From NCBI GenBank assembly GCA_001942415.1, contig MKJX01000077.1, forward strand, positions 1 through 64,000: 64,000 nucleotides of DNA, written 5' to 3'. The notes beneath the pieces were generated by a model. That model saw only the letters and a list, made by a program, of their open reading frames with translations, was not told the DNA's origin and did no database searches. This document shows, in pieces, positions 1 through 64,000 of the stretch. The translations under genes and the position numbers were made by a program. The stretch's first letter is position 1. Each line of letters starts with the position of its first letter. This DNA comes from Pseudonocardia sp. CNS-139. GTDB lineage: Bacteria > Actinomycetota > Actinomycetes > Mycobacteriales > Pseudonocardiaceae.

Positions 1-621
1 TCGATCGAGCACCGCGGGTTCGACGCCCTCGACGTCGCCCCGGACGCCGTCACCGTCGCGCACCGGCTGGACTGGGTCACCGCGGCGGGCGCGACCGTGC
101 TCACCGAACGCCGCGCGCTCACCGTCACCGTGCCGGACCCGGCGGCGTGGGTGCTGACCTGGTCGTCGGTGCTCACCAACGTCACGGACACGGCGTTCCC
201 GCTCGGCAGCCCGGCCGTCCACGGGCGCGCGGGCGCCGGCTACGCGGGCCTGTTCTGGCGCGGGCCGCGGTCGTGGACCGGCGGCGACGTGCTGGTCGCG
301 GGCCGGTCCGGCGACGACGACCTCAACGGCCACCGCGGGCCGTGGCTGGGCTTCACCGGCCGCCACGACGAGGGCGGCGACGCGTCCACGCTCGTGTTCG
401 TCGACGCCGAGCGGAACCTCCGGCACCCGGCGCCGTGGTTCGTGCGCTCCGGGCTCTACGCCTGCCTGTGCCCGGCCCCGTTCGCGGAGCAGGAGTACCT
501 GTTCGCCCCTGGTACGGACCTCGCGCTGCGCTACGCCGTGGTCGTCGCCGACGGCGAGCACGACCCCGACGGCGCCGCCGGTCTCGCGGCGCTCGGCTCG
601 AAGGCCCTCTCGCAGACCTGA
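1..621 (+). CDS. DUF6807 (PmoA-like) family protein, 5' end missing
   Basis: The reading frame is open from the first base, so the true start lies outside the window; about 206 residues are visible and the gene ends in TGA at 619-621. The sequence has the features I associate with the DUF6807/'methane oxygenase PmoA' family: GSPAVHGRAGAGYAGLFWRG, a GPWLGF segment, and a late NLRHPAPWFVR stretch. Despite the family name these are soluble beta-sandwich proteins found beside sugar transport and glycoside catabolism genes; they are not methane monooxygenase subunits. The next gene, a sugar-binding lipoprotein, begins 24 bases downstream, so it probably heads or belongs to the same operon. Function in the pathway is inferred only from context. 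Confidence 0.75.
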   Translation, partial: SIEHRGFDALDVAPDAVTVAHRLDWVTAAGATVLTERRALTVTVPDPAAWVLTWSSVLTNVTDTAFPLGSPAVHGRAGAGYAGLFWRGPRSWTGGDVLVAGRSGDDDLNGHRGPWLGFTGRHDEGGDASTLVFVDAERNLRHPAPWFVRSGLYACLCPAPFAEQEYLFAPGTDLALRYAVVVADGEHDPDGAAGLAALGSKALSQT

Positions 622-645
622 GTCCCCAACCCCGGAGGAACATCC

Positions 646-1916
646 ATGCTCAAAGGTGAGCGCCGCCGGTTCCGGCTGGTCGCCGCGCTGGCCAGCGCCG
701 TCCTGCTGCTCTCCGCGTGCGGGGGAGGAGGTGGTGACGGCGACGGTGGCCCGGTGGAGCTGCGGTACTCGTGGTGGGGCAACGCCGAGCGCGCCGAGCT
801 GATGCAGGAGGCGATCGCGATCTTCGAGAGCGAGCACCCCGGCATCCGGATCACGCCCAACTTCGCCGACTACGCCGACTACTGGCAGCGGCTCAACACC
901 GAGTCGGCCGGCGGCGGCACGCCCGACGTGCTGCAGATGGACTTCGGCTACCTGCGCGAGTACGGCGACCGTGGCCTGCTGCTGAACCTCGACGAGACCC
1001 CGAACCCGGTGCCGGTCGACGACCTCCTGCCCGGCCTGCAGCAGGCCGGCGTGGTGGACGGCGAGCGCTACGCGGTGGCGCTCTCCGGCAACACCTGGGG
1101 CCTGGTCTACGACCCGGCCGCGTTCCGGGCCGCGGGCGTCACGGTGCCCGAGAGCTGGACGTGGGAGCAGTACAACGCGGCGATCACGCAGGTCGGCCGG
1201 GCCGGCGGGATCTCGGGCGCCTGGGACTACACGTCGATCATGGGCGTGTTCGAGATCTGGCTGCGCCAGCAGGGCCGCACCGGGCTCTTCTCCCCCGACG
1301 GCCGGATCGAGGCCACCCGCGAGGACCTCGCGCGGTTCTGGCAGCAGGGCGTCGACCTGCGGGCGGCCGGTGCGTTCCCGCGGCAGGAGGCGGTGGCGCA
1401 GGCGCTGCCCGTCACGGTGATGGCGCCGACCTCGCCGCGTCGGCCGTGAACCTCGACAGCATGCTCACCCGGTTCGCGGGCGAGTCGGAGCGCGCGCTCG
1501 CGCTCGGCCCGATGCCCAGCTCGGACCCGGACAACCTCGGGCTGCGGCTGCGCCCGGCGATCCTGATCTCGGCGTTCAGCGGCACCGACCACCCCGAGGA
1601 AGCCGCCGAGCTGGTCGACTTCATGGTCAACGACCCGCGCGTCGGGGCGATCTTCGGCGGCAACCGGGGCCTGCCGGCCAGCAACGCGCAACGGGAGGCG
1701 GCCCTGCCCGTCCTGTCGCCGACGGACGCCGCGATCGTCGCGTACGAGGAGTCGATCGGGCAGTACCTCACCGAGACGGCCTCGATCCCGCCGGCCGGCG
1801 CCGGCACCGCCGACTCGGCGTTCCTGCGGCTGAACGAGGAGCTGGCCTACGGGCGGCTCAGCGTGCAGGAGGCCGTCGACCAGTGGTTCACCGAGACCGA
1901 GGCCGCGCTGGGATGA
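646..1916 (+). CDS. ABC transporter sugar-binding lipoprotein (frame slip near 1418)
   Basis: Extracellular solute-binding protein (family 1) that would deliver a carbohydrate to the two permeases downstream. It starts at ATG 646 behind a GGAGG box (632-636). The first 25 residues form a lipoprotein signal with lipobox LSAC, followed by a Gly/Asp linker and the ELRYSWWGNAERAELMQEAI segment typical of these proteins. The frame changes near 1418: up to there it reads in phase with 646 (ending in TGA 1447), afterwards ADLAASAVNLDSMLTRF continues in another phase to 1916. Restoring one G near 1418 makes one protein of about 423 residues, the normal size. Its TGA overlaps the ATG of the permease gene. 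The missing base is probably a sequence error. Substrate cannot be deduced. Confidence 0.88.
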
Positions 1917-2895
1917 CGGCCGGCACGACGGCCGGCCCGGCGCTCGCCGGCCGGCGTCCGGGTGGCGGGGCCGGGGGGCCGGCCACCCGGACGCGGGACG
2001 GGCGGCGCCTGCGGTCGGACGGTCCGGCGGGCTGGTTCTTCCTGTCCCCCTGGATCCTCGGCATGGTGCTGCTGACGCTCGGGCCGATGCTCGCGTCGCT
2101 GTACCTGTCGTTCACCGACTACAACCTCTTCACCACCCCCGAGTGGGTCGGGATCGACAACTACGTCGACATGGTCGCCGACCCGCGCTGGCGGCAGTCC
2201 GTGCTGGTCACGCTCACGTACGTGCTGATCTCCACGCCACTGAAGCTGGCGCTGGCGCTGGCCGTGGCGCTGCTGCTGGCCCGGCCGCGGCGCAGCCAGG
2301 GCTTCTACCGCTCGGCGTTCTACGCGCCGTCGCTGATCGGCGCGAGCGTGAGCATCGCGATCACCTGGCGGGCGCTGTTCAGCGACGACGCCGCGGTCGA
2401 CCAGGTGCTCACCGCTCTCGGCTTCCCGTCGGGCGGGTGGGTCGGCGACCCGTCGCGGGCGCTGATGATCCTCGTGCTGCTGGCCGGCTGGCAGTTCGGT
2501 GCCCCGATGGTGATCTTCCTGGCCGGGCTCAAGCAGATCCCCCGCGAGCTGTACGAGGCCGCGAGGTGGACGGCGCCGGGCGGTGGCGGCGGTTCCTCTC
2601 GATCACGCTGCCCACGCTCTCACCGGTGATCTTCTTCAACGTGCTCATGGAGACCATCGGCGCGTTCCAGGCGTTCACCAGCGCGTTCGTCGTGAGCACG
2701 GGCAACGGGCTCGGCGGCCCGGCCGGCTCGACGATGTTCTACACGCTCTACCTGTACGAACGCGGCTTCCAGGACTTCCGCATGGGCTACGCCTCGGCGA
2801 TGGCCTGGACGCTGCTGGTGGCGGTCGCGCTGGTGACCGTGGTGCTCTTCCGCACCTCGCGCTCGTGGGTCTTCTACAACGACGGGAGCAGCTGA
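1913..2895 (+). CDS. ABC sugar permease, MalF/UgpA type (frame slip near 2570)
   Basis: Inner-membrane subunit of the sugar importer. The start ATG 1913 overlaps the stop of the binding-protein gene. After a Gly/Arg-rich N-terminal tail come several hydrophobic helices beginning GWFFLSPWILGMVLL, and near the C-terminus the EAA loop EAARVDGAGRWRRFLSITLP that contacts the ATPase. This loop is visible only if one G is added near 2570 (GCGAGGTGGAC should probably read with GGG); as given, the first frame ends at 2629 and the true C-terminus is in another frame to TGA 2893-2895. Corrected length is about 327 residues, normal for the family. No ATPase gene is in the operon, as is usual for actinobacteria that use a shared MsiK-type ATPase. 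Confidence 0.88.
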
Positions 2896-3763
2896 TGGCC
2901 GTCGTGGCCGAGAGCAGCGCCACCTCGCCGGGAAGGGCCTGCGGTGGGCACTGTGGCACCTGGTCGCGCTCGCGATCCTCGTGGTGCTGCTCTACCCGGT
3001 GGCCTGGACGTTCGGGGCGTCCTTCACGCCGTCGAACGACATCGTCGGCAACGTCGCGGTGTTCCCGGCCGAGCCGACCGGCGCCAACTACGCGCGGGCC
3101 GTCGAGGGCATCGCGGGCGTGAGCGTGTGGACGTTCTTCCGCAACTCGCTGGTGCTCGCCGGGCTGGCGGTGGTCGGCACGGTGGTGTCGTCCGCGATGG
3201 CCGCCTACGCGTTCGGCCGCCTGCGCTTCCGCGGCCGCGGCGTGATGTTCGCGATGATGATCGGCACGCTGCTGCTGCCGTTCCACGTGATGATCATCCC
3301 GCAGTACGTGATCTTCCAGCGGACCGGCCTGATCGACACCTACGTGCCGCTGCTGATCGGCAGGTTCCTCGCCACCGAGGCGTTCTTCGTCTTCCTGATC
3401 GTGCAGTTCGTCCGGACGCTGCCGCGTGAGCTGGACGAGGCCGCCGAGCTGGACGGATGCGGGCACCTGCGGATCTTCTGGCACGTGGTGCTGCCGCTCG
3501 CCCGGCCCGCCCTGATCACGGTGTCGATCTTCACGTTCATCTGGACCTGGAACGACTTCCTCGGCCCGCTGCTCTACCTGAGCAGCCCGGAGAGCTACCC
3601 GCTGCCGATCGCGCTGCGGGCGTTCATCGACCAGACGACCGCCTCGGACTACGGCGCGATGATCGCCATGTCGATGCTGGCACTGGTGCCGGTGCTGCTG
3701 TTCTTCCTGGCGTTCCAGCGCTACCTCGTGGACGGCGTGGCGACGTCCGGGGTCAAGGGATGA
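2895..3763 (+). CDS. ABC sugar permease, MalG/UgpE type (frame slip near 2935)
   Basis: Second membrane subunit of the importer. The ATG at 2895 overlaps the stop of the preceding permease (TGATG). Hydrophobic segments start with LVVLLYPVAWTFGASFTPSN, and the EAA loop reads ELDEAAELDGCGHLRIFWHV, followed by the family's C-terminal helices and FQRYLVDGVATSGVKG end. The first 13 codons and the rest are in different frames; adding one base near 2935, in the run GGGAAGGG, joins them into a protein of about 290 residues. The gene overlaps the next one by four bases, so the five genes from 1 to 4317 appear to be one transcript. Confidence 0.88.
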
Positions 3764-4317
3764 ACAGGCTGGAGCTGCTCGCGGAGAGCCTGCTGCTCGG
3801 TGTGCTGGTGGCGGTGGCGGCCGTCCCGGTTGTCACGCTGCCCGCGGCGCTCGCGGCCGGGTGCGCGGGCGTGCGCCGGATCGCCGGGCACCGGAAGGCC
3901 GGCGCCCGGGTGTTCGCCGGGGACCTGCGCCGCGCGCTGCGCACGTCGGCGCCGGCCGGGGCGGCCGTGGCCGGCGGCGGCGCGCTGCTCGGCTTCGACG
4001 CGTTCGTGCTGCTCCGCTCGGCGATCCCGGGCCGGACGGCGGTCGCGGTGGTGGTCGCCGCGGTGGCGCTTGCCGGGCTGGTCGTGCTCGTCCGGGCCGC
4101 CGCCGGGTGGCGGCCGGAGCAGCGGTGGACGGCGTCGCTGCGCGCGGCGGGGCAGCGCGGTGCCGCCGACCTCTCGGGGTCGGCGCTGCTGGCCGCCGCG
4201 GTGGTGACGGTGAGCGTGCTGACGTGGCAGCTCCCCGCGCTGCTCCCGCTGACGCTCGGCTGCCTGGTGGTGGCCGGTGTGGCGGTGGAGACACGGGCGG
4301 CGGCCCGGCACGGCTGA
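3760..4317 (+). CDS. integral membrane protein, DUF624/YesL-like
   Basis: A 185-residue protein starting at ATG 3760, overlapping the TGA of the permease gene. Hydropathy by eye gives about four to five membrane segments separated by short Arg-rich loops. Position at the end of a sugar ABC operon, size and layout fit the DUF624/YesL group, small membrane proteins that accompany such importers and whose function is unknown. The family assignment is by context and general character only, because I see no invariant motif. The GC-rich composition matches its neighbours and no frame slip is needed. Confidence 0.65.
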   Translation: MNRLELLAESLLLGVLVAVAAVPVVTLPAALAAGCAGVRRIAGHRKAGARVFAGDLRRALRTSAPAGAAVAGGGALLGFDAFVLLRSAIPGRTAVAVVVAAVALAGLVVLVRAAAGWRPEQRWTASLRAAGQRGAADLSGSALLAAAVVTVSVLTWQLPALLPLTLGCLVVAGVAVETRAAARHG

Positions 4318-4326
4318 CCATCGGCG

Positions 4327-4354
4327 TATAGTTGCTTGTTGGCAGGCAATTATA
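4327..4354. promoter_or_regulatory. imperfect palindrome (TTGC-N10-GCAA core) before MFS gene
   Basis: A symmetrical element with arms TATAGTTGCTTG and CAGGCAATTATA around a TTGG centre lies directly upstream of the ribosome site of the MFS gene at 4365. Eight of nine outer positions pair, and the inner TTGC/GCAA core is perfect. MarR- and TetR-type repressors often bind such sites in front of efflux genes. No regulator gene adjoins it in this window, so the binding protein is unknown. Confidence 0.5.
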
Positions 4355-4364
4355 TGGAGGCGGT

Positions 4365-5635
4365 ATGGCCGTGACCGGCGAGCGCAGGCTGGGACCGCTC
4401 AGCACCTTGCGCAGGCAGACGTTCGCCTCGCTGGCCAACCGCAACTACCGCCGCTACCTCAGCGGCCAGTCGATCTCCCTCGTCGGCACGTGGATGCAGA
4501 CGATCGCGCAGTCCTGGCTGGTCCTGCAGCTCACGGGCTCGGCGACGGCCGTCGGTGTGGTCGTCGCGCTCCAGACGCTCCCGCAGCTCGTGCTCGGCCC
4601 GTACGGCGGGCTCGTCGCCGACCGCATGGACAAGCGCAGGCTGATGATCGGCCTGCAGTCCCTGATGGGCGCGCAGGCGCTGCTCCTCGGGGTACTGACG
4701 CTCACCGGCACCGCGCAGCTCTGGCACGTCTACCTGCTCGCGCTGCTGCTGGGCGGCGTCAGCTGCTTCGAGAACCCGGCCCGCCAGTCGTTCGTGCTGG
4801 AGATGGTCGGCCCGGCCGACCTGCGCAACGCCGTGAGCCTCAACTCCGTGCTGGTCAACTGCGCCCGCGCGGTCGGCCCGGCCGTCGCCGGCATCGTGAT
4901 CGCGACCGGCGGGACCGGCGTGTGCTTCCTCGTGAACGCCGCGAGCTTCGTCGCCGTGATCACCTCGCTGCTGCGGCTGGACGTGCGCGAGCTGGTGCGG
5001 TCGGCGCCCGCGCCGCGCGCTCCCGGGCAGCTGCGGGAAGGTTTCGCGTACGTCCGGCGCACGCCCGCGCTCGCCGTGCCGCTGCTGATGATGGCGCTGG
5101 TCGGCTGCCTCGCGTACGAGTTCCAGGTGGTGCTGCCGATCGTCGCGAGCGAGACGTTCGCGGGCGACTCGAGCACCTACGGGTTCCTCACCGCCGCCAT
5201 GGGCGCGGGCGCGTGGTCGGCGGGCTCTTCGTGGCCGCGCGCGGCAGCACCGGGCTCAACCCGCTCGTACTCGCCTGCAGCGCGTTCGGGGTGGCGATGC
5301 TCGCCACCGCGGTCGCCCCGACGCTCCCGATGGCGCTGCTCGGGATGGGGCTGGTGGGCGCGGCGAGCGTCGCGTTCCAGTCCGTCGGCAACAGCACGCT
5401 GCAGCTGGCCGCCGCCCCGCACATGCGCGGGCGGGTGATGGCGCTGTGGGCCGTGGCGTTCCTCGGCTCGACGCCGATCGGCGGCCCGATCGCGGGGTTC
5501 GTCAGCCAGCAGCTCGGCGGGCGTGCGGGCCTGCTGCTCGGCGCCGTGGCATGCCTCGGGGCCGCCGGGATGGGTGCGGTGGCCGCGCGCCGGGAGAAGC
5601 GGGCCGGGCTACGGGGTGCCGAAGTCCTCGGGTGA
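4365..5635 (+). CDS. MFS transporter, DHA3/EntS-like (frame slip near 5210)
   Basis: Drug or siderophore exporter of the major facilitator superfamily (MFS_3 type). Start ATG 4365 has GGAGG at 4356-4360. The N-terminal half shows LANRNYRRYLSGQSISLVGT and the loop GGLVADRMDKRRLM between helices 2 and 3, typical of this branch. The frame changes near 5210 within GGGCGCGTGGTC; adding one G gives the continuous segment GAGAVVGGLFVAARGSTGLN and a protein of about 424 residues. The last 27 bases overlap the end of the convergent nuclease gene. The palindrome just upstream suggests repression relieved by a ligand. The substrate is unknown. Confidence 0.85.
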
Positions 5636-6097
5636 GACGTCGTCGAGGAACTCCCGGAACGCCTGCACCTGCCGCTCCGGCTCCTCCGACGAACCCGCCG
5701 GGAAGATCTCGCCGACCGGCTGGCCGACGTCCTCGATGATCGTGTCCGCCACCGCGATCGGCAGCCCCTCGCGCACCGCGAGCGCCAGCGCGTCGCTCGG
5801 CAGCACCGCGACCCGGGTGCCGCTGTCGAACACCAGGTCGGCGGTGAACCGGCCCTCCCGGAGCCCCGTCAGCTCCACCCCGTCCAGCGTGTGGCCGAGC
5901 CCCGTGACGACCGGCACCAGCACGTCCTGCGGGAGCGGCGGGTCGTCCTCGCCCCGGCGGCCCACGGCGATCACCTCGGCTGCGGGCGGCGCAGGAAGAC
6001 CGGAACGCACCGGTCGCCGTCGACCTCGCAGAGGACGAGCACCGGCTCGCGCGTCCGCGCGTGCACGACCAGCCGCACGCACCCGCATCGCTCGCAT
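5609..6097 (-). CDS. bifunctional nuclease domain (DUF151) protein, N-terminus frame-slipped
   Basis: Member of the DUF151/bifunctional nuclease family (compare M. tuberculosis Rv1829). The C-terminal part is clear: DVLVPVVTGLGHTLDGVELT, then ADLVFDSGTRVAVLPSDALA with the conserved RPSD-like element, and the ending FREFLDDVSPEDFGTP that matches the family's FLDSVSPDDF tail. The start ATG 6097 follows an AGGAGG box. Between about 6075 and 5990 the coding frame moves away and back: the segment LVVHARTREPVLVLCEVDGD is read in another phase, so two bases seem to be missing. Corrected length is about 163 residues. Nuclease activity of this paralogue is inferred from family only. Confidence 0.75.
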   Translation of the reverse strand: MRAMRVRAAGRARADARAGARPLRGRRRPVRSGLPAPPAAEVIAVGRRGEDDPPLPQDVLVPVVTGLGHTLDGVELTGLREGRFTADLVFDSGTRVAVLPSDALALAVREGLPIAVADTIIEDVGQPVGEIFPAGSSEEPERQVQAFREFLDDVSPEDFGTP

Positions 6098-6171
6098 CCC
6101 GCCTCCTCGCAGACTGAGGGCAAGTGTGCGGCACCCACGGGCTCGCGTCGAGGCGACGGAGGGCCGGACCG

Positions 6172-6549
6172 TCACCGGTCGGCGCGCGGGCGGCTGGCCC
6201 GCGCGCTCGCGGCCGCGAGCAGCTCCAGGAGGCCCGGCTGGTCCAGGTCGGACGGCCGGGTGATGCGGACGTAGCGGTGGCGCCGGCCCGAGCCCTGCAG
6301 CAGGCGCTGCGGGTCGGGCAGGTCGATGCCGTCCACCACGCCGAGGTTCACCCAGCGCGAGTACACGCTGATCACGCAGATGAGCCCGGTGTAGCCGGTG
6401 GACCAGCCGAACCCGATGTCGTTGCCGTCGACCGTCTCCACCACGTCGTCGGGCAGTGCCGACCGGACCAGCTCCCGGGTGCGGTTGGCCAGCTCACGCA
6501 CGTCCGGAGCCGCGGAGGCGATGAGCACGTCGGCCGAGGTGTCGCTCAT
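6172..6549 (-). CDS. DUF1801 domain protein
   Basis: A 125-residue protein (ATG 6549; a GTG three bases earlier is possible). It has the DUF1801/YdhG-like pattern: an N-terminal helix with RTRELVRSALPDDVVETVDG, then FGWSTGYTGLICVISVYSRWVNLGV and HRYVRITRPSDLD, the arrangement seen in this small alpha/beta family whose biochemical role is unknown. It lies between the divergently oriented nuclease-family gene and the oxidoreductase, all on the minus strand, with 74 bases to the nuclease gene. No frame slip is needed. Confidence 0.7.
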   Translation of the reverse strand: MSDTSADVLIASAAPDVRELANRTRELVRSALPDDVVETVDGNDIGFGWSTGYTGLICVISVYSRWVNLGVVDGIDLPDPQRLLQGSGRRHRYVRITRPSDLDQPGLLELLAAASARASRPRADR

Positions 6550-6673
6550 CACCCCAGCCTAGGGAGACACGCCCTGCTGTCGCGCCTGGTCAGACCCCAG
6601 AACCTGACCGGCGGACCGGGTGAAATCGGACAGTTCGGCAACCACGGAGAGTGACCTCCTTGAGCCGTTCGCG

Positions 6674-7666
6674 TTACAGGTCCTCGGGACCCTCCTGCGG
6701 GACGAGCCCGATCCGGTCGGCCACGGCGCCCATCACGTCCTGCACGGCGACGGTGTCGGCGAGCGGCATCACCGCGCTCTCGGTGCGCCCGGCCAGCAGG
6801 CCCTCGGTGACCTCCCGCAGCTCGTGCACGTATCCGCCGCCGGTGTGCGGCGCGGTGACCTCCTCGGCATCGCGGCCGGTGCGGTGCACGACAACCGTGT
6901 CGGGGTGGTGGAACCGCGGCAGCACGTCGATCCACCCACCGGTGCCGTACACCCGCATCTGGCCGGGCGTCGCGCACCGCAGCGACGTGAAGAGCGACGC
7001 CGTGCGTCCGTCGGCCCAGCCCAGCAGCACCGCCTCCTCGACGTCCACACCGGACGCGGACAGCAGGCCGTGCGCCTGCACGGTGTCCGGTGTGCCGAGC
7101 ACCATCTGCGCGAACGAGATCGGGTAGACGGTCAGGTCGAACAGCGCGCCGCCGCCGACGGCCGGGTTGTAGTAGCGGTCCTCCGGGTCGGTGGGCGCGT
7201 GCACGCCGAGCTCGCCCTGCACACTGCGGACCTCGCCGATCGCGCCGTCGGCGAGCAGGTCGCGCATCCGGACGACGGCGGGCTGGAACCGCGTCCACAT
7301 CGCCTCCATCGCGAAGACGCCCTTCTCGGCGGCGAGCGCGGCGATCTCCCGGGTGGCCGCCGGGGTCACCGTGAACGCCTTCTCCACCAGCACCGCCTTG
7401 CCGGCGGCCAGGGCCGCGAGCGCCACCGCCCGGTGCTGCGGGTGCGGGGTGGCGATGTACAGCACGTCCACCGCGTCGTCCTCGACGATCGCGCGGTACG
7501 AGCCGTGCGCCCGCGCGATCCCGTGCGCGGCGGCGAACGCGGCGGCCCGCTCGGCCGACCGGGACGCGACGGCGACGACCTCGGCCTCCGGCAGGTGGAC
7601 GAAGTCCTGCACGACCTTCGCCGCGATCCGCCCCGGCCCGACCACTCCCCAGCGCACTCTCTCCAC
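6674..7666 (-). CDS. Gfo/Idh/MocA family NAD(P)-dependent oxidoreductase
   Basis: Dehydrogenase of about 330 residues acting on a sugar, inositol or similar polyol. The first residues VERVRWGVVGPGRIAAKVV contain the Rossmann GxGxxA motif. Further signatures are VDVLYIATPHPQHRAVALAA and VLVEKAFTVT (the EKP-like motif, with Ala in place of Pro). The C-terminal half includes GGALFDLTVYPI, a catalytic-domain beta-sheet segment. The GTG at 7666 is chosen as start because the nucleotide-binding strand begins immediately after it. The gene is intact. Substrate is unknown; the closest general match is the trans-1,2-dihydrobenzenediol / scyllo-inositol dehydrogenase type. Confidence 0.82.
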   Translation of the reverse strand: MERVRWGVVGPGRIAAKVVQDFVHLPEAEVVAVASRSAERAAAFAAAHGIARAHGSYRAIVEDDAVDVLYIATPHPQHRAVALAALAAGKAVLVEKAFTVTPAATREIAALAAEKGVFAMEAMWTRFQPAVVRMRDLLADGAIGEVRSVQGELGVHAPTDPEDRYYNPAVGGGALFDLTVYPISFAQMVLGTPDTVQAHGLLSASGVDVEEAVLLGWADGRTASLFTSLRCATPGQMRVYGTGGWIDVLPRFHHPDTVVVHRTGRDAEEVTAPHTGGGYVHELREVTEGLLAGRTESAVMPLADTVAVQDVMGAVADRIGLVPQEGPEDL

Positions 7667-7814
7667 ACCGCCATCCTGACGGACCCCGGTTGTCCACACC
7701 TGTGGAGAACCCGGTGGAGAACTCGAACTGTTGTTCGACGTCGATCCCGGGGACCCCCGTTCGTCGTCAGTGCGAACCGCGGCACCCCGCCGCGGTCGAC
7801 CCCAGGAGGAAGAG

Positions 7815-8129
7815 ATGGCGAACTTCGTCTTCGCGTACCACGGTGGCAGCGGCGCCCCGGCCACCCCGCAGGAGCAGGAGCAGGTCATGGCCGAGTGGGG
7901 CGCCTGGTTCGGCGCGCTGGGCTCGGCGGTCGTCGACGGCGGCGCGCCGTTCGGGGCGTCGTCCATGGTGCGGCCCGACGGCTCGACGGCCAACGCCGGC
8001 GCGGCCGGACTGGGCGGCTACAGCGTCGTGACCGCGACCGACCTCGCCGCCGCGACCAACCTCGCGAAGGACTGCCCGGTGCTGCGCGCCGGCGGCTCGG
8101 TGGACGTCTACGAGGTCATCCCCATGTGA
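7815..8129 (+). CDS. YCII-related (YciI-like) domain protein
   Basis: A 104-residue protein with a strong ribosome site (AGGAGGA, 7804-7810) before ATG 7815. The order MANFVFAYHGG, EEQ-rich helix, ALGSAVVDGGAPFG and the C-terminal GGSVDVYEVIPM is that of actinobacterial YCII-related proteins, small ferredoxin-fold dimers often found near ECF sigma factors. It ends shortly before a hairpin shared with the convergent hydrolase gene. The enzymatic role is unknown. Confidence 0.78.
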   Translation: MANFVFAYHGGSGAPATPQEQEQVMAEWGAWFGALGSAVVDGGAPFGASSMVRPDGSTANAGAAGLGGYSVVTATDLAAATNLAKDCPVLRAGGSVDVYEVIPM

Positions 8130-8140
8130 GAACGGCCCGC

Positions 8141-8171
8141 GGCCTGGCGCGTCGCACCGGCGCGCCAGGCC
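8141..8171. terminator. bidirectional hairpin between convergent genes
   Basis: A perfect 11-bp inverted repeat, GGCCTGGCGCG and CGCGCCAGGCC, with a 9-base loop sits in the 56-bp gap between the stop of the YCII gene and the stop of the dienelactone hydrolase gene. There is no long T run, as is common for actinobacterial intrinsic terminators, and the placement between two converging genes supports a terminator for both strands. Confidence 0.7.
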
Positions 8172-8185
8172 GGGTCGGTCGTCGG

Positions 8186-9199
8186 TCAGTGGTGCGCCGC
8201 CCGCTCGACGGTCACCTGGAGGGCGGCGAGCAGCTCGCGGGCGTCGTCGAGGCTCAGCTCGACGGCCACCCGGGCGCCCGGCCCGCGCTCCGGGTTGAGG
8301 AAGTCGATGTTGACGGTGTGGTCGTGCTGGGCGTGCACCGGGTGGTCGTAGTAGACGGTGGCGGTCCGCAGCGGGAACCAGCCGTCGGGGCCCTTCCCGC
8401 TGCTCGCGACGACGTCGATCTTCTCGGTGCTGTAGGTGCACACGGCCGCCTCACTCCCCGCCGAGGCGCGCGCCGAAGACGCCCGGACCCGCTCCCAGCC
8501 GTCGAGCGCGGCCGCGACCCGGTACGACGGGCGGTCCGAGGAGAAGAACGCGTGTCCGGCGTCGTCGTAGCGGTGGAACTCGTACTCCTTGCCGTGCTCC
8601 TGGAGCAGCTTCTCCAGCTCGTCCACCTGCGCGGGCGACGGGTGCGCGTCGTCGTTGCCGAAGAGGCCCAGCACCGGCGCCCGCAGCTCGCCGACCCGGC
8701 CGGCCAGCGGCTGCACGCGCAGCGGGAACCCGTCCGGCACCTCGCCCACCACGAACGCGCCGTAGCAGTCGACCGCGCCCTGGATGTCCAGCTCCAGCGC
8801 GGTGAGGAAGGCCTGCCGCCCGCCGGAGCAGAAGCCCATCGTCCCGACCTTGCCGTTGGACGTGGGCAGCGACCGCAGCCAGCGCACCGCGCCCGCCACG
8901 TCCCCGACCAGCCGTTCGTCGGGCACGCCGCCGTTGGCACGGGCCGTGGCCGCGGCGTCGTCGGGGGCCGCGCCCGGCGCCTCGCGGCTGTACAGGTTCA
9001 CGCAGATCGCGTTGTAGCCGTACGTCGCGAAGCGGCGGACGAACTCCTTCACCTCGCGGTCGTAGCCGGGCAGATGGTGGATCACCACCACGCCGCCGCG
9101 CGTGCCGCCGTCGAGCGGCCTTGCGGTGTACGCCTCCACCTCGTCGTCGCCGGCGCCGCGGATCCCGATCGTCTCCGCGAGCAGGGTGTCGTGCTGCAA
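8186..9199 (-). CDS. dienelactone hydrolase fused to DUF6295 domain
   Basis: A 337-residue two-domain protein. Residues 1-245 are a dienelactone-hydrolase-type alpha/beta hydrolase with the catalytic Cys in TMGFCSGGRQ (C124), Asp in GNDDAHPS (D183 or D184) and His in DDAGHAFF (H216). Residues from about 252, starting VCTYSTEKIDV and including HDHTVNIDFLNPERGPGARV, match the DUF6295 family, which I know mostly as a stand-alone protein of about 85 residues. The join is in frame through a short Ala/Ser linker. The fusion might be natural or could arise from a sequence error removing a stop; given the many indels here I cannot tell. Substrate unknown. Confidence 0.8.
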   Translation of the reverse strand: MQHDTLLAETIGIRGAGDDEVEAYTARPLDGGTRGGVVVIHHLPGYDREVKEFVRRFATYGYNAICVNLYSREAPGAAPDDAAATARANGGVPDERLVGDVAGAVRWLRSLPTSNGKVGTMGFCSGGRQAFLTALELDIQGAVDCYGAFVVGEVPDGFPLRVQPLAGRVGELRAPVLGLFGNDDAHPSPAQVDELEKLLQEHGKEYEFHRYDDAGHAFFSSDRPSYRVAAALDGWERVRASSARASAGSEAAVCTYSTEKIDVVASSGKGPDGWFPLRTATVYYDHPVHAQHDHTVNIDFLNPERGPGARVAVELSLDDARELLAALQVTVERAAHH

Positions 9200-9395
9200 C
9201 GTTCCTCCAGAGGTCGGTCCGGCCGGCGCGGGAAGCGTCAGGCCGCGACATGCCTACCCCCCGGCCCCGCCGACGTGACGCCGCCGGGTGACGGAAGCCT
9301 CGCCGTACACCTGTCCGCATGCCGGAAACCGCTCGCCGGCACCGTCAATCGTCTCTTGACGCCGACCCCGGCGCCCGGCACCGTACGGCGACACC

Positions 9396-9425
9396 TATAA
9401 CGGACTAATGTCCGCTAGACGGACA
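9396..9425. promoter_or_regulatory. promoter with CGGAC/GTCCG repeats before MFS gene
   Basis: The sequence TATAAC (9396-9401) resembles a -10 box and runs into three alternating half sites: CGGAC (9401-9405), GTCCG (9410-9414) and CGGAC (9420-9424). They form two overlapping inverted repeats, the larger being TGTCCG-CTAGA-CGGACA. Such a cluster immediately downstream of a -10 box and 20 bases before the MFS start is a likely repressor operator. Confidence 0.5.
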
Positions 9426-9445
9426 CGATCGCCATTGGAGCGCCG

Positions 9446-10715
9446 ATGACGCAGCAGAGCGCCCCCGACGGAGGGCCGGCTCCGAGCAGCACCCGGCCGG
9501 TCCGGCCGGCGTCCACGGCGGCCCTCACCCTGGGCTTCGCCGTGCTCTGCCTCTCGTACCTGCTCAACGCGATGGACCGGCAGGTCTTCTACCCGCTGCT
9601 GCCCGAGATCCGGAACGAGTTCGGGTTCTCGCTGGACCAGTCCGGCCTCCTGGCCACCGGGTTCACGCTCGGCATCGCGCTGACCGGCCTGCCCGCCGGG
9701 TACCTGCTCGACCGCATGTCCCGGCGGACGATCGTGGTCGTCAGCGTGGTCGTCTACTCGCTGGGCACCATCGCCATCCCGCTCTCCGCCGGCTTCGCCG
9801 ACATGGCGCTGTACCGGCTGGTCAGCGGCATCGGCGAGGGCGTGCAGGCCACCGCCATCTACGCGATCATCGGCGCCTACTACTTCCACCGCAGGGCCTT
9901 CGCCGCCGGCTTCATCGGGCTCGCGTTCGGGCTCGGCGTGTTCCTCGGCCCGGTGATCGGCCAGGCGCTCGCCACCGGGCTCGGCGGCTGGCGCGTCCCG
10001 TTCTACGTGTTCGGCGTCCTGGGGCTCGTCATGGCGCTCGTGCTGCTCGTCGCCGTGCCGCGGCAGATGAGCGAGGCGGTCGCCGGCCGGGAGAGCGCCG
10101 GCGACACCGCCTCCTACGACCACATCCCGGCCAACCCGTACAACCGCAACACGCTGGGCTTCGGCATCACCTCGCCGTCTCCGGGCTGGTCTTCTACGGG
10201 TTCCTCGGGCTCTACCCGACCTTCCTGCGCGAGCAGCTGGAGTTCGGACCCGGGCAGGCCGCGCTGGCGGCGTCGCTCGTCGGGTTCGGCGCGATGATGG
10301 CGCTGCCCGTCGGCTGGCTGGCCGACCGCGTCGACCAGCGCATGCTGCTCGCGATCGGCTTCGTCGGCTCGTCACTGACGGCGCTGGCCGCCTACCGGTT
10401 CGCCGCCGACGTCCCCACGCAGTACGTGCTCGCGTTCCTGATGGGGACGTTCGCCAGCGGCGTGCTCTTCACGAACTGCAGCACCGTGCTCCAGCGGGCC
10501 GTCCGGCCGGAGCACGTCGGGCGCGGCGCCGGGATGTTCATGCTCACCTACTACGTGGCCGCGGCCGTCTCGGGGCTGATCTTCGCGCGGCTGGTGGCCG
10601 GCATGGGCTGGGAGGCGCCGGCCTCGTCCAGCTCACGCTGCTCCCGATCGTCGGGCTCGCGGCGCTCGCGCTCGTCGACGTCCGGAGGATGAACGTGCCG
10701 CCCCGGGTCAGCTGA
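9446..10715 (+). CDS. MFS transporter, spinster/ACS-like (frame slips near 10168 and 10615)
   Basis: A 12-helix major facilitator. The N-terminal half reads YLLNAMDRQVFYPLLPEIR and GYLLDRMSRRTIVVVS (loop 2-3 motif), as in metabolite:proton symporters. One base is missing near 10168, after FGIT, and again near 10615, after GMGWE; with both restored the protein runs about 424 residues to TGA 10713, ending LALVDVRRMNVPPRVS. The stop region overlaps the end of the convergent DUF1905 gene by eight bases. ATG 9446 follows a weak GGAG. Regulated probably by the repeat cluster just upstream. Substrate unknown. Confidence 0.82.
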
Positions 10716-10983
10716 ACCGCTGCTCCAGCCGGAACGTCACCTCCTCGCCGGCCGCGCTCTTGCCGATCGCCTTGCAGAGCGCGGCCCGGATCGGCAGCCA
10801 GTGCGGCCCGGTGCCGGACGGCATCAGCGTCGCCGTGAACGGGTGCCCGTCGACGGTCCCGCCGACCTTCACCGGCCGGCGGGTCCCGAGCAGCTCGGCC
10901 GAGCCGGGCACGGTGACATAGGTGGCGAAGGCCCCGTCCTTCTCGATGGGGGCGGTGAAGGTGTGGTCGAGCGGCTCGGCCAT
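10708..10983 (-). CDS. DUF1905 domain protein
   Basis: A 91-residue small beta-barrel protein of the DUF1905 family, recognised from the opening HTFTAPIEKDGAFATYVTVP, the middle RRPVKVGGTVDGHPFTATLMPSG and the C-terminal LCKAIGKSAAGEEVTFRLE. The ATG at 10983 overlaps the TGA of the alpha/beta hydrolase upstream (TGATG), so the two are co-transcribed and translationally coupled. The function of the family is unknown; some members are fused to bacteriocin-protection-like (YdeI/OmpD-associated) domains. Confidence 0.78.
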   Translation of the reverse strand: MAEPLDHTFTAPIEKDGAFATYVTVPGSAELLGTRRPVKVGGTVDGHPFTATLMPSGTGPHWLPIRAALCKAIGKSAAGEEVTFRLEQRFS

Positions 10984-11814
10984 CACGGCCGGCCCGCCAC
11001 CAGCACCGCGCGCAGCGGCCCGGCGAACGCCGCCGGGTCGTCGACGAACCCGGTGTGGTCGCCGGGGAAGTACGTCGCTCGACGCCGAGCGCGGCCGCGA
11101 GCGCCGTGGTCGTCAGGTCGCACAGCTGGCCGGCCGACTCCCGGCCGATCCCGGCGACGATCCGCACCGGGCCCTCCCGCAGAGCGGCGAGGTCGGGCTG
11201 CCAGTGCGTGCTGAACCGCAGCTCGTGGGCGAACCACTGGCGCTCGTCGGCGACGACCTTCGGGTCGCGCTCGCCGCCGAACCACTCCTCGACGGCCTCC
11301 GGGGGCATCGGGATGTCGGCGTTCGCGAGAACCGCGACCACGCGCCCGTCACGTCACCGGCGAGGTACGTGGCGATCATGTCCTCGTGCGCCGCCCGGCG
11401 CTGCTCGCGGTCGTCGAGCAGCTCGGCCAGCGGCGGCTCGTGGGCGATCACCGTGCGCACCTGCTCGGGGCGCGCCTGCGCGAGCGCCAGCGCGGTGACC
11501 GCGCCGCCGCTGGAACCGAGCACCGCGGCCGGTCCGGCGTCCAGGTGGGCGAGCAGGCGGGAGAGGTCGTCCGCCCGCCGCTCCGGCGTCGAGTCGAGGT
11601 CCGGCCCGGTGATCGGGCTGCGGCCCACCCCCCGCGGGTCGGTCGTGAGCACGGTGTGGTCGGTGGCGAGCAGGTCGGCGAGCGGCGCGAACGCGGCGGC
11701 GTCCATCGGGGCGCCGACCAGCACGACCAGCGGTCCCGAGCCGCGGACCTCGTAGTACAGCTCGGCGTCCGGGACGGCGAGGGTGGCGGTCGTCGCGGTG
11801 GTCGTCGGGGTCAT
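10983..11814 (-). CDS. alpha/beta hydrolase (frame slips near 11342 and 11070)
   Basis: Start ATG 11814 follows AAGGAG. The N-terminal half has LYYEVRGSGPLVVLVGAPMD (oxyanion region) and the nucleophile elbow VLGSSGGAVTALAL; the middle EEWFGGERDPKVVADERQW and the end with the His in FPGDHTGFVDDPAAF complete the fold. The three parts are in three frames; one base is lacking near 11342 and one near 11070. Corrected length is about 278 residues. The gene is divergent from the ECF sigma factor, with only 73 bases between the two starts, and such hydrolases commonly neighbour SigG-type sigma factors. Substrate unknown. Confidence 0.8.
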
Positions 11815-11887
11815 GCGGGTCTCCTTGCGTCGCTCCGGCGTTCGGTCGCGGAACCAGACTCCGGAGGCAGGGGCAGAATCATCGGGT

Positions 11888-12919
11888 GTGACGGAGAACA
11901 TCGCAGTGACCGACCAGGCCGAGCTCGACCTGGCCAGGGCGCGCGCGGGCGACGGCTCCGCGTTCACGCACCTCGTCGAACCGCTGCGCGGTGAGCTGCA
12001 CGCGCACTGCTACCGCATGCTCGGGTCCAGCCACGACGCCGACGACGCCCTGCAGGACGCGCTCGTGCGCGCGTGGCGCGGCATCGCCCGCTTCGAGGCC
12101 CGCAGCTCGCTGCGCAAGTGGCTCTACACCGTCGCCACCAACGCCTGCCTCGACGCGATCGCCCGCCGCGGCCGCCGGGAGCTGCCGATGGACCTCGGCC
12201 CGTCGAGCGAACGGGCCGTGGCCGGCGACACCCCGCTCACCGACGTCGCGTGGCTCGGCCCCTACCCGGACGCCGCGCTCGCCGCGGGGCCGCCCGCCCC
12301 CGAGGCGCGCTACGAGCAGCGCGAGGCCGTGGAGCTGGCGTTCGTCGCCGCGCTGCAGCACCTGCCCGGCAACCAGCGCGCCGCGCTGCTGCTCTTCGAG
12401 GTGCTGGGCTTCTCCGCGGCCGAGATCGCCGACACGATGAAGACGTCCACCGCGTCCGTCAACAGCGCACTCCAGCGGGCCCGCAAGATCGTCGCGGAGA
12501 AGGTCCCGCCGCGCACCCAGCAGCGCGCGGTGGCCGACCTCGGCGACGCCCGCCTGCGCGAGATCGTCACCGGCTTCTCCGGCGCCCTCGAACGCGGCGA
12601 CACCGCCGCCCTCGTCGCGCTGCTCACCGAGGACGTCACGTGGTCGATGCCGCCGCTGCCGCACTGGTACCGCGGGCGCGCCGCCGTCACCGACTTCGTC
12701 AGCATTGTGCCGATGACGTGCGGCTCGTGGCGGCACGTCGCCACCAGCGCGAACGGGCAGCCGGCGATCGGCTGCTACCTGTGGGACGACACGGCAGCGC
12801 GGCACGTCGCGTTCTCGGTGGACGTGCTCACCCTGCGCGGCGACCGGGTGGCCGAGGTCACCTCGTTCATCGGGGCCGAGCACTTCGCGGTGCTCGGCCT
12901 CCCGGCCGCCGTCGACTGA
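11888..12919 (+). CDS. ECF sigma factor with C-terminal SnoaL domain, SigG-like
   Basis: A 343-residue sigma factor read from GTG 11888. Sigma region 2 includes HCYRMLGSSHDADDALQDAL and RKWLYTVATNACLDAIARR; region 4 includes HLPGNQRAALLLFEVLGFSA followed by the helix-turn-helix MKTSTASVNSALQRARK. From about residue 225 a SnoaL/NTF2-like domain follows, with WSMPPLPHWYRGRAAVTDFV. This architecture is that of the SigG (ECF41-like) group, in which the C-terminal domain controls activity in place of an anti-sigma factor. No anti-sigma gene is nearby, in agreement. The divergent alpha/beta hydrolase is the likely target or partner. Confidence 0.87.
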   Translation: MTENIAVTDQAELDLARARAGDGSAFTHLVEPLRGELHAHCYRMLGSSHDADDALQDALVRAWRGIARFEARSSLRKWLYTVATNACLDAIARRGRRELPMDLGPSSERAVAGDTPLTDVAWLGPYPDAALAAGPPAPEARYEQREAVELAFVAALQHLPGNQRAALLLFEVLGFSAAEIADTMKTSTASVNSALQRARKIVAEKVPPRTQQRAVADLGDARLREIVTGFSGALERGDTAALVALLTEDVTWSMPPLPHWYRGRAAVTDFVSIVPMTCGSWRHVATSANGQPAIGCYLWDDTAARHVAFSVDVLTLRGDRVAEVTSFIGAEHFAVLGLPAAVD

Positions 12920-12926
12920 GCAGCCG

Positions 12927-13741
12927 TCAGGCCGCGCGGATCTCGTACCGGAAGAGCCGGACGTAGTCCCGGGACAGCGGCAGCGCGGCGAACACCCGGA
13001 ACGCCACCCGTTGCGGCCGCAGCGGGATCGTCGCCCACTCCTGCAGCGCCGACACCCGGTCCACGACCCTCAGCCGCGGGTTCCACGCCTCCAGCTCGCT
13101 GCCGTCGCCGATCCCCGACCGGAAGAAGCGGGTGACCGTCGGCGTCCAGCGCGGGACCCCGTCGAAGAGCAGCTCGCCGCCCCTCGCGAAGCGGTCGGTG
13201 ATCCGCTGCAGCAGCCCCCGGACGTCGGCCTCGACGAGGTAGGGCAGCAGACCCTCGGCCACCACCAGCACCGGGCGGTCGGCCGGGATCTCCTCCAGCC
13301 AGCCCGGGTCCGTCACCGACGAGCCGATCATCCGATAGCGCGGCTGCTCCTCGTAGAGCTTCCGGCGCCCGACCATGACCTCCGGGACGTCCACGTCGTA
13401 CCAGTCGACGCCGGCCGGCACGTCGAGCCGGAACACCCGGCTGTCGAGGCCGCAGCCCAGGTGCAGCACCACCGCGTCGGGGTGGCGGGCCAGGAACGCG
13501 GCGGTCCACACGTCGAGCTTCTTCGCGCGCAGTGTGACGACGAACTGGCCGCCCCACGGCTGGGAGTAGCGGCGCAGCCGAGCGAGGTCGTAGTCGATCC
13601 GGTCGATCACGTCGGCGGCGGTGTGGTCGGCCAGCACCGAGTTCGGCAGCGGCTCTCCTCCGCGTGCAGGTACAGCGTCATCAGCATCGTCGAGGGCACC
13701 GAACCCAGTCGCAGCCCGGTGAAGTCGACCTTCTCAGCCAC
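12927..13741 (-). CDS. class I methyltransferase, LCM/TcmP-like (frame slip near 13655)
   Basis: S-adenosylmethionine-dependent methyltransferase. GTG 13741 follows AGGAGGGGG and begins AEKVDFTGLRLGSVPSTML; after one missing base near 13655 the main frame continues LADHTAADVIDRIDYD. The SAM site is VVLHLGCGLDSRVFRLD, followed by the acidic VDWYDVDVPEVM and the VVAEGLLPYL segment typical of leucine-carboxyl-methyltransferase-like and TcmP polyketide O-methyltransferase proteins. Corrected length is about 271 residues. The start overlaps the end of the MarR gene, so it is probably controlled by that regulator. Acceptor substrate unknown. Confidence 0.82.
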
Positions 13742-14210
13742 CGTTCCCCCTCCTGCCATCCCGAAAGCTCTCCCAACGAGAGACGAAGTCCGCGCCGAAG
13801 TCACGGATGCAGAACTCCAGGAAGTCGCGCAGCTCCTCCAGGTGCTCGCGTTGCACGCTCCGGTCGGCGCCGACCGCCGACAGCCCGAACTCCGCGGCGG
13901 CGATGCCGGGTTGCATACGGGCGGCCTGGAGCTGGAGCACGCGGGTGAAGCCGCCGGCGGTGATGCGGTACTCGTGCCGGCGCTCGGACGACGGCCGGCG
14001 CTCGATCATCCCGACCTCCTGGAGCTGACGGGCGACGGTGCTGACCGACGCCTTGCTCACCCCGAGCGCCTCCGCGAGCTGCGCCAACGACTGGTGCGGC
14101 GGGTCGCACACCATCAGCCGGCCGTAGATCCGGCCCATGGTGCGGGTCCCGCCGGCCATCTCCAGCCACAGGCCCATGCGGTCGACGAAGTCCGCCTCGT
14201 CCGGCGACAT
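13734..14210 (-). CDS. MarR/GbsR-type transcriptional regulator
   Basis: A 158-residue winged-helix regulator from ATG 14210 (GGAGG seven bases upstream; an ATG at 14222 is the alternative). The helix-turn-helix is SLAQLAEALGVSKASVSTVA, followed by LQEVGMIERRPSSERRHEYR as wing. The long N-terminal helix and FLEFCIRDFGADFVSRWESF C-terminus resemble GbsR-like MarR proteins. Its stop overlaps the start of the methyltransferase gene, forming a two-gene operon, and a perfect 11-bp inverted repeat lies just before its start, which implies autoregulation. Confidence 0.85.
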   Translation of the reverse strand: MSPDEADFVDRMGLWLEMAGGTRTMGRIYGRLMVCDPPHQSLAQLAEALGVSKASVSTVARQLQEVGMIERRPSSERRHEYRITAGGFTRVLQLQAARMQPGIAAAEFGLSAVGADRSVQREHLEELRDFLEFCIRDFGADFVSRWESFRDGRRGNGG

Positions 14211-14223
14211 GACCCTCCGCATC

Positions 14224-14249
14224 GTTCGTTCAGTACGGACTGAACGAAC
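14224..14249. promoter_or_regulatory. perfect 26-bp operator palindrome of the MarR operon
   Basis: GTTCGTTCAGT (14224-14234), a spacer ACGG, then the exact inverse ACTGAACGAAC (14239-14249). It lies 14 to 39 bases upstream of the MarR start, where a repressor would block transcription of the regulator-methyltransferase pair. The neighbouring minus-strand gene at 14266 ends on the other side, so it is not its target. Confidence 0.75.
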
Positions 14250-14265
14250 TGTACACCGGTGGCCG

Positions 14266-14592
14266 TCAGCCGGAAACGAGACGTTCGGCGTGGTCTGCCT
14301 CGTCCTCGCGCAGCACGGCGGGGCCGCTCGACCGCAGCCGCCAGCGGGCCGCGAGCGCATCCCCGATCCGGGCCCTGACCTCGGCCTCGTCGGCGGGCTC
14401 GGCCGCGAACAGCACCCGCAGCCGGACGTCGGCGCCGTCGCGCGTCGCAGCGGTGTGGTGCGCGGCGAGCGGGCAGGGCGGCGCGTGGTCCCAGTGGCCG
14501 CAGAGCGCGACGGTGACCGCGGCGCCCGGTGCCCGCTCGTCGCCGCCGGGGTCCATGGTCACGGTCGCCTCGTGCACGTACGCGCGGCGCAC
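14266..14592 (-). CDS. conserved hypothetical protein with CGHW-His/Cys cluster
   Basis: About 108 residues from GTG 14592. The middle part reads VTVALCGHWDHAPPCPLAAH, a Cys/His-rich stretch, then VRLRVLFAAEPADEAEVRARIG. I do not recognise a named family, though the pattern CGHW...PC...HH followed by a ferredoxin-like segment recurs in actinobacterial hypothetical proteins as far as I remember. The gene is divergent from the VOC gene (starts 70 bases apart). Third codon positions are strongly GC, as in real genes. Function unknown; the Cys/His cluster might bind metal. Confidence 0.5.
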   Translation of the reverse strand: MRRAYVHEATVTMDPGGDERAPGAAVTVALCGHWDHAPPCPLAAHHTAATRDGADVRLRVLFAAEPADEAEVRARIGDALAARWRLRSSGPAVLREDEADHAERLVSG

Positions 14593-14661
14593 GGGACTGA
14601 TCGTCCCGGTCCGGACGCCGCCCGTCGAGTGTTGTCGGTGCCGCGCCCTACCCTCGCGGCC

Positions 14662-15305
14662 ATGCCCGAGTGGATCACGCCGGCCGAGTTCCACGCGGCC
14701 ACCGGTATCGAGCACTGGCGCGTGCTCTACGACGGCGCGCACGCGTTCTTCCGCACACCCACCTACGCCGACGGCGTGGCGCTGGTGGCGGCGGTCGGCG
14801 CGGTCGCCGCCGACCGCCGCCCCGACGTGAACCTGCGGGCCGAGGGGGTCGGCGTCGGCCTCACCACCCGCGACGTCGACGGGCTCACCCCGCGCGACGT
14901 CGAGGTGGCCCGGGCGGTCTCCGCGGCCGCCCGCGACCTCGGCGCCACCGCCGACCCGAGCGCGGTGCAGGTGGTGGAGATCGCCGTCCAGGCGCTGGTC
15001 GTGACCGACGTCCTGCCGTTCTGGCGCGCCGTGCTGGGCTACGCCGAGCGCGGGCCGTACGACCTCGTCGACCGCCGCGGCAAGGGCCCGGCGATCGCGC
15101 TGCAGGACATGGACGCGCCACGCCCGCAGCGCAACCGCCTGCACGTCGACATCTCGGTGCCGCACGACATGGCGCAGGCCCGGGTGGCCGCCGCGGTCGC
15201 GGCCGGCGGCCGGCTCGTCACCGACGAGCACGCCCCGTCCTGGTGGGTGCTCGCCGACGCGAGGGCAACGAGGCGTGCCTCGCCACCTGGATGGGCCGCG
15301 GCTGA
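14662..15305 (+). CDS. pterin-dehydratase-like / VOC two-domain protein (frame slip near 15258)
   Basis: ATG 14662. Residues 1-100 resemble pterin-4a-carbinolamine dehydratase: ITPAEFHAATGIEHWRVLYD, then RRPDVNLRAEGVGVGLTTRD and GLTPRDVEVARAVS. The active-site His-His of true dehydratases is Arg-Arg here, so that activity is doubtful. Residues from about 110 are a glyoxalase-like (VOC) domain: VQALVVTDVLPFWRAVLGY. The frame shifts near 15258, after SWWVLADA; the continuation EGNEACLATWMGRG closes the domain at TGA 15303. About 213 residues when corrected. It converges with the next VOC gene. Confidence 0.75.
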
Positions 15306-15318
15306 CGCTTCCCCCGGC

Positions 15319-15857
15319 CTACCTGCTGCGCAGCGGGTCGCTGCCGTCCCAGCCCACGGAGGCCCGCCACATGGCGGTGAAGCCCTGGTCCATCCCCGCC
15401 GTGGCTTGATCAGCTCAACCATGCCCGGCTTGTCCAGGCCGCCGTCCATGTAGGCCACCTCGCCGCCGCCGCTTCCGGTGCCCGCCCGGAATGCGAGCGC
15501 ATACCCGTCCTTCTGCATTCGCGCGATATCGCCGTCGATGTCGTCACTGGCCACCCCGAAATGGTGGAAACCGTATCCGGAGCGGTCGACCATCTCCTTG
15601 TAGACCGACGGGCTGTCGTCCAGGGGCTGGATGAGCTCGATCTGCATGTGCCCGGCGAAACCCATGGCGATGTCCACCCGGGCCACGCTCTCCTCGCCCC
15701 GGTAGACAGGCTGTTCCCCGCCCCACCCCGGGATCAGGAAGAACGGCCCGGCTTTCAGGTCGGCGGTCCAGAACGTCACCGCCTCGCGGACGTCGGGCAC
15801 CACGAAGGCGGTCTGGATGATGCCGCCGTGCGGCTGGCCGAACCCGAAATCGGGCAT
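15319..15857 (-). CDS. VOC superfamily (glyoxalase/epimerase-like) protein, frame slip near 15392
   Basis: ATG 15857 with GAGGAG upstream. The sequence HGGIIQTAFVVPDVREAVTF begins a VOC fold; MQIELIQPLDDSPSVYKEMV and GYGFHHFGVASDDIDGDI carry the usual metal-binding Glu and His positions, as in methylmalonyl-CoA-epimerase-like proteins. Near 15392, in a run of four G on the coding strand, one base is missing; restoring it changes the out-of-frame tail into MDQGFTAMWRASVGWDGSDP and a stop at 15319. Corrected length is about 180 residues. Substrate unknown. Confidence 0.75.
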
Positions 15858-16010
15858 TCCCACTCCTCGCTGAGTCCACCATCTGAAATGCGCGACACGC
15901 GGCGCATTCGGACCGTACTCGCCGACGCGCCGCCGTGGGATGGGCGTGACGGCGCCGGCCGGCAGCGCTACCGTCCGCTGCACAACCCAAGGCAACGTTG
16001 GGAGGCCGCC

Positions 16011-16193
16011 ATGGCGGGCAAGTTCGAGGTGTACGAGGACCGCGCCGGGAAGTACCGGTTCCGGCTCAAGTCGAGCAACGGCCAGGTCGTCGCGACCGGC
16101 GAGGCGTACGAGACGAAGGCCGCGGCCAAGAAGGGCTGCGAGTCGGTCCAGAACGCGGCGGACGGCGCGACGATCGTCGAGACCGACTCCTGA
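16011..16193 (+). CDS. DUF1508 (YegP-like) small protein
   Basis: A 60-residue protein starting at ATG 16011 after GGGAGG. It is a single DUF1508 repeat: MAGKFEVYEDRAGKYRFRLK, then SSNGQVVATGEAYETKAAAK and a closing VQNAADGATIVETDS. Family members bind no known ligand and are of unknown function; many carry two copies of the repeat, this one carries one. It stands alone between minus-strand genes. Confidence 0.85.
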   Translation: MAGKFEVYEDRAGKYRFRLKSSNGQVVATGEAYETKAAAKKGCESVQNAADGATIVETDS

Positions 16194-16208
16194 CCCACGC
16201 CGTCCGCC

Positions 16209-16957
16209 TCACCGGCGGGCCTCGACGAGGTGCCGCGTCGAGTGCGCCACGAACCGGCCCTCGGCGCGGATCTGCGCGTCGAGCCGGCGCAGCGCGTCGC
16301 GGTAGCGGTCGACGCCGAAGTCCGGCACCCACCAGACGCACTTGCGCAGCACGTAGACGACCGCACCGACGTCGAAGAACTCCATCCGGCACCGCGCCGT
16401 CCGCAGGTCCACGACCTCCAGCCCGGCCGCGGCGGCGGCCGCCGTCTCGTGCCGCGGGTCCCGCGCGGCGCGGCTCGCCGGCTGCGGGCCCAGGAAGTAC
16501 TCGATCAGCTCGATCGCCGACCCCGGCCCCACGTGCTGGGCGAGGTAGCCGCCGCCGGCGACGAGCACCCGCGCGATCTCCGGCCAGTCCGGGCGCACCG
16601 GATGCCGGCTCACCACCAGCTCGACGACCCGTCCGGGAACGGCAGCGGGTCGCCGTCGCGCGTCGCGACCACCTCGACGCCGCGCGGGCCCAGCAGCGCC
16701 GCGGCCCGGCGGGCGTTCGGCGGCCAGCTCTCCGTCGCGCACATCCGCGGCGGGAACGCCGGCACCTCGGCGAGGACCTCCCCGCCCCCCGTGTCGACAT
16801 CCAGCGCCGACGCGACCGTGGGCAGCCGCCCCGCCAGCAGCCGCGCGTACCCCCACGGCGGGCGCTCCTCGCTCGCCCGGCCGTCCAACCAGCCGAAACC
16901 CCACCCCGTGACGTCGGCGGCCGCGGCCTCCGCGACCAGCTCGTCGAACCCGCGCAC
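16209..16957 (-). CDS. class I SAM-dependent methyltransferase (frame slip near 16632)
   Basis: ATG 16957. The SAM-binding strand is VASALDVDTGGGEVLAEVPA (motif I with DxGGG), preceded by a helical N-terminus with GWGFGWLDGRASEERPPWGY. After GDPLPFPDGS one base is missing near 16632; the continuation VELVVSRHPVRPDWPEIARV and GGGYLAQHVGPGSAIELIEY completes a Methyltransf_11-type fold of about 249 residues. The stop at 16209 nearly abuts the end of the DUF1508 gene. Acceptor unknown. Confidence 0.8.
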
Positions 16958-16990
16958 CGTCCCAGCATCGGCCGCGCGGCAACCGACTTC

Positions 16991-17809
16991 CTAGGACCGC
17001 GGCCCCGGCCGCCAGCTCTCGCCGAGGGTGCCCTGCGCCGCGGCCGTGCCGCTGCGACCGCCGCCGCGGCCACGCAGGACATGGGCGAACCCCACCGCCA
17101 ACAGCCCTCCGACCAGCGGGCCGACGAGGTAGGCCCACCACGCCGTCCAGTCGCCGAGCACCAGCGCCGGCCCGAGCGAGCGGGCCGGGTTCATCGACGC
17201 GCCGCTGACCGGCGACCCCCACAGCCCGGCGAGCGCGATGTAGCTGCCCACGCCGATCGCGGCGAGCGGCCCGATCTGCTGCGCCCCGGACGCCGTGCCG
17301 AGGATCACGCTCACGAGCCCCGTGGTCAGCACGATCTCCCACAGCATCGCGGTGGTCGTCGAGATGCCCGCGCCCGGCAGCGTCAGCCCCGCGCTGCCCT
17401 GCCTGCCGATCAGCGCCCACAGCAGCAGCGTCGCGAGGGCGGCGCCGAGTAACTGGGCGACGACGTACGCCGGCACCCGCCGCCACGGGAAGTCGCCGCG
17501 CGCCGCGAACGCGATGCTCACCGCCGGGTTGAGGTGCGCGCCCGACACCGTCCCCATGAACAGGATGATCGCCGCGACCATCAGCGCCGGGGCCACCACC
17601 CGCGCGCCGTACGGCACCGCATCCGCCCCGAACCGCGCGTTGACCATGCCGCCGCCGACCGCGACGAGCACCAGGAAGAACGTCCCGAGCAGCTCGGAGA
17701 ACAGCCGCCGGCCCTCGTAGCCGTCGTCCCAGAAGTCGAACTCCCCGACGACCGAGTTGGGCTGCCCGATCGAGCGCAGGGCGACCCGGTCGTCCGCTCC
17801 TGTGGTCAT
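16991..17809 (-). CDS. aquaporin / MIP family channel
   Basis: An intact 272-residue channel protein starting at ATG 17809. Both pore motifs are present: GAHLNPAVS (NPA 94-96) and GASMNPARS (NPA 207-209), with the selectivity-filter Arg after the second NPA. Six membrane segments can be traced, from LFSELLGTFFLVLVAVGGGM to YLVGPLVGGLLAVGFAHVL. The N-terminal 30 residues and the Gly/Arg C-terminus are cytoplasmic tails. It lies 80 bases downstream of the glutamate decarboxylase gene on the same strand; pairing of a channel with the decarboxylase suggests a shared role in acid or osmotic stress, but this is inference. Water versus glycerol selectivity cannot be told with certainty. Confidence 0.9.
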   Translation of the reverse strand: MTTGADDRVALRSIGQPNSVVGEFDFWDDGYEGRRLFSELLGTFFLVLVAVGGGMVNARFGADAVPYGARVVAPALMVAAIILFMGTVSGAHLNPAVSIAFAARGDFPWRRVPAYVVAQLLGAALATLLLWALIGRQGSAGLTLPGAGISTTTAMLWEIVLTTGLVSVILGTASGAQQIGPLAAIGVGSYIALAGLWGSPVSGASMNPARSLGPALVLGDWTAWWAYLVGPLVGGLLAVGFAHVLRGRGGGRSGTAAAQGTLGESWRPGPRS

Positions 17810-17888
17810 GGCGCCCTCCTCCGCCCGGAGCGCCGAGAGTCGTCCGGCCCCGGGATCACCCGCATCACCCGCCCGGGGTGAGCGGCGC

Positions 17889-19304
17889 TCAGCCCAGGTC
17901 CGGGCGCGGGCTCGTGCCGTGGGAGAACGAGGCCGACTCGCGTCCGCGCTGCGGAGCGGTCTGCTTCTCCAGCCGCTCCAGCACCCGGCGCAGGTCGTCG
18001 AGCAGCAGCTCGGCGAGGTCGTGGGAGAAGCCGTTGCGGACCACGATGCGCAGCGCGGCGATGTCCTCGCGGTGCGGCGGGAACGTGTACGCGGGCACCA
18101 GCCACCCCGCCTCGCGCAGCCCCGCCGACACGTCGAACACCGAGTACGGCAGCTCGCCCTCCAGCACGAACGCGAACACCGGAAGCTGCGAGCCGTCCGT
18201 CAGCAGCCGGAAGGGGCCCATCTCCGCGATCTTGACCGCGAGGTCGATGGCGACGTCGCGGCAGGTCTGCTGCACCCGCCGGTAGCCCTCGCGGCCCAGC
18301 CGCAGGAAGTTGTAGTACTGCGCGATCACCTGGCCGCCGGGCCGGGAGAAGTTCAGCGCGAACGTCGGCATCTCCCCGCCGAGGTAGTTCACCCGGAACA
18401 CGAGCTCCTCGGGCAGCGCGCCGGTGTCCCGCCACAGGACCCAGCCCACACCCGGGTACACGAGCCCGAACTTGTGACCCGACGTGTTGATCGACGCCAC
18501 CCGCGGCAGCCGGAAGTCCCAGAGCAGGTCCGGATCGCAGAACGGCGCGACCATCGCCCCCGAGGCGCCGTCGACGTGCACCGGGACGTCGACGCCGGTC
18601 CGGGCCTGCAGGTCGTCGAGCGCGGTGCAGATCTCCTCGACCGGCTCGAAGCTGCCGTCGAACGTCGAGCCGAGCACCGCGACGACACCGATCGTGTTCT
18701 CGTCGCACGCCGCCACCGCCTCCGCCGCACCGAGGTGCAGCCGCCGGCCGTCCATCGGCACCAACCGCGGCTCGACCTCGAAGAAGTTGGCGAACTTGTC
18801 CCAGCAGACCTGCACGTTCGCGCCCATGACGATGTTGGGCCGGTCCGTCGGCTGCCCGCTGGCGCGGCGCGCCTTCTGCCACCGCCGCTTCAGCGCGAGC
18901 CCGCCCAGCATGCACGCCTCGCTCGACCCCGTCGTCGAACACCCGATCGCCGTCGCCGGGTCGGGAGCGCGCCACAGGTCGGCGAGCATCCGGACGCACC
19001 GCTGCTCCAGGTCGGCCGTACGCGGGTACTCGTCCTTGTCGATCATGTTCTTGTCGAACGACTCGGACATCAGCTGCTGCGCCTGCGGCTCCGCCCACGT
19101 CGTGACGAACGTGGCGAGGTTGAGCCGTGCGTTGCCGTCGAGCATCAGCTCGTCGTGCACGACCTGGTACGCGACATCCGCGTCGAGCTCCCCGTCGGGG
19201 AAGGCGAACCGCGGCACCGTGACGGGCTCGCGGGTGAGCACCGGGTTCACCGGGATCTCGGTCCGCTCCCCGCCCGTCTCGGACGGCTGGTGGGCGATGG
19301 GCAT
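17889..19304 (-). CDS. gadB: glutamate decarboxylase
   Basis: A full-length, unbroken 471-residue PLP enzyme that converts glutamate to GABA with consumption of a proton. Landmarks are GCSTTGSSEACMLGGLALKR (residues 121-140), the cofactor-binding Asp in VHVDGASGA (D245) and the Schiff-base Lys in SINTSGHKFGLVYPG (K278). The N-terminal FAFPDGELDADVAYQVVHDE and the regulatory-type C-terminus are both present. The following aquaporin gene may be co-transcribed. No glutamate/GABA antiporter gene is visible nearby. The family assignment is firm; GadA and GadB cannot be distinguished in actinomycetes, so the symbol is generic. Confidence 0.9.
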   Translation of the reverse strand: MPIAHQPSETGGERTEIPVNPVLTREPVTVPRFAFPDGELDADVAYQVVHDELMLDGNARLNLATFVTTWAEPQAQQLMSESFDKNMIDKDEYPRTADLEQRCVRMLADLWRAPDPATAIGCSTTGSSEACMLGGLALKRRWQKARRASGQPTDRPNIVMGANVQVCWDKFANFFEVEPRLVPMDGRRLHLGAAEAVAACDENTIGVVAVLGSTFDGSFEPVEEICTALDDLQARTGVDVPVHVDGASGAMVAPFCDPDLLWDFRLPRVASINTSGHKFGLVYPGVGWVLWRDTGALPEELVFRVNYLGGEMPTFALNFSRPGGQVIAQYYNFLRLGREGYRRVQQTCRDVAIDLAVKIAEMGPFRLLTDGSQLPVFAFVLEGELPYSVFDVSAGLREAGWLVPAYTFPPHREDIAALRIVVRNGFSHDLAELLLDDLRRVLERLEKQTAPQRGRESASFSHGTSPRPDLG

Positions 19305-19693
19305 GGCCGCACGGTAGGCCGAAGCCGGCGATTCGGCCGGGCTCGCCTGACCCGGAGGTGGGTGCGGCCCTGGTGGGCGTCACGTCTTGGGAGTCCGGCG
19401 AGACCGGGTGCGGCCCCGGCTGCCACGCTCGCCGTCGCGGCTCGACCGGCGCGGCAGCACCTCGCACGCGGTGTATACCGCCGGGTTCTACGACGCCGAG
19501 TGACCACGCGGAGCGGAAGCGGTCTCAACGGCGGGCACAAGCACCGCTGGATAGGGTCCGACAGGCCACAACGGGGCCCTGACCTGCGAGGGCACCGTGG
19601 CACGGTGTCAGCCTCTTCGTCCCAGGCCGCGCGAGCAACTTGATCAACCTTGCCAGATATCCTGGTTTGCCTAGGCCTGACAACCACCGGGTT
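19305..19693. other. non-coding stretch before the AbiE-like module
   Basis: No gene can be supported in these bases. Composition falls from backbone GC to a lower value toward the right, and no tRNA or integrase remnant is visible. It probably contains the decarboxylase promoter on the left and the left boundary of an acquired segment. Confidence 0.4.
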
Positions 19694-19776
19694 GTGGCAA
19701 GTCAGCTGGTGAGCAAGCCGAAGAGTTGTCAATCTCCTCAACTTGTCAGAAGGTGGCAACTCGTGTCCTGTGGCAA
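19694..19776. repeat. GTGGCAA and TTGTCA repeats upstream of the AbiE-like operon
   Basis: GTGGCAA occurs at 19694-19700, 19753-19759 and 19770-19776, and TTGTCA at 19726-19731 and 19743-19748, all on the plus strand within 83 bases. Clustered direct repeats before the first gene of a toxin-antitoxin-like pair suggest binding sites for the winged-helix protein encoded next. Confidence 0.45.
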
Positions 19777-19783
19777 CCTCGCC

Positions 19784-19798
19784 TAGACTCGTAACGTG
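19784..19798 (+). promoter_or_regulatory. -10 box with leaderless GTG start
   Basis: TAGACT (19784-19789) fits the actinobacterial TANNNT -10 pattern and the GTG start codon follows after six bases, so transcription would begin at or next to the start codon. No Shine-Dalgarno sequence precedes the GTG, consistent with a leaderless message. Confidence 0.45.
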
Positions 19799-20926
19799 AC
19801 CAACCCGCTCGACCTCGACACGGAACCTAGTGAGGCCGAGCTGCTCGAACGTGCAGCCGCCGACCTAGCACGCCTCCTGGGCCCCCACTGGGACATCCGC
19901 CAACAGCCACTACAAGGCCAGGGCGACGCCACTTGGAAGATCCGGGGGCCTGACGGACGCCAAGCCACACTCGTCGTCGAGGTCAAGAAGCATGTCTCCC
20001 CGGCAAGCGTCCAACACGGTGTGATTCCTCAACTCGGGAGGCATATCCGACAGGTGGGCGGTAGCGCCACGGCGATCCTCGTCTCTTCATGGCTCAGCCC
20101 TCGCACTCGCCAGGTCCTCGAAGCGAAGGACATCAGCTACCTGGACGTCACCGGCAACATCTCGCTCCGCGTCGCCGATCCCGCCATCGTTATCCGGACC
20201 CGGGGCGAGCAGCGCGACCCCGCCCCCAGACGGCAGGTCCGTAGAGGGATCTCAGGCCCACGGGCCGGAAGGATCGTTCGCCAACTTGTCGACTTCCAAC
20301 CGCCGCGTCGGCCGAGCGAACTCGCTGCTGCAGCCGACATTAGTGAGAGCTATACCTCTCGGCTCCTCGAAGTCTTGAGCGAAGAGGCGCTCATCCGTCG
20401 CAAGGGCCACGTCATCACCAAAGTCGACTGGCAGAACCTCCTCCGAGCCCGAGCGAACAGCTATCAGCTGATACGGACAAATCATGTCGTCGGCACCGTC
20501 GCGCGTCGAGGCCTGGACGCGACTTACAACGCCCTCCGCAACGGTGCAACTTCCCATCCAGTTCTGATGACTGGCGCGATGGTGGCCAACAACTACGCGC
20601 CGCTCGTCGTCGGCGGCGCGCTCATGCTCTACGTACCACCCGGGCCGCACATCGTCGACGAGGTGATCAAGGATCTCGGGCTCCTCCGAGCGCCATCTGG
20701 CGCAACCGTGCAACTGCTGCAACCGATGAGCGAGGGCGCCATGGAGAGGCCCGGTCCCAAGATCGACGGCATCGGTACCGTTGGACTGAGCCAGCTTGTC
20801 CTCGACTGCCTCAGCGGCCCTGGCCGACTACCAGCAGCGGGCGAGGCACTGATCGAGTGGATGGAGAACCACGAGGACGACTGGCGCAGGGGGAGTCCCA
20901 TCGCGGGTGGCAAAGCTCTCCTCTAG
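19796..20926 (+). CDS. AbiEi-like antitoxin candidate: nuclease-like domain plus winged helix
   Basis: An intact 376-residue protein. Residues 50-130 contain ATLVVEVKKHVSPASV and SATAILVSSWLSPRTRQVLE, with an ExK element and alternating strands that resemble a PD-(D/E)xK fold. Residues 165-215 form a winged helix: RPSELAAAADISESYTSRLL then SEEALIRRKGHVITKVDW. The C-terminal third (NYAPLVVGGALMLYVPPG) is predicted alpha/beta without a motif I recognise. It precedes a nucleotidyltransferase gene by 37 bases, the order of AbiEi-AbiEii type IV toxin-antitoxin pairs, where the first protein represses the operon and neutralises the toxin. Codon and base composition are visibly less GC-rich than the backbone. 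I infer the role; the nuclease-like part is unusual for AbiEi. Confidence 0.6.
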   Translation: MTNPLDLDTEPSEAELLERAAADLARLLGPHWDIRQQPLQGQGDATWKIRGPDGRQATLVVEVKKHVSPASVQHGVIPQLGRHIRQVGGSATAILVSSWLSPRTRQVLEAKDISYLDVTGNISLRVADPAIVIRTRGEQRDPAPRRQVRRGISGPRAGRIVRQLVDFQPPRRPSELAAAADISESYTSRLLEVLSEEALIRRKGHVITKVDWQNLLRARANSYQLIRTNHVVGTVARRGLDATYNALRNGATSHPVLMTGAMVANNYAPLVVGGALMLYVPPGPHIVDEVIKDLGLLRAPSGATVQLLQPMSEGAMERPGPKIDGIGTVGLSQLVLDCLSGPGRLPAAGEALIEWMENHEDDWRRGSPIAGGKALL

Positions 20927-20963
20927 CGTGAACGCCCCATGAACCGTACGTCTGGATCTTGCC

Positions 20964-21826
20964 GTGTCGCGCGTCCCTGAGGGTGTCGACGCCTCCCCGA
21001 GCTCAACATCGTCGCCCGAGAGGTGCTCCTTGACAGCCTCGACGCTCTAGTCGAGCATGCGTCGGCGATCACTGTGGTCGGAGCCCAGGCGATCTACCTC
21101 CGCAGTGCGGATGTCGACCTCACCGTCGCCACTTTCACGAGCGACGCAGACTTCAGTGTCGATCCAGACCTGCTCGAGAGCGAGCCGCTCCTGCAGCAGG
21201 CTATGACTGCTGCCGGCTTCATGCGCAAAGACCGCTGGCCCGGGCAGTGGTACGCAAGCCGCAGGGTTGGTTCGACGACCGCCGATATTGGCGTCGACCT
21301 ACTCGTTCCCATGAGCGTCGCTGGACGGCCAGGAAAACGCGGAGTCGACATTCCTCCTCACGACAAGCGGGCCGCCGGAAAGGCTGATGGACTTGAGGCT
21401 GCTCTCCTCGACGCCGACGTCATGGATATCGCCACCCTCCGTCCCGTCGGAACTGAAGGCCATCGCGTCCGCTCCGCGCGGGTCGCCGGCCCGGCTGCGC
21501 TCCTCGTCGCCAAGGCTCACAAGATCGCCGAGCGCCGCGAACAACTCCGTCCGCTCGAAAACAAGGACTCGGGGGACGTGGTCCGTCTGATGATGGCGAC
21601 CGATCCCGACGACGTGGCGAGCCGGTTCCAAGCACTGCTCAAGAACGAGCGCACCGCCATGGCGACCGCTGCCGGCATTGCGAAGCTGCGCGGGCTTTTC
21701 GGCGGGGTACGCACTGTCGGCACGCTGATGGCTGTCAAGGCCTTGGCCGGTGACCCTATCGAGGACCAGATCGCCAGCGTCGTCGGCGCCTACCTCGAAG
21801 CGCTGCCCGACATCGAGGACACGTAG
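20964..21826 (+). CDS. AbiEii-like nucleotidyltransferase toxin candidate (frame slip near 20999)
   Basis: About 287 residues. The nucleotidyltransferase core is ASAITVVGAQAIYLRSADVD followed by TSDADFSVDPDLLESEP (the DxD pair) and TADIGVDLLVPM (third acidic residue). The C-terminal helical part contains LLVAKAHKIAERREQLRPLE and KDSGDVVRLMMATD, the Lys-rich helix and KDxxD-like signature common to AbiEii/MNT-type enzymes. The plus frame is open from GTG 21023; a better N-terminus, SRVPEGVDAS joined to ELNIVAREVLLDSLD, begins at GTG 20964 if one base is restored near 20999. The pairing with the upstream gene indicates a type IV toxin-antitoxin module. Substrate nucleotide and target are unknown. 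Confidence 0.6.
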
Positions 21827-22198
21827 TTCACGGAGCTACTGGCCACGGGGAGGTACAGCGTCCTGACCTAAGAAGTCCGGCAAGGACTCCATGCGGTTCA
21901 TCGGCGAGATGGGCTACAAGGGCATCGCCGCGAGCGGCGCGCCGACGCGAAGCGCGACTGGCATGACCGATGGCTGGCGGACGAAAACGACTGCAGCGAG
22001 ATCGGCCCTACCTCCGAGCGGCGGCCCCTGCAGGAATGGTGGGACCGCTCATCCCCGCGCCCGCTCTGCCCGAGATCACCACGGCCAGGGGCGCGGCCCC
22101 CTCCCCATTCCCTCCCTTGCGCGGTGGCGACCACGACGGAAGAGGCGCCGCAAGACGTTGATCACCCGACAACTGTAGGTACGGAGCGTGGCTACTCG
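21827..22198. other. degraded region with possible gene remnant
   Basis: No complete gene is seen. From 21891 the plus strand reads MRFIGEMGYKGIAASGA, and in another phase RRADAKRDWHDRWLADENDC and GPTSERRPLQEWWDRSS, which look like pieces of one former protein joined through a frame change near 21945. I do not recognise the family. The stretch separates the toxin-antitoxin module from the iron locus and may be the right border of the acquired segment. Confidence 0.3.
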
Positions 22199-22538
22199 CT
22201 ACACAGTGTCATCGTACCGGTCAGACGGCAACTCGAAATCACCGATGAAGCAGCGGGTCAGCTGCGACTTCGACGACGCCACCGCCGCCGCTACATCCGC
22301 CACTCGCCACGGCCGAGCCAGATTCTCCCGCATCAACTCCCCGGCCTGCCGCGATTCCGTGGTGAGCGGCGCGGCAGTGAGCCGCCCGACCACCCCGTCG
22401 GTGCTGCGCACCGGCGCAGCACGGCCGATGACCAGGTGGAGCACCAGCTCGACGGCGCGGGCGAACAAGGCCATCAGCTTCGCCGCCACGGTGGTCAGCG
22501 GCTCCGCGATCGAGGCGTCCGGGGCTCGTGCGCCGGGA
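22199..22538 (-). pseudogene. truncated AraC-family regulator remnant
   Basis: After the stop of the ABC gene the minus strand is open and reads IAEPLTTVAAKLMALFARAV, VIGRAAPVRSTDGVVGRLTA, then GELMRENLARPWRVADVAAA and SSKSQLTRCF. The last part is a typical first helix-turn-helix of an AraC regulator, preceded by the linker helix. It ends at 22199 with DFELPSDRYDDTV, before the second helix-turn-helix, and no proper N-terminal cupin is present. It is therefore a fragment, truncated at the junction with the neighbouring degraded region. It may once have regulated the iron operon. Confidence 0.55.
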
Positions 22539-24303
22539 TCATTCCGACCCGTTCGCGCCGCCGAGCCGCTGCCCGTCCCACCACGCAGCCCAGAGCCCGG
22601 CATACACACCACCCGCGGCGACCAGCTCGTCGTGGGTCCCGGTCTCGATGCTGCGCCCGTGCTCCATGACGATGACCCGGTCGCACGCCGCGGCCTGGGA
22701 GAGCCGGTGGGCGATGACCAGTCCGGTGCGGCCCGCGAGAGCGGCGTGGGCGGCTCGGTCGAGCAGACCGGCGTGGGTGGAGCCGGCTTCGGCGGTTGCT
22801 TCGTCGAGGATCGCCAGCTCCGGGTCGGCGAGCAGCAGGCGGGCGAGGGCGAGCTGTTGTGCTTGGGCGTCGGTGAGCGGATGACCGCCGGCGCGACGAG
22901 GGTGTCCAGACCCTCGGGAGCCAGGTCGAGGAGCGCGGTGGCACCGGTGGCGTCGAGCGCTGTGCGGAGGTCGCGGTCGGTGGCCGCCGGGGCGGCGAGG
23001 GTGAGGTTGTCGCGCAGCGTCCCGGCGAACACGTGGACCTCCTGGGTGACGACCGCGGTGCGGTCCGGGCGGGTCACCGAACCGGTCGCGGGCGGACGGA
23101 TGCCGGCGATCACGGCCGCGAGCGTGGTCTTGCCCGCGCCGGAGGCGCCGACGACGGCGACGTGCTGACCGGTGGCGATGTCGAGGGTCACGCCGTCGAG
23201 CACGAGCGGGGCATCGTCGTCGTACCGGAACGCGACCTCGAGGAGCCGTACGGCGATGCCCGGCCGGGTCGCCGATCGATGCCCGTCCGCCGCGTGGTCC
23301 GTGGCGGCCGGGACGGTGACGACGCCGATCATGCGGTTCAGCGAGGCGAGAGCGGACTGGAAGGTGTCGATGACGAACATCACCTGGTTGACCGGCCCGA
23401 GCAGGCGCAGGACGAGCAGCATGGCGGTGGTGGCGCCACCGACGGTGGAGGCTCCGGTGTCGATGAGGAAGAAGCCGACGACGAGCACGGTGGCCAGGCT
23501 CAGACATTCGCCGAGGTTCAGCCGGGCGTGAACATGCTCTGCACGGTGCGGGCCTTCAGCGCCTGCACCGCAACGTTCCAGGAGGCGGTCATCACGGTGT
23601 GGTGCCGCTGCTCTGCGAGTCCGAAGCCGAGCACGGTGGCGTAGCCGCGCTGGGACTCGACGATCTGCTGGGCACGCGTGCTCATGGCCGCGCGTTCGGC
23701 TCGGTACACCGCCAGTCCGGTGCGCAGGTACCAGCGCAGGGCGAGGACGTAGACGGGCAGCACGAGGACGAGCGCGGCGGCGTAGGGCCATTCCAGTGCG
23801 GCCAGACCGCCCAGCGACACGATGATGGTGAACGCGGCGACCGTCAGAGCCGGGATCACCGCGGGGGCGGCATCGGCCACCGCGGTGACGTCGTCGCTGG
23901 ACCGGGAGATCAGGTCCCCGGTGCCGGCGCGTTCGACGACATGCTGCGGGAGCGTCAGGCCCCGCTCCACGAGCCGTTCACGCAGACCGGCCAGGATGCT
24001 GTGGAAGACGCGCGTTGCCAGGACGACCGTCACCGCCGTGCCGGCGGCGCCGAGGACCGCCGAGGCCATCATGACCGCCGTGAGCACCAGGACGGTGCCG
24101 AGATCGGCGGTGCCCGCCTGCACCCGGTCGACGAGCAACCCGATCGCCACGGGGACGACCAGGTCGACGACGGTGCCGGCGATCCCCACCACGCCGACGG
24201 CGGCGAGGCGGAGCCGATGCCCACGGCTGATCCGCCACACCTCCCGCGCCGTCTCCGGTCCGGTTGCGACGGGCAGCGCATCGCCTGCGGTCGTCCCGGT
24301 CAT
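22539..24303 (-). CDS. IrtB-like ABC half-transporter (frame slips near 23522 and 22890)
   Basis: Membrane domain plus ATPase in one chain, about 588 residues when corrected. The N-terminal part (ATG 24303) has six membrane helices starting RLRLAAVGVVGIAGTVVDLV. The frame shifts near 23522 (after QSMF) and near 22890. The ATPase domain has Walker A VAVVGASGAGKTTLAAV and Walker B ELAILDEATAEAGSTHAGLL, and the switch His in LVIAHRLSQ. The signature motif is degenerate: HPLTDAQAQQLALARLL replaces LSGGQ. This degenerate form is familiar from siderophore-linked actinobacterial half-transporters. It overlaps the partner gene upstream by four bases, so the two form a heterodimer, by analogy to IrtAB, which imports ferric siderophores. 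Confidence 0.8.
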
Positions 24304-26035
24304 GTGGCCGCCGTCCGGTCGGGTACCGACACGTCGGCGAGCAGGTCGACGACGCGGTCGCAGCTGGCCAGCAGTGCCGGGGACGAGGCGATCAGCAGCG
24401 TCGAGCGTCCGGTACGGATGGCGCTCAGCCTCCCTGCGATCGCCTGCTCGGTCACCGAGTCGACCGCGGTGGTCGGATCGTGCAACACGAGTACCGGCGC
24501 ACCGGTCGCCAGGGCCCGCGCGAGCGCGACCCGTTGGCGCTGGCCGCCGGAGAGGCGGTTGCCGTTCTCGCCGACCGGGTCGTCGAGGTCGGCGGCGAAG
24601 TCGTCGCAGGCCGCGGCGCGCAGCGCGGCGTCCAGCCGCTCGGGCAGGCTCGTGGGAGTGGTGAGGTTGTCGCGGATCGTGCCGGAGAACAGCGTGGCCC
24701 GGTGCGGCGCGACGGTGACCCGGGAGCGGTACTCGGCCGGGCTCAGCTCGTGTGCCGCGAGTCCGTCGAGCCGTACCTCGATGTCCCGGTCCCCGTCCGG
24801 GCTCAGCAGCGCCTCGGCGATGCGTGCGGCGGTCGGGTCGTCGGCGCGCACCCCGACGAGCTCACCGGGCTCGACCTGGACACGCACGCCCCCGCCGACC
24901 ACGTCCAGCGTGGGCACCGCCGACACGGACGCCGGGGGTCGACTCCCATCGGTCGGCACCGGCCCGTCGGCGCCCCGCAGCACGTCGAGCAGGCGTGCGG
25001 AGGAGGCGCGGGAGCCGGCGAGGTTGGGGATGGAGAGGCTCGCGATCGCCTCCATCTGGGGCAGCAGCGCCTGCGCCAGGCCGACGGCGGCGATCAGCCC
25101 GCCGACGCTCAGCTGCCCGCTCACGGCGAACCAGCCCGCCAGTCCGGTCACCGCGACGACGAACACGCCGTTGACGACGCCCGAACCCATGAGGAACCGC
25201 CCGAGCAGCCCGGCGTTGCGGTGCGCGCCGAGGAGGGCCTCCCTGCTGGCCTGCCGGTAGCGCGTGGTGGCCTCGGCCTCGGCGCGCACACCCTTGATCA
25301 CCCGGTAGCCGGTGACCAGATCGGTCGCCTGTCCTACCGTGGCGGCGAGAAGGGTCTGGTACTCGCGGGTGTCCCGGGACAGTCGCTCGCTGATCACACC
25401 CATCAGCCAGACCGCGACCGGCGCCCCGACCAGCACCACGAGTCCGAGCAGCCAGTGCGTCACCAGCAGCGAGGCGGCGATGAACCCGATGGCGGCGATC
25501 CTCGCCATCGGCATGATCGCGAGGAGCGCCCCGTTGGACAGCGTCCGACGTCGTTGGTCATGACCGACACGACATCGCCGTTCGGTGCTCGCGTGGCTCC
25601 GCTGAGGGAATCTGGGCCGACGGGATGCAGTACCCGGGCGGAGAGGGTGGCCCTCAGCCGATGCTGCAACGACTGCACCGAGGAGACGGTCAGCCGCAGC
25701 GAGAGCCCGGCCGCCGCCGTCAACGCGACGTACAGCGCGATCAGCACACCGAGCCACAGCCCCAGTTGCCCCGCGTCGCCGGTGGCGAGTGCCCGGTCGA
25801 TCGCGACGCCCATCACCACCGGGACCGCCGACTCACCCACCTGCCACACGATCGCCAGCAGCATCGCCGGATGGTGGTCCGCTTCACCGATCCGATCACG
25901 CGCAGCACGAACCGACCGGCGGTCACCTCCGGCCCGACGGCGAACGGCCGTACCGCGGGCTGCTCGGCGGGTGCCCGCCCCAGCCCCGGCAGCCAGGGCG
26001 TCAGAACCCGCGACCCGGCCCCGCCGACCCGGCAT
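24300..26035 (-). CDS. IrtA-like ABC half-transporter (frame slips near 25872 and 25545)
   Basis: Partner of the preceding entry. The N-terminus is uncertain because the frame changes: an in-frame piece TPWLPGLGRAPAEQPAVRPF and VTAGRFVLRVIGSVKRTT is followed, after a missing base near 25872, by AMLLAIVWQVGESAVPVVMG, and after another near 25545 by LSNGALLAIMPMARIAAIGF. The C-terminal ATPase has the canonical signature NRLSGGQRQRVALARAL, Walker B-like PVLVLHDPTTAVDS with His-Asp in place of Asp-Glu, and Ser instead of the switch His (LIASSP). The Walker A region (GELVGVRADDPTAARIA) lacks the GKS element. Each partner thus lacks some ATPase residues, so one composite ATP site should be active. 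About 580 residues. Confidence 0.75.
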
Positions 26036-26047
26036 CCTGCATGCCCG

Positions 26048-26865
26048 TCACGGCTGTCCCGAGGTCCGGTCCCTGCCCACCGGCACCACGTGTGGTGTGC
26101 CGGTCACCGGGTCGGGGACGACGAGGCAGCGCAGCCCGAAGACCTCCTCGACGAGCTCGGCGGTCACGATCTCCGACGGCGTCCCCACCGCGACCACGGC
26201 GCCGTCCTTCATGGCGATCAGGTGCGTGCCGTAGCGGGCGGCGTGGTTCAGGTCGTGCAGCACGGCGACCAGGGTGTGGCCGACCTGGTTCAGGTCGGTG
26301 AACAGCTCCATCAGCTCGATCTGGTGGGCGATGTCGAGGAACGTGGTCGGCTCGTCCAGCAACATGATGTCGGTGTGCTGCGCGAGCGCCATCGCCACCC
26401 ACACCCGCTGCCGCTGACCACCCGACAGCTCGTCCACCTGGCGGCTGGACAGGTCGGTGACCGCGGCTGGTGCATCGCCTTGAGCACGGCCTGCTCGTCG
26501 GCCTCGGTCCACTGCCGGATGAACCCCTGATGCGGGTACCGGCCCCGGGCGACCAGGTCGGCCACGGTGATCCCATCCGGGGCGATCGAGGCCTGCGGCA
26601 GCAGCCCGACCCGCCGCGCCACCTCCTTGGTCTTGAAGGAGCTGATGTCGGCGCCGTCGAGAACGACCTGCCCGGCCGACGGTCTCAGCAGCCGCGACAG
26701 TCCGCGCAGCAGGGTGGACTTGCCGCACGCGTTCGGGCCGACGATGACCGTGAACGACTCGTCGGGGATCGCCACCGACAGCTCGTGGGAGATGACGCGC
26801 TTGTCGTAGCCGATCGTCGCCGACTCCACGTGCAGGCGTGCGCCGTCCCGAGGCGGAGCAGACAT
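26048..26865 (-). CDS. ferric-siderophore ABC importer ATPase, FecE/FepC type (frame slip near 26470)
   Basis: Cytoplasmic ATPase of the siderophore importer. Walker A is VIVGPNACGKSTLLRGLSRL, the Q-loop LLPQASIAPDGITVADLVAR, the signature ELSGGQRQRVWVAMALAQ, Walker B IMLLDEPTTFLDIAHQIELM and the switch His in VAVLHDLNHAARY. These are the sequences expected for the FepC family. The two halves are in different frames; a base is missing near 26470 after LKAMHQ. Start ATG 26865 is 20 bases from the end of the permease gene; GTG 26871 is an alternative. About 272 residues. Confidence 0.88.
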
Positions 26866-26884
26866 GACCACGCTGGTGTGGGCG

Positions 26885-27986
26885 TCACAGGCGTCTCCTG
26901 GCTTCGGTGAACAGCAGCCAACCGAGGTAGCCGCCGCCGAGCATCACGGTGATGATCCCCACCGGCAGCGGAGTGGGTGCGATGTGCTGGGCGATGTAGT
27001 CCGCCGACAGGCACAGCAGCGCGCCCACGACGGCGGCGGGTGCGAGGGTGATCCCCGCGGTACGGGCGAGCCGACGGGCGATCTGCGGCGCGACCAGGGA
27101 GATGAACGCGATCGGCCCCGACGCGGCCGTGACCGTCGCCGTCAGCGCCACACCCACCACGATCAGGCCCAGGCGGATCGGGGAGACCCGCACCCCCTGA
27201 GCGGCGGCCGCGTCGTCACCCAGCTCCAGCTGTCGCATCGGCCGGCTCATCGTCGCCGCCAGCAGCAGGAACACGAGAATGCACGCGCTGCCGATGACCA
27301 CTTGGTCCCAGGACACGCCGTTGAGCGACCCGGCGCCCCAGGCCGCCGCGGCCAGCGCCTGGTCCAGGTCGGCCACGTGGATCAGCCAGGTGTTCAGCGA
27401 GTCCAGCATGAACGAGACGCCGATGCCGACGATGATCAGCCGGAAACCCTGCACCCCCGCCGAAAGCGAGCAGGTACACGACGAGAGCAGTGGCCATGCC
27501 GCCCAGCAACGCTCCACCGACCAGCTGCCAGTAGGTGCCGTTGACGACCAGGATCACGATCAGCGCGCCGGTGTAGGAGCCCTGGGAGAACCCGATGATG
27601 CCGGGGTCGGCGAGCGGGTTGCGCAACATCGACTGGAAGACCGCCCCGCTCACCCCCAACGCGGCCCCGAACACCAGCGCCGCGGTCACCCGCGGCAGCC
27701 GCCACTCGACCACGATCTCGTGCACCAGCCCGGTCTGCCCGCCGGCCAGCGCGGAGACCACCTGCCCGGGGCTGAGCAGGTAGGAGCCGGTCATCAGCGC
27801 GAGCAGCGCCATGCCGGTGACCGCGAGCGCGAGAACCGCGCAGACGACGACCGAGCGCCGGTCGAACCGCATCGCGACCCGCCGGCCCCGCACGGTCAGC
27901 ACCCGCCGTCCGAAGTCCACCCGCTCCCCGGACGCCCCGCCCGCCGAGCGCGTGCGAGCCGACCGTGACGACACGCCCGTGCTCAC
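26885..27986 (-). CDS. FecCD-type siderophore permease, second subunit (frame slip near 27455)
   Basis: GTG 27986 overlaps the stop of the first permease. A cytoplasmic N-terminus with GERVDFGRRVLTVRGRRVAM leads into the first helices SVVVCAVLALAVTGMALLAL. The family motif SGAVFQSMLRNPLADPGIIG is clear. One base is missing near 27455, in AFGGG; the second half AGVQGFRLIIVGIGVSFMLD continues to the conserved PQIARRLARTAGITLAPAAV and the ending GWLLFTEARRRL. Corrected length is about 366 residues. It would pair with the upstream FecCD protein as FepG with FepD. Confidence 0.87.
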
Positions 27987-29029
27987 AGTCCGCTCGCCTT
28001 CTTCCGCCGCACCAGCGCGATGAGCACGGGGGCGCCGACGAAGGCGGTGACGACCCCGACCTGGATCTCGCCGGGCCGCAGCACGACCCGGCCGAGGATG
28101 TCGGAGATCAGCAGCAGGCCGGGCCCCAGCACCGCGCTGTAGGCGAAGATCCAGCGCTGGTGCGGGCCGACGATCCAGCGGGCCACGTGCGGCACCATGA
28201 GCCCGAGGAACACGATCGGTCCGGCGATGGCCGTCGCACCTCCGGCGAGCAGGGTGAGCGCGATGATCGCGAGGACGCGGGTGCGCGCCAGGCGGACGCC
28301 CTGGGCGACCGCCAGCTCGTCTCCCATGGCCATGGCGTTGAGCGGACCCGTCACCGCGAAGGCCAGCACGAGCGCCACCGCGAAGCACGGCAGGATCGGC
28401 CACACCACCTCGAGCGGGCGGCCCACGATCGAACCGGCGTTCCAGGAGCGCAGCGCGTCGAACGCGTCCGGGTTGGTCAGTTGGAGCGCGTCCCGGGCGC
28501 CCCCGAGCACCGCGCCGACGCAGAGCCCGGCGAGCACCATGACCACCGGTGAGGAGCCCTGCCGCGTCGACCCGATGGCGAGCAGCACGAGCGTGACGAT
28601 CAGCGCCCCGGCGAACGCGAACCACATGTAGCCCTGGACGTCACGGACGCCGAGCACGCCCACGGCGACCGTCACCGCGAAGGACGCACCGGCATGGACG
28701 CCCAGGATGCCCGGATCGGCCAAGGGGTTGCGGGTGAGCGCTTGGATCAACGCGCCCGACAGGCCGAGCGCGACGCCGACGACAAGACCCACGATCGTGC
28801 GCGGCAGCCGGTAGTCACGGATCGCGAACTGGTCGATGCTTCCATCGCTCAGGTGGAACAGCGCATCCCACACCACCGACGGCGCGATCGCCGTCGATCC
28901 GATCATGACGCTCAGCACCAGCAGGACGACCAGCACCACCAGCGCGACGACCAGACCGAGCAGACGACGACGCGGTCCGGGCACACGCACGGTGCCCGGA
29001 CCGTCCTGCCGCAGGGCGAGGGCTGTCAC
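27983..29029 (-). CDS. FecCD-type siderophore permease, first subunit
   Basis: An intact 348-residue membrane protein. The family motifs are LSGALIQALTRNPLADPGIL near residue 100 and the coupling-helix region GPIVFLGLMVPHVARWIVGP near residue 270. About ten membrane helices can be drawn. Its start overlaps the end of the binding-protein gene and its end overlaps the second permease gene, so it is in the middle of a tightly coupled operon. It corresponds to FepD of E. coli. Confidence 0.9.
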   Translation of the reverse strand: MTALALRQDGPGTVRVPGPRRRLLGLVVALVVLVVLLVLSVMIGSTAIAPSVVWDALFHLSDGSIDQFAIRDYRLPRTIVGLVVGVALGLSGALIQALTRNPLADPGILGVHAGASFAVTVAVGVLGVRDVQGYMWFAFAGALIVTLVLLAIGSTRQGSSPVVMVLAGLCVGAVLGGARDALQLTNPDAFDALRSWNAGSIVGRPLEVVWPILPCFAVALVLAFAVTGPLNAMAMGDELAVAQGVRLARTRVLAIIALTLLAGGATAIAGPIVFLGLMVPHVARWIVGPHQRWIFAYSAVLGPGLLLISDILGRVVLRPGEIQVGVVTAFVGAPVLIALVRRKKASGL

Positions 29030-29994
29030 ACCCCGGCCGGGAGGGTCGCCAGTGCGCTGTCGAGCGAGTCCAGGTAGCGGATGACGGACCCGTAGGAGTT
29101 GTTGCCGGGGCAGAAGACGCCGAGCGCGCGACCGGAGCTCACGGCGGGCAGCGCCTGCCAGGTGTTGGTCTCGACCACCGGCACGAACGGCTCCGTCGGG
29201 TTGCCCTCGACGTCGACGGGGTAGGTGATCACGTCGTACCTCGACAGCTCACCGATCTGCTCGAACGGCAAGGACGTCCAGGCCAGGGGCTCGGCGCCGG
29301 CGGCCGCCTCGGGGAAGTTCATGCCGACCTCGTCCCTGGCGATCTCGGAGCAACCGATGTCGGCGATGGCGAACGTCCCGGGATCGGACGACGACCAGCG
29401 AATGACGTCGACGAACGAGGTGCCGTCGATGAGCTCGCGGTACTTCTCCTGGATCGCGGTCACGCGCTCCTCGAACTCCGCCTTCTGCCCGCTCAGCGCA
29501 TCCGTGGTGTTGCCGGCCTCAGCGACTCCGTCGGCGAGGGCCTTCCACTCGGTGTCGAGCCCGTAGAACACGGTCGGGGCGATCGCCGTCAGCTGCTGCT
29601 CGATCACCTCGAACTCGGAGTCGGGTATCTGGACCAGGATGAGGTCCGGCGTCAGGCCGGCGAGTTGTTCCATATCGACCTCGTCGGCGCTGGCCGCGAG
29701 AATCGTGGCCGACGCGTACGTCGCCCGCTGGTCATCGGGCAACCGCTCGACGTCGGAATCCGACTCCGCCGTGACGCCGATCGGTTTCCCGCCGAGGTCG
29801 ATGAACGGCAGGGTCGTGTTGCCGATCGTGGCCACGCGCTGGGGGTCGGCGGGGACCTCGATCGCGCCGTTGTCGGCCTGCACGGTGCGGGTCTCGGCGA
29901 CCGTGCCGGCGGGCTCCTCGGTGCCGGCGCTGCCGCACGCGGTGAGGACGAGCGCCGTGCCCAACAGGGCGGTGGCCAGTCTCAGAGGGTTCAT
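29026..29994 (-). CDS. iron-siderophore-binding lipoprotein, FecB/FepB type
   Basis: Intact, 322 residues. The signal peptide ends in lipobox VLTAC (C20). The mature part begins ETRTVQADNGAIEVPADPQR and shows LTPDLILVQIPDSEFEVIEQ and the C-terminal LGVFCPGNNSYGSVIRYLDS, the two-lobed type III binding-protein pattern with one long backbone helix. It delivers the ferric siderophore to the FecCD permeases encoded just downstream, and overlaps the first of them by four bases. The two Cys in IGCSEIARDE and LGVFCPGN might form a disulphide bond. Confidence 0.9.
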   Translation of the reverse strand: MNPLRLATALLGTALVLTACGSAGTEEPAGTVAETRTVQADNGAIEVPADPQRVATIGNTTLPFIDLGGKPIGVTAESDSDVERLPDDQRATYASATILAASADEVDMEQLAGLTPDLILVQIPDSEFEVIEQQLTAIAPTVFYGLDTEWKALADGVAEAGNTTDALSGQKAEFEERVTAIQEKYRELIDGTSFVDVIRWSSSDPGTFAIADIGCSEIARDEVGMNFPEAAAGAEPLAWTSLPFEQIGELSRYDVITYPVDVEGNPTEPFVPVVETNTWQALPAVSSGRALGVFCPGNNSYGSVIRYLDSLDSALATLPAGV

Positions 29995-30023
29995 GTCTTC
30001 TCTTCTTCGTTCGGGGGAGGTGA

Positions 30024-31888
30024 TCAGGGGGTGTCGAGCCGCGCCAGTTCGTGGACGGTGGTGCCCCAGCCGACGGTGTGTGTCGCGCTGCGGGCGAGGC
30101 CGGCTCGGGTGATGACGGCGTCGAGCTCGGCGGCGGTGCGGAGCCCGGAGCCGTGCACGGTGAGAGCGAGCAGGTCGGCTTCGCCGTCGTGTTCGTCGAG
30201 GTCGTCGACGTCGAAGAGCTCTTCGACCAGCAGGACCCGGCCGCCGGGGAGGAGGTTCTCGGCTGCTCGGCGCAGGGCATGGGCGGCATCGGCGTCGGCC
30301 AGGGTCTTGACGCGCGGATGACGAACACGCCGTCGGCAGCGGGGCCGGGTTCGAAGACGGACTGTTCGACCACGTCGACCCGGGCGCGCTGCTGCTCGTC
30401 GGGGATGGTGGCGGGCAGGTCGCGGCGCAGCCAGTCGGCCTGTGCGGGCAGCGCGCAGATCGTGATCCGCAGGTCGGGGTGGGCGGCGACGAACTCGCGG
30501 GCCTGCGCGCCGGCGCCGCCGGAGTGCAGCACCAGGTGCCGGACGCCGGCGAGCAGGTCGGACTTGGCGATCGGCTCCGCCAGCGCGGCCTGGAACAGGG
30601 CGAGGCGTTCGAGGTAGCGATCCTCGTAGTCCTGTTCGGCTCGCACCTCGGCGAAGGTCTGGCCGGTGACCGAGGCGTAGGACGCCCGGCCGGTGCGGAT
30701 CGACTCGGTGAGCCCGTGGATGCCGAGCATCTCGCGCCCCGTCACACCGGCGGAGTGCAGCGCGTTGGCCACGAACTCGACGGTCAGCACCTCACCCACC
30801 GGCGTCAGGCCGTAGTGGCCCGGTGTGGTCTCGGTCAGGACGTCCAGGGTGTGCAGGTAGCGCAGCAGCTTGCCCAGCGCCCGCTCATCGGTGTCCGCCT
30901 TGACGGCCAGGTCCGCGACGCCGGTGACGCCGCGGGAGATCAGCTCGGGAACGCCCAGCTCGACGGCGGTGCGGATGGCGATCGGTGCGATCAGCTCGGT
31001 CAGATCGTGGAGCTTCTCGAACGGGGTCCTCGTCTTCTCGGGGTCGGGCACCGCACCGTCGGTCTCCAGCGCGACGACCTCGCCGCGACGCCAGTACCCC
31101 GCGAACTCGATGTCCTCCTTGGGCACCCCTCGGGCCTCCACCAGGTGGCGCCGGATGTCCCGCACCGTCGCCTGTTCCCCGGCGAGCCACACGAACGGCC
31201 TGCCTTCCCACCAGCCGCAGTTCCGGACCGCATCCACCAGGCAGGTGGTCGCGCCGGCGTCGGCTCCGTCGCGCACGAGCCAGGTCACCTCGACGCCGGG
31301 CAGCTCACGCAGCTCCTGGCGGTGTTCGGACTCGGCAACCTCGATGAACACCTGCGCCCTCGCGCCCTCGGGCAGCTCGTCGAGCAGGCGGCCGATCGCC
31401 GGGATCGTGGTGTCGTCTCCGGCGAGCAGCAGCCAGTCCGCATCCTGCGGGAGCGTCTGCGACGAGCCCGGGCCGAAGAAGTGGACGCGATCGCCGACCT
31501 GGGCGCGGTACGCCCAGGTGGTGCCGACGCCGATGCCGTGCTTGACGATGTCGACGTCCAGCTCGCCGGTCCCGGGCTCCCAGCGACGTACGGTGTAGAT
31601 CCTCGACAACGGCCGCGGATCTCTCGGCAGGTCCAGGCCCTTCTCCTGCTGCACCGGCAGCACCGGCTCGGCCTCGCCGGGGTAGGGGAACACCAGCCGG
31701 ATGTGGTCGTCGAAGCCCGTTGAGTCGAACGCCGGCCGGGCGAAGCCGTTCGCCGAGGTGAACTCACCCAGCTGCGCACCTGCCAACGTGATCCGCCGCA
31801 TCCCCGGCGTCACGTCCAGCACACGCACGACCTCGACCTCTCGCAAGGTCAACGGGTGCACGCTGATCCGGCGCGAGGTCTTCGGCAT
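30024..31888 (-). CDS. siderophore-interacting reductase fused to methyltransferase-like domain (frame slip near 30318)
   Basis: First gene of the iron operon, about 621 residues when corrected. Residues 1-270 are a SIP/ViuB-type flavin reductase: MRRITLAGAQLGEFTSA, the FAD motif PRPLSRIYTVRRWEPGTGEL and the SIP element LLAGDDTTIPAIGRLLDELP, with GRPFVWLAGEQATVRDIRRH and a closing DIEFAGYWRRGE. Such enzymes release iron by reducing the ferric siderophore. Residues 285-620 look like a class I O-methyltransferase-type module: a winged dimerisation segment ELIAPIAIRTAVELGVPELI with DLAVKADTDERALGKLLRYL, then a Rossmann part with LRITICALPAQADWLRRDLP and ADGVFVIRA. The glycine-rich SAM loop is reduced (VLHSGGAGAQAREFVAAHP), so methylation is not certain. 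A base is missing near 30318. Confidence 0.8.
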
Positions 31889-31894
31889 GCTGTG

Positions 31895-31911
31895 ACGTTA
31901 GGCAATCCTTA
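31895..31911. promoter_or_regulatory. IdeR/DmdR-like iron box
   Basis: Read on the minus strand the site is TAAGGATTGCCTAACGT, agreeing at about 12 of 17 positions with the core of the DtxR/IdeR consensus (TTAGGTTAGGCTAACCT). It lies seven bases from the SIP start and about 40 bases from the AraC regulator start, in a 64-base divergent promoter. Iron-loaded IdeR bound here would shut off uptake in both directions. Confidence 0.55.
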
Positions 31912-31952
31912 CTTGCCGTGGTGTGCGCAGATCGCCATATGGTTAGGACGTG

Positions 31953-33548
31953 ATGGGCGTGGATTCACCACCGCCGGGTGCGAGCCGACCGCCGCCGGTC
32001 CCCCGGGTGCGGTCGAGCGGCTCATGGGACCAGCCCGAGCATCTCCTGCTCTGGGTCCGTACGGGCTCGGCGTGCGTCCGGATGGAGGACAGTCCGGAGT
32101 TCCGGCTCGCCGAAGGCGAGGGCGTCTGGATTCCGGCGAACCCCGGCAGCTGCTGGACGGTCGTCACCAAGCCGGGCACGGTCGCCTTCCCGCTGCTGAC
32201 ACATCCGAGCATCGCAGCCGGGACCTTGTCCGAGCCGAGGCGGTTCGTGGTTCCCGATGGCTGGCAGGACTGGCTGATCCAGCACTTCAACCTCATGGTC
32301 ACGCCGCTGACCGGTCACGGGTACTCCCAGGACGCGCTCGTCGATCTTCTTCGCGGCCCCGGTCGGCGACCGCCTGCTGCGCGAAGGGCGGACAACCAGG
32401 CGTACGTGGTCGATCCGCCGGTCATGCCGAGAGCCGGCGGGGCCCGGGAAGTGGCCGACGAACTGCTTCGGAATCCCGCGCTCGACCTCACCGTCGCCGA
32501 CTGGGCGGCACGGGTGCTGTCCAGCCCGCGCACCCTGCTCCGCGACTTCCGCGCGGACACCGGGCTGACCTTCGAGCAGTGGCGGCTGCGCTGCCGGTTG
32601 AGCGCGGCTGTCGAGTTCCTGGTCGCCGGGTTCGGCGTCGACCAGGTTGCCGCGCGGGTGGGCTTCGCCAGCCGCAGCGGATTCACGCGCGCGTTCCGGC
32701 AGCAGTTCGGGTCGACTCCCCACGAGTTCAGCCGGACGCTCTCCGCGCACCACGCCATCGGTGACCACTCGCGGCGCGCGACTGCCGCGCGTCAGGCCGG
32801 TGACCTCGTGACGATGGTGCGGGAAGGCCGGGTCGCGCCCGATGCACCCGGGTTGCTCCCAGCGACTCGCACGACCTCGCACACCAACAACTCCCACGTG
32901 CTCTGCTGGGCGTACCGCGGCAGCGGATACCTGGACGTCGGCGATCGTCGTTACGAGTGGGGCAGGGGCGTCGCGACCTGGATTCCGGCGGGTGTGAAGC
33001 ACGTCACGGGTGTGCGTCAGGACTCGATCTCGCTGCCGATCGGGGACGCCGACGCCGGCGAGCTGGGGCTGACCGAGCCGTTGCAGGTCCAGTTCTCGCC
33101 CGACTGGGACGACTACCTGATGTTCTGCTCCATCAGTGCACGCACCCCGGTGCGGCCGGACGACTACAACCCCAGCCACATCCTCGATCTGTTCGCCGAC
33201 CAGGTCGCCGCGCAGCGAGCGCTGTCGCTGCCGATGCCGACCGACGCCCGGGCACGGGGAGCCGCCATGTACTACTTGCGCCGCATCGGTACTTCCGGCG
33301 GGTCAGGGCTCGACGTGCCCGCCGACATCCACCGGGCCTTCCGCGAACAGACCGGTATGAGCTTCGCCCGGTGGTGCTACGCCGCCCGCATGCGCATCGC
33401 CCGAGACATGCTCGCCGGTGTCGCCAAACCCAGCGCCGTCGCCCGCCGTCTCGGGTACGCCCACCTACCGACCTTCAGCTCCGCCTTCACCCGCTTCCAC
33501 GGCCTCTCACCGCGCGAGTACCAAGAACGCGAGACCGGGAGGTCCTGA
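31953..33548 (+). CDS. tandem AraC-family regulator with two cupin-HTH units
   Basis: An intact 531-residue protein that contains two complete AraC-like halves. Unit one: cupin HLLLWVRTGSACVRMEDSPE and GEGVWIPANPGSCWTVVTKP, then helix-turn-helix pair LTVADWAARVLSSPRTLLRD and FGVDQVAARVGFASRSGFTR with TPHEFSRTL. Unit two, from about residue 290: cupin SHVLCWAYRGSGYLDVGDRR and GVATWIPAGVKHVTGVR, then DVPADIHRAFREQTGMSFAR and SAVARRLGYAHLPTFSSAFT with LSPREYQER. In unit two the first helix-turn-helix is shortened. Regulators of siderophore operons are usually single AraC units, so this is a duplication-fusion. It is divergent from the iron operon and probably responds to the siderophore. ATG 31953 or GTG 31950 may start it. 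Confidence 0.82.
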   Translation: MGVDSPPPGASRPPPVPRVRSSGSWDQPEHLLLWVRTGSACVRMEDSPEFRLAEGEGVWIPANPGSCWTVVTKPGTVAFPLLTHPSIAAGTLSEPRRFVVPDGWQDWLIQHFNLMVTPLTGHGYSQDALVDLLRGPGRRPPAARRADNQAYVVDPPVMPRAGGAREVADELLRNPALDLTVADWAARVLSSPRTLLRDFRADTGLTFEQWRLRCRLSAAVEFLVAGFGVDQVAARVGFASRSGFTRAFRQQFGSTPHEFSRTLSAHHAIGDHSRRATAARQAGDLVTMVREGRVAPDAPGLLPATRTTSHTNNSHVLCWAYRGSGYLDVGDRRYEWGRGVATWIPAGVKHVTGVRQDSISLPIGDADAGELGLTEPLQVQFSPDWDDYLMFCSISARTPVRPDDYNPSHILDLFADQVAAQRALSLPMPTDARARGAAMYYLRRIGTSGGSGLDVPADIHRAFREQTGMSFARWCYAARMRIARDMLAGVAKPSAVARRLGYAHLPTFSSAFTRFHGLSPREYQERETGRS

Positions 33549-33626
33549 CCGACCAGGATTCGCACGTCAGCGGCCGATCACCCAGCGGGTGGGCGCCGAC
33601 GACAGGCGTCCTACCAGGGCCTTATA

Positions 33627-33671
33627 TGGAGCCGCCTTGGGGAGTCGAACCCCAGACCTACGCATTACGAG
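33627..33671. mobile_element. attL: 45-bp copy of the tRNA-Thr 3' end
   Basis: These 45 bases are identical to 47856-47900, the 3' part (CCA end through the anticodon loop) of the intact tRNA-Thr gene at the right end of the element. The rest of the tRNA is missing here: after GCATTACGAG the sequence changes to CCGGCTCCC. This is the displaced original tRNA 3' end left by site-specific integration. Confidence 0.85.
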
Positions 33672-34245
33672 CCGGCTCCCGGCCTCTAGCCCGCCGTCCG
33701 GGCCCGTCTGCGCGGGTCCGGACGTGCTGGTCGGCCCCGTGACGACACCCGTGCAGACCGGCGTAGACGGCGAGCAACTGCAACCACGAGTGCAACCACG
33801 CTGATCATGTTCTGAGCGCGCCGGACGAGGCGCGCTCCTCGGTCGAGCCTTCATCCGGAAGGCTCCTCATGACTGACCGCATTCCCGCGCGCCGTGCCGA
33901 GGACGAGGCCGCCTCGGCGCTCAATCCTGCTCGGTTCACGGTCACACCGGTCCCCTCGGCGATGCAGTCGACGTCTTCCCGCGACAGATTGCACGGGACC
34001 GTTCTGCCGGGCCGCCTCGCCGGACTGGCGTCGGCCACCCCTGGCGGCGCCGGCCGCACGGTGCGCGCCGGAGGCTGGCGCACCGGGCAGGCCGAGCGAC
34101 GGCATCGGGGTGGCCATGCTCAGGCCGAGCCCGGCGGCCGGCTGGGCTTGTCCCATGTGCCATATCTGTCCGCGAGGAAGAACGACCGGACCGTACCGGC
34201 GAGCCGGAGCCGCTGTGGAAGCCGTCGTTCCCGAGCCCGGAGCTC
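33672..34245. other. left end of the element, no confident gene
   Basis: Apart from the attL-side repeats at 33776-33809, I see no convincing gene. Plus-strand frames are open in places (for example MTDRIPARRAEDEAASALNP from 33869), and in the phase of the replication gene the bases before 34246 read EPEPLWKPSFPSPEL, which may be its true N-terminal part. An origin of replication is expected near here, but no clear iterons are visible. Confidence 0.35.
33776..33809 (+). repeat. putative integrase arm-type repeats, left
   Basis: AACTGCAACCA, five bases, GCAACCA, then CTGATCATG. The same order AACTGCAACCA, five bases, GCAACCA and CTGATCATG occurs at 47785-47828 beside attR. In the excised circle the two copies would flank the core in direct orientation, as arm sites of a tyrosine integrase do. 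Confidence 0.5.
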
Positions 34246-35594
34246 GTGCAGCACGCGGCCGACCTCATCCCGCACATCAAGCCGGAGCCGGGAGACCTCG
34301 GTGAGGGCCCGCGCTGGGAGATCGTCGTAAGTCCCGGCGCGTTCAAGGTGCGCACCCGGAACTACGCGCGTGCCGAGCGGACGCACGAGCGAGCCACTGA
34401 GCGCCGTCGGAAGCAGATCGACGTGGCCGCGACTTGGGACGGCGACATCCCGGACCCACAGCCGACCCGCGGCACCATTACCGGCTGGACCCGACGCTCC
34501 CGAGCGCGGCTAGTCGAGCGCCTGTCTGACCTCGATTACACGAAGCTCTACGGCCGGTTCCACATCTGCTCCAGCTGCCGTGCTGAGTTCGACGCCGACC
34601 TCGACCGCTGCCCGCGCTGCCGCTCGGACCGCTTCAAGACCGAGGACCGCACCGGCCGGCTGCCAGCGATGCTGACCCTCACGTACCCAGGAGACTGGCT
34701 CACCGTCGCACCCTCCGCTGATGTGGCGATGGGCCACTTTCAGTCACTCTGCAAGCGGTACGCGCGGGCCTGGGGCGAGCCGCTCCGCGGGCCGTGGAAG
34801 AAGGAGTTCCAGGGCCGCGGCGCCGTCCACTTCCACATCTCGACCACCCCGCCGACGCGGATGATCACAGTCTCCGACCCAGAGACCGGCCAGCAGATCC
34901 GCGTCGACTTCAAGCGCTGGCTCTCGATCGTCTGGGCTGAGATTGTCGCCACCCGCACCCTGAGGAGCGCCGGAAGCACCTGCTCGCCGGGACCGGGGTC
35001 AACTATGCGCAGGGCTTAAAGCTCACCGATCCACGCCGCGTGTCGATCTACTTCGCAAAGTACGGCGCCGCCGCAACGGGCAAGGACTACCAGCACCGGG
35101 TTCCGCCGGAGTGGCTTGACACCGCGCTCACCTGCACCACCTGCGCCGAGGAGTACCGCCAGGACCTCGACGTGTGTCCATCCTGCGGTAAGCAGAACGG
35201 CCGGGCCATTAAACGGGGCACTGCGGGCCGCTTCTGGGGTTACCGTCGCCTCGACCGCCTAACAGCAACTCGTCAAGTCGCGCCACCCATTGGCTTAGCC
35301 TTGGGCCGCATTGCCCGCCGCTGGTACCGAGCGAAGGGCCTCACGAGGCAAGTCACTGTGAAGCGAGTTAGTCAATCGAACGGCCGCACCAGCTATCGTA
35401 AGGCCAGTGTTAGTAAGCAACTCTTTCCCCACAGCCGCGGCTTTCTTTGCCTCAACGACGGCGCGTCGTTCGCCGAACAGATAAGCAAGGCAGTCTCCCA
35501 CTATGGAACTCGCTTGACCTCAGAACCGATATGGTCCGGCAGCGTTATACCCTTGCAGGCGCACGATACCTTGATCGGGCGACCGGAAAAGTAG
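34246..35594 (+). CDS. HUH-type replication initiator (frame slip near 34947)
   Basis: Rolling-circle replication protein of the element, about 450 residues when corrected. Two Cys4 zinc ribbons are seen, CSSCRAEFDADLDRCPRC and CTTCAEEYRQDLDVCPSC. The strand PAMLTLTYPGDWL is motif 1, and GRGAVHFHISTTPPTRM carries the HxH metal motif (motif 2). After the frame change near 34947 the tyrosine motif region reads VNYAQGLKLTDPRRVSIYFA and KYGAAATGKDYQHRVPPEW. It ends RGFLCLNDGASFAEQISKAV, a common Rep tail. The start is unclear: GTG 34246 is the first start in the open frame but coding character seems to extend upstream. The last 75 bases overlap the end of the convergent FtsK-like gene. Confidence 0.72.
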
Positions 35595-38500
35595 GTCGCC
35601 CTTACCCAGGAGCGACTGAGCGCCACCCTCATCAAGAATGACGCGAGAGTCGACCGCTGACTGAACCCTGAGAGCCAATCGCGCGAAGTTGCTCTTCATT
35701 ACTCCTGTTACCACATCTGTAGACGGACGCTGCGTAGCCGCGACGAGATGGCCCCCAATAGCTCTCGCTACCTGATTGAAGCGGGTCACTAGCGTCTCGA
35801 AACGCTTGCGATCGGCCGTTGCCATCACCAGTTCCGCGAACTCGTCAATCAATACTACGAGCGGACGGAGTGGCGCTTGCAGTCCTCTCGCTGACGCATC
35901 GCGAAGCATGTCCTGGACATTGGTGATCTGGGCCGGATCATCACGCTCAATTGCATCCGCGGCATAGGCGTTGAACACTTTACGCCGTGCAGGAAGCCGG
36001 TCGTCCACAATCTCGGCGAGCAAATCGACAGCCCCTTCGACACCTGAATGATAGTCGGACGACGATTTCAAGTGCGGAGCCTTACGGAAGTCGATGTAGT
36101 CAGACATACCCTTCGCATCGATTATTACAACATCTAATTCCTCGGCAGTATAGAAATAGGTCAACTGCCAAAGGATCGAGCGCAAGAAGACGCTCTTGCC
36201 GCTACCAGTTGTCCCCGCCACGAGTAGGTGCGGGAGTTCATCAAGACCGACAATAAACGGCTTGTAGTCTAACTGCGCACCAAGAGCGATCCTTACTGAG
36301 CCCACCGCCTCACGAATTCCCGCCACCATCGATACGTCACCAATGTGTCGAGAACTCCGGGGAAGTTCAACACACGCGTAACCGGGTTCCTGAGGCCAGT
36401 TGGAGATGCGGACGCTACTAGTCCCCAATTCGCGAGCGATATCGCCCTCCTGCGACTGCAGCGTGGACAAGCGAGCACCGCGGGCCAAGCGGATCGGAAT
36501 CTGAACGACCGATGGGCCTACTGTGGCACGATCAACGTCAATCTCCCGCAGCGGCGCATTTCGAGCGATGAGAGAATCTCGAACTTTCGCCGCCCACTCA
36601 TTGAGAGGCTCGCCATGCTCCAGCTCTTCTTCGGCGATAGACGCGAGATCCTCTGTTGCTTCATCTCTGGTGTTAACTGCAGTAGGGGTCCTCTCATGAT
36701 CATTACCAGGAGAGCCGCTGTCGCCTGTGCCACTGTCACTACCATTGTCCGTAGCAGCGGGATCGGTAGATCCTTCAGCCTTCGCGGACCCTCCCGCTGC
36801 TGGCATCCCATCGCCATCTCCCGACCCAGCGCTCAACTCCATCAAGCCCTGGAACTCATCGAGGAGACTAGCGTCGAGTTCGACATGCCCACCGGCCTTG
36901 GACTGCAGGGCCCTCTTCAGCCAGGGAACACCAAGAGTCAGTACAGGCGTCCGGCCATCTGTCGCGACACGTGAAACCGCGTCCGCAGGCTCATTCGTCC
37001 CAACCACAAAGATCCGCGACTTGACAGTAACCTTTGTAGGCGCCTCGAACAACTTGTTGAGGGCTCGGACCCTTGCTTCATATTCAGCTGGCGCGTCAAC
37101 TCGGACAGAGTCCCACTGTTGCAAAGCCTCGAGGAAGACCTGCCGTTTGAGTATCTCCCGCCGAGACGGGGTCAGAGGGTCATCCGGATCGATACCGAAG
37201 ATCTTCCGAAGCACCTTCGCCATCTCATTGACCTGCTCAAGGGCTTCCGATACCGCTTCCGGTTGCGATCCTTCTGCCCAGTTGAGCGCGTCTGTGCGGG
37301 ACTTAACCTCAGCCGCCGTAACCACGACTTCGGACCCAGACCATGTCAAAGTGAGGAGATCAGCGCGCCGATCTGGACCCTCACGGAGGTTCAGCCACTG
37401 GCGCGCCGATTCGGTGTCCAGGCTCACGACCAGCGAACGCTCCTCCTCCGCAGATTCCTCCTGCAGATACGCAAGTACAGCAGCCAGGCCTAGACGCCCT
37501 AGGACCGAACTACTCGATAAGCCCCGCGGGCCTTGAAGAATCCCAGAAGACCTTCAGGCAGTGCCATCCTGACCGTCTTCAGCAAGAAGTCCTGCAATTC
37601 ACTCTGCTCAGGATGGATCCAGGTACTCTGCTGCAAATAAGTGAGGACCGGCTCCAAGAGCATCCGAGTGTTGCTGGAGTAGACGTACGCCACGTGCGTC
37701 CCTGCGATCAGGCGGCCGAGAAGTCGCAACTCCGCAATCTGGGACGGAGCAGCTAAAGGCGAGGCGCCCTCGCATAATGCGACCCACGTGGACAAGGTAC
37801 CCAGCTCGGCTAACGCCGACACAACGCTCTCCGCCAACAGCGGGGACCGCTCCTGAGTTGGTGGACCAAGACCTGTCAGGTCTTGCTGCATGTCAGCAGC
37901 CTCAATTAGGCGGCCGCTGCCACTCGAAGGGCGGATGACTGGCCTCGAGCTAATAGGATTGACGTTGAATGACCACTGCGTGATCACCGAGCCCTGCAAC
38001 GGGGCCGCGAACTTGGACGTGAACTTGCCTGGACTTGAATCACCTACATTGAACGCCACTACCAGATGAGGGCGGATTTTCTCCGCAACAAGCCGGCGTG
38101 GAAGGCTCGCGATTTCATCTCCGTCATGGACTTGGAGTTGGAACCTGTCGGGATCAGCCTCGGTGCTCGCCAACTCCTCGACGGCCTCGTCGACATACTC
38201 CTGCATCTCCTCAACATCACGAGATGCTGTAAACAGATCCAAGCGCACCCGCTCACTTCGCGATCCGCCGAGCCATTTGATCAATGACTTCGCCAACCGC
38301 GGAGAAATCCCCACCAGGGCGATCGAGAGGCTCAACTGCGTGTATGGGTGAACATTGATGAACCGTTCAATCAGTTGCTGAACAGTTCGGCCAACCTCGC
38401 TGCCCTCTGCCTGCCGCGGGCGAGTCTCATAGATTGGCAGGTGGTTGTTATTACCCGAGTAGCTAAGCGCACGCTTACTGTCGCCAACGTTAACCGAAAT

Positions 38501-40090
38501 TCCAGGCATGCCGGGATCGACTGCCGAAATGAGGAGCTCAACGAAATCATCATCAATCTCATTAGCGCTCGCACGAATTACCTTTGCTGCGGCGACCCGT
38601 GGCTCAACGACGATCGGGTGTAGGGGCAACAGATGCGCAGTAACTGAATCACCAGATACCGCGACCCGTATGTCGGACGCTGCGAGAACTTGTCCGACTT
38701 GGGTAACATACTCTCTATCTGCCGCGTCTAGAGATGAGTGAAGTTCACTTAAGCCTGCCCACAACTCAACCCAGGTATCAATAAGTTCGTCAGCCTGGGT
38801 CCGCAACCGCTCTGAAGTCGCGAAGAGTCGAACCCCCTCGTGAGGAAGGTGTCCGAGATAAGGCAGTAGGGCAGCGCGCTTCTCTAGCAGTCTCTCGCAG
38901 GCAGCCGCAGCACTGGTCTTGAGCGGTTCCGTAAGACGCCCTTCCAACGTCTTTAGGATCCGAAGAGCCTCAGCCAGATCGACCCAGGCGCTCTCTCGAA
39001 CGCTCTCTTCACTCGTTTGTCGGGCCGCGGCCTGGAGATCTACCGTCGAACCGGCGACCTCCGCGTAGTGGTCGACCCCGCCCGGCGAGAGCCACTCAGC
39101 GAAGTTGTCCACCGGTGCCGATTCCCACGGCACGGCTGACCCCGCGATAGTGATGGTCCCCTCTTGCGCGGCCTCTGACTGCGTTCCAGAGTTATCCGAA
39201 AGTTGCCTCAGGAAGTCGTCCTCTGAGAAGGATGAATCCTGCACGAGGGACAACAACGATGGCGCGGTGTACTCGCTCTTAGGGCTAGACTTCTTCTTAC
39301 CCTGCTTCTTGCTTACAGATCGGAAAGCCGACCGGATGGTCTCGTAGTCCAGTTTCGCGAGTCTCTCATTGCGTGGTGACCTCGCGTAGGCTCGCACAGC
39401 TGCGAAATCGGTCGAGTCGAACAGCTTCACAAGAAGCCGCTGAACCGTAGCCGCATCGCTGCTTCGTAATTGCGTGACCAGCGCGGCATTGTCTGCAAGT
39501 CGGCCACGATCAATGTCCAGGACGCCGGCGTCTGGCAACAGGCCGATTCGCCAAAGCTCAGTTCTCGCAAAGTCCGGCATCTCCGCGCCCGCAGACTCAA
39601 GTGCGTTGCAATAGTCGGCGCAGTCAATGAGATCTGCCCGGCTGTCGTCACGAAGATTTCCTAATAGGCGTCCGAGCGGAACAGGCAACGCCATCTCTTG
39701 CACCTGCTCAATTGTTCTACCGAAGAGTGTCGCTCGCACCTCGGTAGCCCGCAAAACTCGAACGTTCAGGAGGCCCGCCGCTCTATTCCGCTCAAGATCA
39801 CCAAAAATGAGAAGCGGGAGCTCCGACTCCGGATCATCACGCCACGCTATCGCAGTATGGACGTCGCGAGTGATCTCAATAGGCCCTGGCACGAATTCTC
39901 GGTCATTCTCGACGAAAACGGCCGCGCGGGCGCGAAGATCATGGCCCGCCAATTGCTCTAGCACTTCGTGGATCGGGAACGGCGTTGAAAGCTCCGGGAT
40001 GCGCAGATACGCCAAGTTAGATCGGAGGCGGTGCAGAATAGTCGTCGTGATTGCTTCGGCTAGCCGTGTCTGTACACTCTTCGCCGTCAT
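35520..40090 (-). CDS. giant nuclease-like/FtsK translocase protein, DptH-like (frame slip near 37493)
   Basis: Last gene of the four-gene operon, about 1523 residues. ATG 40090 overlaps the preceding stop. The N-terminal 850 residues have no motif I can name except GDLERNRAAGLLNVRVLRAT and WVALCEGASPLAAPSQIAEL. Two frames meet near 37493; adding one base gives the smooth join RVVRSVLGRLGLAAVLAYLQ. Then RRADLLTLTWSGSEVVVTAA followed by EVKSR looks like a PD-(D/E)xK nuclease core. An acidic Gly/Ser linker leads to a complete FtsK motor: Walker A LLVAGTTGSGKSVFLRSILW, Walker B LRPLVVLIDEFAELVMA, sensor HLVAATQRPSTDVVTGVMKS and RVQSAVDSRVILDEGGAQSL. The layout resembles the large HerA/FtsK protein DptH of phosphorothioate-dependent restriction; it probably translocates and cuts foreign DNA. 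Confidence 0.7.
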
Positions 40091-41534
40091 TTCCTCACCC
40101 ACAGAGTTCGCGGATCAAGTACCTCTGTCACACCGTCTGAGTAGCGGCGCGCTAGACCGACCGCGGCCAGAAGGCGTGAGAGTTCAGCCTGGTTCTGTTC
40201 TAGGTCTTCTTCCGAGGCGCGTGGATGTAGGCTGCGAGCTGAGGCCCGGGACCCACAGCGACCCCGAATCGGTCCTCAAGGTTCAGCAGCCAGTCCGACA
40301 TCAATAGGCTCTCAACGGGCTCATCCGGCATACCACCGAGCACAAGCGCTGGCAGAAGTGCCGTCTCCGCGCGAAGACGAGGCAGTCGTCCGCGCCGCGG
40401 GCCTATGAACCCACAGTGTCTTCCAACCGCATGGAACCAAGACCTGTGCTTGTTCCCCATTCCGGCGACGAGAAGATCCCTCAGCGTGTTCGCAAGCGCG
40501 GACGCCCGGTCCTCCTCGCTCCGGAGATAGCCGTCATAGACTTGGGCCGCGTGCGACAGGACAGCCTGCGAGCCGCCCGACAGCGAGTAAGGCTCGCATG
40601 TGTTCAGGAAGTACTTGGCTTGCGCGTCGTCAGGATCGCCGTCGAACTCCTTATTTACGAAAATGCGAAGTTCGTGCGCAAGCCATTGTTCAAACGCGAG
40701 GTGGACCGCCGTCAGCGACTCACTCGACGATTCGCGCAAAGAGGATAGTTCGCCTGGCGGTGTACACTCCAACAGTAGCGCCCGGCGCTCTCCACCCACT
40801 GCCAATGGGGGCAATTGCGCATAGGTCAGCAAGCCAACCCAAGTGGCGGCGTTGGCTAGAGTTTGAACGGCGAGTAGACTGTCACAGTCGGCGGAGAGCA
40901 GTTCCAAGCATCGACGTAGAAGAGCTGTTAGATCGTCTGCGAGAGCAGACGTGGGGTCGCGCCTAGTCCACTCAACGGGCTGCGGCGGTTCGGCGAGAGA
41001 CCACCCGGACAGTTGAGTGTCATCAATCAAAGCACGCTCAAGTCCCCAATGAGGGTTTGGTTGCGGCATCTTCAGTCTCTCCACGCCCGCTTGCAGAAGT
41101 GACGAAGCGGCGGGGTCATTGAGCACTAGACCTGCACTCAGCGTACCGATCCCGAGGTGGATGGAGTCACTTGACGTCAGTCCAACGTGAGCCACCTGGA
41201 AAGAATGGTTGTTCAAGAAGACTGCACGATCCGTCGCAACCATTGCCGATACGGCTCGTCTGAGCAGGTCGAGTTCCTTATCACTCGTTGGCAGATCTAG
41301 TTTGCCTTTTGCTCGATCCCGCAGGTCTTCCTGCCCCACCTGCCATGTTCCGTCTTTGGTTGCTACGAAGTCCGCCGCAAGTCTTGTCTGTCGACGGCCC
41401 GTAAGCGAGTGGTGCAAGAACCCGTTCAGCACATGGACAGGCTGCGGCGATATGGACGTTGGGCTGAAGACCAACTGGCTCTCAACGTTATCGTTGTACC
41501 AGTCTCTGAGGTTGACCCCGACTATTGACTTCAC
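40087..41534 (-). CDS. third operon gene, unknown function (DptG position; frame slip near 40215)
   Basis: About 482 residues, from ATG 41534, overlapping its neighbours on both sides by four bases. As given the frame stops at 40200 after YIHAPRKKT; adding one base near 40215 extends it to EEDLEQNQAELSRLLAAVGL and ARRYSDGVTEVLDPRTLWVR, with TGA overlapping the next ATG. I recognise no domain. It is mostly helical, with recurrent FLNNHSFQVAHVGLTSSD and HHSLTGRRQTRLAADFVATK segments. Position and size match DptG, the middle partner of DptF and DptH, but the similarity is positional only. Confidence 0.6.
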
Positions 41535-43120
41535 GAAAGTACCTCGAGACCTCGATCTTCGTGTCTAACCCTGAACTGGTATGTGGCGCGGTCGCGGTGA
41601 TCGTAGACTCGAATCTCTGGGTCATCCGTCGAGCTGACCGGAGCTTGGGCCATGAAAAGGTCGATCGCAAAGTCGAGCATCTCTTGATTCCGGTCAACGG
41701 CCAGCGTTCGGCGACGCTGCAACTGCAACCAGGTTGCGAAGTCGACCGTGAAGGTGGGGCTACGATCCGTCCAACTCAGTAGGAGACGATCAGGGAAGTA
41801 CCCAGATGTGGAATGCCGTTCACTGTCATCGGAGTGGGGGATACGCAATCTCAGAGCCTCAATTGACGCCTTCGCGGCAGCGGCGAGAGCGGCAGGACGG
41901 CGTTGCGCTGCCATCCCATGATGGCGTGAAACCCACAACTCGGTTTCAGTCGTCGACGCGATCCGATACTTGTTTAGCAGATGTACGATTTGTCGAGCAG
42001 CGGCCCTGGGGTCAGCAACTGCGGTGCTCAGAAGGCTCTGATAGCGAGGGGCGGCACTGTGCTGACTCAAGACAGAGGAGACGTCGAGTCCTTGCCGAAT
42101 AGGAAGTATGCCCGTTTCGCAGAAGCAAAATGGAGCATCCCTAAGGAGTCGGAATCGCGGTGGGAGACCACCGGCGACGGCCCAGGTAGGTAACATCGAA
42201 TGCGATACTCGAAAAGTTTCCGAGCCAAAGCGCTCCGTCGACACCTGGCATCGGGATCTTTATAGGATCAAAGGCTGCGCTTAGCGCACGACACAAGGGA
42301 GTATCGTCGTCAAAGAGTCTCATCCAGAAGAAGCCGTCAACGTATTGGCTGTTAGCTTCCATTGGACATGTGTGGCCGAAGAAGAGATCGATAAAGAACA
42401 CCCAGAGGTCGCGGGCTGTAAGGTGATTGCCTGCGCCTGAAAGTAGCTGCAATAGTTGGGGAATACGCTCCTTTGCGCGCTTGGACTTGCGCAATAACGC
42501 CGCACCCCTCACGCGAGGGCAGTTCTTATTCTTACCACATGTCGCGCAAGGGGTTACGTGCTGAAGCACCATCTCGAGCGCGCGGATCGCAAATTCGGAC
42601 CGGGCGAGCTGCCTTCCAGCCAGATTGAGGATCAGCGCACCCGGCGGGTCCTCGACTGTTTCCCCCTGGGTCCGCTGATGGACGACAGTCTTAGCGACTC
42701 GAAAGAAGCCGCCCTGCGGCAGAGACGCGAGGCTCGCCAATGGGCCTTCATTAATGGTAATTAGAAGTGCCCGCTTGCGTACCTGCGCCTCATTTACAGC
42801 ATTGATAATTGCTTCATCGAGGAGTGCGCTGGCATCTCTGACAAATAGGACGCTTCGGGGGGAGTCTCAGCCCCAAGTTGTGTGTCGTTTGTAACTTCGA
42901 TGCACGTGCGGTTGGGAAGTCGAGAGAGCGCCTGCTGCGCGAGGTGAGACTTTCCATCTCCAGCGTTACCGCTAATAATTACTATTCGGCGATCTTGCAA
43001 TGCTTTGACGATCTTATCTGTCAGCGGGTCCGCAATATCCAGGGCCTCCCTGACGTCGGGAGTCCACTTGTCGGCGTAGACAACGCCGCGTTCGAAGACG
43101 GAGCTAAGCGACGCAGGCAC
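41531..43120 (-). CDS. P-loop NTPase, DptF-like (frame slips near 42860, 42185 and 42090)
   Basis: Second operon gene, about 530 residues. It reads from GTG 43120 SLSSVFERGVVYADKWTPDV, with Walker A RRIVIISGNAGDGKSHLAQQ. At a run of six G near 42860 the frame changes; it continues SVLFVRDASALLDEAIINAV and RKRALLITINEGPLASLASL (sensor/Walker B region). A Cys cluster follows, TPCATCGKNKNCPRVRGAAL, and then LTARDLWVFFIDLFFGHTC. Two further slips near 42185 and 42090 bracket SLGMLHFASAKRAYFLFGKD before the C-terminal part. The NTPase type, with GDGKS and the ITINEGPL strand, is seen in DptF and related defence NTPases. The number of slips makes details near 42100-42200 uncertain. Confidence 0.65.
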
Positions 43121-43183
43121 GAGTCGGCCGTTCCTCTCGCAGACGATCTTGTTGCAAACCTCCAGTGAACAGTATCCGACCCG

Positions 43184-45243
43184 TCAGGAGCTGCGCAGCG
43201 TGCTCCCCTGCTGGGCAACCTGGAGTGTCTCAGCCAGATCCGCGGTCCGCCCTGCTCGCTCGACTAGGTCTGCCAGCCTAGGTTCAACCCAGCGCTGCCT
43301 CCACTGCGTCGCGAGTTCCGCAGCGGTGGGCTGCAGCCCAACCTTCTCGTCCGACCAACCGAACAGCACCCCCGGAACGTCCGTGACCAGCGGTAGCGCG
43401 TACAGCGGTCGGCGAGTGTCGTGCCTCCTGAGGTCGGGAAGGTTCAGCCTGTCGAGGGCTCGCCCGACCTCGCGAAAGCGCGCGCCGGATCCTTCCCCGA
43501 ATGAGCGCGTAATGTGTCGGTAGCCGTCCCACTCGCTGTTGAGCCGGCTGGTTGCTGACATCGTAGCCGATGATATGTGAAAGCTTCCAAATCCTGAAGT
43601 CTCACCATATTTTATCCAGCGTCTATGTCCGGAGCGCACTCGAGTGTACTGTGCGCTATGGCCTGGATACAGACCGGACGTCAGTATCACAAGCGGCCCA
43701 GGATTGGGCACGCGCTGCCTGACCTCGTGTAGGTAGACTTGTTGGGCGATCTGCCCGAGGGGCCTGTCTTGTCCCCACTCGTTCAGCGCCTCATACGAAC
43801 CGGCGAGGGCGGCCATGAGCTTTCCCGCACGCAGACCGTTGAATGGTGGCGCAGCACCACAAATGCTAAGTTCGATAGCGACGAAGCCCATATGGTAGTG
43901 CCATATCTTGCGAAGGCCGGTCTCCACCCTTGCCGCGACTTGCGGATCCGCGAGTTCTTCGAGTGGATCTGATGCGCGGATGGCTTGTTGGACGGCGGTG
44001 GCGCCTCGACACAACTCGGCGGCAGTTTCGGCCTCTTGCAGATGGCTAGGTGCTGAGCCGCATTAGTTTTGTCGCCACGCTTCCGGGCCGAATTGAACGC
44101 TTCTCGGTTCCCACTGGCGATGGTCCGCAAGTCTGATTCACTGCGACTGGCGAGTGCCGCTTCAATTCCCTGTGGGTTGACAGACTGCAAGAGGGCGGTG
44201 AGCGTTGTCATCGTGGCTACGAGCGCGCCCGTGATGTCGCCGGAGCGCTTGATCGCGGCAGTGAACCCGCGGGAGGTAGTTGCACCATCCGATCCGATTA
44301 GGATACCTAGCCACTGGTCCCGCGCCTTTATCTCAGGCACTACGTTACGGAATTGAATGATCCCGATTGGCGTCGTCCTGTGCCGTTTATCGTTGAGAAG
44401 GAATGACACCTCCCGACCCGGTGCCGAACGGTCCGGGGTCATGGACCACGTTGCGCGTGCCGCCTTCCACAGGTTCCGGCCCTGAAGGTCTTCCACGCGC
44501 CTTAGTTCAGGCTCAAAGGCATCAGCGTCAATCAGTCGCAGAATCGCTGCCGGATTATATGCTCCGCTCGAGTCGAGAGACTTCATTACGGCTGTGAGGC
44601 GTGGACGCTCCTTGTCCTCGACGAGGTCGCGCTCGCGCATGTTCTCGTATAGACGACGGAGAGCCAGCCTCTTCAAGTCCTCCGGGATGCTGTCGCTTTC
44701 CCAGATCGATGCAAGATTAGCAGCGTCCGTTTGCCACCATGGGGTAGTAGCCACCGAGTACGTAATCTCGAAGGACGAGCACGGCCGTAAGGTATGCAGC
44801 CCCGTCTCGGCCTGCTGCGCCGGCCGCCTGCCGTGCCGCTGCCTCGAGCACGCGGACGATCTGTGACTGCGACTTCCCCTCCATGAGGGCGATAAGTTCT
44901 CTGAACTCCGCCTGGTACACGCCAAGGCCCTGCGGATCGAACGCCTTCAACGCATCGGCTTGTACCCGAACCTGGCGGCCTGAGACCTCGGCTGGTGCTC
45001 CCATGATGAGTTGGACTGTAGCTCCTCGGGGGGCAGCCGACCAGACAGGGTGCAGGCCGGCGAGGCGGTGACGTACAGGGACGCATGGTACGACCCTGCC
45101 TCCGGTGGGCCGGCGAGGGTTGCCGTGATCAGGCTGCAGACCGTCTCCGGTGTCGCCGCGGGGCATGCGGCCGCTAGACAGCGGACGATCGTCGTGACGG
45201 GCTCGCATCGGGATCGATTGCCTATACTGTGGAACTCCTGCAC
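43184..45243 (-). CDS. long DUF4338 (DruA-like) protein, first gene of operon (frame slips near 45040, 44735 and 44015)
   Basis: About 686 residues from GTG 45243. Residues 1-230 are helical and unassigned (QIVRVLEAAARQAAGAAGRD, DYVLGGYYPWWQTDAANLAS). The rest matches DUF4338, the domain of Druantia protein DruA: PIGIIQFRNVVPEIKARDQW, MGFVAIELSICGAAPPFNGL followed by RAGKLMAALAGSYEAL, then VILTSGLYPGHSAQYTRVRS and IKYGETSGFGSFHISSATM. Frame slips are a missing base near 45040 and near 44015 and an extra C in CCCC near 44735. DUF4338 proteins are thought to be nuclease- or transposase-like DNA-interacting factors. Here it leads a NTPase-translocase operon that lacks the DruE helicase, so this is not a canonical Druantia system. 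Confidence 0.68.
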
Positions 45244-45687
45244 TCGATGCTCTGCAACTATTGCCGTGCCTCCGGATCAGGCTTGCAAAGAATCCGTCGT
45301 CAATACCTGCCCGAGTTGGTAGGGCCGAGTCGCCGCAGTATCCGCACGGGGCTACAGGTAGTTCGGCCCAAAGATTGTCCCGACTTGTGCAATCTACCCT
45401 CCGCTGATGTAGTTTCTGAGCATACGTCGACTGCGAGGTGGCGCATGAATAGGTCAGGGTCTTCGAACAGTTCTGGATGGGCCCTACTCCTCCCTCGCGG
45501 CGCGCACCTACCAGCCGGAGCGCCGGCGGGGGCCTCGGGTGGAGCGCCCGGCGGACGAACGACCGAGGCCCCCGCCGGCCACTTCTGGTAGCCCTTGGGT
45601 GCGTCGTGAGGGAGGCCGACCTCCTGAGCGGTGCCGGGTCCAGGGCGGCGCCCTGGTCGCCGAAGGCTCCGCCGGAGGCGGCCAGGC
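45244..45687. other. non-coding gap between operon start and Nudix gene
   Basis: No gene is supported. Left part: promoter region of the minus-strand operon, about 200 bases. Centre: the long hairpin 45508-45591. Right: a second symmetrical element, CCAGGGC-GGC-GCCCTGG (45648-45664). GC rises abruptly at 45480, marking the edge between the AT-richer operon and GC-rich element DNA. Confidence 0.5.
45508..45591. terminator. long interrupted hairpin after the Nudix gene
   Basis: A perfect 17-bp inverted repeat (45522-45538 and 45563-45579; arms contain GCCGGCGGGGGCCTCGG and its complement) is enclosed by outer arms CTACCAG (45508-45514) and CTGGTAG (45585-45591). It lies about 100 bases past the Nudix stop and 265 bases before the start of the operon, so it would isolate the operon from read-through. 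Confidence 0.6.
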
Positions 45688-46116
45688 TCAAGTGCGGACG
45701 AGGTTGGTGCCGTCGTGAGCGCGAGTGACGACACCGTCCGGGAGAAGGGCATCGGTGACGCGGACCGCGTAGGCAGGGTCCATTTGCTCAGTGATCTCGT
45801 CGACGGTGAGCCAGTCGACGGCGCGGGCCTCGTCGGTACTCGGGACGGCGGTGCTCTTTGGGTGGCAACGGAAGACCATCGCCACGATGCCGCGAGGCAG
45901 GTTCTTGTACACCCCGGTGAGACGTTCGACCTCGACCTCGACGCCGGTCTCCTCCAGTACCTCGCGGCGGACACCAGCCTCGAAGGTCTCGTCCAGTTCC
46001 AGCACGCCACCGGGGGGTTCCCAGTGGTGGTTGTCGCGGCGCTGGATCACGAGGATGCGGCCGTCGTCGCGGACGACGATCCCGGCGACGCTCACGGAGT
46101 GCTTCGGGGTCCCCAC
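45688..46116 (-). CDS. Nudix hydrolase, Pif-like element protein
   Basis: A 142-residue Nudix protein from GTG 46116. The Nudix box is complete: GGVLELDETFEAGVRREVLE followed by ETGVEVEVE, matching Gx5Ex7REVxEExGV. In pSAM2 a Nudix protein, Pif, prevents redundant transfer between cells that already carry the element and is encoded near the GntR regulator KorSA, exactly the neighbourhood here (GntR gene divergent, 135 bases apart). A house-keeping role in nucleotide clean-up is the alternative. Confidence 0.82.
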   Translation of the reverse strand: MGTPKHSVSVAGIVVRDDGRILVIQRRDNHHWEPPGGVLELDETFEAGVRREVLEETGVEVEVERLTGVYKNLPRGIVAMVFRCHPKSTAVPSTDEARAVDWLTVDEITEQMDPAYAVRVTDALLPDGVVTRAHDGTNLVRT

Positions 46117-46207
46117 GGTCCGGCGCTCCCGTCACTGCTGGTCATGGCTGATCTGCGCGCTCACGCGCGATCTGTCGCGGTTGCTGTCGTTCACTGGTGT
46201 TCCACCC

Positions 46208-46236
46208 GTAGGCTATCGCTACCTGCAGTTGCCTAC
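46208..46236. promoter_or_regulatory. GTAGGC/GCCTAC inverted repeat before the GntR gene
   Basis: GTAGGC (46208-46213) and GCCTAC (46231-46236) are perfectly inverted with 17 bases between, and enclose a possible -10 sequence. The site lies 16 bases before the GntR start in the divergent Nudix-GntR intergenic region and could be the regulator's own operator. Confidence 0.45.
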
Positions 46237-46251
46237 TCGTCTGGAGAAGCT

Positions 46252-47027
46252 GTGTCGCTCGGGTCCCTCGACCGCAGCGACGATCGCGCGCCCTACAAGC
46301 AGATCGCCGACCATCTGCGGGGCGCGATCGAGCGGGGCGTGCTGGAGCCGGGCGACCGTCTGCCCTCCGAGGCGGACCTGATGCGGCACTACGACATCGC
46401 ACGTATGACGGCGCGGCAGGCGATTCAAGAGCTGCGCACCGAGGGGCGAGTCGTAGCCGAGCAGGGGCGCGGCGTCTTCGTGCGGTTGCCCGCTCCCGTG
46501 CGGCGGCTCGCCTCCGACCGCTTCGCACGTCGACACCGGGACGCCGGCAAGGCAGCCTTCATCGCTGAGGCCGAGAAGGCCGGCGTGGCGCCGAGTGTTG
46601 ACGACATCCAGGTGAGTCGCGGGCCGGCTCCGCAGCCCGTCCGCGAGCGGCTGGGGCTCGACGAGCCCGGTGAGGTCGTCATTCGCTCGCGGCGGTACCT
46701 GGCCGAGGGGCTGCCCGTCGAGAGCGCAGTCTCGTATATCCCCGCGGATCTTGCAGATGGGACGGCGATCGCCGAGCAGGACACCGGCCTGGCGGCATCT
46801 ACGCCCGCCTGGAAGAGGCGGGGCACGAGTTGGCGCACTTCACCGAGGAGGTGTCCGCGCGGATGCCGACGGTCGAGGAGCGGCGCCGGCTTCAGATCCC
46901 ATCAGGCACGCCGGTCCTCCTCGTCGTGCGGACCGCCTACGACACAGCAGGGCGAGCGGTCGAGGTCTGCGACACCGTGAAGGCCGCTCCCGCCTACGTC
47001 CTGGAGTACGACTTTCCCGCTCGCTGA
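46252..47027 (+). CDS. GntR/UTRA transcriptional regulator, KorSA-like (frame slip near 46793)
   Basis: About 259 residues from GTG 46252 (GGAG ten bases upstream). The DNA-binding domain reads YKQIADHLRGAIERGVLEPG, DRLPSEADLMRHYDIARMTA and RQAIQELRTEGRVVAEQGRG, the standard GntR wing. The C-terminal UTRA domain contains VIRSRRYLAEGLPVESAVSY and, after one missing base near 46793, GGIYARLEEAGHELAHFTEE and VEERRRLQIPSGTPVLLVVR. KorSA of pSAM2 is a GntR repressor that keeps the element integrated by silencing its replication and transfer genes; a comparable role is inferred. Confidence 0.82.
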
Positions 47028-47110
47028 CCTGCCGATTCGGCTGCAGTCGTATCGCGTCGTCTCAACTCCTCTAGTTGTCTGAGTGATTCGTGCTACCGTC
47101 TAAGAGTGAG

Positions 47111-47124
47111 GTCCTCTAGAGGAC
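47111..47124. promoter_or_regulatory. perfect palindrome GTCCTCTAGAGGAC
   Basis: A fully symmetrical 14-mer, 31 bases before the start of the small element gene at 47155. A similar half site CTCCTCTAG lies at about 47065. It is a plausible operator for the GntR regulator encoded just upstream. Confidence 0.55.
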
Positions 47125-47154
47125 TTTCCGGCACACATCGACTCGGGAGACCCG

Positions 47155-47549
47155 GTGATCCAGAACTTCACGGTGGACCAGAGCAAGACCTTCAACTCGC
47201 TGCTGCTGCTCGCGGTCGAGCCGAAGACCGCCTTCGGCGACCAGTACCGCCAGGAGGTGACCAAGGAGGGAACGCCGAAGTGGACCGCGCAGATCGCGGC
47301 CGAGTTCACGGCGTTCGGGCGGTCGCAGCGCGAGCTGATCAACGTCGGGCTGGTGAGCGACAAGAACCCGGCGAGAACCTCGCGCCCGGCACGCAGGTGG
47401 AGATGAGCGACTTCGAGATCGGGGTGATGGAGAAGCGGAACCGCGAGGGGCAGGTGACCGGTGTGCAGGTCTGGTACCGGGCTGGCGGCCTCCGCCCGAT
47501 CAGCAACGGGCACGGCAGCAAGCCGCGGCCCGCGGCGGAGGTGGCCTGA
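47155..47549 (+). CDS. small element protein of unknown function (frame slip near 47372)
   Basis: About 132 residues from GTG 47155, behind GGGAGA. It reads IQNFTVDQSKTFNSLLLLAV, EPKTAFGDQYRQEVTKEG and, after one missing base near 47372, GENLAPGTQVEMSDFEIGVM with QVTGVQVWYRAGGLRPIS. Proteins with this size and pattern are, to my recollection, common as the first gene of the replication-transfer region in actinomycete integrative elements, but I know no function. The palindrome just upstream and the two tiny genes that follow suggest a regulated operon which is now cut short at attR. Confidence 0.65.
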
Positions 47550-47550
47550 G

Positions 47551-47688
47551 ATGGACCAGCGCACCGAACGACACGCGTCGGCTATGGCCAAGGCCGGGGT
47601 GGGGCTCCTTGCGCTCCCCCTTGCCAAGCTGCCGCCGATCACGCATGTCGGCCTGCTGAACGACCGCGGCGGGGTGCTCGTGGAGTGA
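47551..47688 (+). CDS. short element ORF, 45 residues
   Basis: ATG 47551 directly follows the TGA of the previous gene. The product, which includes MAKAGVGLLALPLAKLPPIT, has one weakly hydrophobic segment that could enter the membrane. Tight spacing to both neighbours supports translation. Unknown function. Confidence 0.45.
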   Translation: MDQRTERHASAMAKAGVGLLALPLAKLPPITHVGLLNDRGGVLVE

Positions 47689-47786
47689 CCGACTACGAAC
47701 GCCAGGTCCTCGACTGGATCGGGTGCTGGGAGACCCACACCGTGGCCGTCCTGGCCGCTCTTCTTCGACGCGCCCGCCGAGCGTAA
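47685..47786 (+). CDS. short element ORF, 33 residues
   Basis: GTG 47685 overlaps the stop of the previous ORF (GTGA). The peptide reads TDYERQVLDWIGCWETHTVA and ends with an Arg-rich tail. Its coupling to the upstream ORF favours a real gene; function unknown. It ends one base pair from the right-hand arm-type repeats. Confidence 0.4.
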   Translation: MTDYERQVLDWIGCWETHTVAVLAALLRRARRA

Positions 47787-47828
47787 CTGCAACCAGAAAC
47801 GCAACCAGCTCGACCGAGGCTGATCATG
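47785..47828 (+). repeat. putative integrase arm-type repeats, right
   Basis: AACTGCAACCA, GCAACCA and CTGATCATG in the same order as at 33776-33809. The block lies 28 bases from the att core on this side, against 104 bases on the left side. Confidence 0.5.
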
Positions 47829-47855
47829 CAATCCAGCGTTGTCGCTGGTAGGTGG

Positions 47856-47900
47856 TGGAGCCGCCTTGGGGAGTCGAACCCCAGACCTACGCATTACGAG
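47856..47900. mobile_element. attR core within tRNA-Thr
   Basis: The 45 bases from the CCA end to the anticodon loop are identical to attL at 33627-33671 and mark the right border of the integrated element. Confidence 0.85.
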
Positions 47901-47932
47901 TGCGTCGCTCTAACCGACTGAGCTAAGGCGGC
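47856..47932 (-). tRNA. tRNA-Thr (anticodon CGT)
   Basis: The minus strand folds as a complete tRNA: acceptor GCCGCCT paired with AGGCGGC, D-arm with GCTCAGTCGGTTAGAGC, anticodon stem ACGCA/TGCGT around loop CTCGTAA (anticodon CGT, reads ACG), T-arm GGGGTTCGACTCCCC, discriminator T and encoded CCA. The 3' 45 bases double as attR of the integrated element; the copy supplied by the element keeps the tRNA intact. Confidence 0.95.
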
Positions 47933-48040
47933 GAGTGGTGCGGGCTCAGTGTAGCGGCCGGGTGGGGGTGGCTCGCGCCCGGCCGAGTGGGTGGGGACCG
48001 GTGGTTACAGTGGCTCGTCAGCCGTCCCGCAGGAGGTCCG

Positions 48041-48717
48041 TTGCAGCCGATCGACCTGGCGTACGTCGTCGGGCTGTACCGGGAGTACGCGGACGACCTG
48101 GCGGCGGTCGGGAAGCAGCAGCGGGAGTTCGCGGAGGCGCTGGCCGGGCGGATGACGCCGCAGCTGGACGACCTGGAGGCGGAGATCACCTACCTGCTGC
48201 TGCGGGCGGTGCGGCCGGCGGTGGTGGTCGAGCTGGGGACGTTCCACGGGTGGTCGACGTCGTGGATCCTGTCCGCCCTGCGCGACAACGGGACGGGGCG
48301 GCTGCACAGCTTCGACATCGTCGACAACGTGCGGCGGAACGTCCCAGCGGAACTGGGCGAGGGCCGGTGGACGTTCGTGCAGGGGGACGTCCGGGAGACG
48401 GTCGGGCGGGTGCCGGCGGACGCCGGCTACCTCTTCGTCGACGCCGCGCACACCGCGCGGTTCGCGCGCTGGTACCTCGCGCACCTGTTCCCGCGGGTGC
48501 CGGCCGGGATCCCCGTGAGCGTGCACGACGTCTACCACTTCCCCGTGACGCTGCCGTTCCACGAGGGGCGGGTGGTCGTGCGGTGGCTCCGCGAGCACCG
48601 GACGCCGTTCTTCACGCCGGCACGGGCGCGGGTCCGGGCGTCTACGACTCGCTCAACGCGCTGCGGCGGGAGCTGGGCTTGGCGGCGGTGCGGGGGGTCG
48701 GGGGGACAACCCGATGA
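48041..48717 (+). CDS. class I SAM methyltransferase with TTG start (frame slip near 48625)
   Basis: AGGAGG at 48031-48036 places the start at TTG 48041, read as QPIDLAYVVGLYREYADDLA. The SAM-binding region is AVVVELGTFHGWSTSWILSA followed by GRLHSFDIVDNVRRNVP and AGYLFVDAAHTARFARWYL, the Methyltransf_24 pattern. Near 48625 one base is missing; the end then reads GVYDSLNALRRELGLAAVRG. About 226 residues. The gene follows the tRNA on the backbone side of the element and its end overlaps a small minus-strand gene. Confidence 0.78.
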
Positions 48718-48841
48718 TCTTCTTCAGGATGCCGGCGGCCGGCTGAGCTGCGCGGGCGCGGCGGTACTCCTCGGCCTCGGCGAGGAGGGTGCGGCGGTGG
48801 TCGTCGGCGATGTCGGCGGCGGTGAAGAGCTGGTTCAGCAT
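48653..48841 (-). CDS. small hypothetical protein, 62 residues
   Basis: ATG 48841, GGA-containing ribosome site. It reads MLNQLFTAADIADDHRRTLL, AEAEEYRRARAAQPAAGILK and a Pro-rich tail: an amphipathic helix followed by a disordered end. A start at GTG 48892 would lengthen it. It overlaps the end of the convergent methyltransferase gene by 65 bases, so one of the two ends may be affected by frame errors. No known family. Confidence 0.4.
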   Translation of the reverse strand: MLNQLFTAADIADDHRRTLLAEAEEYRRARAAQPAAGILKKIIGLSPRPPAPPPSPAPAAAR

Positions 48842-48924
48842 GCGTCCACGATCGACTTCGGGGCGCTCGCGGACATCCGTGCCGAGCACTGACCGGGCAC
48901 GGATTCCGTGGTCCGTACCGAGAA

Positions 48925-51671
48925 TCAGTGGACGGTGAGGCCGGCTGCGAGCAGCGCCGAGCGGCCGCGCTCGCCGTCCGCGCCGCCCGCGAGGACGAGG
49001 GTGCGCGCGGACTGGTAGCGGCAGCCGGCGGCGTCCAGCGCCGCCGCGGTGGCGAGCAGGCCGTCGCGGTCGCCTGTGAGCAACGCGGCCGCGCGGTCCA
49101 GGAGCGCCGACGCAACCGGGTTGTCGGCGACGAGCGGCCGGGCGCTCTCGATCCGGGCAGCGGCCTGCGGGGTGCCGGCGAGGACGGCCGACTCCGCCCA
49201 CAGCGCCGCGTACCAGGGCCGCCAGATGGCCTGGAACCAGAACCGGAAGTCGTGCGGCGGCACGGCGAGCTGCTCGGCGGCCTCGCCGGGTCGGCCGTGG
49301 TGCAGGAGCAGCAGCGCGTCGAAGAACGCCGCCGGGAACGCGTCGTGGGCCGGCCGGTCCCGCCGCACGAGCCCCTCGTAGACCTCGAGCCAGCTCGCCC
49401 GCTCCGCGTCGTCGCCGCGCAGGCCGTGCACGGTGGCCACGGCGTGGGCGCTGCGGCGCAGCGTGGACAGGCGCGGCCGGCCGGCGCGCTCCCAGCTCTC
49501 CCGGAAGCGGGCGCCGGCGGCGAGGGCGTCCGCCCAGTCGCCCTCGAGGAACGACACGATGATCGACCGGGCGAGCGCGACGTGGCCGACCTCGCGGTGC
49601 GGCGGGAGCTCACGGATGCGGTCCGCGATCCGGCGGGCCTCCCGCAGGTCGCCCGCCGCGACCGCGCTCTCGGCCGCCATGACGTGCGCGTCCGGCAGCT
49701 CGAACCCCATCTCGGCGCCGACCGGGACGGGCGTGAGGATCTCGATCCGGCGCATCGCGCCGGCCATCGCCGCGCGGCACTCGCCGCGGCTGAGCTGCAC
49801 GGTGATGAGCACGTCGAGCGCGGCGCTCGCGGCCATCGGGTCGCCGCAGCGGGCGGCGAGGGCCATCGCGTGCTCGGCGGGCCCGGCGGCCGACGGGTCG
49901 TGCTGGACCGCCGCGAACGCCTCGGCGACGGCGATCCGGGCCTGCGCGACCTCGTGGTCGCCGGCCAGGCGGCGGGCCTCGGCGAGCAGCGCACCGACCT
50001 GCTCGGCGTCGGGCAGGTCGGTGATGCGCCGGTGGCGCGGTTGACCAGCTCGGCCATGCGGGCGATGTCGAGGGCCGCCTCGCCGGGCTCCCCGGCCCGC
50101 AGGGCGGCGTCGGCGGCCGCGCGGTGCAGCCGCATCGCGTCGTCGCCCGCGAGCTGCGCCTCGGCCGCGCCCGCGGCCAGGTGCAGCGCGACGGCCGCCT
50201 CGCGCTCGGACGGCGCGAACGCCGCGGCCTGCTCGTAGCGCCACCGCGCCTCGCCCGGCATCCCGCGCCGGTAGCAGAGCGCCGCGAGGACGGACGCCAC
50301 GTCGTGCGCGGTGGAACGGTGCCCGGGCCGGTCCGCGCGCCGGACGGCGGCCCGCAGCTCGTCGGCGAGCCGGTCGAACGCCGCCCGCCAGCGGGAGGTG
50401 TCGAAGTCGGGCGCCGCGAGCAGGGCCCGGCCCTCGGCGAGCGCCCACAGCAGGTGCCGGCGGTGCGACTCGACGAGCTCACCGGCGTCGTCGAGCAGCT
50501 CCGCGCCGTACTGCCGGACGGTCTCCAGCGCCCGGTAGCGGGTGCCGTCGCCGCCGGTGGTCGGGACGAGGAGGCTGTGGTCGGCCAGCGCGGCGAGCAG
50601 CGCCCCCGCCTCCCGCCCCGTGACGGGCGGCCAGCCCGCGACCGCCGCGACCCCGCTCGCCGGGAACGGCCCGGCGAACGCCGACACGCGCCGCAGCACG
50701 GCCTTGGCCGGCTCGTCGAGGAGGGCGTAGCTCCAGTCCAGCAGCGACCGCAGCGAGCTGTGCCGGCCGTCGACGCGGCGACCGCCGGTGAGCAGCTGGA
50801 GGCGCTCGCTCAGCCCGCCCTCCAGCCCGTCGAGGCCGATCGAGGGCAGCCGCGCGGCGGCCAGCTCGATCGCGAGCGGGACGCCGTCGAGCGCGCGGCA
50901 GATCCGGGCGACGCGGCCGCGGTCGGTCGGAGCGAGATCCGCGCCGGCCGCCGTCGCACGTTCCTCGAAGAGGGTGCCGGCGTCGCCGTGCTCCGCGACC
51001 GACATCCCCTCGACGGGGAACACGCGCTCGAACGGCGGCAGCAGCCGCGCCCGGCTGGTCGCGAGCACCGCCAGGTCCGGGCCGCCGCCGAGCAGCCGCT
51101 CGACGAGCAGCGCGACGCCGTCGAGCAGGTGCTCGCAGTTGTCCAGCACGAGCAGCGCCTGCCGCCCGGCCGCCCAGCCGAGCACGGTCTCCTCGTCGCT
51201 GCGGCCCTGCTGCTCGCCGAGCCCGACCGCCGCGGCCACCGCGCGGGCGACCATCCCGTCGTCGGTGACGGGCACCAGGTCGACGTACCAGACGCCGTCG
51301 GCGAACCGGTCGACGACGTCGGCCGCGACCACCTGCGCCAGCCGGGTCTTGCCGACACCGCCCGGTCCGACCGCTGTGACGAGCCGCCGGCCGGTCAGTG
51401 CTCCGGCCAGCTCGCCGAGCTCCGCCGCCCGCCCGACGAACGACGTCAGTGCAGGTGGGAGGACCGGCCGGGCGACCGGGACGGACGATGTGCCGCGTTC
51501 GGCGGCCAGCCCGGCGAGGGAGCGCCGGTCGCCGGCCCCGAGCTTGCGCAGCAGCGACGAGACGTGGCTCTCGACCGTGCGGATCGAGATGAACAGGCGG
51601 GCGGCGATCTCGGCGTTGGTCAGGTGCTCGCCCACCGCGGCGAGCACCTCGGCCTCGCGGGCCGAGACCAC
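48925..51671 (-). CDS. LuxR HTH - NB-ARC ATPase - TPR-like regulator (frame slip near 50030)
   Basis: About 915 residues. Unlike most large LuxR regulators the helix-turn-helix is at the N-terminus: VSAREAEVLAAVGEHLTNAE and SIRTVESHVSSLLRKLGAGD. It is followed by an AfsR-like NB-ARC ATPase with P-loop VTAVGPGGVGKTRLAQVVAA, Walker B ALLVLDNCEHLLDGVALLVE and the GVPLAIELAAARLPSIGLDG motif. The C-terminal 500 residues are helical repeats of the TPR type. A base is missing near 50030, after NRATG; the frame continues ITDLPDAEQVGALLAEARRL to TGA 48925. GTG 51671 is the first possible start. It is a global or pathway-specific regulator; ligand and target are unknown. Confidence 0.82.
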
Positions 51672-51738
51672 CGGCTCGACCGTCCCCCGTGCGTCACGGG
51701 TGCGATTCTGCCGGGACCGACCGACAGGTTCAGCCCTG

Positions 51739-52907
51739 TTACCCAGCCCTGCTTGAGCCGGCGGGGTGGGTGAGCACGGTCATCATGGCCTCGACCGCGA
51801 TCTCCGGCTTGACGTTCTGGTCGAGCGCGGTGCGGCAGGCCAGCACGGCCTCCAGCCGGCGCAGCAGCGACTCGGCCGTCCACTCGGTGGCGGCCTGGCG
51901 GACGTCGCCCTGGCGGTCGGGGTGCGTGAACGGCACGCCCGCGCCGCTGCCCGCCACGAGCGCGTCCCGGTAGAAGCCGGCGAGGTCGACGAGCGCGCGG
52001 TCCAGCGCGTCGCGCTGGGTGCGGGTGTTGCGCGACTTCTGCTGGCGCTCCAGGTCGCGTTCGGCGGCCTTGGCCCCGCGGCGGCCGCCGCGACGCCCTT
52101 GCCCGTGCCGCCCGCGCCCATCGCGACGGCCAGCTCCTCGCGCTCGGCGGCGTCGCGGCGCTCGCTCAGCTCGGCGGCCTCGGCCTTCGCGTCGCGGACG
52201 AGGTCGCGGCGTAGGCGAACGCGTCGCCGATGCCGCGCAGCCGCATGGGCAGGCCGAGCACGAGCTCGCGGTGCGCGCGGGCCTCCGGGTCGCGGGCCAG
52301 CCGGCGGGCCCGACCGACGTGCCCACCGGAGACGGACGCGGCCCACGCCGCGGTCTCCGGCTCGATGCCGTCGCGCCGCGCGAGGACGTCCGCGATCGCG
52401 GCCGGGGCCGGTGTGCGCAGCGGCACCGGACGGCACCGCGAGCGGATCGTGACGGCGACGTCGTCGGGGTGGTCGGACGGCGCGCAGAGCAGGAAGATCG
52501 TCTGGTCCGGCGGCTCCTCGACGAACTTGAGCAGCGCGTTGGCCGCGTTCTCGGTGAGCCGGTCGCGTCGGTGATGATCAGGATCTGGTAGCGGCCGGTG
52601 GCCGGGCGCCGGGCCGCCGACGACACGAGCTGGCGAATCGAGCGCACCGAGATCGAGAGCCCCTCCGGGACGATCTCGCGCACGTCGGAGTGGGTGCCGG
52701 CCATCACCGTGTGGCAGGACGGGCACTCGCCGCACCCGTGCCGCGGGCACTGGAGCGCGGCCGCGACGCCCGCGCGGCCACGGACCGGCCCGACCCCGGC
52801 GGCCCGGTGAAGAGCCACGCGTGGGTCATCGCGGCAGGGTTCTCGGCGGCCGCGCTCAGCTCGGCGACGGCCGAGGGCTGCCCGACGACCTCGTCCCACA
52901 CCGTCAC
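51739..52907 (-). CDS. holB: DNA polymerase III subunit delta' (four frame slips)
   Basis: Clamp-loader subunit. Start GTG 52907: VWDEVVGQPSAVAELSAAAE, P-loop AWLFTGPPGSGRSVAARA, then the zinc-binding QCPRHGCGECPSCHTVMAGT, SISVRSIRQLVSSAARRPAT, RLTENAANALLKFVEEPPDQ and the sensor VTIRSRCRPVPLRTP, all characteristic. Frames change near 52810, 52560, 52215 and 52070, each explained by one missing base. The C-terminal part RDALDRALVDLAGFYRDALV is typical of actinobacterial delta'. About 390 residues. GTGA overlap with the kinase-domain gene upstream. Confidence 0.85.
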
Positions 52908-54904
52908 GGCACGACCTCTGCCTGCGGTCCCGGCTGTACGGGCGGCACCGGGGGCCGGGTGCGGGCGCCGGGCGGCGGCGGGAGCACCGCGGCCAGCCCG
53001 TCGGACACCCGCTCGGCCACCTCGTCGGGCGTGCCGTCGGCGTCGACCACGACGTAGTGGTGCGGCTCGGCGGCGGCCATGCGGGTGAGCAGCCGCTGCA
53101 CGCGGACGTGCTCCTCGCCGGCGACGCCGCCCGCGGCCTGCGGCTGCTCGACGGCGCCCGGTCGAGCAGCACCGACACGTCGGGCCGCAGCCGTCCGGTG
53201 GCCCAGGCGGCGAGGTTCTCCAGCTCGCCGGGGTCGAGCTCGGCCTGCACGCGCCCGGCCGCGACGCCGAACTGCGCCATGGGGCTGACGAGGAACCGCT
53301 CGACGATCACGACCGAGCCGCCCGCCAGCGCCGGACGGATCACGCGTTCGACCCGGTCGGCCTGCACGGCGGCCGCGGCGAGCGCCTTGGCCCGCACACC
53401 GGAGAGCTCGGCCTCACGGGTGGCCGCGGCCCAGCGCTCGCCGTCGTGCTCGCCGCCCTCGGGCACCACGACGACGTAGCCGGCGGCACGCAGCCGGGTG
53501 GCGAGCCGGGCGGCCTGCTCGGTGGTCTCCTCGGCCGGGCCGCCCTCGACGGCGATCAGCAGGCCCTTGTCGAAGCGTGGCTCGCCGCGGCGCAGGCCGC
53601 CAGCAGGTCGGGCAGGATCGGCTCGGTGCGCCGGTCGTCCATCTGCCGGTACGCGAGCATCCCGACGACCGCGGCCACGACCCCGCCGGCCAGCATCACG
53701 ACGCGGGTGCCGTCCACCACGACCGGGACGCCGAGCAGGTCGACGCGGTGCGCGCTGACCAGGCCGACGATCACCGGCACGACCGCCATCGACGCGAGCA
53801 GGGTGAGCCGCACGATCGACTGGACGAACGCCACGATCCGGCCGCGGATCTCGTCGGCCACCTGGGCGCCGATGATCGTCAGGCCGGTGAGGAACGCGAT
53901 GCCGGCGAACCCGCCGACGAGCATGACGGCGAGGATCGCGATGAACAGGTGCGGCGCGAGCGCGACCAGCACCAGCGCGCCGCCCGCGGCCACGATCGCG
54001 GCGCCGAAGAGGCGGTTGTGCGGGATCTTGCGGGCCATCCGCGGCGCCGCGCCCATGCCGATCGCGAGCCCGATGAACACCGAGGCGAAGAGCACGCCGT
54101 AGGCGGCGTTGCCGCCGCCGAGGCTCGCGGCGTAGAGCGTGGCGGAGCCGACAACCGTGCCGCCCGCGGCGAACGCCCCGACGATGCCGATGACGAGGCC
54201 GCGGATCAGGGGCGTGCGCACGACGAACGTGGCGCCGTCGCGCAGCATCGTGAGCACCCCGGGCGCGGCCGCGCGCTGCTCGGCGGACCGCCCGGAGATC
54301 TCCGGAATCCGGAACAGCACGGTGAGCGCGATGACCAGGTATGCCAGCCCGCTGAGCACGAGCGCGAGGAAGACGGTGGGCAGCGCCGACCCGCTCCCGC
54401 CGATCACCCCGCCGACCCGGGTGATCACCGCGAACAGGCTGGACGCGTGATCACCGCGACGCCGTAGGTCATGACGAGGTTGAGCTGGTTGGCCGTCTCG
54501 ACCTGGTCGGGCCTGCGCAGCAGGTTGGGCACCGACGCGTCCTTGGCCGGGATCCAGAAGAGCGCGCAGATCTCGATGAGGAACGTGGCGACGAAGAGCC
54601 ACCAGAGCGACCCGATCAGCGGGATCGAGACGAAGAGGCCGAACCGCAGCAGGTCGCACACGACCATGACGTGGCGGCGGTCGAACTTGTCGGCGAGCGC
54701 GCCGGCCAGCGGGCCGAGCACGAGTGCGGGGAGCAGCTTGGTGGCCACCACGCCGCCGAGCGCGAAGCTCTGCGCCTGGTAGCCGCTGGTGAGCTGGGTG
54801 GCGAGGGCGGAGAGGGCGAGCAGGCTCATCCAGTCGCAGATGCCGGCGACGGACGTGACCGTCCACAGCCGCCGGAACGCGGGGATGGCCAGCACACTGC
54901 GCAC
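52904..54904 (-). CDS. MFS transporter fused to degenerate dTMP-kinase domain (frame slips near 54445, 53580 and 53160)
   Basis: A fusion known in actinobacteria as bifunctional MFS transporter/dTMP kinase. The first 440 residues are a DHA3-type major facilitator (FRRLWTVTSVAGICDWMSLL, DKFDRRHVMVVCDLLRFGLF). After a slip near 53580 the kinase-like part begins FDKGLLIAVEGGPAEETTEQ. The normal P-loop GxDGxGKST is thus GGPAEETT, without the lysine, and the DRYVDSS motif is ERFLVSPM. The fold is otherwise kept: VQADRVERVIRPALAGGSVV, WATGRLRPDVSVLLDR, RVQRLLTRMAAAEPHHYVVV. The domain is probably catalytically dead. GTG 54904 is the first start in frame, but a base may be missing upstream and the true start may be near 54970. 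Confidence 0.75.
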
Positions 54905-55110
54905 GCGGTGCGCCGTGGACGCGGAGAGTGCCGGCGCCGTGACAGGAGCGGACGCGCTGCCGATCGCTCCTCACCTCCTCCGCGACGGCCGTTCACCGGC
55001 CGGCCGGCCGTGGTGAGCCCAGGGTAGTCGGGCCGGCGGACAGCGCCCGGCACGACCGCCCGCGCGCTCACAGTGCGTTCTCAGCGAGCCGGGTGGCCGT
55101 TACCGTGCGT

Positions 55111-55472
55111 TCACCACGGGTAGAGGATCGACACGACCATCTGCACCGCGATCAGCACGAACACCAGCACGAAGAACCAGGTGAACACGCGCGATCCGAT
55201 CCGGCCGCGGGTGCGCCGGGAGAGCCCGAGGATGCTCGGGTCCTCGACGATCCGGGGGCGCGGCGGCGGGCCGGGGATCGTGCGCCGGACGGGGATCCGG
55301 CCCGCGCCCGGCGGCGGCCACGGCGGGGGGCCGGCACCGGTGAGCCAGCCGGGCGCGTCGGGCGCTGGGGCGCCGGGGCCGCGGCCTCGTCCCGACCGGC
55401 GTCGGCCGCGGGCTCGTCCCCGCCCGCCGTGGTGCCGTCCGGTCCGAACAGCGCGTCGTCCGCGCCCGTCAT
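55111..55472 (-). CDS. small single-pass membrane protein with Pro-rich cytoplasmic part (frame slip near 55370)
   Basis: About 121 residues from ATG 55472: an acidic Gly/Ala N-terminus (MTGADDALFGPDGTTAGGDE), after a missing base near 55370 a Pro-rich linker, then LGLSRRTRGRIGSRVFTWFF and the membrane helix VLVFVLIAVQMVVSILYPW at the extreme C-terminus. No known family. Its position upstream of ponA2 on the minus strand is downstream in transcription, so it may belong to the envelope gene cluster. Confidence 0.6.
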
Positions 55473-55565
55473 GGTGGCGGATGCTAGGCCGCGGGCGGGC
55501 ACGGCCGGCAGTGCTTTGCGCCCGGCCGGGGCGTGGACCACACCGTCGGGCGAGGTCAGCGCCCG

Positions 55566-57982
55566 TCAGCGGCCGCGGGCGCACTCACCGTCGCCGTCAC
55601 CCTCGTCGCCGCCCCCGTCGCCGTCACCGTCCCCGCCGCCGCCGTCCCCGCCGTCGCCGCCCTCGCCCTCCGGGGCGGCCGGGGGCGGCGGGATCGACCC
55701 GCTGCTGACGCTGAGCACGATCGTCTCGCCGGGCAGCGCGGAGCCGTTGGGGCTCTGCCCGACGACGGTGCCACGCTCGGCGGCGTTGTCGACGGTGCGG
55801 CTGGACGTGGTCCAGCCGGCGCGGGTGAGCATCGCCTGGGCGTCGTTCTCGGCCCGCCCGACGACGTCCGGCACGCGGGAGGCCGCGCCGCCCTCCAGGT
55901 AGCGCTCCTCCACGACGGGCAGCGGGATGACCGGCTGCCCCTCCATCAGCGGGCCCATCGCCCCGAACCACGTCTCGGCCGGGGTCTTGCCGCCGAAGAT
56001 GTTGCCGGAGCGGCACGGGAACGGCGAGCCGGCGCCGTCGCACAGCGGGCGCGGCGACCGGGAGTTGTCGAACGTGATCACGGCGCCGGCCAGCTGCGGG
56101 ACGAAGCCGACGAACGCCGCCGACTTGTGCTGCTGGGTGGTGCCGGTCTTGCCGGACATCGGCCGGTCCCAGCCCACCTGGCCCGCCGCGCCAGCCGCGG
56201 TGCCGCCCGGGAGGTCGTCCTTCCCGAGCGCGTTGACCAGCGCGTTCGCCAGCCCGGGCTCGACGGCCTGCTCGCACGGCGCCTCGGTGACGGGCACGGC
56301 CTCGCCGTTCGGGCCGGTGATCGACTCGATCGGGCTGGGCGGGCACCACATGCCGGCGCTGGCGAGGGTGGCGCCGACGTTCGACAGCTCCAGCACGCTC
56401 GTCGGGCTCACGCCGAGGGTGAACGACGCGAGCCGCTGCGCCTTCGTGACCTCGGCGATCGAGCGGTCGGTCGGGCGTCCGGTGCCCGGGTCGACGAACG
56501 GCGTGGTGGCGAGCGAGCGCATGCCCAGCCGCACCGCCATGTCCACGACGTCCGGGACGCCGGTGAACTCCTCCAGCTTGATGAACGCCGTGTTGGGCGA
56601 CTGCGCGAGCGCGTCGGTGAGCGTCAGCCGCTCGGGGTACGAGCCGGCGTTCGCGACGGGGAGCGGGCGGCCGCTGCCGTCGGTGTAGATCGGCGACGCG
56701 TAGCCGCTCGGCGGCACCGCGAGCTGGTAGTTGATGCCGAGGCCCTTCTCCAGGGCGGTGGCCGCGGTGAAGATCTTGTAGACGGACCCGGCACCCAGGT
56801 TGACCGGCTCGTACGGGAGCCCGTAGCTCGTCTCCTGCTCCTCGGCGTCGAGGCCGAACGTGCGGCTGGACGCCATCCCGAGCACGCGGTGCTTGTCGGA
56901 GCCCGGCTGCACCACCGACATCACGTTGGCGACGTTGGGCTGCTGCGGCGGCACCTCGGCGTCGAGGGAGGCCTTCATCGCCTGCAGCACGTTGCGGTCG
57001 AGCGTGGTGCGGATCGTGTAGCCGCCGCGGTTGAGCTGCTCGGTGGAGAAGCCGGCCTCGGTGAGGTAGTCGACGACGTACTTGCAGAAGAAGCCGGCGT
57101 CGCCCGCGCCGATGCAGCCGTTGGGCTGGGTGTTCAGCGGCTGCACGACCCCCAGCGGGGCGGCGAGCGCGGCCTGCGCCTGCTCCTCGTCGATCATCGC
57201 CTGGTCGCGCATCTGCAGGATCACGAGGTTGCGCCGCTCCAGCGCGGCCTGCGGCCGGCTGACCGGGTCGAACGCCGAGGTGCTGTTCACCATGCCGGCG
57301 AGCAGCGCGGACTGCGGCAGCGAGAGGCGGTCGGGCGTGGTGTCGAAGTACAGCCGCGCCGCGGACGCGATCCCGGCCGCCCCGTTCCCGAACGAGACGA
57401 TGTTCAGGTAGCGGGTGAGGATCTCCTCCTTGCTCAGCGTGCGCTCCATCTGAAGCGCGATCTGCGCCTCCTTGAGCTTGCGCGCCGGGGTCTGCTCGGT
57501 GGCCTTGAGCCGCTCGGTGTCGGTCTCCGCCTCGACGTAGAGCATGTAGTTCTTGACGTACTGCTGGGTGAGCGTGGACGCGCCCTGCACGACGTCGCCG
57601 GAGGCGGAGTTCGCGACGAGCGCGCGCAGCGTGCCCTGCCAGTCGACGCCTCGTGCTGGTAGAAGCGGCGGTCCTCGATCGCGACGATCGCGGCCTTCAT
57701 CGCCGGCGAGATCTGCTCCGCGGCGACCGAGAGCCGGTTCTGGTTCTGCTCGAAGAACCGCGCGATCGGCGCCCCCGCCGAGTCGGTGACGACCGTGGTC
57801 TGCGGGAGCGGACCGTCCACCAGGTCGGTGGAGACGTTGTTGACGCTGTCGCCCGCGTCGCTCGCCACCAGGCCGAGCCCGGCTGCGGCGGGGAACGTCA
57901 TGCCCGCGACGACCAGCCCGGCGAGCACGCCGAGTCCGGCCAGGAGTCCGATGGGCCTGGCGAGGCGCCGCGGAAAGCTCAC
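55566..57982 (-). CDS. ponA2: class A penicillin-binding protein with PASTA domain (frame slip near 57652)
   Basis: Bifunctional cell-wall enzyme, about 806 residues. After a membrane anchor (RPIGLLAGLGVLAGLVVAGM) the GT51 glycosyltransferase begins with AIVAIEDRRFYQHEGVDWQG (missing base near 57652) and contains GASTLTQQYVKNYML. The transpeptidase has AGSVYKIFTAATALEKGLGI (SxxK), AQSPNTAFIKLEE (SxN) and PMSGKTGTTQQHKSAAFVGF (KTG). A PASTA domain follows, VPDVVGRAENDAQAMLTRAG, then an acidic Asp/Gly tail. PonA2 of mycobacteria has the same order, and it is likewise divergent from whiB4, so the symbol rests on both domain order and gene neighbourhood. GTG 57982 is the likely start. Confidence 0.9.
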
Positions 57983-58124
57983 GGGTGGGAGGGTACGGGA
58001 GCGTCCGGTTCCGCCCGCCGGCTCGCCTGTCACCGAACTTGAGTAGTTTTGCTCGGTTACCGGTGGAACCTCCCCCTTCCACACTTCGTCTGTGCTGGTC
58101 GTGTCACGCACAGAAGGAGGAAAC

Positions 58125-58415
58125 ATGGCGGGGCGGTGGAACTGGCGGGCCGCGGCGCGATGCCGTACGGCCGATGCCGAGGGCCTCTTCGTCACCGGGG
58201 CGCGGCAGCGCGAGGCGCGCCTGTTCTGCCGCGCCTGCCCGGTGCGCACGGAGTGCCTCGCGCACGCGCTGGACCAGCGCATCGAGTTCGGCGTGTGGGG
58301 CGGGATGACCGAGCGCGAACGGCGGGCCCTGCTGCGCGCGCGGCCGGACGTCCGGTCGTGGGCGGCGCTGCTCTTCCGGGCCCGCACCGCGCACTACGAC
58401 CAGGAGCCGGCCTGA
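58125..58415 (+). CDS. whiB4: WhiB-family iron-sulfur regulator, WhiB4
   Basis: A 96-residue protein with an excellent ribosome site (AAGGAGG, 58114-58120). The four cluster ligands are C13, C35, C38 and C44 ([13 protein letters not shown]), the turn is GVWGG (56-60), and the basic C-terminal tail [16 protein letters not shown] binds DNA. In M. tuberculosis WhiB4, a redox-sensing regulator, lies between ponA2 and the two ArsA-like ATPase genes, as here. Divergent from ponA2 with 142 bases between. Confidence 0.9.
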
Positions 58416-58420
58416 ACCCG

Positions 58421-59579
58421 CTAACGGGCGGTGCGCAGCCGGCGGGCCGGCACGGCCTGCGGCGCCCCGCCGCTCGCCAGCCGCTCGCCCACCTCGCGCA
58501 GCCCGTCGAGGTCGGCGCGTCGGCGGCCACCACCGGCACGCGGGTGACGGCCACCGCGGGGTGCGCGCTGGTGAAGCGGGTGAGCAGGTGCTCCTCGCGG
58601 TCGGCCAGCTCCACGCGGTCGGCGTGCAGCCGCAGCACGGCGGCGGCGAGCGGGGTGCCGCGCAGCCCGGCGGCCGCGTGCCGGGCCTTCGCGGCCGAGA
58701 GGTCGGCGAGCACCGGGTGTGTGCGGTTGAGCACGAGCCCGGCCAGCGGCATCTCCTCGGCGGAGAGCCGGTCCACGAAGTAGGCGGCCTCGCGCAGCGC
58801 GTCCGGCTCCGGGGCGGCCACCACCAGGAACGCCGTGCCGGGCGAGCGCAGCAGCGCGTAGGTGGCCGTCGCGCGTTCGCGGAAGCCGCCGAACATCGTG
58901 TCGAACGCCTGCACGAACGCGACGCGTCGGCGAGCAGCTGGCCGCCGAGAATGGTCGAGACCGCCTTGGCGAACAGCGAGAACCCGGCGCCGACGATCTT
59001 GCGCAGGCCGCGCCCGCCGGCCCGCGCGGGGGCCGAGAGCAGGCGGATCATGCGCCCGTCGAGGAAGTTAGACATGCGCTGGGGGGCGTCCAGGAAGTCG
59101 AGCGCCGAACGCGACGGCGGGGTGTCCACCACGATGAGGTCCCACTCGCCCTTGGCGGCGAGCTGGCCCAGCTTCTCCATCGCCATGTACTCCTGCGTGC
59201 CGGAGAAGGACGTGGAGATCGTCTGGTAGAAGGGGTTCGCGAGGATCGCCGCCGCCCGCTCGGGGGTGCTGTGCATCTCGACCATCTCGTCGAAGGTGCG
59301 GCGCATGTCGAGCATCATCGCGTGCAGCTCGCCGGGGCCGGCGGCGTCGGCGACGCGCCCCGGCTCGTTGCCCAGCGCGGCCAGCCCGAGGGCCTGCGCG
59401 AGCCGCTTGGCCGGGTCGATCGTCAGCACCACGGTGCGGCGCCCGCGCTCGGCCGCCCGCAGCGCCAGCGCGGCCGACGTCGTGGTCTTGCCCACCCCGC
59501 CCGAGCCGCAGCACACCACCACCCGGGTCGCGGGGTCGTCGAGCAGCGCGTCGACGTCGAGCGGCGGGGAGCCCGTCAC
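58421..59579 (-). CDS. ArsA/GET3-like ATPase, Rv3680 type (frame slips near 58925 and 58515)
   Basis: P-loop ATPase of the anion-transporting (ArsA) family, about 387 residues when corrected. Walker [21 protein letters not shown], switch I region [20 protein letters not shown] and [20 protein letters not shown]. One base missing near 58925 joins to [20 protein letters not shown], another near 58515 gives the end [23 protein letters not shown] 59579 overlaps the stop of its partner. In mycobacteria the Rv3679-Rv3680 pair forms a complex and has been linked to tolerance of glycerol-derived toxic metabolites; function in this organism is inferred. Confidence 0.85.
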
Positions 59580-60653
59580 GGACCCACCTCGGTGAGCGCC
59601 CGGCCCACACCCTGCGCGGTGAGCGTCCCGGCCAGCTCGTAGAGCGAGCCGAGGTCCACGCCGTCGACCAGCTCGGGAAGCTCCAGCCGGGGCAGCGCGG
59701 ACGCCTCGGCCAGCCGGGCGAGCGCCGCGCCCTCGGCGTGCACGCGCACGGCGTGCTCCACGGTCTCGGCCACCAGCCCGTCCACGACGTCCGGCGGGAG
59801 GTCGAGCCCCGCGGACGCGAGCCCGGCCCGGACGCGGTCGGCGTCCACCCGGCCGCCGGCCGCGGCCGCCACCGAGCGGTCCGGCAGCCACTGCGGGCGC
59901 ACCCGGTTGACGAACACCGCGCCGGTCGGGAAGCCGGCGGCGGCCAGCTCGTCCACGGTCTCCAGCGTCTCCGTGACGGGCAGCTCGGCCAGCAGCGCGA
60001 CGAGGTGCACGGCGGTGAGCGGGGAGTGCAGCACCTGCACCACCCCGGCGGCCTGGCTGTGGATCGGGCCGCTGCGCGCGAGGTCGGCCATCGCCTTGGT
60101 GACGTCCAGGAAGCCCACCACGCGGCCGGTGGGCGGCGCGTCGACGACCACGGCGTCGTACACCGGGCGCCCGTCGGGGCCCTTCCGGTTGACGCACTCC
60201 TTGATCTTCCCGGTGAGCAGCACGTCGCGCAGGCCGGCGCGAGCGTCGTGGCGAACTCGATGGCGCCCATCCGGCGCAGCGTGCGCCCGGCCATCCCGAG
60301 CCGGTAGAACAGCTCGAAGTACTCCAGCAGCGCGGCCTCGGCGTCGATCGCGAGCGCGCGCACCTCGCCGCCGCCGGGCGCGACGCGATCTTGCGCTCCT
60401 CGTAGGGCAGCGGGGGCGTGTCGAAGATCTGGCGATGCCCTGCCCTTGCGCTCCTCGTAGGGCAGCGGGGGCGTGTCGAAGATCTGGCGATGCCCTGCCG
60501 CCCCTCGACCTCGACGAGCAGCGTGCGCCGGCCGCCGGAGGCCAGCGCGAGCGCCAGGGCGGCGGCCACCGTGGTCTTGCCCGTGCCGCCCTTGCCCGAG
60601 ACGACGTGGAGGCGGGCGGCCGACAGGGCCGCTGGCCAACCGGATGACGTCAC
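59576..60653 (-). CDS. ArsA/GET3-like ATPase, Rv3679 type, disrupted by a 55-bp tandem duplication
   Basis: Partner ATPase of the preceding entry. Walker [21 protein letters not shown] and [15 protein letters not shown] are followed by [14 protein letters not shown], which here occurs twice because 55 bases are repeated (60391-60500). As 55 is not a multiple of three, the reading frame is broken. Beyond it the frame reads [20 protein letters not shown] and [20 protein letters not shown], and after a slip near 60235 [20 protein letters not shown] with [20 protein letters not shown]. With one repeat copy and two single-base corrections it is a normal protein of about 340 residues. Either the organism lost this gene or the duplication is an assembly artefact. 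Confidence 0.8.
60391..60500. repeat. 55-bp direct tandem duplication
   Basis: The unit beginning TTGCGCTCCTCGTAGGGCAG occurs at 60391-60445 and again at 60446-60500, identical except for the last base. It lies inside the ATPase gene and changes its frame by one. Confidence 0.95.
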
Positions 60654-60725
60654 CGTTCCAGGTTACGGAGGGCCCGCGCGCCCGGCCGCCTCGACGGGGT
60701 GAGGCGCTGGCTACAGTGCCCAGTC

Positions 60726-60899
60726 ATGACCTCCACCGAGGTGACCAGGTGGGAATACCTCACCGCACCCGTGCTGATCCACAACACGCAGGCGATCCTC
60801 AACAACTTCGGCCGTGACGGCTGGGAGCTGGTCGCGGTGACCACCGGCGCGAACCCGGAGCAGCTCGTGGCCTGGTTCAAGCGCCCGGCGAAGGGCTGA
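60726..60899 (+). CDS. DUF4177 protein (Rv3678A-like)
   Basis: A 57-residue protein from ATG 60726: EVTRWEYLTAPVLIHNTQAI, LNNFGRDGWELVAVTTGANP, with the conserved GWELV strand of DUF4177. It directly precedes the RidA gene by five bases, as in mycobacteria. The function is unknown. Confidence 0.85.
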   Translation: MTSTEVTRWEYLTAPVLIHNTQAILNNFGRDGWELVAVTTGANPEQLVAWFKRPAKG

Positions 60900-60904
60900 C
60901 GCCG

Positions 60905-61390
60905 GTGGCCACCCCGAGCGAGCGGCTCGCCGAGCTGGGCATCACGCTGCCGCCCGTCCCGACGCCCGCCGGTGCGTACATCCCGGCCCGCCGGTTCGGC
61001 GACGCGGTCTACACCTCCGGTCAGGTCCCGGTCGTCGACGGCAAGCCGGCCGCACTGGGCAAGCTCGGCGCGGAGGTCGACGCCGAGGAGGGCTACCGGC
61101 TGGCCCGGATCTGCGCCCTCAACGCGCTGGCCGCCGCCGACGCGCTGGTCGGCATCGACGCGATCGTGGGCGTCGTGAAGGTCGTCGGGTTCGTCGCCTC
61201 GGCGCCCGGGTTCACCGGCCAGCCGGGCGTGCTCAACGGCGCCTCCGACGTGCTCGGCGAGGTCTTCGGCGAGAGCGGCCGGCACGCGCGCTCGGCCGTC
61301 GGCGTCGCGGAGCTGCCGCTCGGCGTGCCGGTCGAGGTCGAGCTGATCCTGCAGGCGGGCACGGCGCACGCGGCCGAGGCCGGCGCATGA
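60905..61390 (+). CDS. RidA-family protein (Rv3678c-like)
   Basis: A 161-residue member of the YjgF/YER057c/RidA family, which hydrolyse reactive enamine/imine intermediates. GTG 60905 start; ERLAELGITLPPVPTPAGAY, then AVYTSGQVPVVDGKPAALGK and the C-terminal SAVGVAELPLGVPVEVELIL, where most active RidA proteins have Arg (R-x-A...V-E-V/I). The Arg is replaced by Ala-Arg earlier (HARSAVGVAELP), which fits the longer Rid subgroup. Intact and coupled to the next gene by a four-base overlap. Confidence 0.85.
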   Translation: MATPSERLAELGITLPPVPTPAGAYIPARRFGDAVYTSGQVPVVDGKPAALGKLGAEVDAEEGYRLARICALNALAAADALVGIDAIVGVVKVVGFVASAPGFTGQPGVLNGASDVLGEVFGESGRHARSAVGVAELPLGVPVEVELILQAGTAHAAEAGA

Positions 61391-61986
61391 CCTCGCCCGA
61401 CGCGGCCTGCCACGAGCTGCTCCTGCGGATGGCCGGCCGGCTGCCCGACGAGCTGCTCTGGCGGATGCGCGACTGGCTCGCCGACGGCGGCCGCGACGCG
61501 CTGGCCGCGACGCTGCCCCGCGAGCTGCTGCGCCACCGCGTCGGGCTCACCGACCACGAGCGGGACCTGCTGGAGACGGCGGTCGTGGAGTGGGGTGCCG
61601 CGCACCAGCTGCTCGACGCGGTGCTGCCGGCCCTCGACCCCGACGAGGTCACCGTCACCTTCCGGGCCGACCCGGGGGCCGCGGACCTCGACACGGCCGC
61701 GCTGAGCGTGCTCGCGGTGGTGCGCGGCCACCCCGGTTGCGTCGAGCTGCGGCAGGGCTCGCGGCGCTCGGCGGGCGCTCCCGAGCAGCGGGTGGTGCTC
61801 GTTCTCGGCGCCGAACGGCCGTGGGCGCTCACGGGCACCCTTCAGCGCGTCCTGCGGGCCCACGGCGACCGCACACCGTGCGTGGAGGTGCTCCCGCCGC
61901 ACGGGGAGCCACCTGCGTACCACCGGGCAGCCATCATCGGATCAGCGCCGCTGTGGCGTTCTGCGGCGGCGCTTGCCGGCGCGTGA
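61387..61986 (+). CDS. hypothetical protein, lineage-specific
   Basis: An intact 199-residue protein from ATG 61387, overlapping the RidA stop. N-terminal helices (LLLRMAGRLPDELLWRMRDW, LADGGRDALAATLPRELLRH) precede an alpha/beta part (VTVTFRADPGAADLDTAALS, RVVLVLGAERPWALTGTLQR). The next gene begins with a very similar helical pattern (LLLALAGRVDDDLLARAREL), so the two share an N-terminal module. No known domain; found by my recollection only in Pseudonocardiaceae-type genomes. Confidence 0.7.
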   Translation: MTSPDAACHELLLRMAGRLPDELLWRMRDWLADGGRDALAATLPRELLRHRVGLTDHERDLLETAVVEWGAAHQLLDAVLPALDPDEVTVTFRADPGAADLDTAALSVLAVVRGHPGCVELRQGSRRSAGAPEQRVVLVLGAERPWALTGTLQRVLRAHGDRTPCVEVLPPHGEPPAYHRAAIIGSAPLWRSAAALAGA

Positions 61987-62029
61987 GGCGGACCGGCCCG
62001 GTCGGACCGGCGGGACGGGAGGGGGGCGG

Positions 62030-63832
62030 ATGAGGGACGGGACGTCGTCGGGGGACACGACCCACGACCTGTTGCTGGCACTGGCCGGCCGCGTGGACGA
62101 CGACCTGCTCGCCCGCGCACGCGAGCTGGTCGCCGTCGGGGAGGACGCCAGGGCCGTCGAGCTCGTCGCCGCGAGCCTCGTCGCGGCCCGTGCCGTGCTC
62201 CCGGCCGGCGTGCGCGGCGCCCTCGTCGCGGCCGCCCGCGTCGCCCGCACCGGCCTCGACGCCGACACCGCGCTCCCGCCGCCCCGCCCCGAGGACGGCA
62301 CCGAGCACCGCTTCGCCGCACCCCCGGACGACGACCGTGTGGCCGGCGCGCTGCTCGGGCTGCCGGAGCGGGCGCTGGCGGGCTGCCAGGTGCTCCTCGT
62401 CCACCGCCGCACCCCGGCCGGCTCGCGCCCGGGCCGGTGCCGCACCCCGTGGTGCTCGTCGTCGCCCCGGACGGCACCCGGCCCGTCGAGGTGCTCGCCT
62501 ACCAGGTCGCCGTCGCGATCGAGCGGGCCGCGCCCGGGCGTCGGTCGAGGTGCTGACGGCCGACACCGAGCCGACCGACTACCACGCGTCCGCGCTCCGC
62601 TACGCCGTGCCCGTGATCTCCGCGCGCGACGTGCCGGCGCCGGCCGAGCCGGCGCGCCGCCGGGTGCCGGACACCGCGGGCCTGCTCGGGCCGTCGAGCC
62701 CGCACGAGGACGAGCCGCTGGGCGGCCTGCTGCCGACCCGCCGGCCCGGCACCCGGCCGGTCGCGGACGAGCCCGCGGAGCGCGAGGAACGCGCCGCCGA
62801 CCGCCCGGACCCCGGCTCCACCGACCCGGCCGTGGCCGTCCTGCCGACCGACCGGCGCCGCCCGCGCGAGTCCACGGCCGAGGAGGACCTGCGCCCGGCC
62901 CGGGACGAGCCGCCCGCCCGGCCGGGGCCCCGGCCCCTCGCGGGCGGGCGGATCCGGCGCCCGTCCGTCACGCCGATCACGCGCGCGTCGGTGCCCAACC
63001 CGATCCCGCTGGCCCGCCGCAGCGGTCCGGTGCCGGTCACCCGCCAGCTCACGCCCGTCGACCCGCCGTCCGACGAGGACGTCCGCGACCCCCGCGACCA
63101 GGGCGCCGACCGGCCGTCCGGCCCGGCGCCGCGCCGGGTGCCGGACCAGCGCCCGCGCGACGACGCCGACGACCCGCTGAACGACCCTCTCAGCGACCCG
63201 CTGGACCAGCCGCTGCTGGACCCGCTGCTCGACCCGACGATCCACGAGGACGACCCGCTGGGCGTCGGCCGGATGCCGGCCGCGGACCGGCCGCGCCCGA
63301 CCCGCGCCCCGGACGACGAGTGGTCGTCCGACTGGCTCTCGGCACGTGGGCCATGGCCCCGTCCACGCTGGACGAGACGCGCACCCGCGACCGGGCCCCC
63401 GAGCCCGCGGACGCCCGCACGGACGAGTCCGACGAGCTCCCCCGGCGCGCGGCGCGGCACCGCTACGCCGACGAGCCGGCCCCGGTCGACGAGCTCGACG
63501 ACGGCGCGGACCTCCTCGACGAGGACGAGGACGACGGCCCCCGGGCCGATCTGGAGCCCGATCCCGACCCGGACGGCAACAGCCTCGGGCTGCGCCCGGA
63601 GTCGGTGGCCCGGCTCAGCGACGCCGACCGCCAGCTGCTCGCCCGCCTGCAGGCCGAGCTGCTGGAGGGCCGTCGGCCGCGGGTCACCCGGCGGGCCGGG
63701 ATCGGCAACTCGTTCGGGCCCGCGGCGAACGGCGTCAACGGGGTGAACGGCGTGAACGGGTCCGGCGCGCACGGCAACAACGGCTCCGGCACCAACGGCC
63801 ACCGCACGGACCCGCCGGACCTGGCCGGATAG
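62030..63832 (+). CDS. large Pro/Asp-rich hypothetical protein (frame slips near 62435, 62540 and 63345)
   Basis: About 600 residues from ATG 62030. The first 180 residues repeat the module of the upstream gene (THDLLLALAGRVDDDLLARA, then VVLVVAPDGTRPVEVLAYQV and TDYHASALRYAVPVISARDV). The remainder is disordered: Arg/Pro/Asp-rich with a DPL repeat (DDPLNDPLSDPLDQPLLDPL), an acidic stretch (ELDDGADLLDEDEDDGPRAD), a short conserved-looking helix SVARLSDADRQLLARLQAEL, and an Asn/Gly tail (NGVNGVNGVNGSGAHGNNGS). The frame changes at about 62435, 62540 and 63345 are each one missing base. The function is unknown; it may be a scaffold. Confidence 0.65.
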   Translation: MRDGTSSGDTTHDLLLALAGRVDDDLLARARELVAVGEDARAVELVAASLVAARAVLPAGVRGALVAAARVARTGLDADTALPPPRPEDGTEHRFAAPPDDDRVAGALLGLPERALAGCQVLLVHRRTPAGSRPGRCRTPWCSSSPRTAPGPSRCSPTRSPSRSSGPRPGVGRGADGRHRADRLPRVRAPLRRARDLRARRAGAGRAGAPPGAGHRGPARAVEPARGRAAGRPAADPPARHPAGRGRARGARGTRRRPPGPRLHRPGRGRPADRPAPPARVHGRGGPAPGPGRAARPAGAPAPRGRADPAPVRHADHARVGAQPDPAGPPQRSGAGHPPAHARRPAVRRGRPRPPRPGRRPAVRPGAAPGAGPAPARRRRRPAERPSQRPAGPAAAGPAARPDDPRGRPAGRRPDAGRGPAAPDPRPGRRVVVRLALGTWAMAPSTLDETRTRDRAPEPADARTDESDELPRRAARHRYADEPAPVDELDDGADLLDEDEDDGPRADLEPDPDPDGNSLGLRPESVARLSDADRQLLARLQAELLEGRRPRVTRRAGIGNSFGPAANGVNGVNGVNGSGAHGNNGSGTNGHRTDPPDLAG

Positions 63833-64000
63833 GCAGTCCCGCGTCCGGACGCCTTGTTCTGCCTGGTCGGGAGCGCGGACCCTGGTCGGGGTGACCTCGA
63901 AGTCGCCCCACGTGGCATCGTTCTCCGACCTCACGCCGGCGTCGAGAGCGAGCTGGGCTCCGTGACCCAGCTCGACGCCGGCGCGCTGCCGATCCTGCGC
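63833..64000. other. right end of window, no supported gene
   Basis: No complete gene. On the plus strand GTG 63962 opens a frame reading TQLDAGALPILR to the window edge, which could be the first codons of a gene, but there is no convincing ribosome site. Confidence 0.3.

Follow-up and report, generated by a model that had tools for sequence, protein, structure and literature searches.

SspABCD-SspFGH of Vibrio anguillarum FF-93, in the parts of its description available to us (PMC8092258), is defined with the phosphorothioate (PT) genes sspBCD adjoining, and its F, G and H genes encode a Walker A protein, an unknown protein and an FtsK-like C-terminal giant. The same text portions state that SspFGH and DndFGH damage host DNA when the PT mark is missing, and that SspFGH is toxic without PT. 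Standalone DndFGH decoupled from PT was described by Rakesh, Aravind and Krishnan in 2024 (PMC10853773); as far as the accessible sections of that paper go, DUF4338 is a GNAT linked to DndF and one occasional F fusion, the motor bearing FtsK-alpha forms clade 2, and DndFGH in archaea as well as cytosine methylases in Dnd-like loci are already reported. DUF4338 is also the DruA component of Druantia type I.

The locus analyzed here is a four-gene operon of Pseudonocardia sp. CNS-139 (minus strand, 45004–35520, gene order DruA, F, G, H) in the first 64,000 nucleotides of contig MKJX01000077.1, hereafter the window. It has the same F-G-H set as SspABCD-SspFGH; however, no PT genes were found with it, and druA precedes F. 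Decoupling from PT and linkage of a GNAT-type DUF4338 to F are shared with standalone DndFGH, but DUF4338 is here mostly a separate co-directed gene and not a fusion. Unlike Druantia type I, with which DruA is common, four actinobacterial carriers of the unit lack DruE and possess F-G-H. The preliminary description had presented the operon as a candidate undescribed system, which holds only in part, since the PT-independent DndFGH and the DUF4338-DndF fusion were published in 2024 (PMC10853773, in the sections seen). What is new is the recurrent, unfused DruA-FGH four-gene unit, a variant of FGH systems. This separate arrangement was not found in the consulted text of the literature, including PMC10853773, PMC8092258, PMC12458937, PMC12839542, PMC13192584 and PMC8565338; these texts were covered without their supplements, which may list it. 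The DruE neighborhood of DruA-FGH and the parallel with a methylase slot, both described below, were likewise not found in the same texts, supplements aside.

Organization of the operon

Gene 1 (43184–45004, minus strand) encodes a GNAT-like DruA (DUF4338) protein, matched by the Pfam model DruA (PF14236) on two frame pieces (E 9.2e-10 and 4.7e-14) and by tblastn of the relative P0186, whose pieces lie in two frames. Its start is an ATG at 45004; the position 45243 given previously was wrong. Gene 2 (41531–43120, minus strand) encodes an SspF/DndF-type P-loop protein, supported by the PADLOC SspF model (E 4.3e-10 for one window piece; E 3.1e-14 for the orthologue from Micromonospora sp. MA102), by pieces of the relative P0073 and by the family alignment. 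It carries the motifs GNAGDGKS ... TINEGPL, and four cysteines are invariant in the alignment of the close F family; G-x-A-G-D-G-K and N131-E-G-P are invariant in all 19 of 19 F proteins. Gene 3 (40087–41534, minus strand) encodes an SspG/DndG-type protein, weakly matched by PADLOC SspG in the window (E 0.0036) and more strongly in MA102 (E 3e-11); its 28 homologues span 475–500 aa, with about 482 aa typical. The family is characterized by a triple winged helix, which gene 3 would be expected to share.

Gene 4 (35520–40090, minus strand) encodes an SspH/DndH-type giant in which a PD-ExK nuclease domain is followed by FtsK_alpha (PF17854, E 1.1e-6) and an FtsK motor (FtsK_SpoIIIE, PF01580, E 2.2e-33); its C-terminal piece matches PADLOC SspH at E 1.1e-51. 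The MA102 orthologue, 1485 aa long, is collinear with both gene 4 pieces, and the nuclease core D...ExK is intact in 8 of 8 aligned H proteins. An AlphaFold model of MA102 H (residues 1–1140), built from 5 alignment rows, reached a mean pLDDT of 51, too low for the SF2-like, beta-sandwich, TRD and inactive methylase domains expected in the N-terminal part of such proteins to be read from it. A HerA/DndH-type motor, not of the FtsK-alpha type, is present in the H protein of another Micromonospora genome, G747 (L037:4161-8858), a swap in line with repeated motor capture.

Most elements seen in the preliminary description hold. The four minus-strand genes are coupled, with 4-base overlaps at the junctions of genes 2/3 and 3/4 and a 63-base gap between the gene 1 stop and the gene 2 GTG (43120); the DUF4338 domain, the Walker A motif with GDGKS, and the ExK element with a full FtsK motor are all present, ExK also aligning in relatives. 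The likeness of genes 2–4 to DptF-DptG-DptH is supported as F-G-H homology by PADLOC SspF, SspG (weakly in the window) and SspH; in most DruA-FGH copies no other named model scores better. Of the NCBIfam Dpt models, DptF alone appeared among the 25 families listed for one operon piece, with 10.7 bits, below its cut-off.

Integrity of the operon and the carrier island

All four operon genes are broken by frame changes, as seen from tblastn of intact relatives, an observation favoring the reading of the operon as a dead, decaying gene cluster. Gene 3 contains a single frame change close to its 3′ end and gene 4 a single one near 37520. However, intact relatives exist for gene 1 (P0186, 606 aa, 95–99% identity to the window pieces) and gene 2 (P0073, 530 aa, 97–100% identity), each on a contig of 5017 bases, P0073 bearing the source mark '-' as used for the window's own proteins. 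The housekeeping gene cysH elsewhere in the CNS-139 assembly is split in like manner. Because of these near-identical intact copies and the split cysH, the sequence comparison indicates that the frame breaks are most likely assembly errors, not decay, and a dead cluster appears highly improbable.

The operon is cargo of a small tRNA-integrated island, as the earlier placement within an integrated element had suggested. An exact 45-bp repeat forms its far end (33627–33671) and recurs at 47856–47900, within the 3′ end of a tRNA-Thr(CGT) gene (47856–47932, minus strand, ARAGORN). Between these att repeats (33627–47900, 14.3 kb) GC content is 61.6%, versus 72–76% on the flanks. Besides the operon, the island encodes a frame-broken HUH rolling-circle Rep (33877–35591, plus strand; PF23343, E 2.3e-6 on 34246–35019), a NUDIX protein (45691–46131, minus strand; PF00293, E 4.4e-21) and a frame-broken GntR/UTRA regulator (46291–47024, plus strand; PF00392, E 7.5e-19, and PF07702, E 1.7e-6). 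The parts of pSAM2-like elements include NUDIX (Pif), GntR (KorSA) and RepSA proteins, and the Rep, GntR and NUDIX set of the island is reminiscent of them. No integrase or transfer gene was detected among the scanned island ORFs.

Recurrence of the DruA-FGH unit

An intact copy with the same gene order is found in Micromonospora sp. MA102. A scan of 160 Micromonospora genomes identified F at E 1e-10 or better in three of them: MA102, G740, where the gene order is as in the window, and G747, with DruA and F-G-H in convergent orientation. Plasmid-borne copies occur in the haloarchaea Halalkaliarchaeum AArc-CO, Haloplanus GDY1 and Natrialbaceae AArc-T1-2. On a Natribaculum longum plasmid, the three genes considered (those for DruA, F and H) keep the order and strand seen in the window. 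A Halobaculum litoreum plasmid (NZ_CP126157.1) carries two DruA-FGH loci (L029, L030) with some genes split. In one Hymenobacter plasmid DruA is fused to F and an IS lies between G and H; in the second, DruA extends over position 1 of the circular sequence towards F, while H is split and the G position is filled by a 452-aa gene without a match. Hosts thus comprise Actinomycetota, Halobacteria and Bacteroidota. In 11 of 12 loci, counting the window, DruA either immediately precedes F in the same orientation or is fused to it. A check on joint recurrence of the four genes, called for in the preliminary description, is therefore answered positively in Micromonospora and in haloarchaeal and Hymenobacter plasmids.

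As a proxy for co-occurrence, we considered F and DruA homologues whose longest contigs have exactly equal numbers of bases. An equal-size contig with a DruA homologue (110 in the set) was present for 51 of 79 F homologues; among contigs of at least 6 kb, 45/57 F contigs and 17/21 G contigs pair with DruA. A control with shifted sizes yielded 0.24 pairs on average and never more than 3. The remaining 12 of 57 F contigs, including a 7.03-Mb contig of Micromonospora vinacea, have no equal-size DruA, and 36 of 81 DruA contigs of at least 6 kb have no F partner. Because scoring in the two protein searches was limited to the candidates with the most shared words, distant partners may be missed.

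Other searches returned few copies. Residues 1–867 of gene 4, searched against the class, matched only the own genome (1/296). A pattern scan for gene 3 found MA102 alone among genome contigs and nothing among viral contigs; it missed G740 and G747 and is therefore not exhaustive. When the F alignment was searched across the order, 8/397 genomes matched at E 0.001: CNS-139 itself, plus seven with weak matches only (E 3e-5 to 7e-4), which were set aside.

Phosphorothioate genes

The operon could belong to an ordinary PT system if its dnd or ssp modification genes fall in sequence that the assembly lacks, as this is only 78.5% complete in 250 contigs. However, DndC (TIGR03183) is absent not only from the CNS-139 assembly but also from MA102, the best match being a 9.7-bit fragment in CysD of CNS-139; across the class, the same model detected DndC at E < 1e-197 in 7 of 394 genomes. 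The broader family PF01507 is represented in CNS-139 and MA102 by CysH and CysD only, and in G740 and G747 by one CysH-like match each, with two and one CysD, respectively. These carrier matches score 120–167 bits, except for a fragment of 28.5 bits that adjoins the split cysH, versus 32–36 bits for true DndC proteins (3/3 tested). The seven DruA-FGH plasmids are not among the best 60 of 768 matched DndC plasmid records; these 60 include all 30 with coverage of at least 80% and represent plasmid records only, not chromosomes. Missing PT genes are thus a very unlikely explanation. The earlier statement that no dnd or ssp modification genes are near can be upheld in that no PT sulfurtransferase was found with DndC and PF01507 models in this 78.5% complete assembly; the SspD search ran without a positive control. 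Around DndC in the seven genomes that encode it, no DruA was found, and these stretches yielded two weak H-motor matches (E 2e-5 and 1e-6) and one GHKL ATPase match.

Druantia components and other FGH loci

Nine pieces of the operon gave no PADLOC match to DruB, DruC or DruD at E up to 1. In all four actinobacterial carriers the DruE1 model produced only short matches, in frames of 900–1058 aa, and it also matches in 10 of 14 control genomes. On the AArc-CO plasmid, DruE1 is present in full length (E = 0); together with a gene resembling DruD (E 1.7e-6) it adjoins DruA-FGH divergently, and the annotation of GDY1 and AArc-T1-2 indicates the same layout; no DruE-like helicase is annotated near the two Halobaculum loci within the stretch fetched. 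The claim that DruE is missing is accordingly true of the four actinobacterial carriers, yet DruE stands beside some haloarchaeal copies. Since DruA is found next to both FGH and DruE, it accompanies two different DNA motors. A GHKL-type (MzaB-like) ATPase paired with DruA was also observed in Micromonospora G747 (L037:622-4156) and in Leisingera (L026:11049-14791); in Leisingera DruE1 follows, making up a Druantia variant.

The PADLOC SspF model at E 1e-8 identified three other carriers (G066, G039 and G112) among 396 Actinomycetota genomes; the own genome, whose F gene is broken, was unmatched at this threshold. BLAST of the 36–38 kb around F in these three genomes revealed no DruA. In G066, a C5-cytosine methylase gene lies directly before F with a 4-base overlap (L074:15414-18502; PF00145, E 1.4e-56; best PDB match HaeIII methylase), making a methylation-marked FGH system possible. 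The F proteins of G039 and G112 are fusions that include NERD and kinase domains. The G039 gene before the NERD-kinase-kinase-F fusion (L078:13355-14779), which had no PDB match, presumably resembles a type I restriction specificity subunit (HsdS). PF01507 matches in all three genomes are CysH/CysD-like only, and PT-free FGH is therefore not peculiar to DruA loci.

Fold and conservation of DruA

The DruA model is predicted to be a split GNAT, its fold matches being GNATs, with a long helical insert and an N-terminal helical part modeled around the GNAT core. A nuclease role, raised earlier for DUF4338, is not supported in view of these fold matches. An alignment of 47 DruA proteins contains 41 invariant columns; the invariant polar residues R199, D231, K318, T436, Q446, Y447, R449, E498, R505 and H522 suggest an active site, a sequence pattern falling short of proof. 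Motif A is a feature of GNATs, and the DNA modification enzyme Mom is a GNAT as well. No Mom-type enzyme appears among the DruA fold matches listed, which is uninformative either way. The DruA profile matched no PDB sequence at E up to 1, and DruA does not appear among the matches listed for the acetyltransferase/GNAT literature, as far as the text of these sources goes.

Possible mechanism and role of DruA

We consider it probable that the operon encodes a PT-independent, four-component FGH system, kin to SspFGH/DndFGH, with DruA as a true partner. By analogy with the published Ssp/Dnd systems, G would contact DNA, F would bind nucleotide and gate the complex, and H would translocate along foreign DNA, its PD-ExK domain breaking the DNA and blocking replication. 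Where PT is lacking, an FGH machine with an intact nuclease core requires some other protection of the host. Since a C5 methylase occupies the slot before F in G066, a modifying role is the simplest reading for DruA: the GNAT-fold protein might tell self from non-self, in the simplest case by placing an acyl-type mark on host DNA, with FGH sparing the marked DNA. We hold this role for DruA tentatively, somewhat short of an even chance. Its fullest form, in which DruA would be a novel DNA self-marking enzyme, an acyl-type tag replacing PT or methylation is read by FGH, and the same mark serves DruE, must be regarded as quite unlikely. Alternatively, self-protection could come from FGH recognizing invader signals alone, as proposed for standalone DndFGH in the accessible part of PMC10853773.

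Two further roles deserve consideration. DruA may be a backup or suicide effector, acylating tRNA, protein or another host target after F senses infection, while FGH restricts through its own recognition of invader DNA. Such a function was proposed for DUF4338 fused to DndF (Rakesh et al., PMC10853773, in the sections seen), and both the DruA-F fusion found here (L024) and the fusions that join F to NERD or kinase domains elsewhere agree with it. However, in 11 of 12 loci druA stands as a gene of its own, and a protein with 41 invariant columns in 47 sequences that is also common to Druantia, where DruE is the machine, shows less variation than one would expect of an optional effector; we judge this role rather unlikely. 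It is also conceivable, if unlikely, that DruA acts in sensing or regulation, binding nucleic acid or acyl-CoA and restraining FGH until infection, with no DNA modification. Its modeled helical insert and N-terminal part would suit such binding, unrestrained FGH can be toxic (PMC8092258, in the portions available), and DruA also adjoins other ATPases and helicases; the invariant polar residues argue against it by suggesting an active site, though they do not prove one.

Because SspFGH and DndFGH harm the host without PT, PT-free FGH loci raise the question of how the host is protected. That a GNAT fills the slot taken by a C5-cytosine methylase in another FGH locus makes this question testable, and DruA, to which the consulted texts assign no role in Druantia, emerges as a shared part linking Druantia with the Dnd/Ssp world.
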